DNA of 64,000 nucleotides from positions 17,895 through 81,894 of the forward strand of contig CAMBZE010000001.1 of the NCBI GenBank assembly GCA_945872425.1, in the 5' to 3' direction. The notes beneath the pieces are model-generated. The model was not told the DNA's origin. It searched no databases and saw only the letters and a list, made by a program, of their open reading frames with translations. The position numbers were made by a program, and so were the translations under genes. Positions 1 through 64,000 of this stretch are shown in pieces. Each line of letters begins with the position of its first letter. Positions within the stretch are counted from its first letter, which is position 1. This DNA is from Methylotenera oryzisoli (GTDB taxonomy: Bacteria; Pseudomonadota; Gammaproteobacteria; Burkholderiales; Methylophilaceae).

Positions 1-165
1 CCCCGGATACTCGGTATAAACGATAACCTGCACGTCCGAGAGGTCAGGAATCGCATCAACCGGGGTATGGACGACACTGTAAATGCCCCAGACCACAATA
101 AAAAGCGTGCCGAGCAGTACCAGAAAGACGTGCCGTACTGACCATTCGATAATTTTATTGAGCAT
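1..165 (-). CDS. cusA: Copper/silver efflux RND pump CusA, N-terminal fragment
   Basis: Inner-membrane proton-driven RND pump that would export Cu(I)/Ag(I) from the periplasm through CusB and the outer-membrane channel. Only the first 55 codons are inside the window. The reverse strand reads MLNKIIEWSVRHVFLVLLGT, then a hydrophobic helix and the motif TPVDAIPDLSDVQV, which is the diagnostic N-terminus of CusA/CzcA-type heavy-metal pumps. The ORF track omits it because it runs off the edge. The ATG lies one base after the cusB stop codon, so the two are probably translationally coupled. Metal specificity is inferred; the methionine pathway residues lie outside the window. Confidence 0.85.
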   Translation of the reverse strand, partial: MLNKIIEWSVRHVFLVLLGTLFIVVWGIYSVVHTPVDAIPDLSDVQVIVYTEYPG

Positions 166-166
166 G

Positions 167-1522
167 TCAGTGCGCCCTATGTTCAGAATCAACGCGACTG
201 GAATCAACAGCGGTAGCTGCCGGTTGAGCTGCCACCGGCTTGTCCTGACTGCCGTGTGCAGAATGCCCAAAGCCACCGATGGCGGCGCGAAGATTACTTT
301 CCGCATCGATCAGGAAGTTGGCGCTGACAACAACCGCCTCGCCCGCGCTAACCCCTGTCATCACCGCTACGTATCCATTGCCGCGCATGCCGAGCTTAAC
401 CTCGCGTGGCTCAAACAAACCTTCGGCACGTTGCACCAATACCACTTGACGCGTACCGCTATCCAGTACGGCAGAGTCTGGCACCATCAACGCTTTGGTT
501 TTGCCGTGACCGGAAACCAGTTGTACGCTGGCATACATGTCCGGCTTGAGCATCCCGCCCGGATTGGCCAGTTCTACCCGTACTTTGGCGGTACGTGTTT
601 CGGGGCTTACGGTCGGATAGATATAAGCGATTTTGCCGGTCAGTTCTTTTTCCGGATAAGCATTGACGCTGATCTTCACCGATTGTCCGACATGCACCAG
701 CGCAAGGTCTTGCTCAAACACATCAGCGATCAGCCAGATAGACGACAGGTCGGCAATCTTGAATAATGGCTCGCCCGGCATGAAGCGCATACCCGCTACT
801 GCCATTTTTTCCAGCACCACGCCGTTAGCAGGCGAGTACATCGTAAGCGTACGTGTAGCCTTGCCATCTTTTTTCAAGCGCTGTAACTGAACATCGGAAA
901 TATCCCAGTTACGCAGGCGCTTGAGGGCGCTTTCTGCCAACTGACCGACACCGAGCAGTGACTCCTCCGTGCCATTTCTGAGCGATTGGCGCCCGTTCCA
1001 GGCAATCAGATATTCCTCTTGCGCTGAAACCAATTCCGGGCTGTACACTTCCATCAGTGGCTGTCCGCGCCTTACGGGCTGACCAGTGGCGTTGACATGA
1101 AGCTGCTCAATGTAGCCCTCGAACTTGGTAGTCACCGTATGTAATCGACGTTCATCCAGCTGAAACTGACCAACGGCACGTACCGTTCTGACCAGTTCGC
1201 GTAGCGCAGCAGGCTCGGTTCTCACTCCCAACTTCTGCACCTTGTCTAGACTGATCTTGATCTGGCCGGACTGCGTTTCCTCGCTTGCGTAAACCGGAAT
1301 ATAATCCATGCCCATGCTGTCTTTTTTTGGTTCCGGCGAAGTGTCCGACAGACCCATCGGATTGCGGTAATAGAGAATTTCTCTGGTAGCAGGTGCAGAG
1401 GTACCGGCGGACATTTCAAGCGACGACTGGCCTGCCTGCCTCAATCCCCACCAGTAACCACCCCCCGTGGCAACGGCGATGCCAACCAGCGCCAGTGCAA
1501 GCCATATTCCGGAACGTTTCAT
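167..1522 (-). CDS. cusB: Efflux RND periplasmic adaptor (CusB/CzcB type)
   Basis: Membrane fusion protein linking the RND pump to the outer-membrane channel. An N-terminal uncleaved anchor or signal (about residues 6-27, LALALVGIAVATGGGYWWGL) is followed by a heavy-metal-binding segment around residues 50-80 (YYRNPMGLSDTS, then DSMGMDYIPVY), typical of the CusB/CzcB branch, and then by the HlyD-like hairpin and barrel regions. The length of 451 residues fits the family. Its ATG overlaps the stop of the channel gene by 4 bp (ATGA), and cusA begins one base after its stop, so this is one operon read on minus. The tail is rich in His, Ser and Ala. Whether the metal is copper, silver or divalent cations is not settled by sequence alone. 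Confidence 0.9.
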   Translation of the reverse strand: MKRSGIWLALALVGIAVATGGGYWWGLRQAGQSSLEMSAGTSAPATREILYYRNPMGLSDTSPEPKKDSMGMDYIPVYASEETQSGQIKISLDKVQKLGVRTEPAALRELVRTVRAVGQFQLDERRLHTVTTKFEGYIEQLHVNATGQPVRRGQPLMEVYSPELVSAQEEYLIAWNGRQSLRNGTEESLLGVGQLAESALKRLRNWDISDVQLQRLKKDGKATRTLTMYSPANGVVLEKMAVAGMRFMPGEPLFKIADLSSIWLIADVFEQDLALVHVGQSVKISVNAYPEKELTGKIAYIYPTVSPETRTAKVRVELANPGGMLKPDMYASVQLVSGHGKTKALMVPDSAVLDSGTRQVVLVQRAEGLFEPREVKLGMRGNGYVAVMTGVSAGEAVVVSANFLIDAESNLRAAIGGFGHSAHGSQDKPVAAQPAATAVDSSRVDSEHRAH

Positions 1523-2817
1523 AACGCTTCCCCAATCATTCTTTCAATCTCCGCAAGACGTACTTCCTGCTCCACCCGTGCCCGAATTTGACCCTGCCGA
1601 GCGAGCTTGATCGCGCGCTGTGCATCGAGCAATGTGGCGAAATCCACCTTGCCATTTTCATAGCCCGCCACCGCAGAACGGAACGTCAGCTCGGCCTGTG
1701 GCAATAGCGTATCGGCAATCAATCGCGCCTGTTTTTCTGCTGTTTCAAATGCCAGCAGATTTTCCTGCAGTTCACCGGTTATCTGGTTCGCAATTCCCTG
1801 CCGACGTTCTTTGGCAGCGGCCAACATAGCCACAGCTTCGCTTTCTTGAGAGCGGCGGGTATCAAAGCGGATGGGAATATTGACCTCCAGCATTGCTTCC
1901 CAGCTACTAATGCTGCTACCCATCTGCGTTGGCGCAATGCCCAGCGTAATGTCGGGATATCGGTTCTTCTCTACCAAGCGCTTGTTGGCGTCTGCCGCCG
2001 ATATTTGTGCCGATTGCGTAGCAAGCAGCGGATTAGTGTGCGCTACCTTTTCCTGCAGAACTGCGTTATCTAGCTTTTCCTTCAGTTTTTCCTGCGACAA
2101 ACGGCGCAGTTCCGGCGTTGTGGAAAGCCGTGCGCCCTGCGACCGACCCAGTATCGCGTTCAGACGTGCCTTGGCCTGCTGCTGCTCGGTTTCCAGATTG
2201 ATGATCTCGGAACGCAACATTGTTTTTTCAACCTGCGCCCGGATTGCATCTTGCTGCGGCACCAGGCCACTGGCATAGCGCACCCGCGTCACTGCTTCCA
2301 AATCTCCCAGCAGGCGCAGGATATCCTCATTAAGCTGCTTCAGCCCTATGGCCTGATAATACTGTGCATAGGCGCTTTTTATTCTGGCGTAAGTTTCGGT
2401 GACGCTGGCCAGCCTGCGTCCCTTGAATTGCTCCAGCTCTGCTGTGGCAACTTCCTTACGCAAATCGCGCTTACCCCACAGGGGAATGCTCTGCATGAAA
2501 GTATATTTGGTGCCGCTGCCTTTGCCAGGTAACGGATTAAAACCATCCGGCGCATCTCGTCCGGCAAAATCCATGAACTCAACACGCAGCATGGGGTCTG
2601 GCAATGCGCCTGCCGGGGCGATGCGTTCACTGGCCGCGTCGGTCTCGTAGCGCATTGCGGCAAGTTCTGGATTATGTGTATCGGCCCATTGCAGCAACTC
2701 CTGTACATTGGCACCGATGGCAGCAGTGTCGGGCAAATCATCAGCCACTGCCAGCACTGGCGGCATCAGTGCGACCAATGCAAGAATCAGTATTCGAAGC
2801 TGTTTGCTCATGTTCAT
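1519..2817 (-). CDS. cusC: TolC-family outer-membrane channel of metal efflux system (CusC/CzcC-like)
   Basis: Outer-membrane efflux protein forming the exit duct of the tripartite pump. It has an N-terminal signal peptide (LRILILALVALMPPVLAVADD), then long helices rich in Gln, Glu and Ala with the two-repeat pattern of the OEP family. The ORF track starts at a GTG (2826); I prefer the ATG at 2817 because AGGTG lies 6 bases upstream, giving 432 residues. It is the first gene of the operon on minus and overlaps cusB by 4 bp. The G+C of this gene and of cusB looks higher than that of genes beyond 4 kb (by eye), which may indicate acquisition. CusC and CzcC cannot be separated with certainty. 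Confidence 0.85.
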   Translation of the reverse strand: MNMSKQLRILILALVALMPPVLAVADDLPDTAAIGANVQELLQWADTHNPELAAMRYETDAASERIAPAGALPDPMLRVEFMDFAGRDAPDGFNPLPGKGSGTKYTFMQSIPLWGKRDLRKEVATAELEQFKGRRLASVTETYARIKSAYAQYYQAIGLKQLNEDILRLLGDLEAVTRVRYASGLVPQQDAIRAQVEKTMLRSEIINLETEQQQAKARLNAILGRSQGARLSTTPELRRLSQEKLKEKLDNAVLQEKVAHTNPLLATQSAQISAADANKRLVEKNRYPDITLGIAPTQMGSSISSWEAMLEVNIPIRFDTRRSQESEAVAMLAAAKERRQGIANQITGELQENLLAFETAEKQARLIADTLLPQAELTFRSAVAGYENGKVDFATLLDAQRAIKLARQGQIRARVEQEVRLAEIERMIGEAL

Positions 2818-2840
2818 TATATTCACCTGTATTCAATCAG

Positions 2841-2888
2841 AAATTCCCGTGCTCCAGAATTTACCGTACCTGAAATTTGCCGTATCAG
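2841..2888. promoter_or_regulatory. Three imperfect 16-bp tandem repeats upstream of the cus operon
   Basis: Three consecutive units, AAATTCCCGTGCTCCA, GAATTTACCGTACCTG and AAATTTGCCGTATCAG, follow each other at a 16-bp period directly upstream of the channel gene start. The last two are the most alike. The position fits an operator or a promoter-proximal regulator site. No regulator gene is visible next to it, so the function is inference. The remaining 2889-3018 shows no gene I can support. Confidence 0.4.
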
Positions 2889-3018
2889 GAGGTTTCAATA
2901 CCGCTAAACAGCGTACGAAACCGTTATTACAACCGTGCTGAAGAGACTGCAGTATCGGCAGACGGATGCGCCCGGTCAAGGGCGATCGACTGCATGAAAA
3001 GCTACGCGACCTTCAGCA

Positions 3019-3375
3019 CTAGGCGAAGATCAATCGAGGGGGATGAAAAAGCGAAGAAAGGGCTGAATCTGGAATTTCTGCGGTCTGCCCAGTAAACATG
3101 GGCGCAACGCCATTCAACTCTAAGGGGGTGTTGAACGGAATAATTGCTTGAGCTATGCTCAGGTGGCAAGTGAGGCATTTATCACACGGAGTTTTATTCG
3201 TCGGCTGATGAGCGTTGTGATGATTACAATGAGACATATCATCTGAATGACTCACATCCATGTTCATTTCCATCTTGGCATCATGCATCTGACAAGAAGA
3301 CATCGTCACCGCTACCAATCCTTGTAACGGGAGGCAGACCAGCATGACGAACAACATGATTAGTCTGGAACGCAT
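3019..3375 (-). CDS. Small exported His/Met/Cys-rich protein, probably metal-binding
   Basis: A 118-residue protein of no family I can name with confidence. It begins with a clear signal peptide (MRSRLIMLFVMLVCLPLQGL), followed by a segment packed with possible soft-metal ligands: MHDAKMEMNMDVSHSDDMSH, a CNHHNAH cluster and a CDKCLTC motif at about residues 63-72. The C-terminal third is ordinary and ends in a hydrophobic stretch. It lies upstream of and co-directional with the cus efflux genes, with 200 bp between, which suggests periplasmic copper or silver capture. Small proteins of this kind recur beside heavy-metal efflux operons, but no function is established. The expression signal was not resolved. 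Confidence 0.7.
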   Translation of the reverse strand: MRSRLIMLFVMLVCLPLQGLVAVTMSSCQMHDAKMEMNMDVSHSDDMSHCNHHNAHQPTNKTPCDKCLTCHLSIAQAIIPFNTPLELNGVAPMFTGQTAEIPDSALSSLFHPPRLIFA

Positions 3376-3434
3376 AATGCAATCCTACGCTCTAATTTTA
3401 AACATCGCAATGAAATACAGATAAGCAATCTTAT

Positions 3435-4310
3435 TTAGCTCTCATGGTTGCTCGCTGCAAATATAGCGGCCACCACAATCAAGCTGCCGCCTACCCATTC
3501 ATTGATGGCCATTGTTTCATGTGCCAGATAATAAGCGGCTATTGCAGCCACTACCAGTTCAAATAAAAACAATATGGAAGCACGTGTTGCAGCAATTCGC
3601 GTCACACCATATTGCACAAACAATGTTGCCGCCATGAGTAATGGCGCAATTAAAAACATGATGAGCCAATTAGTTGAGCTAAAGGCATTGGGGAGCGGAA
3701 ATGACGTATGTACGAACGGAACAAACATCAGAGAGACGATGAGCACCCCTATCCATACGGCAAAAGATTTGGCAAGCAAAGTCAAATGACTAGATTTTCT
3801 GGTGATGACGTTAGTGAGAGAAAACCCTATTCCCGACGAGAGCGCCAGCCACTCTGCCGTGCTCGCAGGTAGCGGTAAACCACTGATATGCGGGTCATAC
3901 AGCATGATAAATGCGCCCAATAACGACGCTGCAATCGCAATGTAACCCGTCAGCTGTGTTTTCTCTTTCAACCAAAAATGTGCCAGTATCAATGTCCATA
4001 TTGGCGATAGATAAAACAACAGCATCACCCGCATCACTTCGCCGTCAATAATCGCCAGTACGTAGCTGAGATTCGTCCATCCGGCGGCAATACTCAGCCA
4101 GATAATGCTCATGGGCAATTCAAAAATGCCACGCCAGTGTTTGGCGAACAAAATCCCGGCAATAATAGTAGCAATGCCATAGGTATAAAAGCTGGCGGCA
4201 ACGCCAGACACGCCAGCTTCAAACAGAATGCGATATGGAAACCAGATGATGCCCCAACACAGCGCACCAAAAAGCAGGCCAAATACTGCAAAAAAGTTTT
4301 TATTATTCAC
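3435..4310 (-). CDS. EamA/DMT-superfamily transporter
   Basis: Inner-membrane permease of the drug/metabolite transporter superfamily; the substrate is unknown, and amino acids or other metabolites are usual in the family. The protein has 291 residues with about ten hydrophobic segments arranged as two EamA halves, the expected topology and size. The start codon is GTG (minus strand at 4310) with a weak AAGG about 10 bases upstream. It is divergent from dapC with only 14 bp between the two start codons, so each promoter must overlap the neighbour's 5' region. It ends shortly before the exported metal-ligand protein, with no obvious functional link. Confidence 0.85.
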   Translation of the reverse strand: MNNKNFFAVFGLLFGALCWGIIWFPYRILFEAGVSGVAASFYTYGIATIIAGILFAKHWRGIFELPMSIIWLSIAAGWTNLSYVLAIIDGEVMRVMLLFYLSPIWTLILAHFWLKEKTQLTGYIAIAASLLGAFIMLYDPHISGLPLPASTAEWLALSSGIGFSLTNVITRKSSHLTLLAKSFAVWIGVLIVSLMFVPFVHTSFPLPNAFSSTNWLIMFLIAPLLMAATLFVQYGVTRIAATRASILFLFELVVAAIAAYYLAHETMAINEWVGGSLIVVAAIFAASNHES

Positions 4311-4316
4311 TATAAT
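4311..4316 (+). promoter_or_regulatory. Candidate -10 box (TATAAT) for leaderless dapC
   Basis: A perfect TATAAT ends 8 bases before the dapC ATG at 4325. A start site 6-8 bases downstream of the box would fall on the ATG itself. No Shine-Dalgarno sequence lies between (TATAATGTTGCCTTATG). The -35 region is weak and lies inside the divergent transporter gene. Confidence 0.45.
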
Positions 4317-4324
4317 GTTGCCTT

Positions 4325-5542
4325 ATGAATCCAAATCTAAATTTATTGCAGCCTTACCCGTTCCAACGTCTGCGCGACTTATTTAAAGGCATTACACCCA
4401 ACCCGGCTTTTACGCCGATTAACTTATCCATTGGCGAACCAAAGCACGCGACGCCACCGCTCATAAAAGAGGCATTAGTCAATAATTTGGCTGGGTTAGC
4501 CAATTATCCCACGACTATAGGCTCAATTGAGCTACGTGAAGCAATTTCTAATTGGATTTCACGCCGTTACAACATCCCTGCACTCAATCCGGAAAAAGCC
4601 ATTCTGCCGGTCACGGGCAGTCGCGAGGCATTATTTGCCTTTGCGCAAGTGGTGATTGATAAAACCAAACCTGATCCTGTTGTGATTTCACCTAACCCGT
4701 TTTATCAGATTTACGAAGGTGCTACATTTTTAGCAGGCGCTACGCCCTACTTTCTCAATACCTTGCCGCATGAAGACCCCGCGCACAATCACGTGATGGA
4801 TTTTTCAAGCGTGCCCGCTGATGTATTAAGCCGCACACAACTGATCTATGTTTGCAGCCCCGGCAACCCATCTGGCAAGGTCATGAGTTTAGACCAATGG
4901 CAAGCCATTTTTGCATTAGCAGACCGTTACGGCTTTGTAATTGCCGCCGACGAATGTTATTCAGAGATTTATTTTGATGAAGCTAATCCGCCTTTGGGCG
5001 CGCTACAAGCAGCACATCTGCTCGGCCGCGATTGCAGAAATCTGATTGTATTCAGCTCACTTTCCAAACGCTCCAACGTACCGGGCATGCGCTCAGGTTT
5101 TGTAGCGGGTGATGAAAAAATTATTGAAGCATTTGCGCTGTACCGTACCTATCACGGCTGTGCGATGAATCCTGCTGTGCAAGCGGCTTCGATTGCTGCG
5201 TGGGATGATGAAGCGCATGTGATTGAAAACCGTAAACTGTATGCTGAAAAGTTTAATAATGTTACGCCATTACTCACTGACGTGTTAGAAGTGACCATTC
5301 CAGACGCCGCATTTTATCTTTGGGCGAAAATCAAAGACGATAAAATCTCTGACACCGAGTTTGCTATTCAACTTTACCGTGACTTGAACATTACCGTACT
5401 GCCAGGCAGCTTTTTAGCACGTGAGGCGCACGGCGTAAACCCGGGTAAAAACTTTATTCGCATGGCGCTTGTTGCATCATATGACGAATGTATTGAAGCG
5501 GCTAATCGTATACGCGAACACTTTACAGGGGACGCTGATTAA
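4325..5542 (+). CDS. dapC: Succinyldiaminopimelate transaminase
   Basis: PLP-dependent class I/II aminotransferase converting N-succinyl-2-amino-6-ketopimelate to N-succinyl-LL-diaminopimelate in lysine and peptidoglycan precursor synthesis. At 405 residues it has the DapC layout: the N-terminal motif LSIGEPKHATP, the substrate/PLP segment CSPGNPSGKVM, ADECYSEIYFD, and the Schiff-base lysine region SSLSKRSNVPGMRSGF. The start is an ATG with no ribosome-binding site and a TATAAT just upstream, see the promoter entry. It stands alone on plus between two minus-strand genes. Other class I aminotransferases look alike, but the SKRSNVPGMRSGF context fits DapC well. Confidence 0.9.
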   Translation: MNPNLNLLQPYPFQRLRDLFKGITPNPAFTPINLSIGEPKHATPPLIKEALVNNLAGLANYPTTIGSIELREAISNWISRRYNIPALNPEKAILPVTGSREALFAFAQVVIDKTKPDPVVISPNPFYQIYEGATFLAGATPYFLNTLPHEDPAHNHVMDFSSVPADVLSRTQLIYVCSPGNPSGKVMSLDQWQAIFALADRYGFVIAADECYSEIYFDEANPPLGALQAAHLLGRDCRNLIVFSSLSKRSNVPGMRSGFVAGDEKIIEAFALYRTYHGCAMNPAVQAASIAAWDDEAHVIENRKLYAEKFNNVTPLLTDVLEVTIPDAAFYLWAKIKDDKISDTEFAIQLYRDLNITVLPGSFLAREAHGVNPGKNFIRMALVASYDECIEAANRIREHFTGDAD

Positions 5543-5561
5543 ATAATTCTGTCATGCCAGT

Positions 5562-5688
5562 CCCGTAGGGTGGGCAATGTTTTTTTGCCCACCGATTGAT
5601 TCCAATTGTGGTGGGCAGAAACGCACTGCCCACCCTACTTGGCTGTGAACTCGGTGTTCTCTGTGGCTAACTGCTTTTTATAGGTTTA
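5562..5688. repeat. Palindromic intergenic element (CCCGTAGGGTGGGC family), copy 1
   Basis: It begins CCCGTAGGGTGGGCAATG and folds back through TTGCCCACC, GTGGTGGGCAG and CTGCCCACCCTAC. The same sequence occurs in reverse orientation at 44306-44413 after rsuA, nearly base for base. Copy 1 also carries an insert (GTGAACTCGGTGTTCTCTGTGGCT) that belongs to the CTCTGTGGCT repeat family. The distal end AACTGCTTTTTATAGGTTTAT runs into the miaA stop codon. It occupies the whole dapC-miaA gap and may act as a convergent terminator. Confidence 0.8.
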
Positions 5689-6628
5689 TAAATCGCGCTA
5701 TTTTATCCCGCACTATCTCAGGCATTGCGTCATTTAAACAATCCACCTCTGCCAGAGCATCCATGCTGCGCAACCATGTCAGCTGACGTTTTGCCAACTG
5801 GCGTGTGGCAAAAATGCCTCTGTCACGCAATTCGGCTACATCATACTCTCCCGCCAAATGCGCTAACGCCTGCCGATAGCCTACACAGCGCATAGCGGTG
5901 CTTTCTGCTGTCAGTGCGGGATATTTTGTCAGCAGCGCTTTCACTTCATCTAAAAAACCGTCTGTCAGCATCGCATCAAAACGTAGCGCAATACGTTGGT
6001 GCAACACCTTGCGGTCACTGGGCAGCAGTGCAATTTTAAGTAATCGGTAAGGCAAGGCTGCACCTGACGACTCTTGATGCAATGCCGTCATGGTTTTACC
6101 CGTAATTCGATACACTTCCAGCGCCCTTTCGATGCGCTGTGCATCCGCAGGCTGTAAGCGGGCTGCTGACTCAGGGTCAATTTCTGCGAGTTTTTGGTGC
6201 ATGGCCGGCCAACCGATCTGCGCAGCCTCTTGCTCAATTTCCTCGCGCACTTCAGGGTTTGCTTCAGGAAGATGACTCAAGCCGCCTTCCAGCGCCTTGA
6301 AGTACAACATCGTCCCGCCCACCAGCACAGGCGTTTTGCCGCGTGCGGTAATATCCGCCATCAAGCGCAAGGCATCATTTCTGAAATTTGCGGCAGAGTA
6401 AGCCTCTGTTGGCGAGATAATGTCGATCAAATGATGCGGTGCTTTAGCCAGCGTGGCAGCGTCCGGCTTGGCTGTGCCGATGTCCATATCACGAAACACC
6501 AAGGCAGAATCCACACTGATAAGCTCTACAGGCAGTTTTGAATAAATATCGACCGCCAGACCGGTTTTACCGCTGGCGGTGGGGCCCATCAAGAAAATAG
6601 CCGGGGGTAAGTTTTGATTGTTCATCAC
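5678..6628 (-). CDS. miaA: tRNA dimethylallyltransferase
   Basis: Transfers the dimethylallyl group of DMAPP to N6 of A37 in tRNAs reading UNN codons, the first step toward ms2i6A. The 316-residue protein shows the P-loop FLMGPTASGKTGLAVD near residue 12, the DSALVFRDMDIGTAKP segment, and VLVGGTMLYFKALEGGL. The ATG at 6628 overlaps the mutL stop by 4 bp, so it is the last gene of the tsaE-amiC-mutL-miaA operon, as in many proteobacteria. Its stop codon lies within the end of the palindromic repeat element, so that element may have reshaped its last residues (INL). Confidence 0.96.
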   Translation of the reverse strand: MMNNQNLPPAIFLMGPTASGKTGLAVDIYSKLPVELISVDSALVFRDMDIGTAKPDAATLAKAPHHLIDIISPTEAYSAANFRNDALRLMADITARGKTPVLVGGTMLYFKALEGGLSHLPEANPEVREEIEQEAAQIGWPAMHQKLAEIDPESAARLQPADAQRIERALEVYRITGKTMTALHQESSGAALPYRLLKIALLPSDRKVLHQRIALRFDAMLTDGFLDEVKALLTKYPALTAESTAMRCVGYRQALAHLAGEYDVAELRDRGIFATRQLAKRQLTWLRSMDALAEVDCLNDAMPEIVRDKIARFINL

Positions 6629-8463
6629 TGACCACGCATAAACATCTTGTCTAAATCACTCATGCTCACTTGAAACCAGGTCGGGCGACCATGATTGCAT
6701 TGACCTGAGCGTTCAGTTGCTTCCATATCACGTAATAATGCATTCATTTCTGGAATAGTAAGGCTGCGGTTGGCACGCACCGCCGCATGGCAGGCCATGG
6801 TGCCTAGCAGTTCGTTCCTGCGCTCGGTCAGCGCACGACTTGCACCGTACTCACGCAAATCACGCAGCACATCGCGCGCTAACGTCACTGCATCAGCCTC
6901 TTGCAGCATGGCAGGCACTGCGCGCACCGCCAGCGTGGTGGGAGAAAGAATAGCAATGTCAAAACCCAGCTGTTGCAAGCTTGCGTCACCACTTGCCAGT
7001 GCCTCCTGCACAGTCGCGACTTCCAATTTATCGGCATTAAAACTCACCGGGAGCAGCAAGGGTTGCATAGACACACTTTTGCTATCCAGCGCATTTTTAA
7101 GCTTTTCATACATAATGCGCTCATGCGCGGCATGCATATCGACCACGACCAAGCCCTGCACATTTTGCGCCAATACATAGACACCGTGAATTTGCGCCAC
7201 TGCGAAGCCCAAAGGAAAGTTATTAGGCGAAAAGTTATTAGGCGAAAAGTTATTAGGCGGAAAATCATCAGGTTGAGACTGCGTAACGCTTTCGTTATTT
7301 TCATATTGTCGCTCACTGCCGACATTGGCGCTTGTCCCGAACATGGTCTGATAAAAACTGGATGGCGCATTCGCACTCAAATTGATTTGAGACTGATAGC
7401 TTGGATAAGGCGTATTGGATGGCGCATATCCGAAAGGATTGCGTACCGCCTGACTCGCAGTCACCGCATTGGACGCTCCCGTTGGCGTAGCCAATGCTTT
7501 GTGTAGCGAATGAAAAATAAAGCGATGGATGGCCTGCGCATCCCTGAACCTGACTTCAGTTTTTGCCGGATGCACATTCACATCCACCAGCGCAGGATCC
7601 AGCTCTAAAAACAATACGAAAGCAGGATGACGGTCGTGATGCAACACGTCCTGATACGCCTGACGGATGGCATGTGCGATGAGCTTGTCACGCACAAAAC
7701 GGCCATTCACATACACGTATTGCGTATCGCGCGTATTTCTATTGAACGTTGGTCTGGCTGCCATGCCCCACAAACGCAGCCCGGCACTGGATTCATCTAC
7801 GCTAAATGATTCAGCAGCAAACTCATTACCCAGCACGTCAGTGAACCTGCGCTCAGGTTGGCCGACGGCAAAACGGCTCAACGCGCGGCCATTGTGTTGC
7901 AACATAAAACTTACATCAGGCCGTGAAAGCGCGACGCGGTTAAAGGCTTCTTCACAATGCCCAAACTCGGTCGCCTCGGTCTTTAAGAATTTACGGCGTG
8001 CCGGCGTATTGAAATATAAATCGGTCACTTCGATCATCGTCCCCGCATCTAATGCGGCAGGTTCAATCATCGAAATTTCGCTGCCTTCTGCGGCAATGCG
8101 CCAGGCATGCTTGCTAGCGACTTGGCGACTCAATAACTGAGTGCGTGAAATTGAAGCAATGCTCGCCAGCGCCTCGCCACGAAAACCCAAACTGGCAACA
8201 GATTCCAGGTCTTCTAGGCTTGAAATTTTGCTGGTGGCGTGCCGCGTCAGCGCCAGTGCCAAATCTTCTTTTGCCACACCCGCACCGTTATCTACGACAC
8301 GCAATTGTTTAATGCCACCCTGCAGTAACGATACTTGAATATCCGTGCTGCCGGCATCCAGGCTATTTTCCAATAATTCCTTAAGCGCCGATGCCGGACG
8401 CTCAACCACCTCGCCTGCCGCGATTTGGCTGATCAGTTGATCTGCTAAAAGATGAATGCGCAT
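6625..8463 (-). CDS. mutL: DNA mismatch repair protein MutL
   Basis: ATP-dependent matchmaker of methyl-directed or nick-directed mismatch repair. The N-terminal GHKL ATPase shows IAAGEVVERPASALKELLEN, the DNGAGV motif and GFRGEALASIASIS. A middle transducer domain (LVDVNVHPAKTEVRF at about residues 298-312) and a C-terminal dimerisation domain ending in CNHGRPTWF follow. No DQHA(x)2E(x)4E endonuclease motif is obvious, though the DMHAAHERIMYE segment partly resembles it and should be checked. The linker carries an in-frame 15-bp tandem repeat encoding SPNNF units. It is 3 bp downstream of the beta-CASP gene and overlaps miaA by 4 bp. Confidence 0.96.
   Translation of the reverse strand: MRIHLLADQLISQIAAGEVVERPASALKELLENSLDAGSTDIQVSLLQGGIKQLRVVDNGAGVAKEDLALALTRHATSKISSLEDLESVASLGFRGEALASIASISRTQLLSRQVASKHAWRIAAEGSEISMIEPAALDAGTMIEVTDLYFNTPARRKFLKTEATEFGHCEEAFNRVALSRPDVSFMLQHNGRALSRFAVGQPERRFTDVLGNEFAAESFSVDESSAGLRLWGMAARPTFNRNTRDTQYVYVNGRFVRDKLIAHAIRQAYQDVLHHDRHPAFVLFLELDPALVDVNVHPAKTEVRFRDAQAIHRFIFHSLHKALATPTGASNAVTASQAVRNPFGYAPSNTPYPSYQSQINLSANAPSSFYQTMFGTSANVGSERQYENNESVTQSQPDDFPPNNFSPNNFSPNNFPLGFAVAQIHGVYVLAQNVQGLVVVDMHAAHERIMYEKLKNALDSKSVSMQPLLLPVSFNADKLEVATVQEALASGDASLQQLGFDIAILSPTTLAVRAVPAMLQEADAVTLARDVLRDLREYGASRALTERRNELLGTMACHAAVRANRSLTIPEMNALLRDMEATERSGQCNHGRPTWFQVSMSDLDKMFMRGQ
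7216..7275. repeat. 15-bp tandem repeat inside the mutL linker
   Basis: AAAGTTATTAGGCGA occurs twice, then AAAGTTATTAGGCGG, then a decayed unit AAAATCATCAGGTTG. On the coding strand this gives repeated NNFSP units in the flexible linker between the ATPase and dimerisation domains. A change of unit number would keep the reading frame. Confidence 0.9.
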
Positions 8464-8466
8464 TAT

Positions 8467-9828
8467 TTAATCCAGAGTCACTGTTTCCAGATACTCCGGT
8501 ACGACCACCTGCCATTTAAGCTGCTCTTCAATGTGGTGCCGCATTGCATCTGCCGCAACCGGCTCCCCATGCACGATGAAAGTCTTTTTAGGCGGCACGG
8601 AAAATCTGCTTAACCAGTCTAATATTTCTGAATAATCTGCGTGTGCAGAGAGATTGGAAATCAACTCGACATCGGCGCGTACGGGCACATATTCCCCATG
8701 AATTTTAATGCTTTCTGCGCCATCCAACATCGCGGCACCGCGCGTACCTGCCGCCTGAAACCCGACAAATAAAATAGTATTATTAGGTTTAGGTGCGAAT
8801 GCTTTCAGATGATGCACCACGCGCCCGCCTGAAGCCATGCCACTGGCTGATAGAATAATCATCGGGCCTTTAGTTTCATTCAGCTGTTTGGATTGTTCCA
8901 CACTATTGACCATGTGAGCTGTGCGATTTAACGCACTGCATTGCCCAGGTGTCAAACGATGTTCCCCACAATGATTCGTAAATATTTCTGTTGCATCCGC
9001 CGCCATTGGGCTATTAAGGTAAACCGGAATATCCTGCGCGATTGCGCCTGAAGATTTAAGTAAGTGAATGTAATAAAGCAACTCTTGCGCCCGCCCTACT
9101 GCAAATACTGGGATAAGAACAACGCCTTTGCGTTTTACCGTTTTGTTGATAATGGCCGCCAATTTAACTTTAGGGTCATCCAGTTCGTGCCGACGGTTAC
9201 CATACGTGGATTCAATCAATAAATAATCGGCCTGCTTGATCTGCACCGGGGCTTTCATCAAAATATCATTGGGGCGCCCAATATCGCCTGAAAACAATAC
9301 CGACGTTTTTTTATTATGAATACGCACAAATGCCGAGCCGAGAATATGTCCATTGGGATAAAACCTGAGCGTGAGATCATCACCTAAATCCACATCCTGC
9401 TCAAAATCAACGGGGGTAAGTAGCTCTAGTGCTTTAAATGCATCTTCTTGTGTATAAAGCGGTAATGCCGGGTGATGCTTGGAAAAACCACGCCGATTCG
9501 CATATTCGGCTTCCTCTTCTTGCAGATGTGCTGAATCAGGCAACAGAATCTTGCACAAATCCCGCGTACCTTCGCTGCAATAGACGTTGCCGGAAAATCC
9601 TTGCTTCACCAGTAACGGCAAATAGCCACTGTGATCAATATGCGCATGCGTGAGCACTACCGCATCAATGTCTTTGGGATTGATTGGCAACTTCGCCCAG
9701 TTTCTAAGCCGAAGTTGTTTAAGCCCCTGAAACAATCCGCAATCAATTAAAATGCGCTTTGCGCCGCTTTTTAGCAGGTATTTAGACCCGGTAACGGTGC
9801 CGGTGGCGCCGAGAAATGTGAGTTGCAT
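8467..9828 (-). CDS. Metallo-beta-lactamase/beta-CASP RNA-processing exonuclease family protein
   Basis: A two-metal nuclease fold acting on RNA (related to CPSF73, RNase J and YsdC-type proteins). The 453 residues begin MQLTFLGATGTVTGS, followed by the metal motif LTHAHIDHSGYLP (about residues 60-72), FSGDIGR with its metal-binding Asp, and the beta-CASP motifs including SASGMASGGRVVHH and IHGEYVPVRADV. A C-terminal RMMBL-like part with SAHADYSEILDWL and FIVHGEP closes it. It is inserted in the tsaE-amiC-mutL-miaA operon, 31 bp after amiC and 3 bp before mutL. Its RNA substrate is not known from sequence. Confidence 0.9.
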   Translation of the reverse strand: MQLTFLGATGTVTGSKYLLKSGAKRILIDCGLFQGLKQLRLRNWAKLPINPKDIDAVVLTHAHIDHSGYLPLLVKQGFSGNVYCSEGTRDLCKILLPDSAHLQEEEAEYANRRGFSKHHPALPLYTQEDAFKALELLTPVDFEQDVDLGDDLTLRFYPNGHILGSAFVRIHNKKTSVLFSGDIGRPNDILMKAPVQIKQADYLLIESTYGNRRHELDDPKVKLAAIINKTVKRKGVVLIPVFAVGRAQELLYYIHLLKSSGAIAQDIPVYLNSPMAADATEIFTNHCGEHRLTPGQCSALNRTAHMVNSVEQSKQLNETKGPMIILSASGMASGGRVVHHLKAFAPKPNNTILFVGFQAAGTRGAAMLDGAESIKIHGEYVPVRADVELISNLSAHADYSEILDWLSRFSVPPKKTFIVHGEPVAADAMRHHIEEQLKWQVVVPEYLETVTLD

Positions 9829-9859
9829 TAAGTCCTCCCTTTTAGTCTATTGATGAATA

Positions 9860-11200
9860 TTACTCCAGCGCTATCTTTGTTTTGGCAAGGGCAGGATTGG
9901 CAGAAAAATACTTTTTAATTCCCGCTAAAATAGACAGTACCAACTTATCCTGATAATCATCGTCATTCAGCTTACGCTCTTCTTCCGGATTACTGATAAA
10001 TGCTGTTTCTACCAGAATGGAAGGAATATCCGGTGATTTCAGTACCGCAAAACCAGCTTGCTCAACATGATTTTTATGCAGTTTGTTGATTTCACCAATG
10101 TAGCCTAACACCGCTTTGCCTAACTTCAAACTATCGTTAATCGTCGCAGTTTGTGATAAATCCAATAAGGTCCTCGCTAACACCGGGTCTTTTACATTCA
10201 GGCTAACACCGCCAATCAAATCAGACTCGTTCTCTTTTTTAGCCAGGTAACGCGCACTGGCACTGGTCGCACCTTTTTCAGACAGTGCAAATACAGACGA
10301 ACCATGTGCCGCAGGGTTGGTAAAGGCATCGGCGTGGATAGACACAAACAAATCCGCTTGTAATTTACGCGCTTTGACCACACGCCCATGTAATGGAATA
10401 AAGTAATCATCATCACGCGTTAGCACGCCGCGCATACTTGGCTCTGCATCAATTTTTGCTTTGAGCTTTTTAGCGATGAGCAAAGTAATATCTTTTTCAC
10501 GGCTCCCATTTGCGCCACGTGCACCAGGGTCTTCTCCACCGTGTCCGGCGTCAATGGCAATCGTAATTTGCCGTAGATCTTTATCTGCCGTTGACTGAAC
10601 CTCGACTGATTTAACCTCTGCCACCTTGTCATCTGTCACCGGGGTGGTAACCGCGCCAGCAGATGGCTGTGTTGACGGCATTTCTGTCACTGGTTGCGAT
10701 GATTGATTTATATCTGTAGCTTCAGTAACTGGTGCGCTGTCACGCGCTGCCAGCATTGCCATCAGCGGATCTTTCGCCGGGTAAACATCCAGCACCAGGC
10801 GATGCTTATAATCACCTGCTGGTGGCAAGGTAAAAATAGTTGGCTTAACTTCTGTTTTTAAATCTACAACCAAGCGCACGACGCCAGGTTTGAATTGAGC
10901 GACACGTAACTGTGCAATATAGGGGTCGCTCATTAAAATCTTTTCACTCAATGACTTTGCCGCTTGATTCAGCTCAATATGATCAATATCCACCACCACC
11001 CGTTCCGGATTTTTAAGCAGCGTCATTTTATAAACCAGAGGACTGCTCACCTCCAAGGTAATGCGCGTGTATTCTTGCGCCGGCCAAACACGTGCTGCAA
11101 TCACGGTGTTACCACCGGCATGTGCGGCAGCACCCAACCCCAAGATAACACCCAAGCTAAGGCTTAAACTCAAAAGTATGAATGGCAAACGTTTAATCAT
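9860..11200 (-). CDS. amiC: N-acetylmuramoyl-L-alanine amidase with AMIN domain
   Basis: Periplasmic zinc amidase that cleaves stem peptides from glycan strands during daughter-cell separation. The 446-residue protein has a signal peptide (LPFILLSLSLSLGVILGLGAAAHA), an AMIN septal targeting domain (residues about 30-145), a Pro/Thr/Val-rich linker and a C-terminal Amidase_3 domain with IAIDAGHGGEDPGA, SREKDITL, FVSIHADAF and VETAFISNPEEE, which hold the zinc and catalytic residues. The start codon touches the tsaE stop (TGATG), implying coupled translation. AmiC or AmiB type; I choose AmiC because of the AMIN domain. Confidence 0.93.
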   Translation of the reverse strand: MIKRLPFILLSLSLSLGVILGLGAAAHAGGNTVIAARVWPAQEYTRITLEVSSPLVYKMTLLKNPERVVVDIDHIELNQAAKSLSEKILMSDPYIAQLRVAQFKPGVVRLVVDLKTEVKPTIFTLPPAGDYKHRLVLDVYPAKDPLMAMLAARDSAPVTEATDINQSSQPVTEMPSTQPSAGAVTTPVTDDKVAEVKSVEVQSTADKDLRQITIAIDAGHGGEDPGARGANGSREKDITLLIAKKLKAKIDAEPSMRGVLTRDDDYFIPLHGRVVKARKLQADLFVSIHADAFTNPAAHGSSVFALSEKGATSASARYLAKKENESDLIGGVSLNVKDPVLARTLLDLSQTATINDSLKLGKAVLGYIGEINKLHKNHVEQAGFAVLKSPDIPSILVETAFISNPEEERKLNDDDYQDKLVLSILAGIKKYFSANPALAKTKIALE

Positions 11201-11694
11201 CAGGATAGTTCTATTTGTTTTTTAATCTTTTGCACACATTGCCGCCCACGTAATGAATGTGCAAACACCGCGACAGCACGCCCCGAACGCTTAATATCAA
11301 ATCTAATATCAATATCCGGCTTTGGTAGTATATGTACAGCTTTTTCAGGCCACTCAATTAAGCAAACACTGTCTGCATTAAAGTAATCTCTAAAACCGGC
11401 CGCTTCCCACTCTTCTTCATCATTAAAACGATACAAATCGAAATGATATAAATTGAACGGCTCACCCTGATTAGCAGCAATTTCGTAAGGTTCAATTAAA
11501 GTATAGGTCGGGCTTTTTACCTTGCCGACAAAGCCCAGTCCATGCAGCAAGCCGCGCACCAATGTAGTTTTACCCGCGCCTAAATCCCCGTGCAGATAAA
11601 TCGTTAAATCAGGCAGAATTGCCTTAGCTAAACTGCCACCAAAATTCAACGTCGCAGCTTCATCCGCCAAATCAAGTGTAAAATCTTCACCCAT
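11200..11694 (-). CDS. tsaE: tRNA threonylcarbamoyladenosine biosynthesis ATPase
   Basis: P-loop ATPase that works with TsaB and TsaD in forming t6A37 on ANN-decoding tRNAs. Walker A is GDLGAGKTTLVRGLL near residue 35, followed by the family motif SPTYTLIEPY, YHFDLYRF and LIEWPEKA. The length of 164 residues is normal. It is the promoter-proximal gene of the operon running to miaA. Its ATG (11694 on minus) overlaps the queG ATG on the other strand by two bases, so its promoter must lie within queG. Confidence 0.95.
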   Translation of the reverse strand: MGEDFTLDLADEAATLNFGGSLAKAILPDLTIYLHGDLGAGKTTLVRGLLHGLGFVGKVKSPTYTLIEPYEIAANQGEPFNLYHFDLYRFNDEEEWEAAGFRDYFNADSVCLIEWPEKAVHILPKPDIDIRFDIKRSGRAVAVFAHSLRGRQCVQKIKKQIELS

Positions 11695-12763
11695 GAATCA
11701 TTCCACTAAAAGCATTGCCGAATTGAGCCGTGACCTTAAACGCTGGGGGCTGGAACTCGGTTTTAATCATATCGGCATCACCGATACCGACTTGCAGGCT
11801 GCGGAAGCTGAACACTTGGCATGGGTTAAAAAAGGTTTTCATGGTGAAATGGATTATATGGCAAAACACGGTGTGAAGCGCACCCGTCCTGCCGAATTAG
11901 TGCCAAATACTATACGCGTCATTTCAGCACGCCTGGATTACCTGCCAGCCAATACAGCCGCGAGTGAAGCTATTCTGCAAGATCACAGCAAAGCCTTTAT
12001 CTCACGCTATGCGCTCGGGCGTGACTACCACAAGGTGATGCGCAATAAGTTACAAAAGTTATGTGAAAAAATTCAAGCTGAACTTGCACATTATCAAACA
12101 GACAATTTTGAATACAGAGTATTCACGGATAGCGCGCCGGTACTGGAAGTAGCGTTAGCAGAAAAAGCCGGCTCAGGTTGGCGTGGCAAACACACGCTGC
12201 TGATCAACAAAAATCGCGGCTCCTGGTTCTTCCTGGGCGAAATTTACACCAACTTGCCGTTAGCAATAGACGCCCCGGCAGAGAATCATTGCGGCACCTG
12301 CACCAGTTGCATGACTGTATGCCCAACGCAGGCCATTACCGCCCCGTATGAAGTGGATGCCAGACGTTGCATATCGTACTTAACCATTGAGCTCAAAGGC
12401 AGCATCCCGGTTGAGCTACGCCCGTTAATCGGCAACCGCGTGTATGGTTGCGACGATTGCCAACTTTGCTGCCCGTGGAACAAGTTTGCCGAAATCACCA
12501 AAGAAACAGACTTTGCAGTGAAACACGGCCTGGATGATATTGACCTGATAGATTGTTTTAGCTGGAGTGAAGACGAATTCAAATCAAAAATGGCAGGCAG
12601 TGCAATTTACCGCATCGGATACGAGCAATGGCTACGCAATGTTGCCATAGGCTTAGGTAACGCCAAATCTTCACCTGCAATTATCCGGGCATTGCAGGCA
12701 CGTTTAAATAGTCATTCTGAAATACTGCGTGAACATGTGAACTGGGCTCTTTTACAACAATGA
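11693..12763 (+). CDS. queG: Epoxyqueuosine reductase
   Basis: Cobalamin-dependent iron-sulfur enzyme reducing epoxyqueuosine to queuosine in tRNA, the last step of the pathway. The 356-residue protein shows an N-terminal DUF1730-type domain, the motif DSAPVLEVALAEKAGSGW and two [4Fe-4S] clusters: CGTCTSCMTVCPTQA (about residues 200-214) and GCDDCQLCCPWN (about 256-267). Its start codon overlaps the tsaE start on the opposite strand by two bases. No Shine-Dalgarno sequence is visible; TAAAAT ends 8 bases before the ATG, so a leaderless message is possible. queD, another gene of this pathway, lies at 44.5 kb. Confidence 0.95.
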   Translation: MNHSTKSIAELSRDLKRWGLELGFNHIGITDTDLQAAEAEHLAWVKKGFHGEMDYMAKHGVKRTRPAELVPNTIRVISARLDYLPANTAASEAILQDHSKAFISRYALGRDYHKVMRNKLQKLCEKIQAELAHYQTDNFEYRVFTDSAPVLEVALAEKAGSGWRGKHTLLINKNRGSWFFLGEIYTNLPLAIDAPAENHCGTCTSCMTVCPTQAITAPYEVDARRCISYLTIELKGSIPVELRPLIGNRVYGCDDCQLCCPWNKFAEITKETDFAVKHGLDDIDLIDCFSWSEDEFKSKMAGSAIYRIGYEQWLRNVAIGLGNAKSSPAIIRALQARLNSHSEILREHVNWALLQQ

Positions 12764-12781
12764 AAACCTCGGAACATTCTG

Positions 12782-12913
12782 TGTAGGAGCGGCGCCCCGC
12801 CGCGATTGTCACCATTGCTTCGCGGCGAGGCGCCGCTCCTACAAAAACAGACACATGACGGTCACCATTGCTTCGCGGCGGGGCGCCGCTCCTACAAAAA
12901 CCGACGCATGATG
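12782..12913. repeat. REP-like palindromic array (GTAGGAGCGGCGCC)
   Basis: One forward arm, GTAGGAGCGGCGCCCCGCCGCGA, faces two tandem 53-bp units, each containing TTCGCGGCG(A/G)GGCGCCGCTCCTAC followed by AAAAAC(A/C)GAC(A/G)CATGA. The forward arm and the first unit form a long GC-rich hairpin. This is the architecture of REP elements mobilised by RAYT transposases; no RAYT gene is in the window. It lies between two convergent genes and probably blocks read-through. Confidence 0.88.
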
Positions 12914-12917
12914 GTCA

Positions 12918-13859
12918 TTATTTCAGTTGCGATAGCAGCGCTGCACCTAACATCCCCGCCTGATCACCCAGGCTAGAAATACTCACGTTGACCTTACCGC
13001 GTAAGGCAGGAATTAAATCTTGCTCCAATTGCTGTTGAAAAGCCTGCTCCATGTATTGCCAGCCGGCGCTCATGCCACCGCCAACGACCACATCAGTCAC
13101 ATCAATCACTTTTAGAACATGCGCCAAGGCTTGCGCGAGCAAAGCTCCTGCAAGCCTGTAGGCGTCGATTGCAGCGTGATCGCCCGCTCCGGCACGGGTG
13201 GCGATTTCTGCAGCAGTACATTGCTGATGGGTGGCTTCAAAATAGCTAATAGCCACGCCGTTGGCCGAGGCGTATTGCTCTACGCACCCCAGATTGCCGC
13301 ACCCGCACAATCTGCCCTTGGGTTGCACTGTGATATGCCCGATTTCCATCGCCACACCATGCTGACCTTGGAACGGCTTGCCATTCAAAATCAAGCCTCC
13401 GCCCAGCCCGGTGCCTAAACCTAAATAAATCAGGCTATCAGTTGCGCTCGAATGCATCCTATACTCACCGTAAGCGGCGGCTAACGCGTCATTTTCCGTC
13501 ATCACTGGCAATGTAATTAAAGCACTTAAATCTGCGCTTAAATCGACGTTACTTAACCCCGGCAAATTAGGCGATTGTAAAATTTTTTGTGTCACCGGAT
13601 CAATAAAACCCGGAAAGCCAATGCCTACCGCCGAGATAGCCGAGTACTTCGCACGCACACTATTAACCGCCTCTGCGATTGTGATTAGAATTGTTTGCCA
13701 GGCTTGCGCTGATGAATGCTGGTGTGACTTACATAAATTAGAGAAATCTGCGTGAAAACGCACTTCCTCCAGCAAGCAAGGTTGATCCAGTGCATTGATT
13801 TCTACTACGCCTACGCGTAAGTTGGTGCCGCCAACATCTATGCCAATTAGCCTGGTCAT
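12918..13859 (-). CDS. ROK-family sugar kinase, probably glucokinase
   Basis: ATP-dependent kinase of the ROK family; in this context it would phosphorylate glucose released by MalQ or GH57 action. The 313-residue protein has the N-terminal phosphate-binding motif IGIDVGGTNLRVGVVE, a sugar-binding region ending in GLGTGLGGGLILNGK, EIGHITVQP, and the ROK zinc motif CGCGNLGCVEQYAS around residues 180-193. It is the last gene of the minus-strand glgC-GH57-malQ-kinase cluster, 3 bp after malQ. N-acetylhexosamine or fructose as substrate cannot be excluded; glucose is inferred from neighbours. Confidence 0.85.
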   Translation of the reverse strand: MTRLIGIDVGGTNLRVGVVEINALDQPCLLEEVRFHADFSNLCKSHQHSSAQAWQTILITIAEAVNSVRAKYSAISAVGIGFPGFIDPVTQKILQSPNLPGLSNVDLSADLSALITLPVMTENDALAAAYGEYRMHSSATDSLIYLGLGTGLGGGLILNGKPFQGQHGVAMEIGHITVQPKGRLCGCGNLGCVEQYASANGVAISYFEATHQQCTAAEIATRAGAGDHAAIDAYRLAGALLAQALAHVLKVIDVTDVVVGGGMSAGWQYMEQAFQQQLEQDLIPALRGKVNVSISSLGDQAGMLGAALLSQLK

Positions 13860-13862
13860 GGA

Positions 13863-15362
13863 CTATTTTCGTTGCGTGTGAGCAATGACTTCTGTCATCA
13901 TTTCTTTTCGCTCCGCAGCAAGCTGCTGCCAGTTAAAGCGCCAGCGCCAGTTGCCAGACGACGTGCCCGGTGTATTCATACGGTGACTGGAGTCGAGCGC
14001 CAGTATGTCCTGCATCGGGATGATCGCTAAATTGGCAACGGATGCCAGTGCCATATTGATTAAATCATCAGGAATATTGGGCTGATGTGCTTCAGAATGT
14101 GTTGCTGACAAATGTTGATGAAAGTGCTCACGCTGACAGTCATCCAGATTGACATACCAACCCAGAGTCGTATCGTTATCGTGCGTGCCAGTGTAAACCA
14201 CACTATTTTCATCTATATTGTGCGGCAGGTACGGGTTGTCTGCTGTACCGCTAAAGGCAAATTGCAGAATCTTCATGCCCGGCAGGTTGTATTTGTTGCG
14301 CAAGGCATCCACTTCGTCGGTAATAATGCCCAAATCTTCAGCCACTAGGCAAATATCAGGCAACGCCTGTTTAATGGCTGCAAGCAGCGCATCACCAGGG
14401 GCTAAAACCCATTGACCATTGATAGCTGTGGCTTCATCAGCCGGAATTTCCCATGCGGCTTCCAAACCCCTGAAGTGGTCAATTCGTACAATATCAAATA
14501 GTTCATTTTGAGTAGCCATGCGCGATATCCACCAGCTAAAGTCATCGGCAGCCATGGCCTCCCAGTTGTAATGCGGGTTACCCCAACGCTGGCCGCTTGC
14601 AGAAAAATAATCGGGCGGCACACCGGCCGCTACCGTCATATTTCCATTCACATCCAGCTTAAATAAACGAGGCTGCGCCCACACATCAGCACTATCATAA
14701 GCAACAAAAATAGGAATATCGCCAAATAACGCCACTTTTTTGCTAGTCGCGTATTTTTTAAGGCTTAACCACTGTGTAAAAAACACAAATTGCACGAATT
14801 TAATCACCGCAATTTCTTCTGCTAACTCTGCCTGTGCCAGTTTCAACGTTTTTTTATCGCGATTTTTATAAGGCTCCGGCCAGTGATTCCAGCCAGCTTG
14901 GCCAAATTTATCGCGCAATGCTAAAAACAGGGAAAAATCATGCAACCAATGCGCTTGTTTTCTACAAAAGCGAGTAAAAGCCTGCTGCATCTGTTTGTTG
15001 GGCGAGGTAGTTTCATCTTGCCGACTAAAAATTGCATAGGCTTTAGCCAGCAAATGTACTTTACTGGTGATGAGACCAGTCAAATCCTCTTTGGTCAGCA
15101 AGCCTTGCGCTTGCAGTGCCTCCAGGCTAATAAAGTCCGGGTTGCCCGCATATGCAGATAAACACTGATAAGGTGAATTATCAGCATGCGGCATGTTGAT
15201 GGGTAGCGTTTGCCACACGCTGGCACCAATGCCCTGTAAAAAATCCACAAAACGATACGCTTCTGCACCTAAATCACCGGTGTAATAAGCGCTTGGCAGT
15301 GAGCTTATGTGCAACAACACACCTGCACAGCGCTGACTTAAAAGTGATGAATTAGATTGCAA
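13863..15362 (-). CDS. malQ: 4-alpha-glucanotransferase (amylomaltase)
   Basis: GH77 enzyme that transfers maltooligosaccharide segments and releases glucose. It shows RCAGVLLHISSLPS at the N-terminus, FGDIPIFVAYDSADVWA, VRIDHFRGLEAAWEIP, LVAEDLGIITDEV and VYTGTHDNDTTLGW, which contain the catalytic Asp/Glu/Asp set. The ORF track begins at 15458, far inside the GH57 gene; I choose the TTG at 15362, two bases after the GH57 stop, because GGACAGG lies 6 bases upstream and it leaves the usual dozen residues before the first conserved motif (499 residues). The extra N-terminus in the track is read from GH57 codons. Confidence 0.93.
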   Translation of the reverse strand: MQSNSSLLSQRCAGVLLHISSLPSAYYTGDLGAEAYRFVDFLQGIGASVWQTLPINMPHADNSPYQCLSAYAGNPDFISLEALQAQGLLTKEDLTGLITSKVHLLAKAYAIFSRQDETTSPNKQMQQAFTRFCRKQAHWLHDFSLFLALRDKFGQAGWNHWPEPYKNRDKKTLKLAQAELAEEIAVIKFVQFVFFTQWLSLKKYATSKKVALFGDIPIFVAYDSADVWAQPRLFKLDVNGNMTVAAGVPPDYFSASGQRWGNPHYNWEAMAADDFSWWISRMATQNELFDIVRIDHFRGLEAAWEIPADEATAINGQWVLAPGDALLAAIKQALPDICLVAEDLGIITDEVDALRNKYNLPGMKILQFAFSGTADNPYLPHNIDENSVVYTGTHDNDTTLGWYVNLDDCQREHFHQHLSATHSEAHQPNIPDDLINMALASVANLAIIPMQDILALDSSHRMNTPGTSSGNWRWRFNWQQLAAERKEMMTEVIAHTQRK

Positions 15363-15363
15363 A

Positions 15364-17082
15364 TTAAGCCTGTCCGCGCCGCATGGTGCCGGCATTATCA
15401 GCATTGCCACCACCAGCGCTAATTTTTTGATGCAATACATCAGGCACCGGCTGACCAAGCAAGGTGTACAAATTGATTAAATTGCGGCGATACAGTTGGT
15501 CAAAACTAGCGACGCTATCTGATGAATTGTAATCCCCGAACCACCAAAACCAATCAGAGCCTTCGCATATTGCCAATTGACGCTCACATTCAGCTAGCTG
15601 CTCAACATTTAAGCTTTGCTTTGCCAATACGGCATCGTAAGTTTTTTTAGCCGCGCATAATAAATCCCACGCTAAATTTTTGTCCTGACTGCCTATCCAA
15701 GTGCTAAAGGTACCATACACCCAACTACCGGCCACGACTTGATGCAGGGTGGGGGCTTGTGCATGATGAGCTTGATATAAATCCACAACATCACTAAAAG
15801 TGGTCATTTTAATGTCGGGATGATTTGCCAGCGCTTCATATAGCTCACTCAAGAAGTAGTATCCGTTATACGGAAAATACTCCCATGCATTTTCACCATC
15901 TAAAATCACACTAACGATTCTTGGCTGCGCATTCGGATTCGCTTGATGAATATGCTCAAGGCTGCTAACAAAATCACTCACCGCATCACTGGCGTGAATT
16001 TTTGCATACTCAAAACCAATTTTGTCTGAAAGCTGATCATCCCTGAAAAAGCACAAAATATCATGTTCGCCATTGGTGACACGATATGGCTGATATAAAT
16101 ATTCATCCTTGTTCGCAATACTTAACTGCGATTTCAATAAACTATTCGCCAACACCCCTTGCCCGGTCGCTGCCCACTCCACGCCATGCTCAGCCATTAA
16201 AGACAGCGCCGCATGAGAAACACCGCCTTCAGCCGGCCACATCCCACGTGGCTCAGTGCCAAAATGCTGCTGGTGAGATTTTTTGGCCGAGAGCATATGT
16301 GCAACCGCACGGCTCTGCCCGCCTGCATAGTTGGTGCTCTCCGGCAATGGCGCGTCTGGCATTGCATCCAGCGCAGATTCGAAATCCAGTAACAGTGGCA
16401 ATATTGGGTGGTAATACGGTGTGGTGGAAATTTCAATTTGCTTACGCGCCATCAACGCTTTATAGCGCGGAATCAGATTGGAAATGGTTTCAGCAATGAC
16501 TGCAAATAATTGCTGTCTTTCCGCATAAGTAAATAACACACCTTTGGCCATTAAGGCTTGCACTACCGGGCTGGTATGGCGCAAACTCTCACCACACCAC
16601 GCCAGGTGATACCACACCAGCAAATCCGCTTTATATTGAGCTGACATATAATGAAATTGATCATTGGTCATCATCGGCTCTATTAACTGATAAAGCTTTA
16701 ACAACCGTTGATAATGCGGAAACGGACTCAGCATGTTTTCGTGATGACTTTTAAAGCAGCTTTGCACAAGTAAATGACACTGCTCATTACTAATGTCTGT
16801 CAAGTTTTCTTCTACCAGCAAGGCCAGCAAAGGGTCTCGTATCGTATTTTGCTTGAATTGCTGCGTGTAATCCGCCAACTGCTCTAACAAAATAGGCACA
16901 AAATTAAAGCTCACGCGCGCAGCAGGATTGATTTCAAGGTGATACGCCATGTCGCTGTAATCTTTAATGGCGTGCAAATAGGTCCACGGCAACACATACT
17001 CATTCGTCGCCAAATCACGATAATCCGGTTGATGCATGTGCCAGTAAAGATTGAGATATAACTTGGGTCGAACGGTATCCAC
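15364..17082 (-). CDS. Glycoside hydrolase family 57 protein
   Basis: Alpha-glucan-active enzyme of family GH57 (amylase, amylopullulanase, glucanotransferase and branching enzymes). The five-region pattern is present: WHMHQPDYRD (residues 14-23), TTPYYHPILPLL (220-231), GMWPAEGG with the nucleophile candidate Glu285, and VSVILDGENAWE with the acid candidate Asp395. The start is GTG at 17082 with a distant AAGG; length 572. No signal peptide, so it acts in the cytoplasm. It sits between glgC and malQ in one minus-strand cluster. The exact activity is not readable; since glgB (GH13) is also present, hydrolysis or transfer is likelier than branching. Confidence 0.88.
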   Translation of the reverse strand: MDTVRPKLYLNLYWHMHQPDYRDLATNEYVLPWTYLHAIKDYSDMAYHLEINPAARVSFNFVPILLEQLADYTQQFKQNTIRDPLLALLVEENLTDISNEQCHLLVQSCFKSHHENMLSPFPHYQRLLKLYQLIEPMMTNDQFHYMSAQYKADLLVWYHLAWCGESLRHTSPVVQALMAKGVLFTYAERQQLFAVIAETISNLIPRYKALMARKQIEISTTPYYHPILPLLLDFESALDAMPDAPLPESTNYAGGQSRAVAHMLSAKKSHQQHFGTEPRGMWPAEGGVSHAALSLMAEHGVEWAATGQGVLANSLLKSQLSIANKDEYLYQPYRVTNGEHDILCFFRDDQLSDKIGFEYAKIHASDAVSDFVSSLEHIHQANPNAQPRIVSVILDGENAWEYFPYNGYYFLSELYEALANHPDIKMTTFSDVVDLYQAHHAQAPTLHQVVAGSWVYGTFSTWIGSQDKNLAWDLLCAAKKTYDAVLAKQSLNVEQLAECERQLAICEGSDWFWWFGDYNSSDSVASFDQLYRRNLINLYTLLGQPVPDVLHQKISAGGGNADNAGTMRRGQA

Positions 17083-17135
17083 TTTGAAAAAAACCTTGAG
17101 TAAAAAAATTTAAGAGGGTGGGTAATAGTAGGCGT

Positions 17136-17171
17136 TAGTCGGTAGTTAAACCTGATACTAACGACCGACTA
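17136..17171. repeat. Inverted repeat between GH57 and glgC
   Basis: TAGTCGGT and ACCGACTA are separated by 20 bases in the 102-bp gap. They could fold in the glgC-GH57 transcript, perhaps adjusting the ratio of the two products. There is no U-tract, so it is not a standard terminator. Confidence 0.4.
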
Positions 17172-17184
17172 CTAGCCAAAGATT

Positions 17185-18480
17185 TTAAATCACGCGATAT
17201 AAATCTTGTCCCAGCATATCTGGCGTCACTAACACGATGCCCTTTTCAGATACGTAGAAACGTTTTGCATCCAGACTTAAATCTACGCCAATTTCCATGC
17301 CTTCCGGAATCACACATCCGCGATCAATCACTACATTTTTGAGTACGACATTACGATTTACGGTCACTTTCGGCAAAATCACTGAGCCTTCGATATTGCA
17401 ATAACTATGCACGCGCACATCAGAAAACAAGATTGAGTTTGTAACACTTGAGCCGCTAATCAAGCACCCACCAGACACTAATGAATCGGTCGCTTTACCG
17501 GTTCGACCTTCGTCGTTAAACACAAATTTAGCCGGTGGCAACTGTTCCTGATAAGTCCAAATCGGCCAGTCCCTGTCATACAGATTAAGTTCTGGAATCA
17601 CTTTTGTGAGTTCCATATTGGCTTCCCAGTACGCATCAATCGTACCAACATCGCGCCAATAAAAATGATCATTCTTGACGCCTACACAACTATCAGTAAA
17701 CCGATGCGCCTGAATTTTATATTTTTGGATGATGTACGGAATAATATCGCCACCGAAATCATGGCTGGATTTTGGGTCGCCGGCATCTCGAATCAATTGC
17801 TCATATAAGAATTTAGCGTTAAATACATAAATTCCCATACTGGCAAACGCTTTGGTTGGGTCATCCGGCATATGCTTGGGGTTAGCCGGTTTCTCGGCAA
17901 ACTCAATCACGCGATCATTTTCATCTACCGCCAGCACACCAAAGCCTTTTGCATCTTCTAACGGCACATTGATACAAGCTACCGTCATATCCGCATTATT
18001 TCTCACGTGTGTAACCAACATTTTGCCATAATCCATTTTGTAAATATGGTCACCTGCCAGTATCAAAATGTATTCCGCATTGGCTTGCTCACGCAGTAAA
18101 TCAATGTTTTGGTACACGGCATCTGCAGTCCCTTTATACCAGTCTTCTGAGATGCGTTGCTGGGCAGGAATAATGTTGACAAACTCATTGAACTCACCAC
18201 GCAGAAAGCCCCATCCGCGCTGAATGTGTTGAATTAAACTTTGCGCTTTATATTGCGTTGCCACGTTAATGCGGCGAATGCCGGAATTGATGCAATTGGA
18301 AAGCGGGAAATCAATAATGCGAAATTTTCCGCCAAACTGTACCGCTGGCTTGGCGCGCCAATCGGTTAGATTCTTTAAGCGGCTACCACGTCCGCCTGCC
18401 AGAATTATCGCAACAGTATTTTTGGTTAGGGTGCTAATAAAACGGTCTGAATTTTGATCTGTTTGTCGATTTTTCAACAT
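17185..18480 (-). CDS. glgC: Glucose-1-phosphate adenylyltransferase (ADP-glucose pyrophosphorylase)
   Basis: Makes ADP-glucose from glucose-1-phosphate and ATP, the committed step of bacterial glycogen synthesis. The 431-residue protein has [29 protein letters not shown] near the N-terminus, the substrate segment [12 protein letters not shown] with its Lys, [14 protein letters not shown], and a C-terminal left-handed beta-helix part ([17 protein letters not shown]). A strong AGGAGG lies 5 bases before the ATG. It is first in the minus-strand cluster and divergent from glgB, so the 190-bp gap is the likely shared control region. No glgA is visible in the window. Confidence 0.96.
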
Positions 18481-18587
18481 GATGCCCTCCTGAAGTTTGG
18501 TTAGTTACTTACTATTTATTGCGCTAGTCGGGCTTGCTAGCCATTAGTTGCTTAGCTTTATTTACTTACGATTTCGATTGAATACAT

Positions 18588-18612
18588 TATAATCAGCTTA
18601 AAGCACTATAAT
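18588..18612 (+). promoter_or_regulatory. Two TATAAT boxes in the glgC-glgB intergenic region
   Basis: TATAAT occurs at 18588-18593 (with a weak CTTACG 17 bases upstream) and again at 18607-18612, 60-85 bases before the glgB start. The divergent glgC start is about 110 bases to the left. Either box could drive glgB; the -35 boxes are poor, which suggests an activator or another sigma factor. Confidence 0.4.
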
Positions 18613-18671
18613 CCAGCCAAAACAAAACAAATTTAGCAAATAGCTTAAAAAAATCATGAGGAAAATATATT

Positions 18672-20894
18672 TTGGCAAAATCTGAAGCGGTTCAAGCAGA
18701 ATCTAAGGCACATACTCATGCGCGCCAGCTCATTTTAGAAGCTCGCCACCACAATCCATTTAGTTTTTTGGGTCATCACACTGTTGGCGCCAATGCTGAC
18801 CAACATTTTGTATTTCGTACCTTTCAGCCCCAAGCTTCAAATATTCACATCAAAACCGGCCGGACATGGGCCAAACTTGAAAAAACCCATGCCGATGGTT
18901 TGTTTGAATACAGCAGCAAAACTGCACTAAAAATACCTTGCCCGCTCAAAATTGAAGCTGGCGGCAACACCTATGAAACCCATGATGTCTATACATTCAG
19001 CTCCAGCATCACCCAGGATGAACTTCACTTATTTGGTGAGGGCCGCCTGAAACAAGCCTATAAAATGCTGGGCGCTCAAAATATCAGCCAAGACAATGTC
19101 GCAGGTGTACGCTTTGCCGTGTGGGCACCCAGTGCAGAGCGCGTGAGTGTCATTGGCAGCTTTAACAACTGGGATGGCCGCGTACACTCAATGCGCGCGC
19201 ATGGCTCCAGCGGGGTTTGGGATATTTTTATTCCTAACTTAACCACAAGTGACACCTATAAATTTGAAATCCGCAATCGCCACACCGGCAACATTTTAGT
19301 CAAAACGGACCCCTATGGCTTTGAGTTTGAGCAACGCCCTGGCACAGCCACAAAAATCAGCACCAGCCATCATCAATGGCAAGACAAGCAATGGCTGGAA
19401 GCGCGCAAACAGCGTGACTGGCTACATGCCCCTTTCAACTGTTACGAAGTGCATTTAGGCTCATGGCAACGTAATAAAAAAGGCCACTTTTTAACTTATC
19501 GTGAACTGGCAAAAACGCTAGTGCCACATGTTGCCGCCATGGGTTATACCCATGTTGAATTATTACCAATTTCCGAGCATCCACTGAATGAGTCTTGGGG
19601 ATATCAAACGACTGGCTATTTTGGCGTGACCAACAGATTCGGCTCGCCCGACGACTTGCGTTTTTTAATTGATACCTTTCACCAAGCCGATATTGGCGTG
19701 ATTTTAGATTGGGTGCCGGGTCACTTTCCAAAAGACGATTGGGCGCTGGCGCGCTTTGATGGTACTGCGCTGTATGAACATGAAGATCCCCGCCTAGGTG
19801 AACATCAGGATTGGGGTACTTATATTTTCAATTATGGCCGCAATGAAGTCCGTAACTTTTTAATTGCAAACGCCTATTTCTGGCTAAAAGAGTTTCATAT
19901 CGACGGGTTGCGCGTAGATGCCGTGGCCTCCATGCTCTATCTTGATTATTCGCGCAAGGCAGGCGAATGGCTGCCAAATAAATTCGGCGGTCGCGAGAAC
20001 CTTGATGTAATTGATTTCTTAAAACAACTGAATGTCATGGTGGGTGAGGATTTTGCAGGTGCGCTCACCATTGCAGAAGAGTCAACCGCATGGCCCATGG
20101 TGTCACGCCCGGTGTATTTAGGTGGGCTGGGCTTTAGTATGAAATGGAACATGGGCTGGATGAACGACACCCTGGCGTACATTGAGAACGACCCTGTACA
20201 TAGACGCTACTACCATGACATGCTTACCTTTGGTCAGCTGTACGCTTACTCGGAAAACTTTGTACTGCCGTTTTCTCATGACGAGGTCGTGCATGGCAAA
20301 AAATCGTTATTAGACAAAATGCCCGGGGATAGTTGGCAAAAATTCGCTAATCTACGCCTATTAACAGCCTACCAAATGACCACGCCGGGCAAAAAACTCA
20401 ACTTCATGGGCAACGAGTTTGGTCAGGGGCGCGAGTGGAATGTAAACACCAGCCTGGATTGGCACTTACTTGGTGACGATTATGAGGGCCACCAGTGGCA
20501 TCAAGGCATTCAGAAAGTGCATACTGACCTGAATCATCTCTACAAAACACTGCCCGCACTCCATACCCTGGATTTTGAACATCAAGGATTTGAGTGGATA
20601 GATTGCCATGACACTGAGCAATCAATTATCAGCTATGTAAGACGCGGATTGGATAATAGTTTTGTTATAATAGTGTTAAATTTTACGCCGGTGTCACGCA
20701 ATCAATATCGCATTGGCGTGCCACAAGCAGGTAGTTACCATGAAGTTTTCAACAGTGATGCAAGCTGTTACGGTGGTAGCAATCAAGGCAATGGCGCAGG
20801 GTTACATACCGAAAATGTAGCCTGGATGCATCACAATCAATCGCTTGTAATTACATTGCCGCCATTGGCTGGCATCGTTTTACAAATACAATAA
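18672..20894 (+). CDS. glgB: 1,4-alpha-glucan branching enzyme
   Basis: GH13 enzyme introducing alpha-1,6 branches into glycogen. The 740-residue protein has an N-terminal CBM48 pair (LILEARHHNPFSFLGHH and RFAVWAPSAERVSVIGSFNNWDG), then the catalytic barrel with EVHLGSWQR, VELLPISEHP, GLRVDAVASMLY (nucleophile Asp), LTIAEESTAWP (acid Glu) and LPFSHDEVVHGK (transition-state Asp). The start is TTG at 18672 with GAGG 10 bases upstream; an ATG 16 bases earlier is in another frame and stops after ten codons. It is followed by pgi 29 bp later, so the two probably form an operon. Confidence 0.96.
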   Translation: MAKSEAVQAESKAHTHARQLILEARHHNPFSFLGHHTVGANADQHFVFRTFQPQASNIHIKTGRTWAKLEKTHADGLFEYSSKTALKIPCPLKIEAGGNTYETHDVYTFSSSITQDELHLFGEGRLKQAYKMLGAQNISQDNVAGVRFAVWAPSAERVSVIGSFNNWDGRVHSMRAHGSSGVWDIFIPNLTTSDTYKFEIRNRHTGNILVKTDPYGFEFEQRPGTATKISTSHHQWQDKQWLEARKQRDWLHAPFNCYEVHLGSWQRNKKGHFLTYRELAKTLVPHVAAMGYTHVELLPISEHPLNESWGYQTTGYFGVTNRFGSPDDLRFLIDTFHQADIGVILDWVPGHFPKDDWALARFDGTALYEHEDPRLGEHQDWGTYIFNYGRNEVRNFLIANAYFWLKEFHIDGLRVDAVASMLYLDYSRKAGEWLPNKFGGRENLDVIDFLKQLNVMVGEDFAGALTIAEESTAWPMVSRPVYLGGLGFSMKWNMGWMNDTLAYIENDPVHRRYYHDMLTFGQLYAYSENFVLPFSHDEVVHGKKSLLDKMPGDSWQKFANLRLLTAYQMTTPGKKLNFMGNEFGQGREWNVNTSLDWHLLGDDYEGHQWHQGIQKVHTDLNHLYKTLPALHTLDFEHQGFEWIDCHDTEQSIISYVRRGLDNSFVIIVLNFTPVSRNQYRIGVPQAGSYHEVFNSDASCYGGSNQGNGAGLHTENVAWMHHNQSLVITLPPLAGIVLQIQ

Positions 20895-20923
20895 CCTATT
20901 AAATATAAAGCACTATTGTTAAA

Positions 20924-22582
20924 ATGTCTGCACTCACTCAACTTCCCGTGTGGGAAAAGCTCCGTCAACATCAACAGCAAACTGCATCCACTCATATGCG
21001 AGATTTGTTTGCGCAAGATGCCGATCGTTTCAATAAATTCAGCCTAAAATTTGCCGATATATTGCTCGATTACTCAAAACACCGAATGACCGATGAAACA
21101 TTGTCCTTGCTCTTCCAAATGGCGCGTGAAACTAAAATTGAACAATGGCGTGACAAGATGTTTGCTGGTGAAAAAATCAACATCACCGAGAACCGCGCCG
21201 TATTACATACCGCATTGCGTAATCGCGCCAATACGCCCGTGCTGGTCGATGGTCACGATGTGATGCCGGACGTGAACGCTGTCTTGGCGCAAATGCGCCA
21301 GTTCTCGAGCAATGTCCGTAATGGCAGTTGGTTGGGCTACTCAGGAAAGCGCATTACCGACATTGTCAATATTGGCATTGGTGGGTCTGACCTAGGCCCG
21401 GTGATGGTGTGCGATGCACTGAAACCCTATGCAAGTCCAGACTTAAAAGTTCACTTTGTATCAAACATTGATGGAGCACATTTGATGCGCGCGCTCAATG
21501 TTTGCAACCCAGAAACCACACTGTTTATTGTGGCTTCAAAAACGTTTACCACGCAAGAAACCATGACCAACGCACACTCCGCACGTCAATGGTTTCTGGA
21601 TACGGCAAAAGACAACGCCTACGTTGCAAAACACTTCGTGGCGCTTTCTACCAACACAAAAGCGGTGCAAGATTTTGGTATAGACAAGGCAAACATGTTT
21701 GCCTTTTGGGACTGGGTAGGTGGTCGTTACTCATTGTGGTCTGCCATCGGCTTGTCTATTGCTTTGTACGTAGGCATGGATAACTTCGAAGCCTTGCTAA
21801 CAGGCGGTTTTGAAATGGACGAGCACTTTAGAAATGCGCCGTTGGAACAAAATATGCCAGTGATTCTGGCACTGATTGGGGTTTGGTATAACAACTTCTT
21901 CCATGTGGACTCACAAGCTATCCTGCCCTATGACCAAGGACTGGCGCGCTTCCCAGCTTATATGCAACAAGCAGACATGGAAAGTAATGGTAAATTCATT
22001 TGCCGTGACGGTAGCCGTGTCACTTACAAAACCGGCCCGGTGATTTGGGGGGAAGCCGGAACCAATGGGCAACACGCGTTCTATCAACTGATTCATCAAG
22101 GTACGCAAATCATTCCGGCCGATTTTTTAATGCCAGTGCACAGCCATTATAAAGTAAGCAGCAATGGGTACGCGCACCACAAAATCCTGCTTGCTAACTT
22201 CCTGGCACAAACACAATCGTTGATGCTCGGCAAAACCAGAGAACAGGCGCGTGCTGAGCTTGAACAGCAAGGTTTAACGGGCGATGCACTTGAACAACTG
22301 CTCCCGCATAAGATATTTGATGGCAATCGCCCGACCACATCCATTCTGTTTGATAAACTCACACCCAATACCTTGGGTAAACTCATTGCCCTCTATGAAC
22401 ATAAAATATTCGTACAGGGCATTATTTGGGATATCAATAGCTACGACCAATGGGGCGTTGAATACGGCAAGCAAATTGCGCAGCAAATTCTGCCACAACT
22501 CGTCAACGATGAAATTGTCAGCAATTACGACAGCTCCACCAACGGCTTAATCAATTATACAAAAGCACTTAAGCTAGACTAG
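20924..22582 (+). CDS. pgi: Glucose-6-phosphate isomerase
   Basis: Interconverts glucose-6-phosphate and fructose-6-phosphate. In RuMP-pathway methylotrophs this step links formaldehyde-derived fructose-6-phosphate with oxidation and with glycogen synthesis (family knowledge, not shown here). The 552-residue protein carries [15 protein letters not shown], the PGI signature segment [20 protein letters not shown] with [18 protein letters not shown], and the C-terminal catalytic Lys region [15 protein letters not shown]. It lies 29 bp after glgB. No strong ribosome-binding site is visible before the ATG. Confidence 0.97.
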
Positions 22583-22588
22583 TGCTTG

Positions 22589-22622
22589 TTTTTTAGTCGC
22601 CCCTGAACAATAGTTGCTTAGG
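22589..22622. repeat. Inverted repeat between pgi and sppA
   Basis: CGCCCCT and AGGGGCG can pair across a 15-base loop in the 51-bp gap between the convergent pgi and sppA genes. No U-run follows on either strand, so it is at best a weak or factor-dependent terminator. Confidence 0.35.
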
Positions 22623-22633
22623 GGCGCGGTTAG

Positions 22634-23638
22634 TTACCGTAGCTTGACTTCACCTGAGTTAACTAATTGCCTGACGATGATGTCTCCAAGTACGGCGCTT
22701 GCACTTGCGCCAATCCGCTTGGCAATACGATTGGTCAAATCATCTTGGTAGGTAAAGTCTACAATTTCTTCCTGCTTGATAACTTCACGCGCAACATAAT
22801 CGGCGCTGCCAACGGCATCTGCAAGGCCGATTTTAATACTTTGCTCGCCACTCCAGAATAGGCCGCTAAAAGTCTCAGTGGTTTCTTTCAAGCGTGCGCC
22901 CCTGCCCTGCCTGACTACGGTTTTGAATTGCTCGTGAATTTCATTCAACATGGATTGTACTAAAACCTGATGCTTGGGATTTATTGGCGAGAAGGGATCC
23001 AGCATCGCTTTATTTTCACCTGCTGTCATCAATCGACGTTCAACGCCGACTTTTTTCATGATCTCAGTAAAGCCGTAACCATCCATCAGCACACCGATAG
23101 ACCCCACAATACTGGCTTTATCCACATATATTTTATCAGCGGCTACCGCAACGTAATAAGCGCCAGACGCGCAAACATCTTCAACAACCGCATAAACCGG
23201 AATTTTTGGATGCAGCTTTCTTTGACGCTTGATTTCGTCATTGATAATACCGGCTTGCACCGGACTGCCGCCCGGGCTATTGATGCGTAGAATAATACCT
23301 TTAGTGCCTTTATTATCATAAGCATCGCGCAGGCTACTCATCACGGCGTCGGCATTAACATCGCCATCTGCCTCAATCACACCCGAAATATCAATTAAAG
23401 CCGTGTGTGCGTCAAAACCTTTTTTTTCTTCACCCATCCCTAGAACCAACAGCCAAATAATGAATAAAAATGTCAGTCCTTTGAAAAATATCCCCCAACG
23501 ACGCGCTGTACGTTGCTCGGTAAGCGCAGCCGAAGCCAGACGTTCAATGGCATCACGCTGCCATTTGGTATCTTCAGCTTGCGTGGCTTTGGGTTCTGGA
23601 TTATTTGCAGCAATATTTAGCTGATTTTCTTCTGACAT
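22634..23638 (-). CDS. sppA: Signal peptide peptidase SppA, S49 family, short form
   Basis: Membrane-bound serine protease that degrades cleaved signal peptides. The 334-residue protein has a hydrophilic N-terminal tail, one membrane segment (about residues 46-64, WGIFFKGLTFLFIIWLLVLG) and a periplasmic S49 domain. ILRINSPGGSPVQAG, AVVEDVCASGAYYVAVAAD with the nucleophile Ser, and ASIVGSIGVLMDGYGF with the region of the catalytic Lys are visible. It is half the size of E. coli SppA, a common single-domain form. It is first in a run with a Rieske protein, a HAD phosphatase and rluC, in the order usual for betaproteobacteria. Confidence 0.92.
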   Translation of the reverse strand: MSEENQLNIAANNPEPKATQAEDTKWQRDAIERLASAALTEQRTARRWGIFFKGLTFLFIIWLLVLGMGEEKKGFDAHTALIDISGVIEADGDVNADAVMSSLRDAYDNKGTKGIILRINSPGGSPVQAGIINDEIKRQRKLHPKIPVYAVVEDVCASGAYYVAVAADKIYVDKASIVGSIGVLMDGYGFTEIMKKVGVERRLMTAGENKAMLDPFSPINPKHQVLVQSMLNEIHEQFKTVVRQGRGARLKETTETFSGLFWSGEQSIKIGLADAVGSADYVAREVIKQEEIVDFTYQDDLTNRIAKRIGASASAVLGDIIVRQLVNSGEVKLR

Positions 23639-23677
23639 AATTCCAACTTTCTACAATGGTATTGTATTTTATTAAGT

Positions 23678-24031
23678 TCAAGTAATAGATTCTATATTTA
23701 TTATAACTTTTTGATTTTGTTCAATAACATTAATTTTCTTTAAGCTTTTACCTTTACACGGCCCCATCACGCAAAAACCATTATCTGGTCGATAATGCGC
23801 ACCGTGTGTGGCACAAATCAAATAATCTTGTTGTGCCGTAAAAAACTCACCTTCGTTCCAATCCAACTCAACAGACATATGCGCACATTGATTCACATAA
23901 GCATAGGGCTTGCCCTGAAATCGCACCACGAAGCCTGATGCAAACTCGCCCAGTGCCGGCAAAGCAAAGCGAATCCCCTTGCCACCGTCTTCTAGCACCG
24001 CACTGTCAAATACGATTAGATTATCATTCAT
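23678..24031 (-). CDS. Small Rieske [2Fe-2S] protein
   Basis: A 117-residue stand-alone Rieske ferredoxin-like protein. The two cluster motifs are NQCAHMS (Cys-x-His) and LICATHGAHY (Cys-x2-His), separated by about 20 residues, and no other domain or signal peptide is present. Such proteins pass electrons or act as small ferredoxins; no partner is fixed by the neighbours. It lies between sppA and the HAD phosphatase, 16 bp after the latter, in a conserved betaproteobacterial run. A NirD-like role is possible but no nitrite reductase is here. Confidence 0.85.
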   Translation of the reverse strand: MNDNLIVFDSAVLEDGGKGIRFALPALGEFASGFVVRFQGKPYAYVNQCAHMSVELDWNEGEFFTAQQDYLICATHGAHYRPDNGFCVMGPCKGKSLKKINVIEQNQKVIINIESIT

Positions 24032-24047
24032 GAGAACATTTCCAGGA

Positions 24048-24704
24048 TTATGCGTGCTCTAGCAACCATTGTCCCAAATTAGCAAAGTCATCAAATTGCT
24101 GCATCGGGTTAAAATGTTGCCATTGATCTGACGACTGCGCACCATACGTCACGCCAATAGCATTGACGCCTGCATTTTTCGCCATATGTAAATCATAACT
24201 CGTATCGCCAATCATTAAAGTACGTTCCGGCAATATCACTAAATCATCCATCAGCTCATCCAGCATTTGCGGATGAGGTTTTGAAAAGCACTCGTCCACA
24301 GTACGTGTTGCATGAAAATACCGAGCCAGCCCTGTATGTTCCAATGCTAAATTAAGACCACGCCTGCCCTTGCCAGTAGCCACTGCCAGCTTAAATCCAC
24401 GTCGATTCAGCTCAACAATAATCTCTGGCACCCCTGAAAACAACAAAATCTCACTCTCTCCGGCATAATAATTTGCGTTATATTGTGTAGCAAGCTCCCG
24501 TGCTTTTTCTACCGGAATATCTCCATATAAAGACTGAATAGATTCACGTAAACCCAAGCCAATAATTCCACGTGCGGCTTGCGGTGTCAGTGCGGGCAAC
24601 CCAACTTGTTCAGCTGCTTTTAAAATTGCATGGGTAATCATGCCCGTTGAGTCGGCTAAAGTGCCATCCCAATCCCACACGATTAAATCAAATTGCTTCG
24701 GCAT
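24048..24704 (-). CDS. gph: HAD-superfamily phosphatase, phosphoglycolate phosphatase-like
   Basis: Hydrolyses a small phosphomonoester, by family 2-phosphoglycolate formed in DNA repair. The 218-residue protein has the HAD motif I VWDWDGTLADST (nucleophile Asp), motif II LAVATGKGR, the motif III lysine in SKPHPQ and motif IV IGDTSYDLHMAKNAGV, with an alpha-helical cap between I and II. It lies between rluC and the Rieske gene. The substrate is uncertain since HAD subfamily IA members share all these motifs. Confidence 0.82.
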   Translation of the reverse strand: MPKQFDLIVWDWDGTLADSTGMITHAILKAAEQVGLPALTPQAARGIIGLGLRESIQSLYGDIPVEKARELATQYNANYYAGESEILLFSGVPEIIVELNRRGFKLAVATGKGRRGLNLALEHTGLARYFHATRTVDECFSKPHPQMLDELMDDLVILPERTLMIGDTSYDLHMAKNAGVNAIGVTYGAQSSDQWQHFNPMQQFDDFANLGQWLLEHA

Positions 24705-24726
24705 TCTTGAATGATTCTTTCTCTAG

Positions 24727-24816
24727 GGAAGTGCTTATTAAATGAGCGAGCGGAATAAAGTGCAAGGCGCACGGAACGCAGCAATTTGCCCGTGTAGCCA
24801 TTTAATCAGTGCTTCC
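24727..24816. mobile_element. 90-bp MITE-like element related to the 272-bp family
   Basis: Ends GGAAGTGCTTATTAAATG and CATTTAATCAGTGCTTCC are inverted copies of each other and match the termini of the 272-bp element seen at 35.4 and 55.6 kb. TAG flanks both sides. It overlaps the last five codons of rluC: GGAAGCACTGATTAA of the element is read as Gly-Ser-Thr-Asp-stop. Confidence 0.8.
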
Positions 24817-25827
24817 TAGTTTTTGTAAAAATTTATTTAACTCTGACGGCGTAGGCGCAATGAGTTCGAGCTTTTCATTCGTCAAAGGATGACGGATTTT
24901 CGTGACAGATGAATGTAAAAACATGCGTTTAAGGCCATGTTTAATCAAAGTCTTATTTAATGCGAAGTCCCCATATTTATCATCCCCGACAATAGGAAAA
25001 CCCAAATGTGCAAGCTGCACGCGCAGTTGATGCGTACGCCCCGTCACCAATTGCGCTTCAAGCAGGCTGAATTTACCTATCGCCGCATGATTGTAATTTT
25101 TAATCAAACGGAACATGGTTTCTGAAGTTTGACGCTCTCCAAACTTATCTTTTGCCGCATCAGTCACCACATTGACGCGACGCTCACCATTTGGCAGCAC
25201 ATATTTTTGCAAATCCAGCACCACACGTTTTTTAGGTTCCAGCCATTCGCCTTGCACCAGCATGATGTAACGTTTATCGGTTTGATTATTCCGAATCGCC
25301 TCGTGGAGAGCAACCAGCGCACTCCTCTTTTTAGCCAACATCAGCACGCCTGATGTTTCACGATCCAAACGATGAACCAATTCCAGAAACTTGGCTTTGG
25401 GGCGCTCCAAGCGCAACTGTTCAATCACACCACGGCTAATGCCACTGCCACCATGCACCGCAAAACCCGCTGCTTTATCTATCACCAGCATGGCATCATC
25501 TTCAAAAATAATCGCCTGCTCAAATTTTGAAGTAACAGGCGCAGCAGATTCCGGCTTATCAATAATCGTTGCGCGCGTGGGCGGCACCCTGACCACATCG
25601 CCTAAACTTAAACGAAAATCCGCATCAATGCGTTTTTTATTAACGCGGACTTCACCACTACGCAAAATCCGATACACATGGCTTTTGGGCACGCCTTTTA
25701 AGGTTTTGGTGAGAAAGTTGTCAACCCTCTGCCCCTCACTCGCCTCATCAACGGTCAAAAATGCAGCCGCTGCTTCACTGATTGTTGATACCTTATTGCT
25801 TTGATCTGGTGTAATTAAATTGTTCAT
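24802..25827 (-). CDS. rluC: 23S rRNA pseudouridine synthase RluC-like
   Basis: Pseudouridine synthase of the RluA branch modifying 23S rRNA (955/2504/2580 in E. coli). The 341-residue protein has an N-terminal S4 RNA-binding domain (about residues 31-85, RVDNFLTKTLKGVPKSHVYR) and a catalytic domain with LVHRLDRETSGVLMLAKK holding the catalytic Asp, and GRTHQLRVQLAHLGFPIVGDDKYG. Its extreme C-terminus (GSTD-stop) is encoded by the end of a MITE-like element, so the natural tail was replaced. It is the upstream gene of the sppA run on minus. Confidence 0.92.
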   Translation of the reverse strand: MNNLITPDQSNKVSTISEAAAAFLTVDEASEGQRVDNFLTKTLKGVPKSHVYRILRSGEVRVNKKRIDADFRLSLGDVVRVPPTRATIIDKPESAAPVTSKFEQAIIFEDDAMLVIDKAAGFAVHGGSGISRGVIEQLRLERPKAKFLELVHRLDRETSGVLMLAKKRSALVALHEAIRNNQTDKRYIMLVQGEWLEPKKRVVLDLQKYVLPNGERRVNVVTDAAKDKFGERQTSETMFRLIKNYNHAAIGKFSLLEAQLVTGRTHQLRVQLAHLGFPIVGDDKYGDFALNKTLIKHGLKRMFLHSSVTKIRHPLTNEKLELIAPTPSELNKFLQKLGSTD

Positions 25828-25987
25828 CCGTAGCTTTTATGAAAGATGTAGCTTATACTCTGCGAATTCTTACAGAATTAACGATTAAATTCTTGATAAG
25901 AATACACTTAATGCCAATAAACACATCGTATTAAGACAGTTACCTGTCGTTTGATGTATTTGTTAAAAAATAGTGATCACTAAATAC

Positions 25988-26016
25988 TTGGTTAACACCG
26001 CTCGCCATATTATAAA
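25988..26016 (+). promoter_or_regulatory. Candidate sigma-70 promoter of rne
   Basis: TTGGTT (25988-25993) and TATAAA (26011-26016) are spaced by exactly 17 bases. This predicts a start near 26023 and a leader of about 575 bases before the rne ATG. Confidence 0.5.
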
Positions 26017-26022
26017 GTAGCG

Positions 26023-26597
26023 GTAAGTAAAATTAGCGCTAAAGCCGCCGCAGACAAAATAAAGATAAAGCGCGACTAAAGTGAACAGTCAAATTTGACG
26101 CATTATTTAACCAGCCTAGCTTTATTAAGCAGAGCATAATTAAGTAATCTGAAAAATTAGAATTTACTAAAAGATAGAATTTTAACGAATTTAAGCTATC
26201 ACTGGCATGATTCTCTGCCACATTTAAGCATAAATTTAACAATGAACTTGCTTTAACGAATAATAAATTTGTTTCAACATGAATTTTTCTGCTGAAACAA
26301 TCAAATTAGACGACTCAATCTGACTCAGTCCATTTGACTGAATTGATGAATCTAAAAGTTATACGCGGTTATCCGCCCATGTCTTTAAAATTAGACTTCG
26401 TTAAATTGCACCATTGTTACACTGCATGTTACATTGCACCATCGTTAGATTTACTAGTGTTACATTGCACTAGGCACATCGTGCATCCTTGGTACTTCAG
26501 CCGGAACTCGGCACTTTCACCTTAAAATGCTTTCACTCAATGCTGAATTATTCATGCATTCCGTCTGCCCGCCTTAAACTTGGCGCAGGAGCAAACA
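26023..26597 (+). other. Long AT-rich presumed 5' leader of rne
   Basis: About 575 bases with no supportable gene between the promoter candidate and rne. It contains short direct repeats near 26405-26470: ATTGCACCATTGTTAC, ATTGCACCATCGTTAG and two GTTACATTGCAC. In E. coli the rne leader (361 bases) lets RNase E control its own message; a similar role is inference here. ORFs at 26039 and 26334 show no codon bias or family match. Confidence 0.45.
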
Positions 26598-29174
26598 ATG
26601 AAACGCATGTTATTTAATGCAACGCAATCTGAAGAATTACGCGTTGCGATTGTAGATGGTCAAAAACTGATTGACTTGGATATTGAACACGCCGGTAAAG
26701 AACAGCGTAAAAGCAATATCTACAAAGGTGTCATTACCCGCATCGAACCTTCTTTAGAAGCGGCTTTTGTCGATTACGGACAAGATCGCCATGGCTTTTT
26801 GCCATTTAAAGAAGTCGCGCGTAGCTACTACAAAGAAGGCGCAGATGGCCGTGCGCGTATTCAAGACGCCTTGAAAGAAGGTCAAGAGTTAATCGTACAA
26901 GTAGATAAAGATGAGCGTGGCAACAAAGGGGCCGCACTGACCACATTTATCTCTCTCGCCGGTCGTTATTTGGTTTTAATGCCAAACAACCCACGTGGTG
27001 GTGGCGTATCGCGCCGTATTGAAGGCGAAGATCGTGATGAGTTACGTGACGTACTATCGCAGCTTGAAGTACCCAAAGGCATGAGCATTATCGCGCGTAC
27101 CGCAGGGATTGGCCGCAATGCAGAAGAATTACAATGGGACTTAAACTACCTCACACAATTGTGGACTGCCATTGATGGCGCATCTGCAATGCAGGCCGGT
27201 GCCTATTTAATTTACCAGGAAGGCAGCTTAGTGATTCGTGCTATTCGCGATTACTTCAGCTCAGACATTGGTGAAATTTTAATTGATACCCCTGATATTC
27301 ATGAACAAGCTGTGCAGTTCATGAACCACGTGATGCCGGGTAACGTGACACGGGTTAAGTTATATCAAGATGAGATTCCACTTTTCACACGCTTTCAAAT
27401 TGAACACCAAATTGAATCAGCGTTTGCACGTGAAGTTCGCCTGCCATCAGGTGGCGCAATTGTCATTGACCATACCGAAGCCTTGGTTTCAGTTGACGTA
27501 AACTCAGGCCGCGCAACACGTGGCAGCGATATTGAACATACCGCATTTAACACCAACCTGGAAGCGGCTGAAGAAGTGGCACGCCAATTACGTTTACGTG
27601 ACTTAGGTGGCCTGGTGGTGATCGACTTCATCGACATGGAAAGCCAACGCAACCAACGCGAAGTTGAAAATGCACTGCGTGACGCATTGCATGCAGACCG
27701 CGCACGCGTACAAACCGGCAAAATTTCACGTTTTGGCTTATTGGAATTATCTCGCCAACGCCTGCGACCTAGCCTGGGTGAAACCAACCACATTCCATGC
27801 CCACGCTGCCATGGCACTGGTCATATTCGTGGCATTGAATCTACCGCTCTGCATATTCTGCGCATCACGCAAGAAGACGCCATGAAAGAAAATAGCGCGA
27901 TTATTCAAGTGCAATTGCCCGTTGAAGTCGCAACCTTCCTGCTCAACGAAAAACGTGCTGACATTCATAAAATTGAACAGCGCATGGGCGTGGAAGTGAT
28001 ATTGATTCCAAACGTTCATCTTGAAACTCCTAACTACAACATCGTGCGCATTAAAAGTGATGATGTAAACCAGGAAACCAGCCGCGCAAGCTACAACATG
28101 GTAGAAATGCCCTCTGAAACGACTTACATTGTAAATGCGGTCGAAGAAGCAAAAGCCGTTAAACCTGTGGCAGCAGTAAAAGGCATTACGCCTGCTGCGC
28201 CCGCGCCGATTTTTGCTGAAAAAGCCGAGAACAAAGCTGCACCTACATTGTCACTTTTCGCGCGTATTAAAAACTTTTTCAGCGCGTCAGCAGATCAAAC
28301 TGAAACACAAAAAAGCGAAGCTGAAAAAGCCAATGAATCGCGTCGCGATAATAGCCGCAATCGCAATCGTAGCGAACGTAATCGTAATGAGCGAGGCAAT
28401 AAAAGTGGGCGTTCTGATAAAGCGTCAAATCAGGAGCGTCCTAACCGTAATCTGGAATCAAAAACTCAGGATGCACGTCCGGTGGACAGCAAGCCGCAAG
28501 AACCGCGTCAGCAAAAACCACAACAGCCACGCAATGAGCCGGCGCGAAGCAATCCGCAAGTGAATGCCTCTGCTGAAGCAGCGGGAAATGAAACTGCAGA
28601 ACAACGCACAGAACGTAGCGGCCGCCGCAATCGCAATAATCGCCGCAATCGCCGCGACCGCGATGAAAACGTAGCACGTGATGGCAACCGCCCATTCATA
28701 CCTAACGATGAAATTAGCGCCAATCAGCCAGACATCAATGCTGAAGTTTCTGCTCCAATCGTTGAAACTAAGCTGAATGACACACCCAATCAGCAGGCGT
28801 CAATCACTGAAACGGCTACTCCAGCAGCAGAGGCAAAAAAAGCTAAAGGGCAAAAAAATACAGCTAGCAAAGCTGTGGCAAATAGCAACCCTGAACCGGC
28901 AACTGAACTCACTAAAGAAGTGAGTGACAACACGGCTAAGACAGATAAAAAACGTCCGGCCCGCCCACGTAAAGCTAAAACAGAAGCAAAACCGGTTGAT
29001 TTGGCAGCATCTGGATTGCAATTAGTAGAAACTAAAGCGGATGCTCCCAAAGTAACTGCACCCGCTGAAGCTGAAAAACCACGCACTCCACGCAGAGCAG
29101 CTACTTGGCAGAAACAGGCCAAAGCAGAAACCAGTGCAGAACCTCTAGTGATGGTTGAAACGCAAAACAAGTGA
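26598..29174 (+). CDS. rne: Ribonuclease E
   Basis: Essential endoribonuclease of mRNA decay and of rRNA and tRNA processing. I start at ATG 26598 (AGGAG 7 bases upstream; [16 protein letters not shown] matches the family) instead of the TTG in the track, giving 858 residues. Domains: S1 ([18 protein letters not shown]), 5' sensor, DNase I-like catalytic part with [13 protein letters not shown] and [12 protein letters not shown] carrying the metal-binding Asp residues, and the zinc link [12 protein letters not shown]. The C-terminal 320 residues are disordered, rich in Arg/Asn/Lys/Glu and Ala/Lys, as expected for the RNA-binding and scaffold region, which distinguishes it from RNase G. Confidence 0.96.
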
Positions 29175-29191
29175 TTTAATTTAAGCTGTCA

Positions 29192-29232
29192 ATAAAGATA
29201 GCCCGATAAATCGGGCTATCTTTATGTTTTTT
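29192..29232 (+). terminator. Rho-independent terminator of rne
   Basis: A perfect 15-bp stem, ATAAAGATAGCCCGA / TCGGGCTATCTTTAT, with a TAAA loop, is followed by GTTTTTTG, 17 bases after the rne stop codon. Confidence 0.95.
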
Positions 29233-29271
29233 GCCATCATCATCTGAACAGATACCACGCAACTACTAAGT

Positions 29272-29718
29272 TCAGGGCGCATAACCCCAACGTAGCCATA
29301 CTCTTAACTGGCGATAGCTTTCCGCTTCTATCGCATCAGGCAGAATGATGAGATAAGAGGCAAATAAACGTCTAAGCCATGTTGCGCCTTCGGGATGATA
29401 ATGCACGATAGTTAAATAAGGTGTCACTACGCTATCTGCGCACACGGTTGCCACTGCGAACTGCACTCCGTCTCTACGCGTTAATTTCAATTCATTTTTC
29501 GCATTGATATCCAGCTTGTCTAACGACCATGGCAGCAGCAAAAAACCATGTTTACACACCATATACATGGCTAAAAATAGAATAACCGTCAGCATTACCA
29601 ATTTAATCTGCCAAGACAATACAAACAGAATTAAAATAGCACTGGTAGCCAGACTCAATAACATGATCATGACAGAAAATAAAATTGAAGGCTTAAAATT
29701 GATGTGTAGTGGCTTCAC
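29272..29718 (-). CDS. ygfX: YgfX/CptA-family small membrane protein
   Basis: A 148-residue inner-membrane protein with a short N-terminus (HINFKPS), two hydrophobic segments (about residues 13-31 and 37-52) and a small soluble domain ending in LPDAIEAESYRQLRVWLRWG, the topology and tail of the YgfX family. E. coli YgfX was reported to interfere with cell-shape proteins and to be paired with SdhE; no sdhE is here. The start is GTG at 29718. It is divergent from ygfZ, a neighbour it often has, and that supports the call. Sequence similarity in this family is low, so confidence is moderate. Confidence 0.65.
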   Translation of the reverse strand: MKPLHINFKPSILFSVMIMLLSLATSAILILFVLSWQIKLVMLTVILFLAMYMVCKHGFLLLPWSLDKLDINAKNELKLTRRDGVQFAVATVCADSVVTPYLTIVHYHPEGATWLRRLFASYLIILPDAIEAESYRQLRVWLRWGYAP

Positions 29719-29768
29719 GTTAAAAATTGAAAAAGTAAAAACTGAGAATGATTTAAGTAAAGGTTAGC

Positions 29769-30782
29769 ATGAGCAGCGCACAATGGCACCAGTTTCTTCA
29801 AAATTCAGCCACACAATATCCACTAAGGGACATTTCACCATTGTTGATAGACGAAACCACTCTCTGCGACCTATCTCATCTAGGGTTGCTGCAAATACAA
29901 GGTGCTGATGCGCTTACTTTTCTGCAAGGTCAGGTTACTAATGACGTTAAACAGCTAGATGGTCACCATGCACATTACACCGGCTACTGCAATCCAAAAG
30001 GTCGCATGCTGGCTCTGTTTCTAGCATTCTCACTTCATGACCGCTTGCATCTGCAAATGCCTAAAGAACTCACGGAATCAATTACCAAGCGCCTCAAGAT
30101 GTACGTCATGCGCAGCAAGGTTGAAATTCAGGACGTCAGTGACACGATCATCAAATTCGGCTTAAACGGCCCCCATGCCCCTGAACTGCTCGGAAATCTA
30201 TTTTCACAAGTTCCGCAAAACAACTATGAATTGGTCGCCACGAAAAACGCAACCCTCTTAAAACTGCCCGGCAATCAACCTCGATTTGAGATATTGACTG
30301 ACATTGCCAATGCCCCAGCCATTTGGAATACTTTAACGCAACAGGCCAAGCCTGTTGGCGCTACATACTGGGAATGGCTGGAAATTCAGGCCGGCATCCC
30401 AGATGTAACCATGCCCACACAGGAAGAATTCGTACCGCAAATGCTTAATCTGGATCTATTAGGCGGCATTAACTTCAAAAAAGGCTGCTACACCGGACAG
30501 GAGATTGTTGCCCGCACCCATTATTTAGGCGCGGTAAAGCGTCGCACCCACCTCGCACATATCGGCGCTGAAGTACAACCTGCTGTGGGCACTGACGTTC
30601 ATAATGCGCAGAACTCAGTCGTCGGTAAAATCGTCAGAAGTGCAAGCGCCCCCGCGGGCGGATTTGATGTACTCGCGGAAATCCGCCTGGAAAGTCTGGA
30701 GAGTGAGCAACTGACAGTGAACGGCACAACACTGGAATTACAGCCCTTACCTTATGCGCTCAAATCTGAATCAACCACCTGA
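29769..30782 (+). CDS. ygfZ: Folate-binding iron-sulfur cluster assembly protein YgfZ
   Basis: Tetrahydrofolate-dependent helper for assembly or repair of Fe-S enzymes such as MiaB. The 337-residue protein is built like the T-protein of glycine cleavage: [21 protein letters not shown] near residue 40 and the family signature [23 protein letters not shown] (KGCYxGQE, with the key Cys) around residue 238. It starts at ATG 29769, 50 bp from the divergent ygfX. Its 3' end overlaps the 3' end of ftsB on the opposite strand by 12 bp. Confidence 0.94.
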
Positions 30783-31133
30783 TTTAGGTTTTTCCTGGAG
30801 AGTTGAGGCTGGTGCCTGAGGAATAAGTTGCACTGTAGGCAAGGACTGAACTGTGGGTAATGGCTGATCTACCACCTGATAAAACACTTCATCCGATTTA
30901 ATCATGCCCAGATCACTACGTGCACGCTCTTCAATCGCCGCCTTTCCGCTCTTTAAATCGCGTACTTCTGCATCCAGTGCGTCATTACGCGCTTTGATGG
31001 CGATATTTTTTTCCTGCTGTGCGGCAACCTGACGATTGAGATCCCACACGCGCAACCAGCTACCTTTACCTAGCCACAGCGGATACTGCAGCAGGGCAAT
31101 GAGCGTCACAAAAATAAGCGTGAGGGCTTTCAA
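30771..31133 (-). CDS. ftsB: Cell division protein FtsB
   Basis: Bitopic septal protein of the FtsQBL complex. The 120-residue protein has an N-terminal membrane segment ([21 protein letters not shown]), then a coiled coil ([29 protein letters not shown]) and the motif [21 protein letters not shown] typical of FtsB/DivIC. The start is TTG at 31133, giving MKALTL, which aligns with FtsB N-termini. The C-terminal 25 residues (repeated LPTVQ and Pro-rich) are extra. It follows eno, as in many proteobacteria, but a 100-bp inverted-repeat element lies between. Confidence 0.9.
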
Positions 31134-31151
31134 TTTTAATGTTTACGGTTG

Positions 31152-31253
31152 ATTCCAATTGCATTCGAATTGAGACTAGGCGCATGCGCAAAGACAGTGC
31201 AATTAGCACGGCAAGCACATGCAACAACGTATCGGTTCGAATGCAAACTGGAA

Positions 31254-31254
<1 letters not shown>
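31152..31254. repeat. Long-armed inverted repeat between eno and ftsB
   Basis: ATTCCAATTGCATTCGAA (31152-31169) and TTCGAATGCAAACTGGAAT (31236-31254) pair almost fully, with one bulge and one mismatch. The enclosed 66 bases contain a perfect palindrome GCGCATGCGC at 31180. The right arm ends at the eno stop codon. It may be a small mobile element or an RNA fold limiting read-through into ftsB. Confidence 0.75.
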
Positions 31255-32555
<1,301 letters not shown>

Positions 32556-32569
32556 TCAATTGATTTTTT

Positions 32570-32685
32570 ATAGCCACAGGGAGTCCAGAGAAAAACCCAA
32601 AACCATTACACAAATTAACATTCACATGCTTTAAATTGTTTTTGTTTTTGACTTTCTCGGTGTGCTCTGCGCCCTCTGTGGCTAG
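32570..32685. repeat. GCCACAGAG/CTCTGTGGC repeat element, eno-kdsA gap
   Basis: It starts TAGCCACAGGGAGTCCAGAGAAAAACCC and ends CTCTGCGCCCTCTGTGGCTA, so the ends are inverted copies. The middle (ACATGCTTTAAATTGTTTTTGTTTTTGACTTTCTC) is shared with the element after kdsA at 33.5 kb. The right end abuts the kdsA stop codon. Confidence 0.8.
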
Positions 32686-32688
32686 TAT

Positions 32689-33528
32689 TTATAAAGTACT
32701 TTCAATAAAACCTGCTTTTTTCACTAACCTGTCCAAATCCACCAACACCTCCAGCAAATCTTTCATTTTGTGCAATGGCCATGCGTTCGGGCCATCTGAC
32801 AAGGCTTTGGCCGGGTCTGGGTGCGTTTCCATGAAGATGCCGGCAATACCGCTGGCTACCGCTGCGCGTGCCAGCACCGGCACATGCTCGCGCTGACCGC
32901 CGCTCTTGTCACCCTGACCGCCAGGCTGCTGTACAGAATGCGTCGCATCAAACACGACCGGGCAATTGGTTTCGCGCATGATCGCCAAGCCGCGCATATC
33001 TGAAACCAGTGTGTTATACCCAAATGAAACGCCACGCTCACACACCATGATATTGTCTGCACCGCCGTTGGCCTCTTTAGCCTTTTGCACCACGTTCTTC
33101 ATATCGCCCGGCGCCATGAACTGACCTTTTTTGATATTCACCGGTTTGCCGGATTTGGCACAAGCAGTGATAAAGTCGGTCTGGCGGCATAAAAATGCCG
33201 GGGTCTGCAATGCATCTACCACGGCGGCCACATACGGTACCTGCTCTTCAGTATGCACGTCTGTCAGAATAGGCACACCAATCTGGCTACGCACTTTATC
33301 CAGTATTTTCAAACCCTGTTCCATGCCAAAACCACGAAAGGTTTTGTTCGAGCTGCGGTTGGCTTTGTCGTATGAAGATTTGTAGATAAACGGGATATTC
33401 AGCGCCGCCGCTATTTCCTTGAGTTGTCCAGCCGTGTCAATCGCCATCTGCTCTGACTCGATGACGCAAGGCCCCGCAATTAAAAACAAGGGATGCTCAA
33501 GCCCCACATCAAAGTTACATAATTTCAT
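32689..33528 (-). CDS. kdsA: 3-deoxy-8-phosphooctulonate synthase
   Basis: Condenses phosphoenolpyruvate with arabinose-5-phosphate to Kdo-8-phosphate for lipopolysaccharide, confirming a Gram-negative cell. The 279-residue protein shows [80 protein letters not shown] and [18 protein letters not shown]-type motifs (here FMETHPDP). It is placed between pyrG and eno as usual. Repeat elements flank it on both sides. Confidence 0.97.
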
Positions 33529-33543
33529 TTAATAACCTTCTTA

Positions 33544-33683
33544 TTTAGCCACGAATGGCGTATTTTTTGCTACAGAGCACACAGAGTTCACAGAAAAACC
33601 CCCATCAAAATACAACTTTAATACATGCTTTAAAATTGATTCCTTGTTTTTGACTTTCTCTGAGGACTCTGTGCCCTCTGTGG
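33544..33683. repeat. GCCACAGAG/CTCTGTGGC repeat element, kdsA-pyrG gap
   Basis: The left end is AGCCACGAATGG and CTACAGAGCACACAGAGTTCACAGAAAAACCCCC, and the right end is ACTCTGTGCCCTCTGTGGCT. The core ACATGCTTTAAAATTGATTCCTTGTTTTTGACTTTCTC matches the element in the eno-kdsA gap. The right end is a few bases from the pyrG stop codon. Confidence 0.8.
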
Positions 33684-33688
33684 CTGTT

Positions 33689-35359
<1,671 letters not shown>

Positions 35360-35421
35360 TTACTTTAAAGCCCCGGCAACACCAAATAAAAACTGACAAT
35401 TAGGCTTGATCATACGCTTAA

Positions 35422-35693
35422 GGAAACACTGATTAAATCACCATGAGCCACGTTGCGAATAAATTTGTGATGATTGCGAGGCGTGCGACGCAGGTCGTAG
35501 TTATTCTACGAAGCCAAGGAACACACATACGTAAGCGCACAAATTTATCGCAACCCTGATGGGCACAGAGTTTGCGGGCGGTCTGCGGTGTTAGGCTCCT
35601 CGTCAAGGGAATAACCATTAACCTCGTCGCCTGTCTAGCATCCCATCCCGCAAACCTCTTGTGCGTGGTCATGAGGATTTAATCAGTGTTTCC
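35422..35693. mobile_element. 272-bp MITE-like element, copy 1
   Basis: The ends are GGAAACACTGATTAAATC and GATTTAATCAGTGTTTCC, perfect inverted repeats, flanked by TTAA on both sides (target duplication). The interior has secondary hairpins, for example GCGAATAAATTTGTG against CACAAATTTATCGC. Copy 2 at 55649-55920 has the same length and high identity. No transposase is encoded. The right TTAA contains the stop codon of the aldolase gene. Confidence 0.92.
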
Positions 35694-36353
35694 TTAAGCC
35701 TTTTTTGCCCACGCGCCATAATTCTTGAACTTCTCCTGCACCTCCAGCATCTCCTGCTGATTCAGAATATGTGGCTCACCAACCTGCAACGCACGCAGAT
35801 ATTGCTCGCATAACGTTTCAACTTCTTGAGTGATATTCAGTGCTTTTTCCAATGTTTCGCCTATTGCAATCATGCCATGATTTGCCAGCAAGCAGGCCTG
35901 GCGGTCTTGCAGTGCGAGTAAGGCATAGTCTGACAATTGCTGACTACCAAACAGGGCATAGGGGGCACAACGGACACTGTCTCCGCCTGCTAACGCAATC
36001 ATGTAATGAAAAGCGGGCAGATCCAGCCGCAGCGTACTTAAAGTGGTGGCAAACATGCTATGGATGTGAATCACAGCATTAGCCTCCGGTCTGTGTTGCA
36101 GAATATCCAAATGGAATCGCCATTCGCTGGATGGTTGACGACTCCCGGTCGCATTGCCGGCAAAATCCATCCATACCATATCAGCAGGCGTCATTTTATT
36201 CACCGTCATGCCGGATGGTGTGATTAAAAAGCCTGCCTGCCCTGCTCCACCATGCGCTCGTACACTTACGTTGCCTGAAGTGCCTCGGTTCAAGCCTGAA
36301 TGACAGAGCTGCTGGCTGATTGTTAATAGTTGCTCACGGGCGTTTTGTAGCAT
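35694..36353 (-). CDS. Class II aldolase, FucA/Ald2-like (probable 5-methylthioribulose/5-deoxyribulose-1-phosphate aldolase)
   Basis: Zinc-dependent aldolase of the fuculose-phosphate aldolase family. The 219-residue protein shows NRGTSGNVSVR, LITPSGM, SSEWRFHLDI (catalytic Glu), VIHIHSMFATTLS (zinc His pair), PAFHYMIALAGGDSVRCAPYA and LANHGMIA (third zinc His), a close match to FucA. It lies 3 bp downstream of mtnA on the same strand. That pairing points to the DHAP shunt, in which the sugar phosphate made by MtnA is split to dihydroxyacetone phosphate and an aldehyde. An MtnB dehydratase role is less likely because the motifs follow FucA. Its stop codon overlaps a mobile element's target duplication. 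Confidence 0.85.
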   Translation of the reverse strand: MLQNAREQLLTISQQLCHSGLNRGTSGNVSVRAHGGAGQAGFLITPSGMTVNKMTPADMVWMDFAGNATGSRQPSSEWRFHLDILQHRPEANAVIHIHSMFATTLSTLRLDLPAFHYMIALAGGDSVRCAPYALFGSQQLSDYALLALQDRQACLLANHGMIAIGETLEKALNITQEVETLCEQYLRALQVGEPHILNQQEMLEVQEKFKNYGAWAKKA

Positions 36354-36356
36354 TTT

Positions 36357-37451
36357 TTATCTTTTCATTCTATTCAGTTGATGTGGCGCAAAAACCCCTT
36401 GCTCGGTAATAATGCCCGTGACCAATCTTGCCGGCGTGACATCAAACGCGGGATTCGCCACTTTTGTGCCTTGTGGCAAAATGTTGACGGTAGCAATGGT
36501 GCCATTAGCCAGCTTGCCACTCATCCACGCCAGCTCTTCTGCATCGCGCTCTTCTATCTCAATTTGTTGAAACCCGTCAGTCATCGTCCAGTCAATCGTT
36601 GGCGATGGCACCGCGGCGTAAAAGGGAACTTGATGCCCTAGTGTTGAGCTATCAAAAGCCGCGAGTGCTTTTAAGTAGGTGCCAATTTTATTGCATACAT
36701 CCCCGCTAGCCGTCACACGGTCAGCGCCAACGATCACCATGTCCACTTTACCCTGCTGCATTAAATGCCCGCCGGCATTATCGCTAATGACCGTATGTGG
36801 CACGCCATGCTGACCCAACTCCCATGCAGTAAGGCTCGCACCCTGATTGCGTGGGCGAGTCTCTCCCACCCACACGTGCACATCAAGCCCCGCGTTATGC
36901 GCCGCATAAATCGGCGCCAGCGCCGTACCAAAATCCACAGTCGCCAACCACCCTGCATTGCAATGCGTAAGAATGTTGATGGTACGAGATTTTTTGTAAT
37001 GCACTTCTCGAATTAAATCCAGGCCATGTGTACCAATTGCCTGATTCAGCAATACGTCTTCATCGCAAATCAACGCCGCCTCTGCCCATGCCGTCTGTAA
37101 TCTATCCTCAACCGGTAGTGGTAGCAACCTGTTCAGCATGCGCTGCACTGCCCACCTTAAATTAACTGCCGTAGGACGACTTTGTATCAACAGCTTGGCT
37201 GACTCCGCCAAATGATGGTCACTGCCGTCTTGCTGCACAGCCAGCGCAACCCCATAAGCCGCTGCCGCACCTATCAATGGCGCACCACGCACCTGCATGG
37301 TTTTAATCGCCATGATCATCTGCGGTAAGTCACGCACTTGTGCAATTTCAAACACATGCGGCAACTTCGTTTGATCGATGATTTCTACTGTTCTGCCCGC
37401 AGCACTAGAGTTAGGCCAAATAGTACGATACTGCTGTTGATTGACTAACAT
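36357..37451 (-). CDS. mtnA: S-methyl-5-thioribose-1-phosphate isomerase
   Basis: Isomerises 5-methylthioribose-1-phosphate (or 5-deoxyribose-1-phosphate) to the ribulose form. The 364-residue eIF2B-fold protein shows MQVRGAPLIGAAAAYG, RPTAVNLRWAVQRM, ILTHCNAGWLA with the catalytic Cys, ETRPRNQGASLTAWEL, and VGADRVTASGDVCNKIGTY with the catalytic Asp. It is the first gene of a two-gene unit with the aldolase. Neither mtnK nor mtnP is in the window, so the source of its substrate is not visible. Confidence 0.94.
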   Translation of the reverse strand: MLVNQQQYRTIWPNSSAAGRTVEIIDQTKLPHVFEIAQVRDLPQMIMAIKTMQVRGAPLIGAAAAYGVALAVQQDGSDHHLAESAKLLIQSRPTAVNLRWAVQRMLNRLLPLPVEDRLQTAWAEAALICDEDVLLNQAIGTHGLDLIREVHYKKSRTINILTHCNAGWLATVDFGTALAPIYAAHNAGLDVHVWVGETRPRNQGASLTAWELGQHGVPHTVISDNAGGHLMQQGKVDMVIVGADRVTASGDVCNKIGTYLKALAAFDSSTLGHQVPFYAAVPSPTIDWTMTDGFQQIEIEERDAEELAWMSGKLANGTIATVNILPQGTKVANPAFDVTPARLVTGIITEQGVFAPHQLNRMKR

Positions 37452-37561
37452 AAAATTAACTTACACCCATTAAAAAAACCGCTCATTTGATAAAAAAATA
37501 ACAAATTTAGCCGTTGACTTTTGAGATGCTCCCAAATATTAAAAATACTCCCCACATTATC

Positions 37562-37582
37562 TGTGGATAACTTTGTGAATAA
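37562..37582 (+). promoter_or_regulatory. Two DnaA-box-like nonamers in an AT-rich gap
   Basis: TGTGGATAA (perfect inverse of TTATCCACA) at 37562 and TGTGAATAA (inverse of TTATTCACA) at 37574 lie in the same orientation, 12 bases start to start, in the 264-bp AT-rich gap between mtnA and tatD. No dnaA, dnaN, gyrB or rpmH gene is near, so this is more likely a DnaA titration or control site than oriC. Confidence 0.4.
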
Positions 37583-37683
37583 CTGCGACTTGAAAATGTA
37601 ACATGCCAATTTATAAGGGGTTTTTCTAATCGCTTAATTTTTAATCTAATATTTTATCAATACAAATCAATAGGTTACAAAAC

Positions 37684-37707
37684 ACCCTTTGATTGATAAG
37701 GGTTTTT
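37684..37707 (-). terminator. Probable terminator downstream of tatD
   Basis: ACCCTT and AAGGGT form a 6-bp stem with an 8-base loop. On minus it is followed by GTTTTG, and on plus by TTTTT, so it may work in both directions. It lies just after the tatD stop codon. Confidence 0.6.
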
Positions 37708-37715
37708 ACGTATAG

Positions 37716-38528
37716 TTAAAGTGCTGCTTTAACTGGTGTGCATAACTCAGCTAATTTTGGCAAAACTTTTAAGGCATTAGCACTAGTTACATCAAGCACT
37801 TGCGCCATATTTACCCGCCTTAAATCAGCTAAAACCTGTGCGATTCCGGGCAGTTCCAATGGGCTATTTCTGCCTTCAGCCCCCACCCATTTTGGTGGAA
37901 TATCAGGCGCATCCGTTTCCAGCACCAACGATTCAAGCGGCAGTTTGGTGGCGAGTTCCCGTATTTTTAATGCGCGGTCATAGGTCATAGCACCACCAAA
38001 TCCAAGTTTGAATCCTAGCGCGATAAACTGCTCTGCTTGCTGAAAGCTACCATTAAACGCATGAGCAATGCCCCCAACCACCGGATAACGACGCAAGGTT
38101 TTCAATATATCATCCACAGCATGGCGCACGTGCAACAACACCGGCAAATTACATTGCTTGGCAATTTTAAGTTGTTCGGTAAAAAAATAAATCTGGCGTG
38201 CGGCATTTTCAGGGTTGGTTCTAGGGTTTGTCACAAAATAATCCAGACCAATTTCACCAATCGCCACCGGATGATTGTTTTGCACGTAGGTTTTGAGCGT
38301 TTCCAGGTCATTAGCAGAGGCTTTATCCACATACAGTGGATGAACACCCAGCGCGTAAGCGCAATGTTGATATTGATTGCTTAGGGTAATGACAGCATCG
38401 AAGTTATCGCGCGCCACAGCGGGAATAACCATGCAAGACACACCACGCTGCAAGGCCTGTACCGCAACATTATCACGATCTGCATCAAACTCAGCAGCAT
38501 CAAGATGGCAATGGGTATCAATCAGCAT
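37716..38528 (-). CDS. tatD: TatD-family metal-dependent hydrolase
   Basis: TIM-barrel metal-dependent deoxyribonuclease family. The 270-residue protein starts MLIDTHCHLDAAEFDADRD with the HxH metal motif and has IGEIGLDYF (Glu), LLHVRHAVDDI, IAHAFNGS (His) and LETDAPDIPP (Asp). TatD of E. coli is a 3'-5' exonuclease acting in DNA repair; YcfH and YjjV are paralogues, and the exact orthologue cannot be fixed here. It is downstream of ribD, separated by a 74-bp gap containing a collapsed repeat. Confidence 0.88.
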   Translation of the reverse strand: MLIDTHCHLDAAEFDADRDNVAVQALQRGVSCMVIPAVARDNFDAVITLSNQYQHCAYALGVHPLYVDKASANDLETLKTYVQNNHPVAIGEIGLDYFVTNPRTNPENAARQIYFFTEQLKIAKQCNLPVLLHVRHAVDDILKTLRRYPVVGGIAHAFNGSFQQAEQFIALGFKLGFGGAMTYDRALKIRELATKLPLESLVLETDAPDIPPKWVGAEGRNSPLELPGIAQVLADLRRVNMAQVLDVTSANALKVLPKLAELCTPVKAAL

Positions 38529-38560
38529 ATATAGCTACCCCCCTAAAACCGCAAGTTCAA

Positions 38561-38597
38561 GCCACAGAGACTCTGTGGCTAACTACTTTTTATAGGT
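38561..38597. repeat. Collapsed GCCACAGAG/CTCTGTGGC repeat, tatD-ribD gap
   Basis: GCCACAGAG-A-CTCTGTGGC is a near-perfect palindrome made of the two ends of the repeat family with nothing between, followed by TAACTACTTTTTATAGGTT, which also ends the repeat before miaA. It lies 6 bases after the end of ribD. Confidence 0.75.
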
Positions 38598-38602
38598 TAA
38601 CG

Positions 38603-39724
38603 TTAATTAACCGGCTTTGCGCGTAAACGAATATCGCGCCCTAGTTGGCGCACATCCACCACCTGCAGCTCTGTGGCTTGCTGCATTTCAGTGAGTTCCG
38701 GCATTGCAAACATCGCCTTTGCATCTGCGCCCATCAGTTTTGGCGCATAGTAAAAAATGAATTCATCAATCAAATGGGCGTGGAGTAACGCCCCGTTAAG
38801 CCCCTGCCCAGCCTCTACCAGCACCTCATTAACGTCACGCAGTGCCAGATGGGTCAATAAGGCTTTTAAGTCAACACGATGATTTGCATCAGGCAACTGA
38901 ATCAACTCTGCACCGGCAGCCTTTAAGGTTTCGGCTTGGTTGTCTGCGTCTTGTGCATAAACAATCAACACCGGGCTGACTTTTAGCATGGTAGCGTCCA
39001 GCATTTTACAATCTGCGGGCGTTTGTAAACGGCTATCCACGATCACCCGTAATGGCTGACGTGATGTATGGTCTAAACGCACCGTCATACTAGGATTATC
39101 TGCCAACACCGACCCGATCCCCGTCACGATAGCGCACGATTGCGCCCGCCAATGCTGTACATCCAGCCTGGCGGCTTCGCCGGTAATCCACTGACTCTTA
39201 CCATTGTTGAGTGCAGTACGACCATCCAGACTTGCCGCAACTTTACTTCGCACATAAGGCAAGCCGCGCGTCATGCGTGAAATAAACCCCGGGTTAAGTG
39301 CGACCGCCTCTTTCTCTAGCACCCCCACCACCACCTCAATATTTTGCGCCCGTAAAGCCGTGATACCACGCCCGGCCACTAGCGGGTTAGGATCTTGCAT
39401 TGCAACAATTACACGCTTGGGTTCAGCCGCCATCACCCTTTGTACACAAGGCGGCGTTTTGCCAAAGTGACTACATGGCTCCAGGGTCACATAAATGTCA
39501 GCCCCTTTTGCCAGTTCACCGGCTTGCTGCAGCGCAAACACCTCGGCATGTGGTTCACCTGCTTTTAAATGCGCCCCTTGCCCCACTATTTGATTGTTTT
39601 TAACGATGACACAGCCGACACGCGGATTAGGAGAAGTGGTATATAAACCCTGCTCTGCCAGGCGCAAGGCATAAGCCATCCACTGGAAATCTATACTAGC
39701 AGGCACCTTAATAGAAGTCCCCAT
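38603..39724 (-). CDS. ribD: Bifunctional riboflavin biosynthesis deaminase/reductase
   Basis: Catalyses deamination and then side-chain reduction of the pyrimidine intermediate in riboflavin synthesis. The N-terminal cytidine-deaminase-like domain has GEPHAEVFAL and YVTLEPCSHFGKTPPC, giving the zinc His and two Cys. The C-terminal reductase domain begins near residue 150 with VRSKVAASLDGRTALNNGKSQWIT and includes VLVEAGQGLNGALL. The length of 373 residues fits. It is co-directional with glyA and nrdR in the conserved glyA-nrdR-ribD order, with a small membrane protein inserted before it. Confidence 0.96.
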   Translation of the reverse strand: MGTSIKVPASIDFQWMAYALRLAEQGLYTTSPNPRVGCVIVKNNQIVGQGAHLKAGEPHAEVFALQQAGELAKGADIYVTLEPCSHFGKTPPCVQRVMAAEPKRVIVAMQDPNPLVAGRGITALRAQNIEVVVGVLEKEAVALNPGFISRMTRGLPYVRSKVAASLDGRTALNNGKSQWITGEAARLDVQHWRAQSCAIVTGIGSVLADNPSMTVRLDHTSRQPLRVIVDSRLQTPADCKMLDATMLKVSPVLIVYAQDADNQAETLKAAGAELIQLPDANHRVDLKALLTHLALRDVNEVLVEAGQGLNGALLHAHLIDEFIFYYAPKLMGADAKAMFAMPELTEMQQATELQVVDVRQLGRDIRLRAKPVN

Positions 39725-39732
39725 GAGTCAAT

Positions 39733-40110
39733 CTAATGCGATGAAATTCGACTATTGATTAGCCGATCGTGTTCATCAAAAAATATAAGCAGGCCATGAT
39801 AGGCATGCATGCACTTGCCCAAATCATATTCAATCACATTTTTTTCTTCAAGCGACGGGCGCCCCAACAAAATGGTTACTGCCTCACGCTCAACACCTCG
39901 CGTCAAAATGTTTTGACGTAAATCATGGGCCATATCGCCACGCTTACACTCGTTTTGTGTATTGGTTGCGAGCTGTATCCATTTGACTTGGTCAAATTTA
40001 TCGTCATTGAAAACAATTTCATCTTTGAACGCCCACCAGCCAAAAAATACAATCGTCACGATCAATGTCAATATTGCAAAAGCGATGGATGCTATTTTCA
40101 CCAACTTCAT
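39733..40110 (-). CDS. Small membrane-anchored protein with possible SmpA/BamE-like domain
   Basis: A 125-residue protein I cannot assign. One N-terminal membrane helix (residues about 5-28, VKIASIAFAILTLIVTIVFFGWWAF) is followed by a periplasmic part. The segment RGVEREAVTILLGRPSLEE, then YDLGKC and LLIFFDEHDRLINSRI, resembles the pattern of SmpA/BamE-fold domains (G-x-V-x-x-LLG-x-P, Y-x-L-G, L-x-I-x-F-D). It contains two cysteines that could pair. It is inserted between nrdR and ribD with gaps of 12 and 8 bp, so it is probably co-transcribed. A function is not implied by these neighbours. Confidence 0.6.
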   Translation of the reverse strand: MKLVKIASIAFAILTLIVTIVFFGWWAFKDEIVFNDDKFDQVKWIQLATNTQNECKRGDMAHDLRQNILTRGVEREAVTILLGRPSLEEKNVIEYDLGKCMHAYHGLLIFFDEHDRLINSRISSH

Positions 40111-40122
40111 ATGCTTTCCTAA

Positions 40123-40569
40123 TTAGTCTAAATCCCGAATGACATCATTAAAATCACCCACATCAGAAAAACTGCGATATACCGATGCAAAACGAATATA
40201 AGCCACTTTATCCATCATCTTGAGCTCATGCATGACCATTTCGCCCAAATCTCTGGTAGAAACTTCACGGTCACCTCGCGCCAAAGTTTTTTGAGTAATA
40301 CGATTTAGCGCGTTATCTACATACCCGGTGGGTACCGGGCGCTTGTGCAATGCACGTGTAAATGACAGCCGCAGTTTTTCGCGATTAAACTCCTCGCGCG
40401 TACCGTTTTGCTTCACGATTTGCGGCAGGTGTAACTCTGCGGTTTCGTAAGTAGTAAAGCGCTTATCACATGCCCCACATTTGCGACGACGCCGAATGGA
40501 ATCACCTTCATCATTGACGCGGGAGTCAATGACCTGGGTGTCATCAGTACCACAAAAGGGGCATTTCAT
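40123..40569 (-). CDS. nrdR: Transcriptional repressor NrdR
   Basis: ATP/dATP-sensing repressor of ribonucleotide reductase genes. The 148-residue protein has an N-terminal zinc ribbon ([17 protein letters not shown], then [17 protein letters not shown]) and an ATP-cone domain (about residues 49-139) with [19 protein letters not shown] and [19 protein letters not shown]. It lies between glyA and the small membrane protein preceding ribD. No NrdR box was searched for in the window and no nrd genes are here. Confidence 0.97.
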
Positions 40570-40574
40570 ATGGA

Positions 40575-40784
40575 GGGACTGGGGGCTAGGGGCTGGGGGC
40601 TAAGGGCATAAATGCCCGTCATGCGTATGCACCACCAAGCAGACAAGGGGGCTAGGAGCTGGGAACTAGGGGCAGAGATGCCCTTGTCACTGCATTGAAT
40701 AAGCATGGCTAGATACTGATAAAAAATATATTGCGACATTTGCACCCCCAATTAAATCCCTAATCCCTAATCCCTAGCCCCTCA
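40575..40784. repeat. Low-complexity inverted repeat region after glyA
   Basis: GGGGGCTAGGGGCTGGGGGCTAAGGGC on the nrdR side faces CCCTAATCCCTAATCCCTAGCCCC on the glyA side, about 140 bases away. A second GGGGGCTAGGAGCTGGGAACTAGGGGC lies between. The heptamer-like (T)CCCTAA repeats resemble simple-sequence elements scattered between genes. The glyA stop codon follows at once. Confidence 0.7.
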
Positions 40785-42041
40785 TTTCCCATACACCGGA
40801 AAGCGTGCCGTCAGCGCATGCACTTTTGCTTTAGTCGCGGCAATAACCGCTTCATCGGCCGGATTATCCAGCACATCAGCAATCAAATTCGCCACCAGCC
40901 TTGCTTCCTCTGCTTGAAAGCCACGGGTGGTAATGGCTGGCGCACCAATACGAATGCCTGATGTCACAAATGGGCTTTCAGGGTCATTGGGAATTGCATT
41001 TTTATTCACCGTAATATGCGCCAAACCCAGTGCCGCATCAGCCGCTTTGCCGGTTAAGCCTTTTGGACGCAAGTCCACCAAGAACATATGCGATTCCGTG
41101 CGACCTGAAATAATACGCAAGCCACGGCTGGCAAGGGTTTCTGCCATGACTTGCGCATTTTCAAGCACTTGCGCCTGATAGGTTTTGAATGATGGCTGTG
41201 CAGCCTCTAAAAACGCCGTGGCTTTTGCCGCAATCACGTGCATCAATGGCCCACCTTGCAAACTTGGAAACACATTTGAATTGATTGATTTCTCAAACTC
41301 GGCTTTGGCTAAAATAATGCCACCACGCGGACCACGTAAAGTTTTATGCGTGGTGGATGTCACAAAATCCGCATGCGGTACCGGGTTGGGATAAACACCG
41401 GCAGCAATCAAACCTGAGTAATGCGCCATATCCACCATAAAATAGGCACCGACTTTTTTCGCGATTTCAGCCATACGCGCCCAATCAAAACGCAAGGCAT
41501 AAGCTGACGCCCCACCAATCAACAGCTTAGGTTTACATTCCAGCGCAATACGCTCCATTTCATCGTAATCGATTTCCTCTTTATCATTCAAACCATACGG
41601 CACGATATTAAACAACTTGCCAGAAAGGTTGGCTGGTGAACCATGCGTTAAATGCCCGCCATGACCCAAATTCATCCCCATCACGGTATCACCCGGTTTA
41701 AGAATTGAAAAGTAAACCGCCTGATTCGCCTGTGAGCCTGAATGCGGCTGCACATTGGCATATTCTGCGCCATACAGTGCCTTTAAGCGGTCTATGGCTA
41801 ATTGTTCTACCTGGTCCACAAACTCACAGCCACCGTAAAAACGCTTGCCCGGGTAACCTTCCGCGTATTTATTAGTGAGCTGAGAGCCTTGCGCTTGCAT
41901 GACCGCAGGGCTGGTGTAGTTTTCAGAAGCAATCAGCTCGATATGCTCATGCTGACGCACCACCTCTTGCTCTATCATGCCCCATAAAGCAGGGTCGGCT
42001 TGGTTTAAGGTATTAGCGTAGTTGAATGGGGCTTGTGACAT
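40782..42041 (-). CDS. glyA: Serine hydroxymethyltransferase
   Basis: PLP enzyme interconverting serine/THF and glycine/methylene-THF, supplying one-carbon units. I start at ATG 42041 ([17 protein letters not shown]), since the 44 extra residues in the track are not family-like; this gives 419 residues. It shows [59 protein letters not shown], and [15 protein letters not shown] with the PLP lysine. It is first of the glyA-nrdR-ribD series. The roughly 290-base upstream gap to iscX is described separately; no glycine riboswitch was recognised there. Confidence 0.97.
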
Positions 42042-42239
42042 GATGTGTAGTTTTCCAAATATTTGAATAATTTTAGATAAAAGAGTCCCGCGCATTTTAA
42101 CACGCCAAATCAACAAGGTTAAAATCCATGCGTGCGAGACTGACGATTTTTCAAAATGGCTGAAATCAGCCAACCTGATTTACTTTAGTGCAACCACAAC
42201 ACTCGGCAAAATGATAACATCATGAATTATCACAACATT

Positions 42240-42266
42240 TATAGCTATTCCACTAAATAATTCCGT
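42240..42266. repeat. Solo end of the 146-bp MITE family
   Basis: TATAGCTATTCCACTAAATAATTCCGTC matches the terminal repeat TATAGCTATTCCAGTCAATAATCCGTC of the element at 58682, with small changes. No partner end is visible nearby. The rest of the glyA-iscX gap (42042-42239) shows no gene. Confidence 0.7.
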
Positions 42267-42271
42267 CCCCA

Positions 42272-42307
42272 CCCGCGCCCCTTTACCAAGTGTCGCGGGG
42301 TTTTTTT
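42272..42307 (+). terminator. Orphan intrinsic terminator upstream of iscX
   Basis: CCCGCG and CGCGGG pair around a 16-base loop and are followed by G and seven T residues. No plus-strand gene precedes it: glyA is on minus and starts at 42041. It may end a small RNA or attenuate transcription toward iscX. Confidence 0.65.
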
Positions 42308-42332
42308 GTAACTTTTATCCCACCCACGGCGC

Positions 42333-42338
42333 TATAAT
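42333..42338 (+). promoter_or_regulatory. Candidate -10 box for iscX
   Basis: TATAAT lies 28 bases before the iscX ATG and 26 bases after the orphan terminator. The nearest -35-like TTGTAA is 21 bases upstream, so the promoter is imperfect. Confidence 0.4.
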
Positions 42339-42366
42339 GAGCTTCACCCAAAATAAGGAAATAGAG

Positions 42367-42561
42367 ATGAAATGGACAGACAGCCAACCTATTGCTGAAG
42401 CCCTGTATGACAAATACCCTGACATTGACCCAAAAACCATCCGCTTTACTGATTTAATGCAATGGACCCTTACACTGGAAGGGTTTGACGACAACCCTGA
42501 CAAATGTGGTGAGCGAATTTTAGAAGCTATACAACTCGCCTGGATAGACGAGGCTGAGTAA
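42367..42561 (+). CDS. iscX: Fe-S assembly protein IscX
   Basis: Small acidic adaptor that binds IscS and iron and modulates cluster assembly. I use ATG 42367, with AAGGAA 6 bases upstream, giving 64 residues; the track's GTG/TTG-type upstream start adds ten unrelated residues. [30 protein letters not shown] and the tail [12 protein letters not shown] match IscX, including the acidic surface and the DPKT-RFTDL motif. It stands alone, away from iscSUA-hscBA-fdx, and is convergent with the TrmH-type gene after a 160-bp gap in which I see nothing. Confidence 0.95.
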
Positions 42562-42722
42562 AACATACTGTGGACAAACTACTCGGTCGCTTGCAACCGG
42601 AGTTTATAGCCAATCTCAAAAATAATGACCATTAGGCATCAGGATGTCCATGAAGCTTTTTCTTTGCGATTAAATTTAATGCACTGTTGTTTCAGTCTAA
42701 ATGATATACCCAGCACCGCTTA

Positions 42723-43526
42723 TCATAAAAAACTTTGGCGCATGCGCTCAAATAAACACACCGCCGTTGCTGCACCCGCGTTCAACGATTCAACCGATCC
42801 CAGCGCAGTTTCTGCCATTGGAATGGTAATGCGTTTGGTCGCGGCTGCAATCGTTTCTTTGCGCAAACCGGCACCTTCATTACCCATCACAAAAGCGGTA
42901 GGGATTGATAAATCTTGCGCGTAAAGTGACTCGCCCTGCATGGTCGTTGCATAGCTATTGCCTTGAAAGTTTTGTAATTCAGCGATCAAATCGGCACGCT
43001 CCACAATCGGCAGCACAAACTGTGCGCCCTGCCCGCCACGCAAGGCCTTAGGTGACCATGCATCGGTGCAGCTTGTGCTCAGGTAGGCGACCTCCACCCC
43101 GGATGCAGCCGCTGTTCTTAACATACTGCCGAGATTGCCCGGGTCCTGTATGTCTTCCAGCATTAAAGCAAATGCCGAAGTTTGTGGAATGGGCAATTGC
43201 GGTATTTTTACCAACGCCAAAATGCCGCTTGCATTGGCAACCGGAGTCAGCTCAGCAAACATCAGTGTCGGCAACATCACCGTAGCAACATCCGCCAAGG
43301 CCTGGATTAAACCAGTGGCTTCTACGCTACTTTTACCTTCCGGAATAATAATTAACTCAATCCCCGCCACATCAGGCTGTCCAAAAACAGCCAGATAGGA
43401 CTCTATTAAATGCACGCCATCCAGCAAAGTTTTACCCTCACTACGCCGCTCACGCGCATTATCCGCCAACTTTTTGAGTTGCTTAAAAACGGGGTTGTCG
43501 CGTGAAATGATGTGCTTAAAAGACAT
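42723..43526 (-). CDS. TrmH/SpoU-family RNA 2'-O-methyltransferase
   Basis: SAM-dependent RNA ribose methyltransferase with a SPOUT knot. I take ATG 43526 (MSFKHIISRDNPVFKQLKKLADN), as the track's 65-residue extension is not family-like; this leaves 267 residues. An N-terminal substrate-binding domain (DGVHLIESY) precedes the knotted domain with LMLEDIQDPGNLGSMLRTAAASGV, FVMGNEGAGL and ITIPMAETALGSVESLNAGAATAVCLFE, the three SpoU motifs. The rRNA or tRNA target is unknown. It is divergent from the rsuA-like gene with 67 bp between. Confidence 0.9.
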   Translation of the reverse strand: MSFKHIISRDNPVFKQLKKLADNARERRSEGKTLLDGVHLIESYLAVFGQPDVAGIELIIIPEGKSSVEATGLIQALADVATVMLPTLMFAELTPVANASGILALVKIPQLPIPQTSAFALMLEDIQDPGNLGSMLRTAAASGVEVAYLSTSCTDAWSPKALRGGQGAQFVLPIVERADLIAELQNFQGNSYATTMQGESLYAQDLSIPTAFVMGNEGAGLRKETIAAATKRITIPMAETALGSVESLNAGAATAVCLFERMRQSFL

Positions 43527-43593
43527 ATGGCTATTGGGTGTGTTAAAAAATGACAGTTTAACCTGTTTTACTTGATGCAGATATAATGCGCGT

Positions 43594-44313
43594 ATGGCTA
43601 AAAAACTCTCTATTGAACGTATCCTGCACAACCAAGGCTTTGGCTCACGCAAGTTTTGCCGCATACTGATTATCAACGAAGAAGTCACCGTGAATGGTGC
43701 ATGGTGCGATGACCCGGACACCCCGTTTGATACCGAAAATTTAAGTTATACCATTAAGGGTGAGGCGTGGGATTATCATGAAAAATCGTACCTGATGCTA
43801 CACAAACCCGCTAATTACGAATGCTCGCACAAAACCCAGCACCACCCTACCATTTATAGCCTGCTGCCTTTTCCGTTAGTTGAAAGAGGAGTTCAGTGCA
43901 TCGGTCGCCTAGATGAAGACACCACCGGGCTGATTTTGATTTCTGACGATGGGCAATTTATCCATCGCATGAGCTCACCCAAACACAAAGTACCCAAGGT
44001 GTATGAAGTGACCTGCAAACACCCCGTGGATGCACAACAAATCGCGCATATTTTGCAAGGTGTGCAGTTGGTGGATGAGCCCGCCCCTATCGCGGCATTA
44101 TCCTGCGAAAAGATCAGCGCTCATGTCATTCACATGACGCTCGCTGAAGGTAAGTATCACCAAGTAAAACGCATGGTCGCTGCAATTAGCAACCGGGTAG
44201 AAGGCTTGAAGCGCATTCAAATTGGCGAATTAAAGCTGCCTGCAGACTTAGCGGTTGGCCAATGGCGCTGGTTAAGCAAAGATGACTTGGCAAAGCTCGG
44301 TATAGCTCGATAA
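43594..44313 (+). CDS. rsuA: RsuA-family rRNA pseudouridine synthase
   Basis: Pseudouridine synthase of the RsuA/RluB/E/F branch, probably 16S U516. The 239-residue protein has an N-terminal S4 domain (SIERILHNQGFGSRKFCRILI), then MLHKPANYECSH, the catalytic segment CIGRLDEDTTGLILISDDGQF with its Asp, and GKYHQVKRMVAAISNRVEGLKRIQIG. The 3' end is disturbed: a 39-bp stretch of the coding end (GCTGGTTAAG...GGTATAG) is repeated 147 bp downstream across an inserted repeat. The present last residues are GIAR; the outer copy would have ended GIE. Confidence 0.92.
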   Translation: MAKKLSIERILHNQGFGSRKFCRILIINEEVTVNGAWCDDPDTPFDTENLSYTIKGEAWDYHEKSYLMLHKPANYECSHKTQHHPTIYSLLPFPLVERGVQCIGRLDEDTTGLILISDDGQFIHRMSSPKHKVPKVYEVTCKHPVDAQQIAHILQGVQLVDEPAPIAALSCEKISAHVIHMTLAEGKYHQVKRMVAAISNRVEGLKRIQIGELKLPADLAVGQWRWLSKDDLAKLGIAR

Positions 44314-44413
44314 ACCTATAAAAAGCAGTTAGCCAAGTAGGGTGGGCAGTGCGGTTCTGCCCACCACAATTGGAATCAATCGGTGGGAAAAAAAACATTG
44401 CCCACCCTACGGG
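44306..44413. repeat. Palindromic intergenic element (CCCGTAGGGTGGGC family), copy 2, with flanking duplication
   Basis: The 108-bp insert is the reverse complement of the element before miaA, lacking the CTCTGTGGCT insert. It is bordered by two 39-bp direct repeats of the rsuA 3' end (44267-44305 and 44414-44452, one mismatch). Confidence 0.85.
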
Positions 44414-44528
44414 GCTGGTTAAGTAAAGATGACTTGGCAAAGCTCGGTATAGAATAAAAGAAGCGGCTATAGTCAGCGTATAATATGCGCTATTTTACAA
44501 TTCTGGTTTTAGTTAAGTGATATCACCC

Positions 44529-44969
44529 ATGCACATTACCACCCGCCTTGAGTTTGATGCCGGACACCGCATCCCCAATCATAAAAGTCAATGTAAAAAT
44601 TTACATGGGCATCGCTATGCAATGGAAATCACCCTGTCCGGCGATATCATCACGCAGGAGAATGCATCTGAAAACGGCATGGTGATGGACTTTTCAGATG
44701 TGAAAGCTATCGCTAAAAAAGCCGTGATTGATGTGTGGGATCATGCCTTTTTGGTCTATCAACATGACTCAGAAGTGTTGAATTTTCTGAATACGCTCCC
44801 CAACCATAAAACCGTCATATTCCCGACTGTCCCCACCGCAGAGAACATGGCGTCAGAAGCTTTTAAAATACTCAAAGCCAGATATCAGGATACGTTTGGC
44901 AACCATTTAAAATTGGAAAAAGTGCGTTTGTATGAAACGCCCAATAGCTGGGCGGATGCGCTAGGCTAA
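44529..44969 (+). CDS. queD: 6-carboxy-5,6,7,8-tetrahydropterin synthase
   Basis: Converts 7,8-dihydroneopterin triphosphate to carboxytetrahydropterin in the preQ0/queuosine pathway. The protein (146 residues from ATG 44529) shows RLEFDAGHRIPNH, SQCKNLHGHRYAMEI with the catalytic Cys and two zinc His, VMDFSDVK, WDHAFLV and the C-terminal VRLYETPNSWA with the substrate Glu. The track begins four codons upstream at a GTG; neither start has a strong Shine-Dalgarno sequence. A TATAAT at 44479-44484 may be its -10 box. queG at 11.7 kb completes the same modification. Confidence 0.93.
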   Translation: MHITTRLEFDAGHRIPNHKSQCKNLHGHRYAMEITLSGDIITQENASENGMVMDFSDVKAIAKKAVIDVWDHAFLVYQHDSEVLNFLNTLPNHKTVIFPTVPTAENMASEAFKILKARYQDTFGNHLKLEKVRLYETPNSWADALG

Positions 44970-44972
44970 TAA

Positions 44973-45896
44973 TTAGTTAGCATCCAGCGCTTGCAGTTCA
45001 GCGATTAAAGCATTACGCCAATCTGGCAAACTCACCGAGAAATCTCGCGCCAGTTGAGTGCAATCCAAACATGAATTAGCCGGACGTGCCGCAGGCGTTG
45101 GATACTCTTGTGTGGTAATCGCCCGGATATTTGCCGGCGTTACTTTGAGGGGATGCCATCCGTGAGCCACTTGCAAGCGCGCGTACTCTTCCACGATTGC
45201 GATGGCAAAGCCATGCCATGAGGTTTTTCCGGCATTCACTAAATGATAAGTGCCACTTGCCTCTATGGGCAATCCGCCATTTAACCTGCTCAACACGCTC
45301 AAAATAGCCTCGGCAATACTCTTGCTGCTGGTGGGTGCACCAATTTGATCGGCCACAATCCGCAGCTCATCACGCTCGGCTGCCAGGCGTAAAATCGTTT
45401 TAAGAAAATTCCTGCCATAGGCGCCATACACCCAAGACGTACGAAAAATCAAATGCGGCAAGCCAACCACTCGAATTGCATCTTCACCCGCCAGTTTGCT
45501 TTTGCCATAAACACTTAATGGCTCGGTCTCATCTTCTTCAGTATAAGCGCCTGATTTCGCCCCCGAATAGACATAATCAGTAGAAAAATGAATCAGCCCG
45601 GCGCCGATTTTAGCCGCCTCTTCTGCCAGTACTTGCGGTGCTGTCGCATTGATTGCGTAAGCTAATTCATGCTCTGCTTCCGCCTTATCCACTGCGGTGT
45701 ACGCGGCCGGATTGATGATTAAATCAGGCTGCAACGTCCGCACCGCATCACGTATCTGATCATGATTAGTCAAATCGAGTTGCGCCCTATCCAGACCGAT
45801 CACAACTCCGGAAAATAAGGCCTCTTTTGAAAACGCCTGTTTTAGGGCGTGACCAACTTGCCCATTGATACCTGTCAGTAATATTTTTTTGTACAT
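44973..45896 (-). CDS. rfbD: dTDP-4-dehydrorhamnose reductase
   Basis: Last step of dTDP-L-rhamnose synthesis, a NADPH-dependent extended SDR. The 307-residue protein has the nucleotide-binding motif ILLTGINGQVGHALKQAF, NPAAYTAVDKAEAE, FSTDYVYSGAKSGAYTEED and YGKSKLAGE with the catalytic Tyr and Lys. It is the last of the four rhamnose genes read on minus (rfbB-rfbA-rfbC-rfbD) and converges with queD, with 3 bp between. Confidence 0.96.
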   Translation of the reverse strand: MYKKILLTGINGQVGHALKQAFSKEALFSGVVIGLDRAQLDLTNHDQIRDAVRTLQPDLIINPAAYTAVDKAEAEHELAYAINATAPQVLAEEAAKIGAGLIHFSTDYVYSGAKSGAYTEEDETEPLSVYGKSKLAGEDAIRVVGLPHLIFRTSWVYGAYGRNFLKTILRLAAERDELRIVADQIGAPTSSKSIAEAILSVLSRLNGGLPIEASGTYHLVNAGKTSWHGFAIAIVEEYARLQVAHGWHPLKVTPANIRAITTQEYPTPAARPANSCLDCTQLARDFSVSLPDWRNALIAELQALDAN

Positions 45897-45917
45897 GAAA
45901 ATGGCGAGGCAATTAAA

Positions 45918-46472
45918 TTAACAAGCAGCCTCAAAAACATCTGCCTGTGATAAATCCAAACCCACTTTATCTTTGGCTGACAATATTGGTTCGGCTAATA
46001 ATGGCCACTCTATCCCTATAGTCGGGTCATCCCAACGCACACAGCGCTCATGTTGCGGTGCATAGTAGTCTGTGGTTTTGTACAAAAACTCGGTGTCGTT
46101 TTTCAGCACTAAAAATCCATGCGCAAACCCTGCTGGCACCCACATTTGGCGCTTATTCTCGGCAGACAGTATTGCACCCACCCATTGCCCAAAGGTAGCC
46201 GATTGCCGGCGCAAATCTACAACCACATCAAACACTTCCCCCGCCGTCACCCGCACTAGCTTGCCTTGCGGTTGCTGAATTTGGTAATGCAAACCACGCA
46301 ACACATTGGCGGCAGATTTTGAATGGTTATCTTGTACAAAACGTGCTTTTACCCCGGTTAACTTTTCAAAAGTTTGCTCATTAAAACTCTCAAAAAAGAA
46401 ACCTCGGTCATCACCAAATACTTTGGGTTCTAAAATCAGCACTTCCGGAATCGCGGTTGGAATTACCTGCAT
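45918..46472 (-). CDS. rfbC: dTDP-4-dehydrorhamnose 3,5-epimerase
   Basis: Cupin-fold epimerase of the rhamnose pathway. The 184-residue protein shows PKVFGDDRGFFFESFNEQTF, FVQDNHSKSAANVLRGLHYQ with the catalytic His, GKLVRVTAGEVFDVVVDLR, VPAGFAHGFLVL and TTDYYAPQHERCVRWDDP. Its ATG overlaps the rfbA stop by one base, so translation is coupled. It follows rfbA and precedes rfbD by 21 bp. Confidence 0.96.
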   Translation of the reverse strand: MQVIPTAIPEVLILEPKVFGDDRGFFFESFNEQTFEKLTGVKARFVQDNHSKSAANVLRGLHYQIQQPQGKLVRVTAGEVFDVVVDLRRQSATFGQWVGAILSAENKRQMWVPAGFAHGFLVLKNDTEFLYKTTDYYAPQHERCVRWDDPTIGIEWPLLAEPILSAKDKVGLDLSQADVFEAAC

Positions 46473-47347
46473 TAAAACACCTGCTCACTCAATAGCATTT
46501 TTAGATATTGACCATAGCCATTTTTAATATATTTATTTGCCAGCTTATCCAAGGCTGCCGCATCAATAAATTGCATCCGATAGGAAATTTCTTCCGGGCA
46601 GGCTATTTTCAAGCCCTGACGTTTTTCTATGGTTTCAATAAATGCAGAGGCCTCCAATAACGACTCGTGCGTACCGGTATCCAGCCAAGCGATGCCACGC
46701 CCCATCACCTCTACTTGCAAATCACCGCTTTGCAGATACGCCCGATTGACATCGGTAATTTCAAGTTCGCCGCGTACTGATGGTTTGAGTTGTGCGGCAA
46801 TATCAATCACTCGATTGTCGTAAAAATATAAACCGGTGACCGCATATCTGGATTTAGGCGCTTCAGGTTTTTCTTCCAAACTGATGGCCTGACCTTGCGC
46901 ATTAAATTCAACCACCCCATAACGTTCAGGGTCGCGCACTGGATAAGCAAACACGGTCGCCCCCTTGGTGCGCCTGGCAGCGGCTTGCGTCTTGATTGCC
47001 AGCTCATTCCCATAAAATATATTGTCACCTAACACCAAGGCACAACTGTCATCGCCGATAAAGTCCTTACCAATGATAAAAGCTTGGGCAAGCCCATCCG
47101 GTGACGGCTGTACGGCATATTGAATCGAGATGCCCCACTGACTGCCATCGCCCAATAATTGCTGAAAACGGGGCGTGTCTTCAGGGGTAGAGATCAGCAA
47201 CACCTCGCGAATCCCCGCCAACATCAAGGTAGTCAGCGGATAATAAATCATCGGCTTGTCATAGACTGGCAGCAACTGCTTGGAGACCACCTGCGTGACC
47301 GGATAAAGTCGCGTACCTGAGCCACCCGCTAAAATAATGCCTTTCAT
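46472..47347 (-). CDS. rfbA: Glucose-1-phosphate thymidylyltransferase
   Basis: Makes dTDP-glucose from glucose-1-phosphate and dTTP, the first rhamnose-pathway step, drawing on the same pool as GlgC. The 291-residue protein begins [38 protein letters not shown] and shows [21 protein letters not shown] and [13 protein letters not shown]. The ATG overlaps the end of rfbB by 4 bp and its stop overlaps the rfbC start. Confidence 0.97.
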
Positions 47348-48429
47348 GCCATTTCCTCGCCACGCTCTGTGTAGTGTTTTGAAACCCAGTGACGGTAATC
47401 GCCACTGGCAACGTTGTTAACCCAGCCCTGATGTTCTAAATACCAGTTTACGGTTTTCTCTATGCCTGACTCAAAGGTTTCCTGCGGTTTCCAGCCTAAA
47501 TCACGCGCTATTTTGCTGGCATCAATGGCATAACGTTGATCATGCCCCAGTCGATCTTGCACAAAGGCAATTTGATCGGCATACGATTTACCATCCGCAC
47601 GCGGTTTTTTGCTATCCAGCATCCGGCACAGTGTTCTTACCACGTCAATATTCGGCTTTTCATTCCAGCCGCCCACGTTGTACACCTCACCCACCTTGCC
47701 TGCCTCCAAAACACGGCGTATCGCCGCACAATGATCTTCCACAAACAGCCAATCTCGCACTTGCAGCCCATTGCCGTAAATAGGCAACGGTTTTCCTGCT
47801 AATGCGTTATGAATAACCAACGGTATCAACTTTTCCGGAAAGTGATAGGGTCCGTAATTATTCGAGCAGTTTGTCGTCAGTGTTGGCAAGCCGTAAGTAT
47901 GATGATAAGCACGTACCAAATGGTCTGAAGCCGCCTTGGAAGCTGAATAGGGACTATTGGGCGCATAAGCGGTTGTTTCAGTAAATGCGGCATCGTTTTT
48001 ACCGAGCGAGCCATAGACTTCATCGGTGGAAACGTGCAAAAAACGAAAAGCTTGCTGATTCTCCGCACTCAAATTACCCCAGTATGCACGTACGGCTTCC
48101 AATAAATGAAAGGTGCCGACCACATTGGTTTGAATGAAATCTTCGGGGCCATGAATGGAGCGATCCACGTGGCTTTCTGCCGCAAAGTTCACCACGGCAT
48201 AGGGTTGGTGCTCTGCTAAAAGTTGGGCAACTAAAGCTTGATCGCTAATATCACCCTGCACAAATATATGATGCGGATTGTGCTCGAGTGTCGTCAAATT
48301 TTCCAAATTCCCCGCGTAGGTCAATTTGTCCAGATTAACCACGGTCCCCAAGCTTTGATTGAGCCAGGTCAATACAAAATTAGCACCGATAAAACCGGCA
48401 CCGCCGGTGACAACAATTGTTTTATTCAC
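47344..48429 (-). CDS. rfbB: dTDP-glucose 4,6-dehydratase
   Basis: NAD-dependent extended SDR converting dTDP-glucose to the 4-keto-6-deoxy sugar. I prefer the GTG at 48429 (AAAGGG about 7 bases upstream; [21 protein letters not shown]), giving 361 residues; the track start 12 codons earlier lies within dnaQ. Motifs: [28 protein letters not shown] and [15 protein letters not shown] with the catalytic Tyr-x3-Lys. It is first of the rhamnose block, 10 bp after dnaQ, so it may be read from the rnhA-dnaQ transcript. Confidence 0.95.
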
Positions 48430-48439
48430 GACTGACCCT

Positions 48440-49135
48440 TTAATGTTCCAGCGTATTCCATACACAGTTTCCTGATTTGGCGAGCGATGCTAGGTAATCT
48501 TCATGTGCAGAAATCTCTGCTGAATTGGCAAGTTTAACTAACAATGGCGCATTGCTACGCGGCTTATCCTCAAGATTATTCTGATCCGGCTTATCCAATT
48601 CCATCATCAGGCTATTCTGACCGCGCGTCATGGCCATATACACATCAGCCAATAACTCAGCGTCTAACAATGCACCATGCAGGGTACGTTTTGAGTTGTC
48701 AATACCGAAATTCCGACACAAGGCATCCAGATTATTACGCTGACCAGGACGCATTTCTTTTGCCATTTTCAGGGTGTCTGTAATTTTCGCTGTAATCGCT
48801 TCTATGGATTGCAAGCCAATTAAGCCAAGCTCACTATTCAAAAAACCCACATCAAAAGGCGCGTTATGCATAATAAGCTCTGCATCTGCGATAAAAGCAA
48901 TGAGCTCATTGGCAATCTCCGCAAAACGTGGCTTGTCTTGCAAAAACTCCAGCGAAATTCCATGCACCTCTTGCGCACCCGGATCAATCTCACGATCAGG
49001 TTGCAGATAATAGTGAAAATGATGCTTGGTTAAACGGCGATTCACCACCTCAACCGCCGCAATTTCAATCACGCGGTGCCCCTGAGCCGTATCTAGACCC
49101 GTAGTTTCCGTATCTAAAAATATTTGCCTCATCAC
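48440..49135 (-). CDS. dnaQ: DNA polymerase III epsilon subunit (3'-5' proofreading exonuclease)
   Basis: DEDDh exonuclease that proofreads for the replicative polymerase. The 231-residue protein shows Exo [22 protein letters not shown], Exo [19 protein letters not shown] and Exo [23 protein letters not shown] with the catalytic His and Asp. A C-terminal tail of about 50 residues would bind the alpha subunit. It overlaps rnhA by 4 bp, the usual rnhA-dnaQ pairing. Confidence 0.96.
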
Positions 49136-49605
49136 TCGCGCCCCTGTTGCAAAATTTGCTCTACGCCTTTATTTGCAAGTCTGTCCGCACGCTCGTTACC
49201 TACATTACCCGCATGGCCTTTTACCCACACCCACTCTACCGTATGCTGCTGTGCCAACACATCCAAAACCCGCCATAAATCATCATTTTTCACCGGCTTT
49301 TTATCTGCGGTACGCCAGTTACGGGCTTTCCAGCCAATAATCCACTCAGAAATGCCTTTTTGCACATAAACAGAATCGGTGAACACTTTGGCATGGCATG
49401 AACGTTTTAACGCCTCCAAAGCACGAATCACCGCGGTCAATTCCATACGGTTATTGGTGGTGAGCAAATCCCCGCCAAATAATTCTTTTTCATGACCATC
49501 ATAACTTATCCATGCGCCCCAGCCGCCCGGGCCTGGATTGCCCTTGCAGGCGCCATCCGCGTAAATCTCAACCAGCTGATAGTTAATTAAATTGCTGTTC
49601 GTCAT
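49132..49605 (-). CDS. rnhA: Ribonuclease HI
   Basis: Cleaves the RNA strand of RNA-DNA hybrids. The 157-residue protein has the four acidic catalytic positions in [18 protein letters not shown] (Asp), [10 protein letters not shown] (Glu), [12 protein letters not shown] (Asp) and [10 protein letters not shown] (Asp), plus the [11 protein letters not shown] handle region with the catalytic His. It is the first gene of the unit with dnaQ, which overlaps it by 4 bp. The 140 bp upstream toward the argG terminator shows no gene. Confidence 0.97.
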
Positions 49606-49746
49606 TGATAAAACTTTGCATCATTATTGTTGTAAGTCAGATTATAGAACAACCGCCACTCCAAAATACTCGGCATATCTAAATATCTGACGCACTAAAC
49701 ACTAACTAAATTTATGCATTTATAAAAAATCCATAGCTGTTTCAAA

Positions 49747-49774
49747 AAAAATGCACCCATAGAGGTGCATTTTT
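49747..49774 (-). terminator. Bidirectional rho-independent terminator after argG
   Basis: AAAAATGCACC and GGTGCATTTTT form an 11-bp stem with a 6-base loop. On minus a run of eight T residues follows, so it terminates argG; on plus TTTTT lies within the stem end. Confidence 0.92.
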
Positions 49775-49798
49775 AGGTAAATTCATTGAATAATACCG

Positions 49799-51019
49799 CT
49801 ATTTTTTATTTCTCAGATTCGCCGCGATACGCATTCTCAAAGCGTTAAGCTTAATAAAACCACCGGCATCTTTTTGATCGTACGCACCTTTGTCATCTTC
49901 AAAGGTAGCAATGGTGGGATCAAATAGTGAATTTGTTTTGCTATCGCGCCCGGTTACAATCACGTTGCCTTTGTAGAGTTTCACCCGCACCCAGCCATTC
50001 ACCGCAGTTTGCGTATGGTCTATCAGTGTCTGCAATGCCATGCGTTCTGGGCTCCACCAGTAACCGTTGTAGATCATACTGGCGTAGCGTGGCATCAAGT
50101 CATCTTTCAAGTGCGCCACTTCACGGTCCAAGGTAATAGATTCAATCGCACGGTGCGCTTTAAGCATAATCGTACCGCCCGGGGTTTCATAACAGCCACG
50201 GGATTTCATTCCTACATAGCGGTTCTCAACCAGATCCAACCGACCGATACCATGTTTGCCGCCAATTTTATTCAAGTGCGCTAATAGCTCATGCGGTTTC
50301 ATGGCTTCGCCATTCAAGCTCACCGGATCACCATTCACGTACTCAATGTCCAGATATTCAGCAGCATCAGGCGCCTTTTCTGGGCTGACGCTCCAACGCC
50401 ACATTGATTCTTCAGCCTCTGCCGCCGGGTTTTCCAGGTGACGGCCTTCGTATGAGATATGCAACAAGTTGGCATCCATACTGTATGGACTGCCACCTTG
50501 CTTATGCTTCATATCCACAGGGATACCATGTTGCTCAGCATAGGTCATGAGTTTTTCACGGCTTAATAAATCCCACTCGCGCCATGGAGCGATAATTTGA
50601 ATATTCGGGTTTAACGCATAAGCACCCAACTCAAAACGCACCTGATCATTACCTTTACCCGTTGCACCGTGCGAAATTGCATCTGCGTTAGTTTCAGCAG
50701 CAATTTCAATTAAACGTTTTGCAATCAAAGGACGGGCGATTGAAGTGCCCAGCAAGTATTCACCTTCATACACGGTATTGGCGCGAAACATCGGGAACAC
50801 AAAATCGCGCACGAATTCTTCACGCACGTCATCGATGTAAATTTCTTTCACCCCTGCAGCTTTGGCCTTGGCACGCGCAGGCTCCAACTCCTCCCCTTGC
50901 CCCAAGTCGGCAGTAAAAGTTACAACCTCACACTTATATTCGTCTTGCAGCCATTTCAGAATTACCGAGGTATCTAAACCGCCTGAATAGGCTAAAACTA
51001 CTTTGTTAACTTTACTCAT
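49799..51019 (-). CDS. argG: Argininosuccinate synthase
   Basis: ATP-dependent condensation of citrulline and aspartate in arginine synthesis. The 406-residue protein shows the PP-loop [60 protein letters not shown] and [14 protein letters not shown]. It lies downstream of argF on minus, separated by a 190-bp gap that contains a repeat element, and it ends at a strong terminator. Confidence 0.98.
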
Positions 51020-51068
51020 AATTTCCTTTTTTCATGCCATGAATGGCTTTAAAATCTAAAGACTTTTT

Positions 51069-51205
51069 GCCACGGAGGACACAGAGAGCGCAGAGAAAAA
51101 AGCTTAAAAACCTGATTGGATAAGCACCAGCTAAAGAATTGATGCAGTTGGATTTTGGTTTTCTCTGTGAACTCTGTGGCTATTTTTTTAAGTACTCTGT
51201 GGCTA
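51069..51205. repeat. GCCACAGAG/CTCTGTGGC repeat element, argG-argF gap
   Basis: It opens TTGCCACGGAGGACACAGAGAGCGCAGAGAAAAAA and closes TTCTCTGTGAACTCTGTGGCTA, followed by a second ACTCTGTGGCTAAAAATC. The ends are inverted copies of each other and match the elements around kdsA. The right end lies 4 bases before the argF stop. Confidence 0.8.
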
Positions 51206-51209
51206 AAAA

Positions 51210-52124
51210 TCAAACCTTACCGAGCAGCAAGTATTCCATCAGTGCTTTTTGTGTGTGCAAACGGTTCTCAGCTTCATCCCAAACGACACTTTGCACACCA
51301 TCAATCACCCCGGCTTCAACTTCTTCACCACGATGCGCTGGCAAGCAATGCATAAACAGCGCATCCTTCGCCGCAACACGCATCATGTCGCTATCTACTT
51401 GCCAATCGGCAAAGTCACGTAAGCGCTCTTCATTTTCCGCCTCAAAGCCCATGCTGGTCCACACATCCGTAGTGACCAAGTCCGCGCCCTTTGCCGCATC
51501 CATCGGGTCTGCAAACACTTCAAAGTGATTATTGCCATATAAATTGGCACGTTCCGGCTCAACTTCATAACCTGGCGGTGTTGATACATGCACGTTAAAA
51601 TCCAGTACTTCTGCGGCTTGCAGCCAGGTGTTGCATACATTATTGCTGTCACCAATCCACGCCACCGTTTTACCTTTGATTGAGCCGCGATGCTCAATAA
51701 ATGTAAAAATATCCGCCATAATCTGGCATGGGTGATACTCATTGGTCAAGCCGTTGATGACGGGTACACGTGAATTCGCCGCAAAACGCTCGATAATCTC
51801 TTGCTCAAAGGTGCGAATCATCACAATATCGCTCATGCGTGAAATCACTTGTGCGGCATCCTCAACAGGTTCTCCGCGACCCAACTGTGAATCGCGTGTA
51901 TTCAGATAAATGGCTGAACCACCTAATTGCTGCATGCCGGCTTCAAACGAAAGTCGGGTGCGCGTACTCGCTTTTTCAAAAATCATGACCAAAGTGCGGT
52001 CTTGCAGCGGCCAATATTGCTGATATGACTTAAATTGATTTTTAATCCAGCGCGCACGTTCAAATACATGCTCCAACTCGTCACGATTTAAATCATTGAA
52101 TTGTAAAAAATGTTTTATTGCCAT
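51210..52124 (-). CDS. argF: Ornithine carbamoyltransferase
   Basis: Forms citrulline from ornithine and carbamoyl phosphate. The 304-residue protein shows the carbamoyl-phosphate motif FEKASTRTRLSFEAGM, GRGEPVEDAAQV, NGLTNEYHPCQIMAD, WIGDSNNVCNTW, DVWTSMGFE and the HCLPAHRGEEV loop with the catalytic Cys. It sits between argD (73 bp upstream) and argG, so the three probably form one arginine operon. Confidence 0.97.
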   Translation of the reverse strand: MAIKHFLQFNDLNRDELEHVFERARWIKNQFKSYQQYWPLQDRTLVMIFEKASTRTRLSFEAGMQQLGGSAIYLNTRDSQLGRGEPVEDAAQVISRMSDIVMIRTFEQEIIERFAANSRVPVINGLTNEYHPCQIMADIFTFIEHRGSIKGKTVAWIGDSNNVCNTWLQAAEVLDFNVHVSTPPGYEVEPERANLYGNNHFEVFADPMDAAKGADLVTTDVWTSMGFEAENEERLRDFADWQVDSDMMRVAAKDALFMHCLPAHRGEEVEAGVIDGVQSVVWDEAENRLHTQKALMEYLLLGKV

Positions 52125-52196
52125 AATGGTTTGGTAGCGCGGTCTTTATTGAAACCGTCTACGTTGCTAAATTAACTCGTTGTAAAATTATTTTAA

Positions 52197-53375
52197 TTAC
52201 GCTAAAAATGCTTTAATCAAAGCAGACAAACGCTGTACCAACTCTTTTGCCTCAGCTTCATTCATAATCAATGGCGGTAGCAAACGCACCACTTTATCGG
52301 CAGTCACGTTAATCAGTAATTTAGCCTCTAACGCCATTTTCACTAAATCAGCGCATGGCCGATCTAACTCAATACCAATCATTAAACCGGCATTGCGCAC
52401 CACAACTACGCCTTCGGTATGTTTAAATTCCGCATTAAAACCTTCACGGATTAAATGACCGATTTTTTCAGCGTTAGCGCACAAACCTTCTTCTTCAATA
52501 ATATTAAGTGTTGCCAACCCGGCCGCAGTCGCCAATGGGTTTCCACCAAAAGTGGAACCGTGCTTGCCATAGGTAAACACCTCTGCGGCTTTTCCACTAG
52601 CAACACAAGCACCGATTGGCACGCCAGAACCCAGCCCTTTGGCAAGACTCATTACATCTGGCTTAATCTTTGTGTGCTGAAAATCAAACCAGGTACCGGT
52701 ACGACCAATCCCCGTCTGCACTTCATCCAGCATCAATAACCAGCCATGCGTATCACAAATTTGACGCAACGCCTCAAGGTAGGCGCCGACTTCCTTGGGG
52801 ATGTTAATACCACTCTCGCCTTGCACCGGCTCAACTAACACAGCCACCACATTCTGGTGATGCAAAGCCACCTGCTTAACCGCTTCAACATCATCATAAG
52901 GTACACGGATAAAACCACTCACCAAGGGCTCAAAGCCGGCCTGCACCTTACGGTTTCCGGTAGCAGATAATGTTGCCAAAGTACGTCCATGAAATGATTG
53001 TTCCATCACAATGATTTCAGGTGTAACTATGCCTTTATTGTGTCCATAAAGCCGTGCCAACTTAATTGCAGCCTCATTGGCCTCGCAGCCGGAGTTGCAG
53101 AAAAACACCTTGTCCATGCCTGAAATTTCACACAGCTTATCTGCTAATGCTTCTTGCTCAGCAATCTGATAAATATTGGATACATGAATCAACTTGGCCG
53201 CTTGTCTGGAAATCGCATCGACCAATTTAGGATGCGCATGACCCAGACCATTCACCGCCACGCCTGCGAGCGCATCTAAATATTTTTCGCCTTGATCATC
53301 CCACAGCCAAACGCCTTCGCCCCTAACAAAGGTCACCGGCTGTCGCATATAGGTATTCATTAAATGATTTGTCAT
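52197..53375 (-). CDS. argD: Acetylornithine aminotransferase
   Basis: Class III PLP aminotransferase of arginine synthesis, possibly also acting in the diaminopimelate route. The 392-residue protein shows NSGCEANEAAIKLAR, EPVQGESGI, LLMLDEVQTGIGRTGTWF and DVMSLAKGLGSGVPIGA with the PLP lysine, and TFGGNPLATAAGLATL. It is first of the argD-argF-argG run. The 126 bp upstream show no gene. Confidence 0.94.
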   Translation of the reverse strand: MTNHLMNTYMRQPVTFVRGEGVWLWDDQGEKYLDALAGVAVNGLGHAHPKLVDAISRQAAKLIHVSNIYQIAEQEALADKLCEISGMDKVFFCNSGCEANEAAIKLARLYGHNKGIVTPEIIVMEQSFHGRTLATLSATGNRKVQAGFEPLVSGFIRVPYDDVEAVKQVALHHQNVVAVLVEPVQGESGINIPKEVGAYLEALRQICDTHGWLLMLDEVQTGIGRTGTWFDFQHTKIKPDVMSLAKGLGSGVPIGACVASGKAAEVFTYGKHGSTFGGNPLATAAGLATLNIIEEEGLCANAEKIGHLIREGFNAEFKHTEGVVVVRNAGLMIGIELDRPCADLVKMALEAKLLINVTADKVVRLLPPLIMNEAEAKELVQRLSALIKAFLA

Positions 53376-53501
53376 TGATCACTTTATAACTAAATTATTG
53401 TTAATTATGTTTATTTCAACATTTTCTATTTATGTAAAAACAAACGGCGACTAATGCCGCCGTTTAATGCATTAACATAAAACCTGCCTAAAATCCGACA
53501 A

Positions 53502-53993
53502 TTAAAGGCCGATGATTGCCCGGTGTGACAACCCGTTTGCCATGAAAAATAACATTGGTATTGAAAGCATCATATTGGTACGAGATGCCAACATTGCTAC
53601 GCGACGCGCCTTTGCTTTTACCTCATCACTCGCAGGCACCATACCCAATATTTTTTGTTGATTTGGCCAAATAAAAAACCAAACATTAAACAGCATGATG
53701 GTACCCAACCACGCGCCAATGCCGATTGCAGCATAACCATTACGCAATGTAAATGCATCAACAAAACCACTGCCAAGCAACCATGCGCCTGCTAGCCATG
53801 TAGCAACCGCAGACCAACGAAACCATAACAATGCGCGTGGCGCTACATGTTTAGTAATACCTACTGCCGTACCATCAGTCGCAGCATCTTTCAATGCCGG
53901 CATTTGTACAAGATTAAAATAGTAAAGCAGACCTACCCATGCGATGCCTGCAACAATGTGAGCCCAACGTGCAATTCCTGGTAGAAATTCCAT
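53502..53993 (-). CDS. Urate-oxidase-N-like (PuuD-type) membrane protein
   Basis: A 163-residue integral membrane protein resembling the membrane domain of PuuD-type urate hydroxylases, without the cytochrome c part. Four hydrophobic segments are visible: near residues 8-30 (ARWAHIVAGIAWVGLLYYFN), 60-80, 90-115 and 140-156. Conserved-looking His12, His49 and Trp/Arg-rich borders (RALLWFRW) could hold a haem, but that is inference. Its ATG is 2 bp after the stop of a 33-residue membrane peptide, so the two are translated together. A true urate-oxidising role is doubtful since no purine genes are near. Confidence 0.75.
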   Translation of the reverse strand: MEFLPGIARWAHIVAGIAWVGLLYYFNLVQMPALKDAATDGTAVGITKHVAPRALLWFRWSAVATWLAGAWLLGSGFVDAFTLRNGYAAIGIGAWLGTIMLFNVWFFIWPNQQKILGMVPASDEVKAKARRVAMLASRTNMMLSIPMLFFMANGLSHRAIIGL

Positions 53994-53995
53994 GG

Positions 53996-54097
53996 CTATG
54001 CCCCCATCAATACGTTTTTAACAATTAAAAATAACACCAGCGTAAGCACTAAGCCAGCAACAACGGTTCCTGAAATCGAATCTAACGGATTTTTCAT
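53996..54097 (-). CDS. 33-residue single-span membrane peptide
   Basis: Too short for the ORF track. The sequence is a short polar N-terminus (MKNPLDSISG), one hydrophobic helix of about 18 residues (VVAGLVLTLVLFLIV) and the tail KNVLMGA. The ATG at 54097 has AGGAGA 8 bases upstream, the best ribosome-binding site of this neighbourhood, and its stop is 2 bp from the start of the PuuD-like protein. Strong translation signals, composition and coupling argue that it is real. It may be an accessory subunit, as CydX or CcoQ-type peptides are for oxidases; I do not recognise a family. Confidence 0.7.
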   Translation of the reverse strand: MKNPLDSISGTVVAGLVLTLVLFLIVKNVLMGA

Positions 54098-54153
54098 GCG
54101 ACACATCTCCTAACCTCTAATTTTTACCTTGTTTTTTTAATCAACACCATGTG

Positions 54154-54174
54154 TGAGGTTAGCCTAAAACCTCA
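54154..54174. repeat. Short hairpin in the 195-bp gap before the Rieske oxygenase
   Basis: TGAGGTT and AACCTCA form a 7-bp stem with a 7-base loop, upstream of both divergent units. There is no U-tract. It could be a regulator site or a leader fold. The rest of the gap shows no gene. Confidence 0.35.
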
Positions 54175-54292
54175 ATATTGGCAAGTTTTACGGCACAATC
54201 AACCCTGATAATTCTTAAGGAATCACTTGATAAAAATAGTAATTTAAGCAAAAATCGCCATCCCTTGTAATTTTGATTGCCTATCATTTTTT

Positions 54293-55423
54293 ATGGCATC
54301 TTTAACTTTAACTTCCCAACAGACAACTTTGACTCCTCAACTAGAAACTGACGTGCAATTACCGGTCGCTTGGTATGTTGACCCACACATTTACGCGCTT
54401 GAGCAGCAGCATCTGTTTTCCAATGCGCCGCATTATCTCGGCCACGAGCTGATGGTGCCTAATGCGGGCGATTATCATGTGCTTGATTGGACTGGTAAAG
54501 CCAAAAGTCTGGTGCATCAACCTAATGGCATTAACGCCATCAGTAACGTGTGCCGTCATCGGCAGGCGATTATGCTCAAAGGTCGCGGCCATACTAAAAA
54601 TATCGTTTGCCCACTGCATCGCTGGACGTATGACTTGGAAGGCAAGTTGCTAGGCGCGCCACATTTCGACCAAAATCCTTGTTTGCATCTTGACAACAAA
54701 CCCTTAAAAAACTGGCAAGGCTTGCTGTTTGATGGCAAACGCGACATTGCCAAAGATTTAGCCAAACTTGGTTGCAAGCAAGATTTTGATTTTACAGGTT
54801 ACATGCTGGACCGCGTTGCAGTTGAAGAATACAACTTCAATTGGAAAACTTTTATTGAAGTATATTTAGAAGATTACCATGTTGGCCCATTTCATCCCGG
54901 TCTTAATCAGTTTGTAAATTGTGATGACCTTAACTGGGAATTCGGCACCGATTACAGCGTGCAAACCGTGGGCTTTAAGCCGTCCCTCAACAAAGCGGGT
55001 TCGCCAATCTACCAACAATGGCAACAACAGGTGGCACTTTATCACGGTGACAAAGCGCCCAAATACGGCGCAATTTGGATGGTGTACTATCCATTTCTGA
55101 TGATTGAGTGGTATCCAAACGTATTAGTTGTGTCTCACATTATTCCGCGTGGCGCAGATGCCTGCACCAATGTTGTCGAGTTTTATTATCCGGAAGACAT
55201 TGCCCTATTTGAGCGCGAATACGTCATTGCCCAGCAAGCCGCGTACGAAGAAACCGCTGTGGAAGATAACGATATTTGCCAACGCATGCACGATGGTCGC
55301 CACGCTTTATTCGCGCAAGGGATTGATGAGCGCGGCCCCTACCAACACCCGATGGAAACAGGTATGGAGCATTTTCATCAATGGTATCGCAACCAACTTC
55401 AGCGGCATATTGCCAACACTTGA
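54293..55423 (+). CDS. Rieske non-haem iron oxygenase, alpha subunit
   Basis: Ring-hydroxylating-dioxygenase-type oxygenase component; the substrate is unknown. The 376-residue protein has an N-terminal Rieske domain with CRHRQ (about residue 88) and CPLHRW (about 107), and a C-terminal catalytic domain with EVYLEDYHVGPFHPG, giving the His/His iron ligands and the bridging Asp, followed by a distal Asp near the C-terminus (AVEDNDICQ). No reductase, ferredoxin or beta subunit gene is adjacent. The ATG has no Shine-Dalgarno sequence; TATCAT ends 5 bases before it, so the message may be leaderless. Two mobile-like elements follow it. Confidence 0.88.
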   Translation: MASLTLTSQQTTLTPQLETDVQLPVAWYVDPHIYALEQQHLFSNAPHYLGHELMVPNAGDYHVLDWTGKAKSLVHQPNGINAISNVCRHRQAIMLKGRGHTKNIVCPLHRWTYDLEGKLLGAPHFDQNPCLHLDNKPLKNWQGLLFDGKRDIAKDLAKLGCKQDFDFTGYMLDRVAVEEYNFNWKTFIEVYLEDYHVGPFHPGLNQFVNCDDLNWEFGTDYSVQTVGFKPSLNKAGSPIYQQWQQQVALYHGDKAPKYGAIWMVYYPFLMIEWYPNVLVVSHIIPRGADACTNVVEFYYPEDIALFEREYVIAQQAAYEETAVEDNDICQRMHDGRHALFAQGIDERGPYQHPMETGMEHFHQWYRNQLQRHIANT

Positions 55424-55446
55424 GCCACCTCTCGACTAAACATATT

Positions 55447-55637
55447 GTAAGACCTTTGCACGAAACTGTTTTCTTTGCTAAAAACCACTCTAACCGTCAT
55501 TCCCGCGTAACCGTAAAGGTCATCACCGCAGAATATGCCAGCTGAAGCTGGCTATTCATGCGCGATAGGCGGGAATGACGAATGTTGATGTTTTTGTTAT
55601 CAATTGCTAGCCAATGTGCTTCGTGCAAAAGTCTTAC
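55447..55637. mobile_element. 191-bp MITE-like element with 5-bp target duplication
   Basis: The ends are GTAAGACCTTTGCACGAA and TTCGTGCAAAAGTCTTAC, matching 17 of 18 bases inverted, flanked by ATATT on both sides. Inside is a second inverted pair, CGTCATTCCCGC (55495) and GCGGGAATGACG (55569). It has no coding capacity. It lies 23 bp after the Rieske oxygenase and 11 bp before the next element. Confidence 0.9.
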
Positions 55638-55648
55638 ATATTATCTAA

Positions 55649-55920
55649 GGAAACACTGATTAAATCACCATGAGCCACGTTGCGAATAAATTTGTGATGA
55701 TTGCGAGGCGTGCGACGCAGGTCGTAGTTATTCTACGAAGCCAAGGAGCACAACAAAGCAAGCGCACAAATTTATCGCAACCCTGATTGGCACAGGGTTT
55801 GCGAGTGGTCTGAGGTGTTAGGCTCCTCGTCAAGGGAATAACCATTAACCTCGTCGCCTGCCTAGCATCCCATCCCGCAAACCTCATGTGCGTGGTCATG
55901 AGGATTTAATCAGTGCTTCC
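55649..55920. mobile_element. 272-bp MITE-like element, copy 2
   Basis: Same length and near-identical sequence to the element at 35422. The ends are GGAAACACTGATTAAATC and GATTTAATCAGTGCTTCC, flanked by CTAA on both sides. The right CTAA contains the stop codon (TAG) of the response-regulator gene. The internal ORF differs from copy 1 at several amino acids and is probably not a protein. Confidence 0.92.
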
Positions 55921-56559
55921 CTAAGCATCCAACAAGCCACTACGCATAGCAATCAATGCAATTTCTGCCGAATTATTGGCGTTGAGCTTCTGTTTGATGT
56001 TGTAAAGATGCGTCCCCACGGTGCGAGGGCTTAGAAATAAAGTGTCAGCAATTTCATTGGTGGTTTTACCTTTTGCCAACGCCATAAATACCTCAAACTC
56101 ACGTGGCGACAAAACATCCACCGGGCTTTGATCGCCGGATAATTGCTGAATTGCCATTTGCTGCGCAACGCCGGCTTCCAGATATTTTTTACCTGCAGCC
56201 ACCGTGCGAATAGCTTTAATCAGCTCTTCAGCCGCGCTACGCTTGGTTAAATAGCCCATTGCGCCTGCGTTTAATACGCGCTTGGGGTGCACTGAATCTT
56301 CATGCGCTGATAATACTAAAACCTTTGCAGCGCTATCTTTTGCCAAAATACGCTCAATCGACTCTAACCCGCCTATGCCGGGCATGGTGATGTCCATCAC
56401 TACCACGTGCGGCTTAAATTCAACGTAACGTTGAATCGCCAGCTCGCCGTTTTCGGCCTCGGCAATGACCTTAATGTCAGCATCCATCTCTAGCAACATT
56501 TTGAATCCCATGCGCACCACGGCGTGATCATCGACTAGCATAACGTTAATTTGACTCAT
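55921..56559 (-). CDS. NarL/FixJ-family response regulator
   Basis: DNA-binding response regulator. The 212-residue protein has a receiver domain (VMLVDDHAVVRMGFKML, phospho-acceptor Asp in VVVMDITMPGIGG, Lys in GYLTKRSAAE) and a C-terminal LuxR-type helix-turn-helix (LSPREFEVFMALAKGKTTNEIADTLFLSPRTVGTHLYNI). It resembles the UvrY/GacA group. It lies 45 bp after the sensor kinase gene on the same strand. The target genes are unknown; the divergent dhaL is one candidate. The stop codon lies in a mobile-element target duplication. Confidence 0.93.
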   Translation of the reverse strand: MSQINVMLVDDHAVVRMGFKMLLEMDADIKVIAEAENGELAIQRYVEFKPHVVVMDITMPGIGGLESIERILAKDSAAKVLVLSAHEDSVHPKRVLNAGAMGYLTKRSAAEELIKAIRTVAAGKKYLEAGVAQQMAIQQLSGDQSPVDVLSPREFEVFMALAKGKTTNEIADTLFLSPRTVGTHLYNIKQKLNANNSAEIALIAMRSGLLDA

Positions 56560-56604
56560 GTTGCTTACTTTCTCCCATCTTCGGGTTTTTACTCATATTA
56601 TTGC

Positions 56605-57975
56605 TTAGCAAGGTACTTTAATGAATATCGCCGTGCCTTGATTCGGCGCGGATTCCATATTAAAACTGCCATGTAAAGCCTGCACCCGCTCACGCATACC
56701 AAGCAAACCAAAATGTCTGGTTTGGTCAACGGCTTCGATGTTCATGCCAATGCCATTATCTTTAATACTCAACTGCAGCTCGCCTGCAGCTGTTTTGATA
56801 AGACGGATATCAAGGGCTGTTGCCTGCGCATACTTCATGGCGTTATTGAGCGATTCTTGTACAATTCGATACAAATTGATGCTGATAGCTTCACTCAAAC
56901 CCAGCAAATCACCAGACTGCAAATTTTCAGACTGCAGGTTCTCAGATAAGTAAAGTTGAATTTTAATTCCCGGATGCTGTACTTGATAGCTACTCACCAT
57001 ATCTTTTAAGGTTTCAGCCAAACCAAGGTTATCCAGTGCGCCTGGACGCAATTGGCGCACAATATTATGCATCCCGTCGTAAATTTGATTGGCTGCTGAC
57101 ACAATCACCTGTGCATTGGAGGCAATCTCAGCCATGCCGACACCCTCACTATTCGCTTTGGCTTTGTTCTCGATTCCCACCGCAAAAATTTTAACGGCAG
57201 TTACATATTGGCCGAGTTCATCGTGCAATTCACGCGCCAGGCTACGACGCTCATCTTCAATATGTTTTTGTATTAAATGCGTTAACTGGCGATTTTCTTC
57301 TAACTGACGCTCAGCAGTGAGCGATTCAGCCATGCGATTGAGGCTGTGCCCAATCCGCTCAAACTCAGGTAATGCAAACGTCGGCAGGCGCGCGGTTAAG
57401 TCGCCTTGTTCAATCCCGTTAATCGCAGTCAAAATTTGTTTAAGCGGTCGCAATGAATAGCTTAACAGCAGATACACCATCGTATTGAGCAATACAAAGA
57501 ACACCAACCCAACCCACATCAATTGATTAAAACCTGACCATGCCTCACGAATGGAACCGGCAGCGCTTGATGTGACCACCAGAGTGCCATAACGAATCTT
57601 ACGCTCTACCATTTCCACTTTGGGTTCTACCAGTTTTACGAACCAGTCTGGCGGATACACATCACTTTTGAAAGTTGAATCCGGCGAACGATAAAGCTCA
57701 TATCCTCGATAATCGTAAAGCACAATATGGCTACTTCTTACATAACCTAATGATTCCAAAAAACTCTGTAGAACCAGATGAGTGGGCCCCATTTCCGGGT
57801 TTAATGCCGAACTCACAATCACGGTATCCAGCAACTGCACCGTTACACGACTGGCCGCCTCTACCCGCTCACGGACTGAAACGCGGGTATCATTGACCAA
57901 AATCGTCCCAACGACCAGTATAAAAGCCAGCGACAGTAAAGTAATCAGTAAATTTAAGCGAAAACGCAAGCTCAT
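56605..57975 (-). CDS. NarL-type sensor histidine kinase
   Basis: Membrane histidine kinase partner of the adjacent regulator. I use ATG 57975 (MSLRFRLNLLITLLSLAFILVVG), as the track's TTG start adds 13 unlikely residues; this gives 456 residues. Order: membrane helix, a periplasmic sensor of about 110 residues with no recognised fold, a second helix (LVFFVLLNTMVYLLLSY), a HAMP domain (RPLKQILTAINGIEQGDLTAR), HisKA_3 with DERRSLARELHDELGQYVTA (phospho-His), and HATPase_c with NNAMKYAQA and DNGIGM. A small duplication SENLQSENLQS lies before the ATPase. The signal is unknown. Confidence 0.92.
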   Translation of the reverse strand: MSLRFRLNLLITLLSLAFILVVGTILVNDTRVSVRERVEAASRVTVQLLDTVIVSSALNPEMGPTHLVLQSFLESLGYVRSSHIVLYDYRGYELYRSPDSTFKSDVYPPDWFVKLVEPKVEMVERKIRYGTLVVTSSAAGSIREAWSGFNQLMWVGLVFFVLLNTMVYLLLSYSLRPLKQILTAINGIEQGDLTARLPTFALPEFERIGHSLNRMAESLTAERQLEENRQLTHLIQKHIEDERRSLARELHDELGQYVTAVKIFAVGIENKAKANSEGVGMAEIASNAQVIVSAANQIYDGMHNIVRQLRPGALDNLGLAETLKDMVSSYQVQHPGIKIQLYLSENLQSENLQSGDLLGLSEAISINLYRIVQESLNNAMKYAQATALDIRLIKTAAGELQLSIKDNGIGMNIEAVDQTRHFGLLGMRERVQALHGSFNMESAPNQGTAIFIKVPC

Positions 57976-58049
57976 GAGTTGAAATGACGAGTTGACATGT
58001 GTAGAGTTTAACAACTTTAATCAATTCACAACATAGTGTTATTCATGAA

Positions 58050-58679
58050 ATGAAAACATCATTCATCTTATCAGCCGCACTCGCCATACACGACAGTATT
58101 TTGAACCACGAAACAGAGCTGGAATCATTAGACCGTGCGATTGGCGATGGCGACCATTACATCAACATGAAACGTGGCGCCAGCACGATTGTTGAAATAC
58201 AAGCCGAACTCGAGCCACTGACTCCAGACGCCGCACTGAATAAAATAGGGCTAAAGCTACTCAGCACTATCGGCGGCGCTTCCGGACCATTGCTGGCGAG
58301 TTTTTTTATGGGCACGGCTAAAGTCATCAAGGAAAAAGGGGATGAATCCGTGCAAACTTATGCAGCAGCTTTTGCCGCTGGAGTTGATGCCATTCGTCAA
58401 CGCGGCAAGGCTGACTTAGGTGAAAAAACCATGCTGGACGTGCTGATTCCGGTTGCTCACCAATTCACCGCACTTGCCGCAGCCAATGCCGGTATCAAAG
58501 AAATTTGCATCTCGCTAATAACAACCGCAGAACATGGCATGCTCGCTACCAAGGGTTTGATTGCGACCAAAGGTCGTGCTGCCGGCTTGGGTGAACGCGC
58601 CATTGGCCATATAGACCCGGGCGCAAAAAGCTGCCAACTAATGATAGAAGCCGTGTGTAATTTGTTTTCAACCCAATAA
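58050..58679 (+). CDS. dhaL: Dihydroxyacetone kinase ADP/ATP-binding subunit DhaL
   Basis: Nucleotide-binding subunit that phosphorylates DhaK-bound dihydroxyacetone. The 209-residue helical-barrel protein shows LDRAIGDGDHYINMKRG with the Mg-binding Asp residues, IGGASGPLLASFFMG, GEKTMLDVLIP and TKGRAAGLGERAIGHIDPGAKS. It is divergent from the sensor kinase with 74 bp between and is followed by dhaK after a 146-bp mobile-like element. No dhaM is visible, so the phosphate donor (ATP or PTS) cannot be told. Confidence 0.92.
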   Translation: MKTSFILSAALAIHDSILNHETELESLDRAIGDGDHYINMKRGASTIVEIQAELEPLTPDAALNKIGLKLLSTIGGASGPLLASFFMGTAKVIKEKGDESVQTYAAAFAAGVDAIRQRGKADLGEKTMLDVLIPVAHQFTALAAANAGIKEICISLITTAEHGMLATKGLIATKGRAAGLGERAIGHIDPGAKSCQLMIEAVCNLFSTQ

Positions 58680-58681
58680 CT

Positions 58682-58827
58682 ATAGCTATTCCAGTCAATA
58701 ATCCGTCATGCCGTGCATGACACGGCATCCAGTGCCTTTAAATTGAATAATTCTAAAGCCACTAGATTCCGACCTTCGTCGGAATGACAACAAAAATAAT
58801 CACCGGATTATTGACTGGAATAGCTAT
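58682..58827. mobile_element. 146-bp MITE-like element between dhaL and dhaK
   Basis: ATAGCTATTCCAGTCAATAATCCG and CGGATTATTGACTGGAATAGCTAT are perfect 24-bp terminal inverted repeats. The interior carries GTCATGCCGTGCATGACACGGCATCC and CCGACCTTCGTCGGAATGAC hairpins. A solo end of the same family lies at 42240. It separates two genes that would otherwise be contiguous. Confidence 0.9.
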
Positions 58828-58859
58828 CAATCCAAGTTATAACGAGCAAGGACAGCAAC

Positions 58860-59867
58860 ATGAAAAAATTTATCAATAAAACCGACAATATATTGCTCGA
58901 AAGCCTGAGTGGGTTTGCAACTGCGCACAGTGATTTAGTCAGCCTCAATTTAGACCCCATTTTTTTAACCCGCAAACAAAAAGCCACTAACAAAGTGGCC
59001 ATTATCTCCGGCGGCGGCTCTGGGCATGAGCCACTGCATGCAGGCTACATAGGCTACGGCATGCTGGATGCCGCCTGCCCCGGCCACGTGTTCACTTCAC
59101 CGACTCCGGACCAGATGCTCGCTGCGACTGAAGCCGTACACGCAGGCAAAGGCATTCTGTTTATAGTTAAAAATTACGCAGGTGACGTGATGAACTTTGA
59201 AATGGCAGCGGAAATGCTGCCACTTGCCAATGGATTACCTATTGAAAGCGCTACCGTACTCACCAGCGATGATTGCGCCGTAATGAACAGCACCTACACC
59301 ACTGGTCGCCGCGGTGTTGCCGGCACGGTGATTGTAGAGAAATGCGTAGGCAGCCTGGCTGAAACTGGCGCAGATTTACCTAGCTGCAAAGCCTTGGGCG
59401 ACAAGGTGAATAGCCGCACTGCCAGCATGGGCGTGGCGCTGACCAGTTGCACCGTACCCGCTGCCGGCCGTCCTACTTTTGACATTGGTGACACAGAGCT
59501 GGAAATGGGGGTAGGTATTCACGGTGAACCTGGCCGCAGACGGGAAGCCATGCGCGAAGCCGATGCGATTGTAAAAGATGTCGTCAATGCCATTTTAGAG
59601 GCGTTGAAACCTGAACAAAATAGCGAAGCCTTGTTGCTGGTTAACGGCTTTGGCGCAACGCCGTTAATGGAACTCTATTTAATTTACAATACGGCTGCCA
59701 AATTATTTAGCCAGCATGGCATTCAAATTTCACGCTCCTTAGTGGGCAACTACACCACCGCGCTGGATATGGCGGGCGCTTCTATCACGCTATGTTTACT
59801 TGATGATGAAATCAAACAGCATTGGGATAGCCCCGTGCATACGGCGGCCTTGCGATGGGGTAAGTAA
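58860..59867 (+). CDS. dhaK: Dihydroxyacetone kinase substrate-binding subunit DhaK
   Basis: Binds dihydroxyacetone covalently through a histidine. The 335-residue protein shows NKVAIISGGGSGHEPLHAGYIG, GMLDAACPGHVFTSPTPDQM, VKNYAGDVMNFEMA, GVGIHGEPGRRR (substrate His) and VNGFGATPLMELYLIY. It follows dhaL, with the mobile element between, so read-through would have to cross its hairpins. In a methylotroph the product DHAP would enter the lower C3 pathways; the source of dihydroxyacetone is not visible. Confidence 0.94.
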   Translation: MKKFINKTDNILLESLSGFATAHSDLVSLNLDPIFLTRKQKATNKVAIISGGGSGHEPLHAGYIGYGMLDAACPGHVFTSPTPDQMLAATEAVHAGKGILFIVKNYAGDVMNFEMAAEMLPLANGLPIESATVLTSDDCAVMNSTYTTGRRGVAGTVIVEKCVGSLAETGADLPSCKALGDKVNSRTASMGVALTSCTVPAAGRPTFDIGDTELEMGVGIHGEPGRRREAMREADAIVKDVVNAILEALKPEQNSEALLLVNGFGATPLMELYLIYNTAAKLFSQHGIQISRSLVGNYTTALDMAGASITLCLLDDEIKQHWDSPVHTAALRWGK

Positions 59868-59880
59868 GGGAAGCACTCAT

Positions 59881-62625
59881 TCATAAAAAAACCTGCTGCC
59901 ATAACGCCGTGACCGCAGTCACATTGGTGGCGATGGCTGATAGCTCAGCGCCCAACTGCGTCGCGCCTTGCAATTTGAGCCTATGCTGCATCTGGCGATA
60001 TTCTCGATAAGCTATCGCCACCTTTCCGGCCAAATCAGCATCAATCATATTGAGAGCGGCGAGTAGATTCAATAAGCCGATATTGCCGATATTTTCCGCA
60101 AGTTGCGGATAATCTGGCGCATGCCGCAACACCAGGTACTGTACTAAAAACTCCACATCAATAATGCCGCCAACGCCATGCTTGAGATCAAACAAATCGT
60201 CCTTCAAATGCTGGGCATTCCGCATTCTTTCGCGCATGGACAACACTTCTGCTTTCAGTTTTGCCGTATCGCGCTGTTGCGTCATCACTTCAACACGAAT
60301 TTCATCAAAAGCGGCCCCTATGCCGCTATCGCCGGCAACAAAGCGCGCCCGTGTGATGGCTTGATGTTCCCACACCCAGGCTCTGTGGAGTTGATATTCT
60401 CTAAATGCGGCAATATGGCTCACTAGCAAGCCGCTATTGCCGTCCGGGCGTAACTGTAAATCTGTTTCATACAATAAACCCGCAGAAGTTAAACTGTTAA
60501 ACCAGTTATTGATGCGTTGTGCAAAGCGCGCGTACACCTCACCCGCTTCGGGTGCGGAGTCGTCATAAAGAAAAATAATATCCAAGTCAGAGGCATAGCC
60601 AAGCTCTTTGCCGCCCAGTTTGCCGTAACCAATCACCGCAAACTTAGGGGTGGCTAAATGTTTACCGCGCACATTCGGCCAAATGGTTGTTAAAGCAACA
60701 CTTAATATCAACGCCGCGAGATCACTCAGGTAATCTGATAGCGTCTCCAGCGCCAACTCGCCATTGATATCCTGTACCGCAAAGCGAAATACATTGGCAT
60801 GTTTAAAGTGGCGCATCACATCCATTTGCCGCTCAATATCGCCATCCACCTCAGCTAAACGGTCAAGCAACTCATGACGCAAAGCCACAAAATCCGGCGC
60901 TGCATATAAAGTGCGTGTATCTAAAAGCTCGTCTAACAAGATGGGGTGCTGCGCTAAATAATTCGCCAACCACGGGCTGCTACTACACAATTTTACTAAT
61001 AATTGCATCGCTTGCGGATGCTCTGCCAGCAACGCCATGTAACTTGCGCGACGGCAAATGCTTTCCAACAAATCCGTCACCCGCGTCAAAGTCACATCAG
61101 CGTTTTGCATTTTCGCGGCTTGCGCAATGACATGGGGCATCACCGCATCAAAGCGTTGGCGACTCAATTCCGGCAATTGCAGGTAACGGCTACTTTGATG
61201 CAAGCTATTCAAGCGGCGCAAGGTTTCCTGCGCATCGGCAAAACCAGCGCGCTGTAAAACAGCAACCGCCTCCGACTCGGCAATCACTCCGTTCCAAATG
61301 GATTTTTCAGATTCCAGCACATCTTTACTTGAATGCTCGTCATTAAAAGTAGCATCAAAGTGTTGCTGTACTTGGCTGCGATAATTATCCAGCTTGGCTA
61401 AAAAATCTGACCAGCCATAGTTTTCCTGCTGGGCAAAATTCATCGCTCTGGCAATGCGCGCTTTTGTCTCATCCGTTTTGGGTAGCTCCTGCGTTTGCGC
61501 ATCTTCCACGTACATTAAGCGATGTTCCAGATGTCGAAAAAACACATAAGCTTCGCTTAATTCCGCTACAGTCTTTGCCGGCAACAAACCTTTGTTTTTT
61601 AACAAAGCCAGCACGGCTAGCGTAGGTTTGATTTGCAAACTCACATCTTGCCCGCCACGAATGAGCTGAAACACTTGCGCAATAAACTCAATTTCACGAA
61701 TCCCGCCACGCCCAAGCTTGATATTGTCATGCATGCCCTTACTGTTTACATCGCGCTGAATTTGGATTTTCAAATCGCGCATACTGGCAAACGCCCCAAA
61801 ATCCAGGTATTTACGGAATACGAATGGTTTAAGCAGACGCGAAACCGAATTGCCGACTGTCACTTCTCGCCCTTTAATCCAGGCGTAGCGCTCCCACTCG
61901 CGCCCATTGTTTTGATAATAATCTTCAAGTGCGTCAAGGTTACTGACCAACGCCCCCTCAGAACCAAACGGACGCAGGCGCATGTCCACACGGAACACAA
62001 ATCCGTCCTCTGTAATTTCGTCAATGGCAGCAATCAGCTTTTTGGCGAGTCGGGTAAAAAAATCCTGATTGCTGATCGATTTTTCACCCTGTGTCGCCCC
62101 TTCTGATTCGTAGGCAAAAATCAGATCAATATCAGATGAAACATTCAGCTCGCCCCCCCCCAATTTACCCATACCGATCACTATCAGGCTTTGCGGATAA
62201 TCGTCAGCATCTACCGGCTGCCCATAAGTATTGACCTGCCAACTGTGCAGATAATCGATCGCGCTGTTGATCACGCATTCGGCCAGATGTGAAGTGGTCT
62301 GCATCACCTCATGCAGGCCATCAAATCCAAAGCCTGCCAGCCCGTTCAAATCCCGCACGATTATGCGTGCCATTACATCGCGACGCAAAAGCCGCAGTGC
62401 CTGTTTCAAACTTGCCTCATCAACAATATTCTGCGCTACAATAAATGCTTGCATATCGTCTAACCGATACGCCTGATGCATATTTTGTAACAGATCCGAC
62501 ACCAGAGCCGCCTCTTTTCCAAGCATTCTTGCCAAAAACGGACTGCAACTCACGGCATGAAGCACACAGGCCTCATCGCGAGAAGGGGCGCGGTCAAGAA
62601 ACAATAAATTATCGAGTGTTAGCAT
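59881..62625 (-). CDS. glnE: Glutamine synthetase adenylyltransferase/deadenylase
   Basis: Bifunctional enzyme that adenylylates and deadenylylates glutamine synthetase under PII control. It has two nucleotidyltransferase domains, each with its GlnD/GlnE linker: SSDIDLIFAYESEG in the N-terminal half, and GYGKLGGKELGYASDLDIIFLYDD in the C-terminal half with the Asp pairs, plus GRGGIREIEFIAQVFQLIRGG and GVGGIIDVEFLVQYLVL. I prefer ATG 62625 (MLTLDNLLFLDRAPSRDEA, 914 residues) over the track start 14 codons earlier. It is convergent with dhaK (13 bp) and divergent from acs. Confidence 0.95.
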   Translation of the reverse strand: MLTLDNLLFLDRAPSRDEACVLHAVSCSPFLARMLGKEAALVSDLLQNMHQAYRLDDMQAFIVAQNIVDEASLKQALRLLRRDVMARIIVRDLNGLAGFGFDGLHEVMQTTSHLAECVINSAIDYLHSWQVNTYGQPVDADDYPQSLIVIGMGKLGGGELNVSSDIDLIFAYESEGATQGEKSISNQDFFTRLAKKLIAAIDEITEDGFVFRVDMRLRPFGSEGALVSNLDALEDYYQNNGREWERYAWIKGREVTVGNSVSRLLKPFVFRKYLDFGAFASMRDLKIQIQRDVNSKGMHDNIKLGRGGIREIEFIAQVFQLIRGGQDVSLQIKPTLAVLALLKNKGLLPAKTVAELSEAYVFFRHLEHRLMYVEDAQTQELPKTDETKARIARAMNFAQQENYGWSDFLAKLDNYRSQVQQHFDATFNDEHSSKDVLESEKSIWNGVIAESEAVAVLQRAGFADAQETLRRLNSLHQSSRYLQLPELSRQRFDAVMPHVIAQAAKMQNADVTLTRVTDLLESICRRASYMALLAEHPQAMQLLVKLCSSSPWLANYLAQHPILLDELLDTRTLYAAPDFVALRHELLDRLAEVDGDIERQMDVMRHFKHANVFRFAVQDINGELALETLSDYLSDLAALILSVALTTIWPNVRGKHLATPKFAVIGYGKLGGKELGYASDLDIIFLYDDSAPEAGEVYARFAQRINNWFNSLTSAGLLYETDLQLRPDGNSGLLVSHIAAFREYQLHRAWVWEHQAITRARFVAGDSGIGAAFDEIRVEVMTQQRDTAKLKAEVLSMRERMRNAQHLKDDLFDLKHGVGGIIDVEFLVQYLVLRHAPDYPQLAENIGNIGLLNLLAALNMIDADLAGKVAIAYREYRQMQHRLKLQGATQLGAELSAIATNVTAVTALWQQVFL

Positions 62626-62684
62626 AATATTTTTCAGGTAGTATGATAAATTATAAACGGGTCGCAAGAATTTAAGGGTTAACT

Positions 62685-64000
62685 ATGTCAATCGAGTCAG
62701 TTCTTCATGAAAACCGCGTTTTCGCACCAAGCGCAGACTTTGTAAAATCCGCCAACATTTCCGGCATGGCGGCGTATAACGCACTATGCGCAGAAGCCTC
62801 AGCTGATTATGAAGGCTTTTGGGCAAAACTGGCACGTGAGTTATTGATTTGGCATAAGCCGTTTACCAAAACACTGAATGAAGCCAACGCACCCTTTTAC
62901 AAATGGTTTGAAGATGGCGAACTCAATGTTTCTGCCAACTGCCTCGATAGACACTTAAACACCATCCCCAACAAAGTCGCCATTATTTTTGAAGCGGATG
63001 ATGGCAGCAGCAAAAACGTTACCTACAAAGCACTTTACCACCAGGTTTGTCAATTTGCCAATGGTCTGAAAAAGCTCAATCTCAACCTCGGCGACCGCGT
63101 CGTTATTTATCTGCCTATGGGCATTGAAGCCATTGTAGCGATGCAAGCCTGCGCCCGTCTGGGCTTGACTCACTCCGTCGTATTTGGCGGATTTTCTGCC
63201 AAAAGCTTATGTGAACGTATTGTTGACGCCGGCGCAAAAGCTGTCATCACCTCAGACGGTCAGTTCCGTGGCGGCAAAACCATGCCACTCAAAGCTGCTG
63301 TGGATGAAGGTATTGCCCAGGCAAAAATGGAATTTGGCTGTGACAGCATTCAAAAAGTAGTGGTTCTGAAAAAAACAGCGCTGGAAGTCACATGGAATCC
63401 TCATGATATCTGGTGGCATGACCTGATAGCAGGCGTTGCAGATACTTGCGAACCGGTGATGGTGAACGCAGAACACCCACTATTTTTACTTTACACCTCA
63501 GGCTCTACCGGCAAACCAAAAGGTGTGCAGCATAGCTCGGCGGGCTATTTACTGCACGCCATAAACACCATGCGCTGGACATTTGACATAAAAGCGGATG
63601 ACATATTCTGGTGTACGGCAGACGTGGGCTGGATTACCGGTCACACCTATGTTGCCTATGGCCCACTCGCCATGGGCGCCACTCAGATTGTATTTGAAGG
63701 CATCCCTACCTATCCCAATGCTGGGCGCTTTTGGCAAACAATAGAAAAACACAAAGCGTCTATTTTCTACACCGCGCCAACGGCAATCAGGTCGCTCATT
63801 AAAGCCTCTGAAACCACGCCGGAAGTACACCCTAGAAACTACAACTTATCCAGTTTGCGTTTATTAGGCTCCGTGGGCGAACCGATCAACCCGGAAGCAT
63901 GGATGTGGTACTTTGAGCAAGTGGGCGGCAGTCACTGCCCGATTGTCGATACTTTCTGGCAAACCGAAACCGGCGGCCACGTCATCACCCCGCTACCAGG
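62685..64000 (+). CDS. acs: Acetyl-CoA synthetase, 5' part
   Basis: Not in the ORF track because it runs off the window. It starts at ATG 62685 with AAGGG 6 bases upstream; 438 codons are visible. The protein shows [20 protein letters not shown], the AMP-binding P-loop [49 protein letters not shown] and FWQTETGGH, which mark acetyl- or propionyl-CoA synthetases of the Acs type. It would activate acetate to acetyl-CoA via acetyl-AMP. Acetate as substrate is inferred from overall resemblance; the C-terminal regulatory Lys is outside the window. Confidence 0.94.

Follow-up and report, generated by a model that had tools for sequence, protein, structure and literature searches.

The end of rluC was analysed within a 64,000-nucleotide stretch of DNA (the window) from a Methylotenera draft genome of 1.49 Mb in 81 contigs. 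Here, two minus-strand genes form a tight, co-directional pair. The upstream gene, rluC (24802..25827), codes for a 23S rRNA pseudouridine synthase of 341 amino acids with Pfam S4 and PseudoU_synth_2 domains. Its best NCBIfam match is RluC (1.8e-97), which stays under the cut-off of that model, and the match to the RluA subfamily is over the cut-off; the family match in the gene product stops at residue 338 of 341. The downstream gene encodes a HAD-family hydrolase (24048..24704; Pfam HAD_2). Between both lies an element of 90 bp that overlaps the end of rluC, with boundaries (24727-24816) as placed by the original prediction.

Alignment to four 143-bp copies, together with matches elsewhere in the genome, identified this sequence as a minus-strand copy of a class B miniature inverted-repeat transposable element (MITE). 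It is short and has no transposase gene, carries terminal inverted repeats, is flanked by a target duplication, and has dispersed sister copies; the ORF list contains no ORF of at least 60 amino acids in it. The left terminal repeat (24727..24744, plus strand), GGAAGTGCTTATTAAATG, is decayed, and the right one (24799..24816) reads GGAAGCACTGATTAAATG on the minus strand, so that the arms are imperfect, with 83% complementarity over 18 nt. The target duplication is CTAG, in line with the YTAR duplications of the sister copies, and occupies positions 24723..24726 on the left and 24816..24819 on the right. The right copy has one C in common with the repeat, which upon comparison with other ends corresponds to one base lost at the junction. 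The four 143-bp copies (contigs C14, C7, C31, and C29) differ from the 90-bp copy by one 53-bp gap located between AACGCAG direct repeats. Because of this single gap, the 90-bp copy is best regarded as an internal-deletion derivative of the 143-bp element.

On the minus strand, the end of rluC reads ...TTACAAAAACTA GGA AGC ACT GAT TAA ATGG..., and the ORF ends with LQKLGSTD-stop. The codons for GSTD and the TAA stop (24802..24816) fall wholly inside the right-hand terminal repeat, and the predicted protein tail is KFLQKL-GSTD. The translation and the element boundaries thus bear out the original proposal that the element supplies the last four residues and the stop codon of rluC, and the codons had been read correctly. 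Only the preceding Leu codon, CTA, has another source, namely the CTAG target. The junction is one G short: it consists of CTAG and GAAGC instead of CTAGGGAAGC, whereas at other ends YTAR is directly followed by GGAA. An intact junction, CTAG followed by GGAAGCACTGA, would encode L-G-K-H-TGA; with the G lost, it encodes L-G-S-T-D-TAA. The frame of rluC thus ends with GSTD-TAA rather than GKH-TGA because of this missing base. No other gene end among the element copies checked in this genome uses the GSTD frame, and the GSTD tail is a one-off caused by the base loss.

Comparison with 54 rluC loci from relatives, some of which represent the same species from two collections, revealed the empty site. 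None of these loci has a GSTD tail, so that the result named in advance by the original prediction as its refutation did not occur. After the conserved KF(L/V/I)xKL, the proteins of congeners end with LEKE, LES, LEP, LDA, LAQ, and similar short tails. If the flanks of the element are joined with one copy of CTAG, the resulting sequence, ...TTTTTACAAAAACTAGAGAAAGAATCATTCAAGAATGCC, follows TTTTTACTAAAGTTAGAGAAAGAGTAATTTGTAATGCC of congeners across the point of insertion; likewise, the joined flanks TTTTTACAAAAACTAGAGAAAGAATCATTC match TTTTTACTAAAGTTAGAGAAAGAGTAATTT of congeners there. The joined flanks translate into ...QKLEKES..., in agreement with the KLEKE-stop end of several congeners, and on this basis the element removed a short, variable, and non-conserved tail of RluC. 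LEKE occurs at the end of rluC in seven sampled congeners and is directly followed by TAA in six of the seven; the genome studied here has TCA at this place. As a consequence, the joined frame runs on past KLEKE as KLEKESFKNAEAI before a stop is reached, so that an ancestral end at KLEKE is not certain. The TCA may reflect decay of the old stop codon after the insertion. Alternatively, the ancestral frame may already have run on, as in one relative (L064) whose protein continues beyond KLEKE and ends with KLEKETLNNA. The old C-terminal codons GAG AAA GAA now survive solely as sequence ahead of the HAD gene and resemble a ribosome-binding site there. According to the flank comparison, the probable Shine-Dalgarno sequence of this gene, AGAAAGA, is former C-terminal coding sequence of rluC.

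The element belongs to a larger family in this genome. With up to two mismatches, the repeat pattern has 50 forward and 40 reverse matches in the whole genome, where its reversed form has 1 and 0, respectively, and a 161-base query matched 15 places. Exact YTAR+GGAARYRCTGATTWAWT ends occur 60 times, versus zero in the reversed-pattern control, which is far more than chance would produce. A family survey, which covered the stretches around element ends, found at least 36 paired copies that fall into three sequence classes, have the common end GGAARYRCTGATTWAWT, and occupy YTAR targets. The 4-bp flanks, chiefly TTAA, CTAA, CTAG, or TTAG, are identical in 25 of the 36 paired copies (TTAA in 17 of these). 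Copies measure 44-272 bp, mostly 272 bp (13 copies), 143, 167-170, 207, or 110 bp, and the smallest one consists of two ends only. Several apparent single ends (for example C64:2023, C49:8422, and C54:6757) probably are chance matches in coding sequence. At another site (L077:8414-9122; G000:C29:11913-12621), a conserved gene for a ParA-like ATPase lies exactly between two facing single ends flanked by TTAA, beside a 272-bp copy. This gene is oriented opposite to its neighbour in some congeners and colinear in others, making it a candidate for capture by, or inversion between, the ends. Two contig ends (G000:C14:1-420 and C26:21400-21777; L114 and L076) carry, apart from a few substitutions, the same beginning of a gene for a DinG-like helicase but differ in their repeat junctions, which may be due either to a strain mixture in the assembly or to recombination at the terminal repeat. 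A few copies of this family or of related ones also occur in some congeners. In two of the genomes (G021 and G007), further related MITE families have ends GTAGGYGCTGATTWA or GGAARYGCTGATTTATT and other interiors (L233, L234, L239, L243, and others).

The ends of IS5 from Escherichia coli also begin with GGAAG. The YTAR target of the family is that of the IS5 group, as IS5 of Escherichia coli likewise duplicates a 4-bp Py-T-A-Pu sequence (PMC5493358). IS5 differs in carrying its own transposase, whereas the copies described here lack one, and no parent element was found in the genomes searched. The draft genome itself contains no match to the Pfam family PF01609, and of the PF01609 loci in 40 congeners, 30 were scanned, none of which had the repeat as paired element ends.

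Most contacts of the copies with gene ends leave the protein as it was. In eight of the 36 paired copies and at four unpaired ends, the element starts directly after the TAA or TAG of a gene, and this stop codon is the TAR of the target. Since the target is duplicated, the gene had this stop codon before the element arrived, and its product stays the same; consistently, IscA and XerD, two of these cases, match their families up to the last residues. Within the window, two 272-bp class A sister elements on the plus strand show this arrangement: a class II aldolase-like gene has its stop codon at the right end of the first (35422..35693), and a gene for a LuxR-type response regulator has its own at the right end of the second (55649..55920), both genes being named by sequence inspection. 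Congeners provide three more cases (L228, L232, and L239). To obtain an expectation, YTAR sites were counted in approximately 300 kb around the copies, with stop codons and intergenic positions taken as harmless. By rough gene calls, stop codons make up 7-9% of the harmless sites, or perhaps up to 14% if many genes were missed. The observed 8 of 36 has P = 0.003-0.012 at 7-9%, 0.06 at 12%, and 0.12 at 14%. The enrichment is modest, hangs on these rough gene calls, and is suggestive only.

In other cases genes read into an element. An intact end closes two of the three entering frames within 13 bases, either by the TAR of the target or by a TGA at bases 9-11. In most class A and B ends the third frame stops a little further in; it is open in class C ends and in one class B end. 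The original prediction had raised the question of whether other copies also end genes with GSTD or a related tail. Two more do terminate genes, albeit with other residues. On contig C45, pgsA terminates with KLRKH within a 44-bp copy, compared to KLKRK or similar in congeners; this minimal copy (G000:C45:7237-7280; L082) comprises two terminal repeats and hardly any interior. A rhodanese gene (contig C26) ends with LPIVK-ETLIKSS, the congeners having IVKE, VKA, or similar ends, and its joined flanks read IVK-TAG. The genes rluC, pgsA, and the rhodanese gene enter the element in three different frames. A congener ORF (L231) also enters an end and terminates as RRRRVKEALIK.

Taken together, we consider it highly probable (approximately 0.93) that a MITE with an IS5-like target inserted near the end of rluC and now provides the last residues and the stop codon. 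According to this model, a non-autonomous MITE that recognizes YTAR and duplicates 4 bp entered rluC at a CTAG that lies three codons ahead of the probable former stop, and split the old end between K-L and E-K-E. RluC now stops inside the terminal repeat, as K-L-G-S-T-D-TAA, through the loss of the G, presumably in the course of these events. The old end, GAGAAAGAA, remains beside the HAD gene, for which it probably serves in ribosome binding. RluC tolerated the insertion, probably as a neutral change, because its last three to five residues are variable and outside the conserved domain, frames into the element soon reach a stop, and the start signals of the HAD gene were left in place.

A native origin of the GSTD tail, with a likeness to the repeat by chance or convergence, is extremely improbable. 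C-terminal tails of RluC do vary in the genus, but nothing else was found in its favour, and there is an exact 17-bp match to a repeat present tens of times in the genome, whose second arm follows at a distance of 54 nt. This explanation is also contradicted by the target duplication and by the flanks that rejoin to the sequence of congeners, as does the absence of the tail from all 54 loci. Alternatively, the insert might have been kept for regulation at the junction of the rluC-HAD pair, for example by an RNA hairpin that acts on termination or mRNA stability. The insert separates two co-directional genes, and its predicted fold is better than that of shuffled sequences (z = -2.7). However, such a fold is expected of any inverted-repeat element, the arms are decayed, a comparison of the window to Rfam gave no match, and the insertion is not conserved in relatives; retention for this purpose is thus very unlikely.

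The original prediction also suggested that the element end works as a portable gene terminus. If this were an evolved property, the repeat and its target would have been selected for stops in all frames and insertion just inside genes. The rapid stops in two frames, the stops a little further in for the third frame of most class A and B ends, and the four gene ends made of element sequence (three here and the congener ORF) are compatible with such selection, which nevertheless appears unlikely. The third frame is not closed in all ends, and copies on pre-existing stops or between genes outnumber those inside gene ends. Moreover, no special selection is needed as the target rule is common to ordinary IS5. 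Tolerance of insertion at gene ends is supported, but the frame in rluC is an accident of the lost base, and most gene-end contacts involve a pre-existing stop. YTAR preference followed by selection against gene damage explains the pattern. The same target rule turns TAA and TAG stops that follow a pyrimidine into natural harmless targets.

MITE-supplied C-termini are already on record. In Coxiella burnetii, QMITE1 and QMITE2 share 1-50 bp with functional genes at their 3' ends, and in one strain the final 33 residues of EnhC come from QMITE2; these are other repeats, and the parts of that report available to us describe no systematic position at stop codons (PMC5896051). The enterobacterial RU-1/RU-2 sequences, for example at ECA3499, are similarly fused to a gene 3' end where the native stop is gone and a new C-terminus has formed (PMC2759123). 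There, approximately 34 residues stem from a long internal frame, in contrast to four residues and an immediate stop in rluC. A literature search retrieved nothing relevant on MITEs in Methylotenera, on IS5 under the term YTAR, or on insertion within the stop codon. No paper on the stop-restoring effect of a YTAR target was found, although most subscription journals were outside the search, and newness is not claimed.

The rluC locus is a clear-cut instance of a protein C-terminus reset by a mobile element, and relatives show the empty site. A simple rule is also suggested: stop codons fall within a target centred on TA, and insertion can therefore be invisible to the gene. As the palindromic target contains TAA or TAG, insertion at a stop would restore it, and a stop inside the terminal repeat would save near misses. 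More tentatively, and with considerable doubt, YTAR-targeting elements may be stop-codon-neutral in general and build up at the ends of genes where genomes are streamlined, which would be a general way for them to spread without harm and to cause slight changes of C-termini. Thousands of IS5-like insertions are available for testing the stop-codon rule.

Follow-up and report, generated by a model that had tools for sequence, protein, structure and literature searches.

The rsuA-type 16S rRNA pseudouridine synthase gene of Methylotenera oryzisoli ends in a 39-bp direct repeat that brackets a 108-bp insert, and this arrangement is probably a templated insertion from the 3' end of miaA, made by template switching, with the last 39 bp of rsuA re-replicated on the return. 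All positions given here refer to the window, that is, the whole stretch of 64,000 nucleotides that was analyzed, which lies on contig C1 of a genome of 1.49 Mb (81 contigs, 98.3% complete); copy counts are those of this incomplete assembly. The rsuA gene was identified as an open reading frame with a profile match (43594-44313, plus strand). Its product scores above the cut-off of the pseudouridine synthase model TIGR00093, its best-scoring model is RsuA NF008097, below the cut-off of that model, and the gene is nearest to the rsuA of Methylotenera-type Methylophilaceae. The downstream neighbour is queD (44517-44969, plus strand), and rsuA and queD are adjacent (43594-44969) in this genome only, among the genomes examined.

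Direct comparison of the inner repeat copy in rsuA (44267-44305) with the outer copy (44414-44452), both on the plus strand, confirmed the 39-bp duplication described in the initial annotation, with its one C/T difference (38 of 39 positions identical, or 97.4%; spacing 147) and with exactly 108 bp between the copies. The two reading-frame ends proposed there were recovered as well: the inner copy reads ...SKDDLAKLGIAR-stop, that is, rsuA now ends in GIAR and takes its stop codon from the insert, and the outer copy reads ...GIE-stop, continuing to GAATAA, the probable original end of the gene. Among exact direct repeats at most 400 bp apart in the window, the 28-bp exact core ranks in the top two by length, together with a 15-bp tandem array in mutL; in three first-order Markov shuffles of the window the maximum was 13 bp. 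The mutL array (7216-7260) is in frame and gives NNFSP repeats in the protein. No second rsuA-like gene end, as a source of the outer repeat, was found elsewhere in the genome.

The insert is composite. Its description as a 108-bp palindromic element holds for 74 bp only (44337-44410, no strand assigned; DNA fold z of -4.6) and fails for the remainder, which consists of a fragment of a second repeat and junction bases. In the central 74 bp, two GTAG-headed palindromic units stand in inverted order, GTAGGGTGGGCA...TGCCCACCCTAC with inner palindromes, forming a REP doublet of the REPIN type with two palindromic arms and outward GTAG heads. The insert is not a REP unit from end to end, since it also holds part of another repeat, here called repeat A, and bases outside the doublet: the 5' junction bases CTCGATAAA (44306-44314, plus strand), similar to ATAGCGCG(ATTT)ATAAA at miaA; the repeat A fragment CCTATAAAAAGCAGTTAGCC plus AA (44315-44336, plus strand), which lacks 24 bp that the miaA copy has; and, on the other side of the doublet, a 3' junction GGG (44411-44413, plus strand) in common with the miaA locus. 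Repeat A, which begins with CCTATAAAAAGCAGTTAGCC, is dispersed, is unrelated to the REP doublet, and stands alone elsewhere in the genome and in relatives. It has a conserved start, CCTATAAAAAGCAGTT, followed by differing bodies (AGCCACAGAG..., GTCCACGAAA..., AACCACCGATG...), its sites including 38576-38598 on the minus strand of the window, 20697-20743 on contig C7 of this genome (G000), and loci L044, L047, and L052; possibly it is a MITE family of the genus. No Rfam match was found anywhere in the window, and neither the rsuA stretch nor the miaA composite was matched in plasmid and phage collections. A role of the REP doublet as a terminator or promoter was considered and dropped: we saw a single weak terminator-like site and no promoter, and claim no function for the insert.

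The probable donor is the 3' end of miaA (5557-5701, minus strand), 38.6 kb from the rsuA insert and in the opposite orientation, where an undeleted composite of repeat A, the REP doublet (5565-5638), and GGGACTGG is located. Positions 44302-44418 align over their full length to positions 5701-5557, with four mismatches and gaps of 4 and 24 bp, and the order of the components, repeat A, REP doublet, and then GGGnCTGG, is the same at both loci. A search of 187 Methylophilaceae genomes detected the composite at no locus beyond rsuA and miaA. As in a templated insertion, the insert is traceable to an identifiable locus, and the aligned tract overruns the REP doublet on both sides, which argues that the locus was copied and not the element. 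At the 5' edge, the rsuA copy has ATAGCTCG where miaA has gene sequence, a resemblance expected in about 0.3% of random placements; for the CTCG at this edge an alternative source, AGCTCGG, is situated 13 bp upstream, and the ATAAA ahead of repeat A also occurs at some other repeat A copies and is weak evidence for miaA.

The natural direction of copying would be from miaA to rsuA, judging from the state of the two copies. The 24 bp absent from the rsuA copy are kept at miaA, where they match other family members. The miaA genes of relatives end in AAAATAGCGC..TTTAT, and the bases preceding repeat A at miaA are thus gene sequence. Reverse copying, from rsuA to miaA, was rejected on the ground that the miaA copy is undeleted and follows native miaA sequence. 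Since repeat A contains the miaA stop codon (CTA TAA; 5678-5690, minus strand), it has replaced the native end of miaA, and the miaA ends of relatives are different. The two composite copies also bear on an assembly error at the repeated element, which we regard as highly improbable. The genome is in 81 contigs and the composite is present twice; however, a chimera would fuse different loci and not duplicate the end of one gene, and substitutions and gaps distinguish the two composite copies, just as one base distinguishes the 39-bp copies.

The junctions are compatible with a strand that changed templates. At the 5' edge, where the alignment begins, ATAG is common to the rsuA target and the miaA donor, the 24-bp gap sits between AGCCA direct repeats, and at the 3' edge, where the alignment ends, CTGG is common to both loci with a difference in the adjoining base (donor GGGACTGG, target GGCGCTGG, product GGGGCTGG). 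From these features we infer a template-switch process, its direction, and its completion in a single event. In the starting state, rsuA would lack the insert and carry the GGTATAGAATAA end once. While this end was being replicated or repaired, the growing strand would leave its template after GGTATAG and pair through ATAG with the miaA 3' end, 38.6 kb off and inverted. There it would copy the composite repeat, omitting 4 bp close to the start and the 24 bp that separate the two AGCCA repeats, and would then rejoin rsuA at (G)CTGG, a point 39 bp before that of its departure, so that the last 39 bp of rsuA would be made twice. Simple slippage would be insufficient for a donor in inverted orientation at a distance of 38.6 kb. 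Divergence is similar in the two parts of the structure (one difference in 39 bp between the repeat copies, a few in about 115 bp of the insert), as expected under one event.

The same order of repeat, insert, and repeat, with the same donor match, could also be produced by a staggered double-strand break whose overhangs of about 39 nt were filled in at both ends, a copied or broken-off piece of miaA being joined between them. We consider this route unlikely; it requires two widely spaced nicks and end joining, and the small gaps in the insert become extra events. In its sequence outcome, fill-in with capture would resemble template switching, and the two would be inseparable here.

Forty-four related rsuA loci were compared, some of which may represent one genome present in two collections. 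In none of them was the gene end repeated, none had a REP or queD alongside, and the longest downstream repeat of a gene end was 10 bp. The state that would speak against the duplication having accompanied the insertion, both repeats present and no element between them, was accordingly not found among these loci, the best of which has an rsuA of only about 78% DNA identity. A search for an empty site revealed no rsuA-queD neighbourhood in relatives, and the loci recovered by a contig scan did not exceed 81% protein identity. These comparisons bear on a two-step origin, in which the rsuA end would first have undergone a 39-bp tandem duplication and the composite would have entered between the copies afterwards. 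Relatives at about 78% identity are too distant to show the true empty site, and local duplications of about 200 bp with part of a REP doublet exist in two congeneric genomes; nevertheless, such a history is quite improbable, given that the insert falls exactly at the boundary of the copies, that every base between them is assigned to the donor alignment or to a junction, and that a duplicated rsuA end is seen in 0 of the 44 related loci.

Two copies of the REP doublet were found in this genome, in place of the many copies per genome that mark a REPIN, and most other carriers have one to six; the carriers number 8 of 52 congeneric genomes for this pattern and, for a looser one, 11 of 187 genomes of the family. 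In one relative (G044), copies of this REP stand on either side of a gene for a REP-associated tyrosine transposase (RAYT). RAYT genes are also present in the genome studied here (G000), on contig C35, where the gene is cut by a contig end, and on contig C19, where another GTAG repeat, GTAGGAGCGGC, flanks it. Spaced repeats of 53 bp in the window (12808-12901) represent a second REP family (GTAGGAGCGGCGCC...), and the GTAGGAGCGGCGCC motif flanks the RAYT gene on contig C19, around 22.6-23.3 kb (L211).

Transposition, either of the doublet through a RAYT transposase or of the composite as a MITE, with a 39-bp target duplication, could draw on these genes, both those present in this genome and the doublet-flanked one in G044. 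It is nonetheless very unlikely. The initial annotation raised the question of long flanking duplications at other copies of the element, and no flanking direct repeat longer than 10 bp lies within 200 bp of the 14 other REP doublets or of the miaA copy, compared with 28 bp exact, or 39 bp with one mismatch, at rsuA. Target-site duplication would give several copies flanking repeats of one length, but the rsuA copy alone has such a repeat. Moreover, the insert exceeds the GTAG-to-CTAC unit, and the IS200/IS605 family is described as making no larger target duplications (PMC2817692). Template switching from miaA agrees with this absence of flanking repeats at other copies, and also with the donor, the tract running across the element boundaries, and the short homology; the origin by repair or strand switching suggested in the initial annotation is the best-supported one, although the element itself had been misdrawn.

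The doublet resembles REPINs and GTAG-tagged REP dimers (PMC3116915, PMC3733652) in its outward GTAG heads, its two inverted palindromic units in 74 bp, its extragenic position at a gene 3' end, and the occurrence of RAYT genes in the genus. It differs from them in that no more than two copies were found here and it was in a relative that the cognate RAYT was seen, and the rsuA copy additionally has extra donor sequence and the 39-bp flanking duplication. REPs are known to be reiterated together with flanking DNA (PMC3733652), and REP units with duplicated flanking DNA are likewise present in the relatives G044 and G050, as local direct duplications of about 200 bp (96-99% identity) comprising the flank and the left part of the REP doublet (L148 1-422, G044 contig C43; L057 1326-1745, G050 contig C77). 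In those clusters the REP is reiterated with its flank, whereas at rsuA the flank is duplicated around one doublet. The closest mechanistic parallel is found in MMBIR (PMC2621351), where E. coli amplification junctions are reported to have microhomologies of 2-15 bp, a size in line with the homologies at rsuA. The rsuA structure shares with it short homology (5' edge and internal gap), a templated insert from a distant locus, and a duplication beside a small deletion, but the gene-amplification events that define MMBIR are much larger, and at rsuA the process is deduced from the final sequence and the 3' edge is imperfect.

A broader interpretation, that the hairpins of REP doublets themselves promote template switching to ectopic sites and REP-bearing pieces of chromosome thereby spread by copying, with long flanking duplications and independently of RAYT, appears to us very doubtful. 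The rsuA insertion is a clear single example of an already known kind of accident, and as one event only it leaves the general picture unchanged. It exemplifies, in a bacterium, a short templated insertion with a flanking duplication, and documents at sequence resolution a REP doublet that has apparently spread without transposition, along with neighbouring bases of its probable donor. Shared REP copies are, with due caution, not necessarily products of RAYT.
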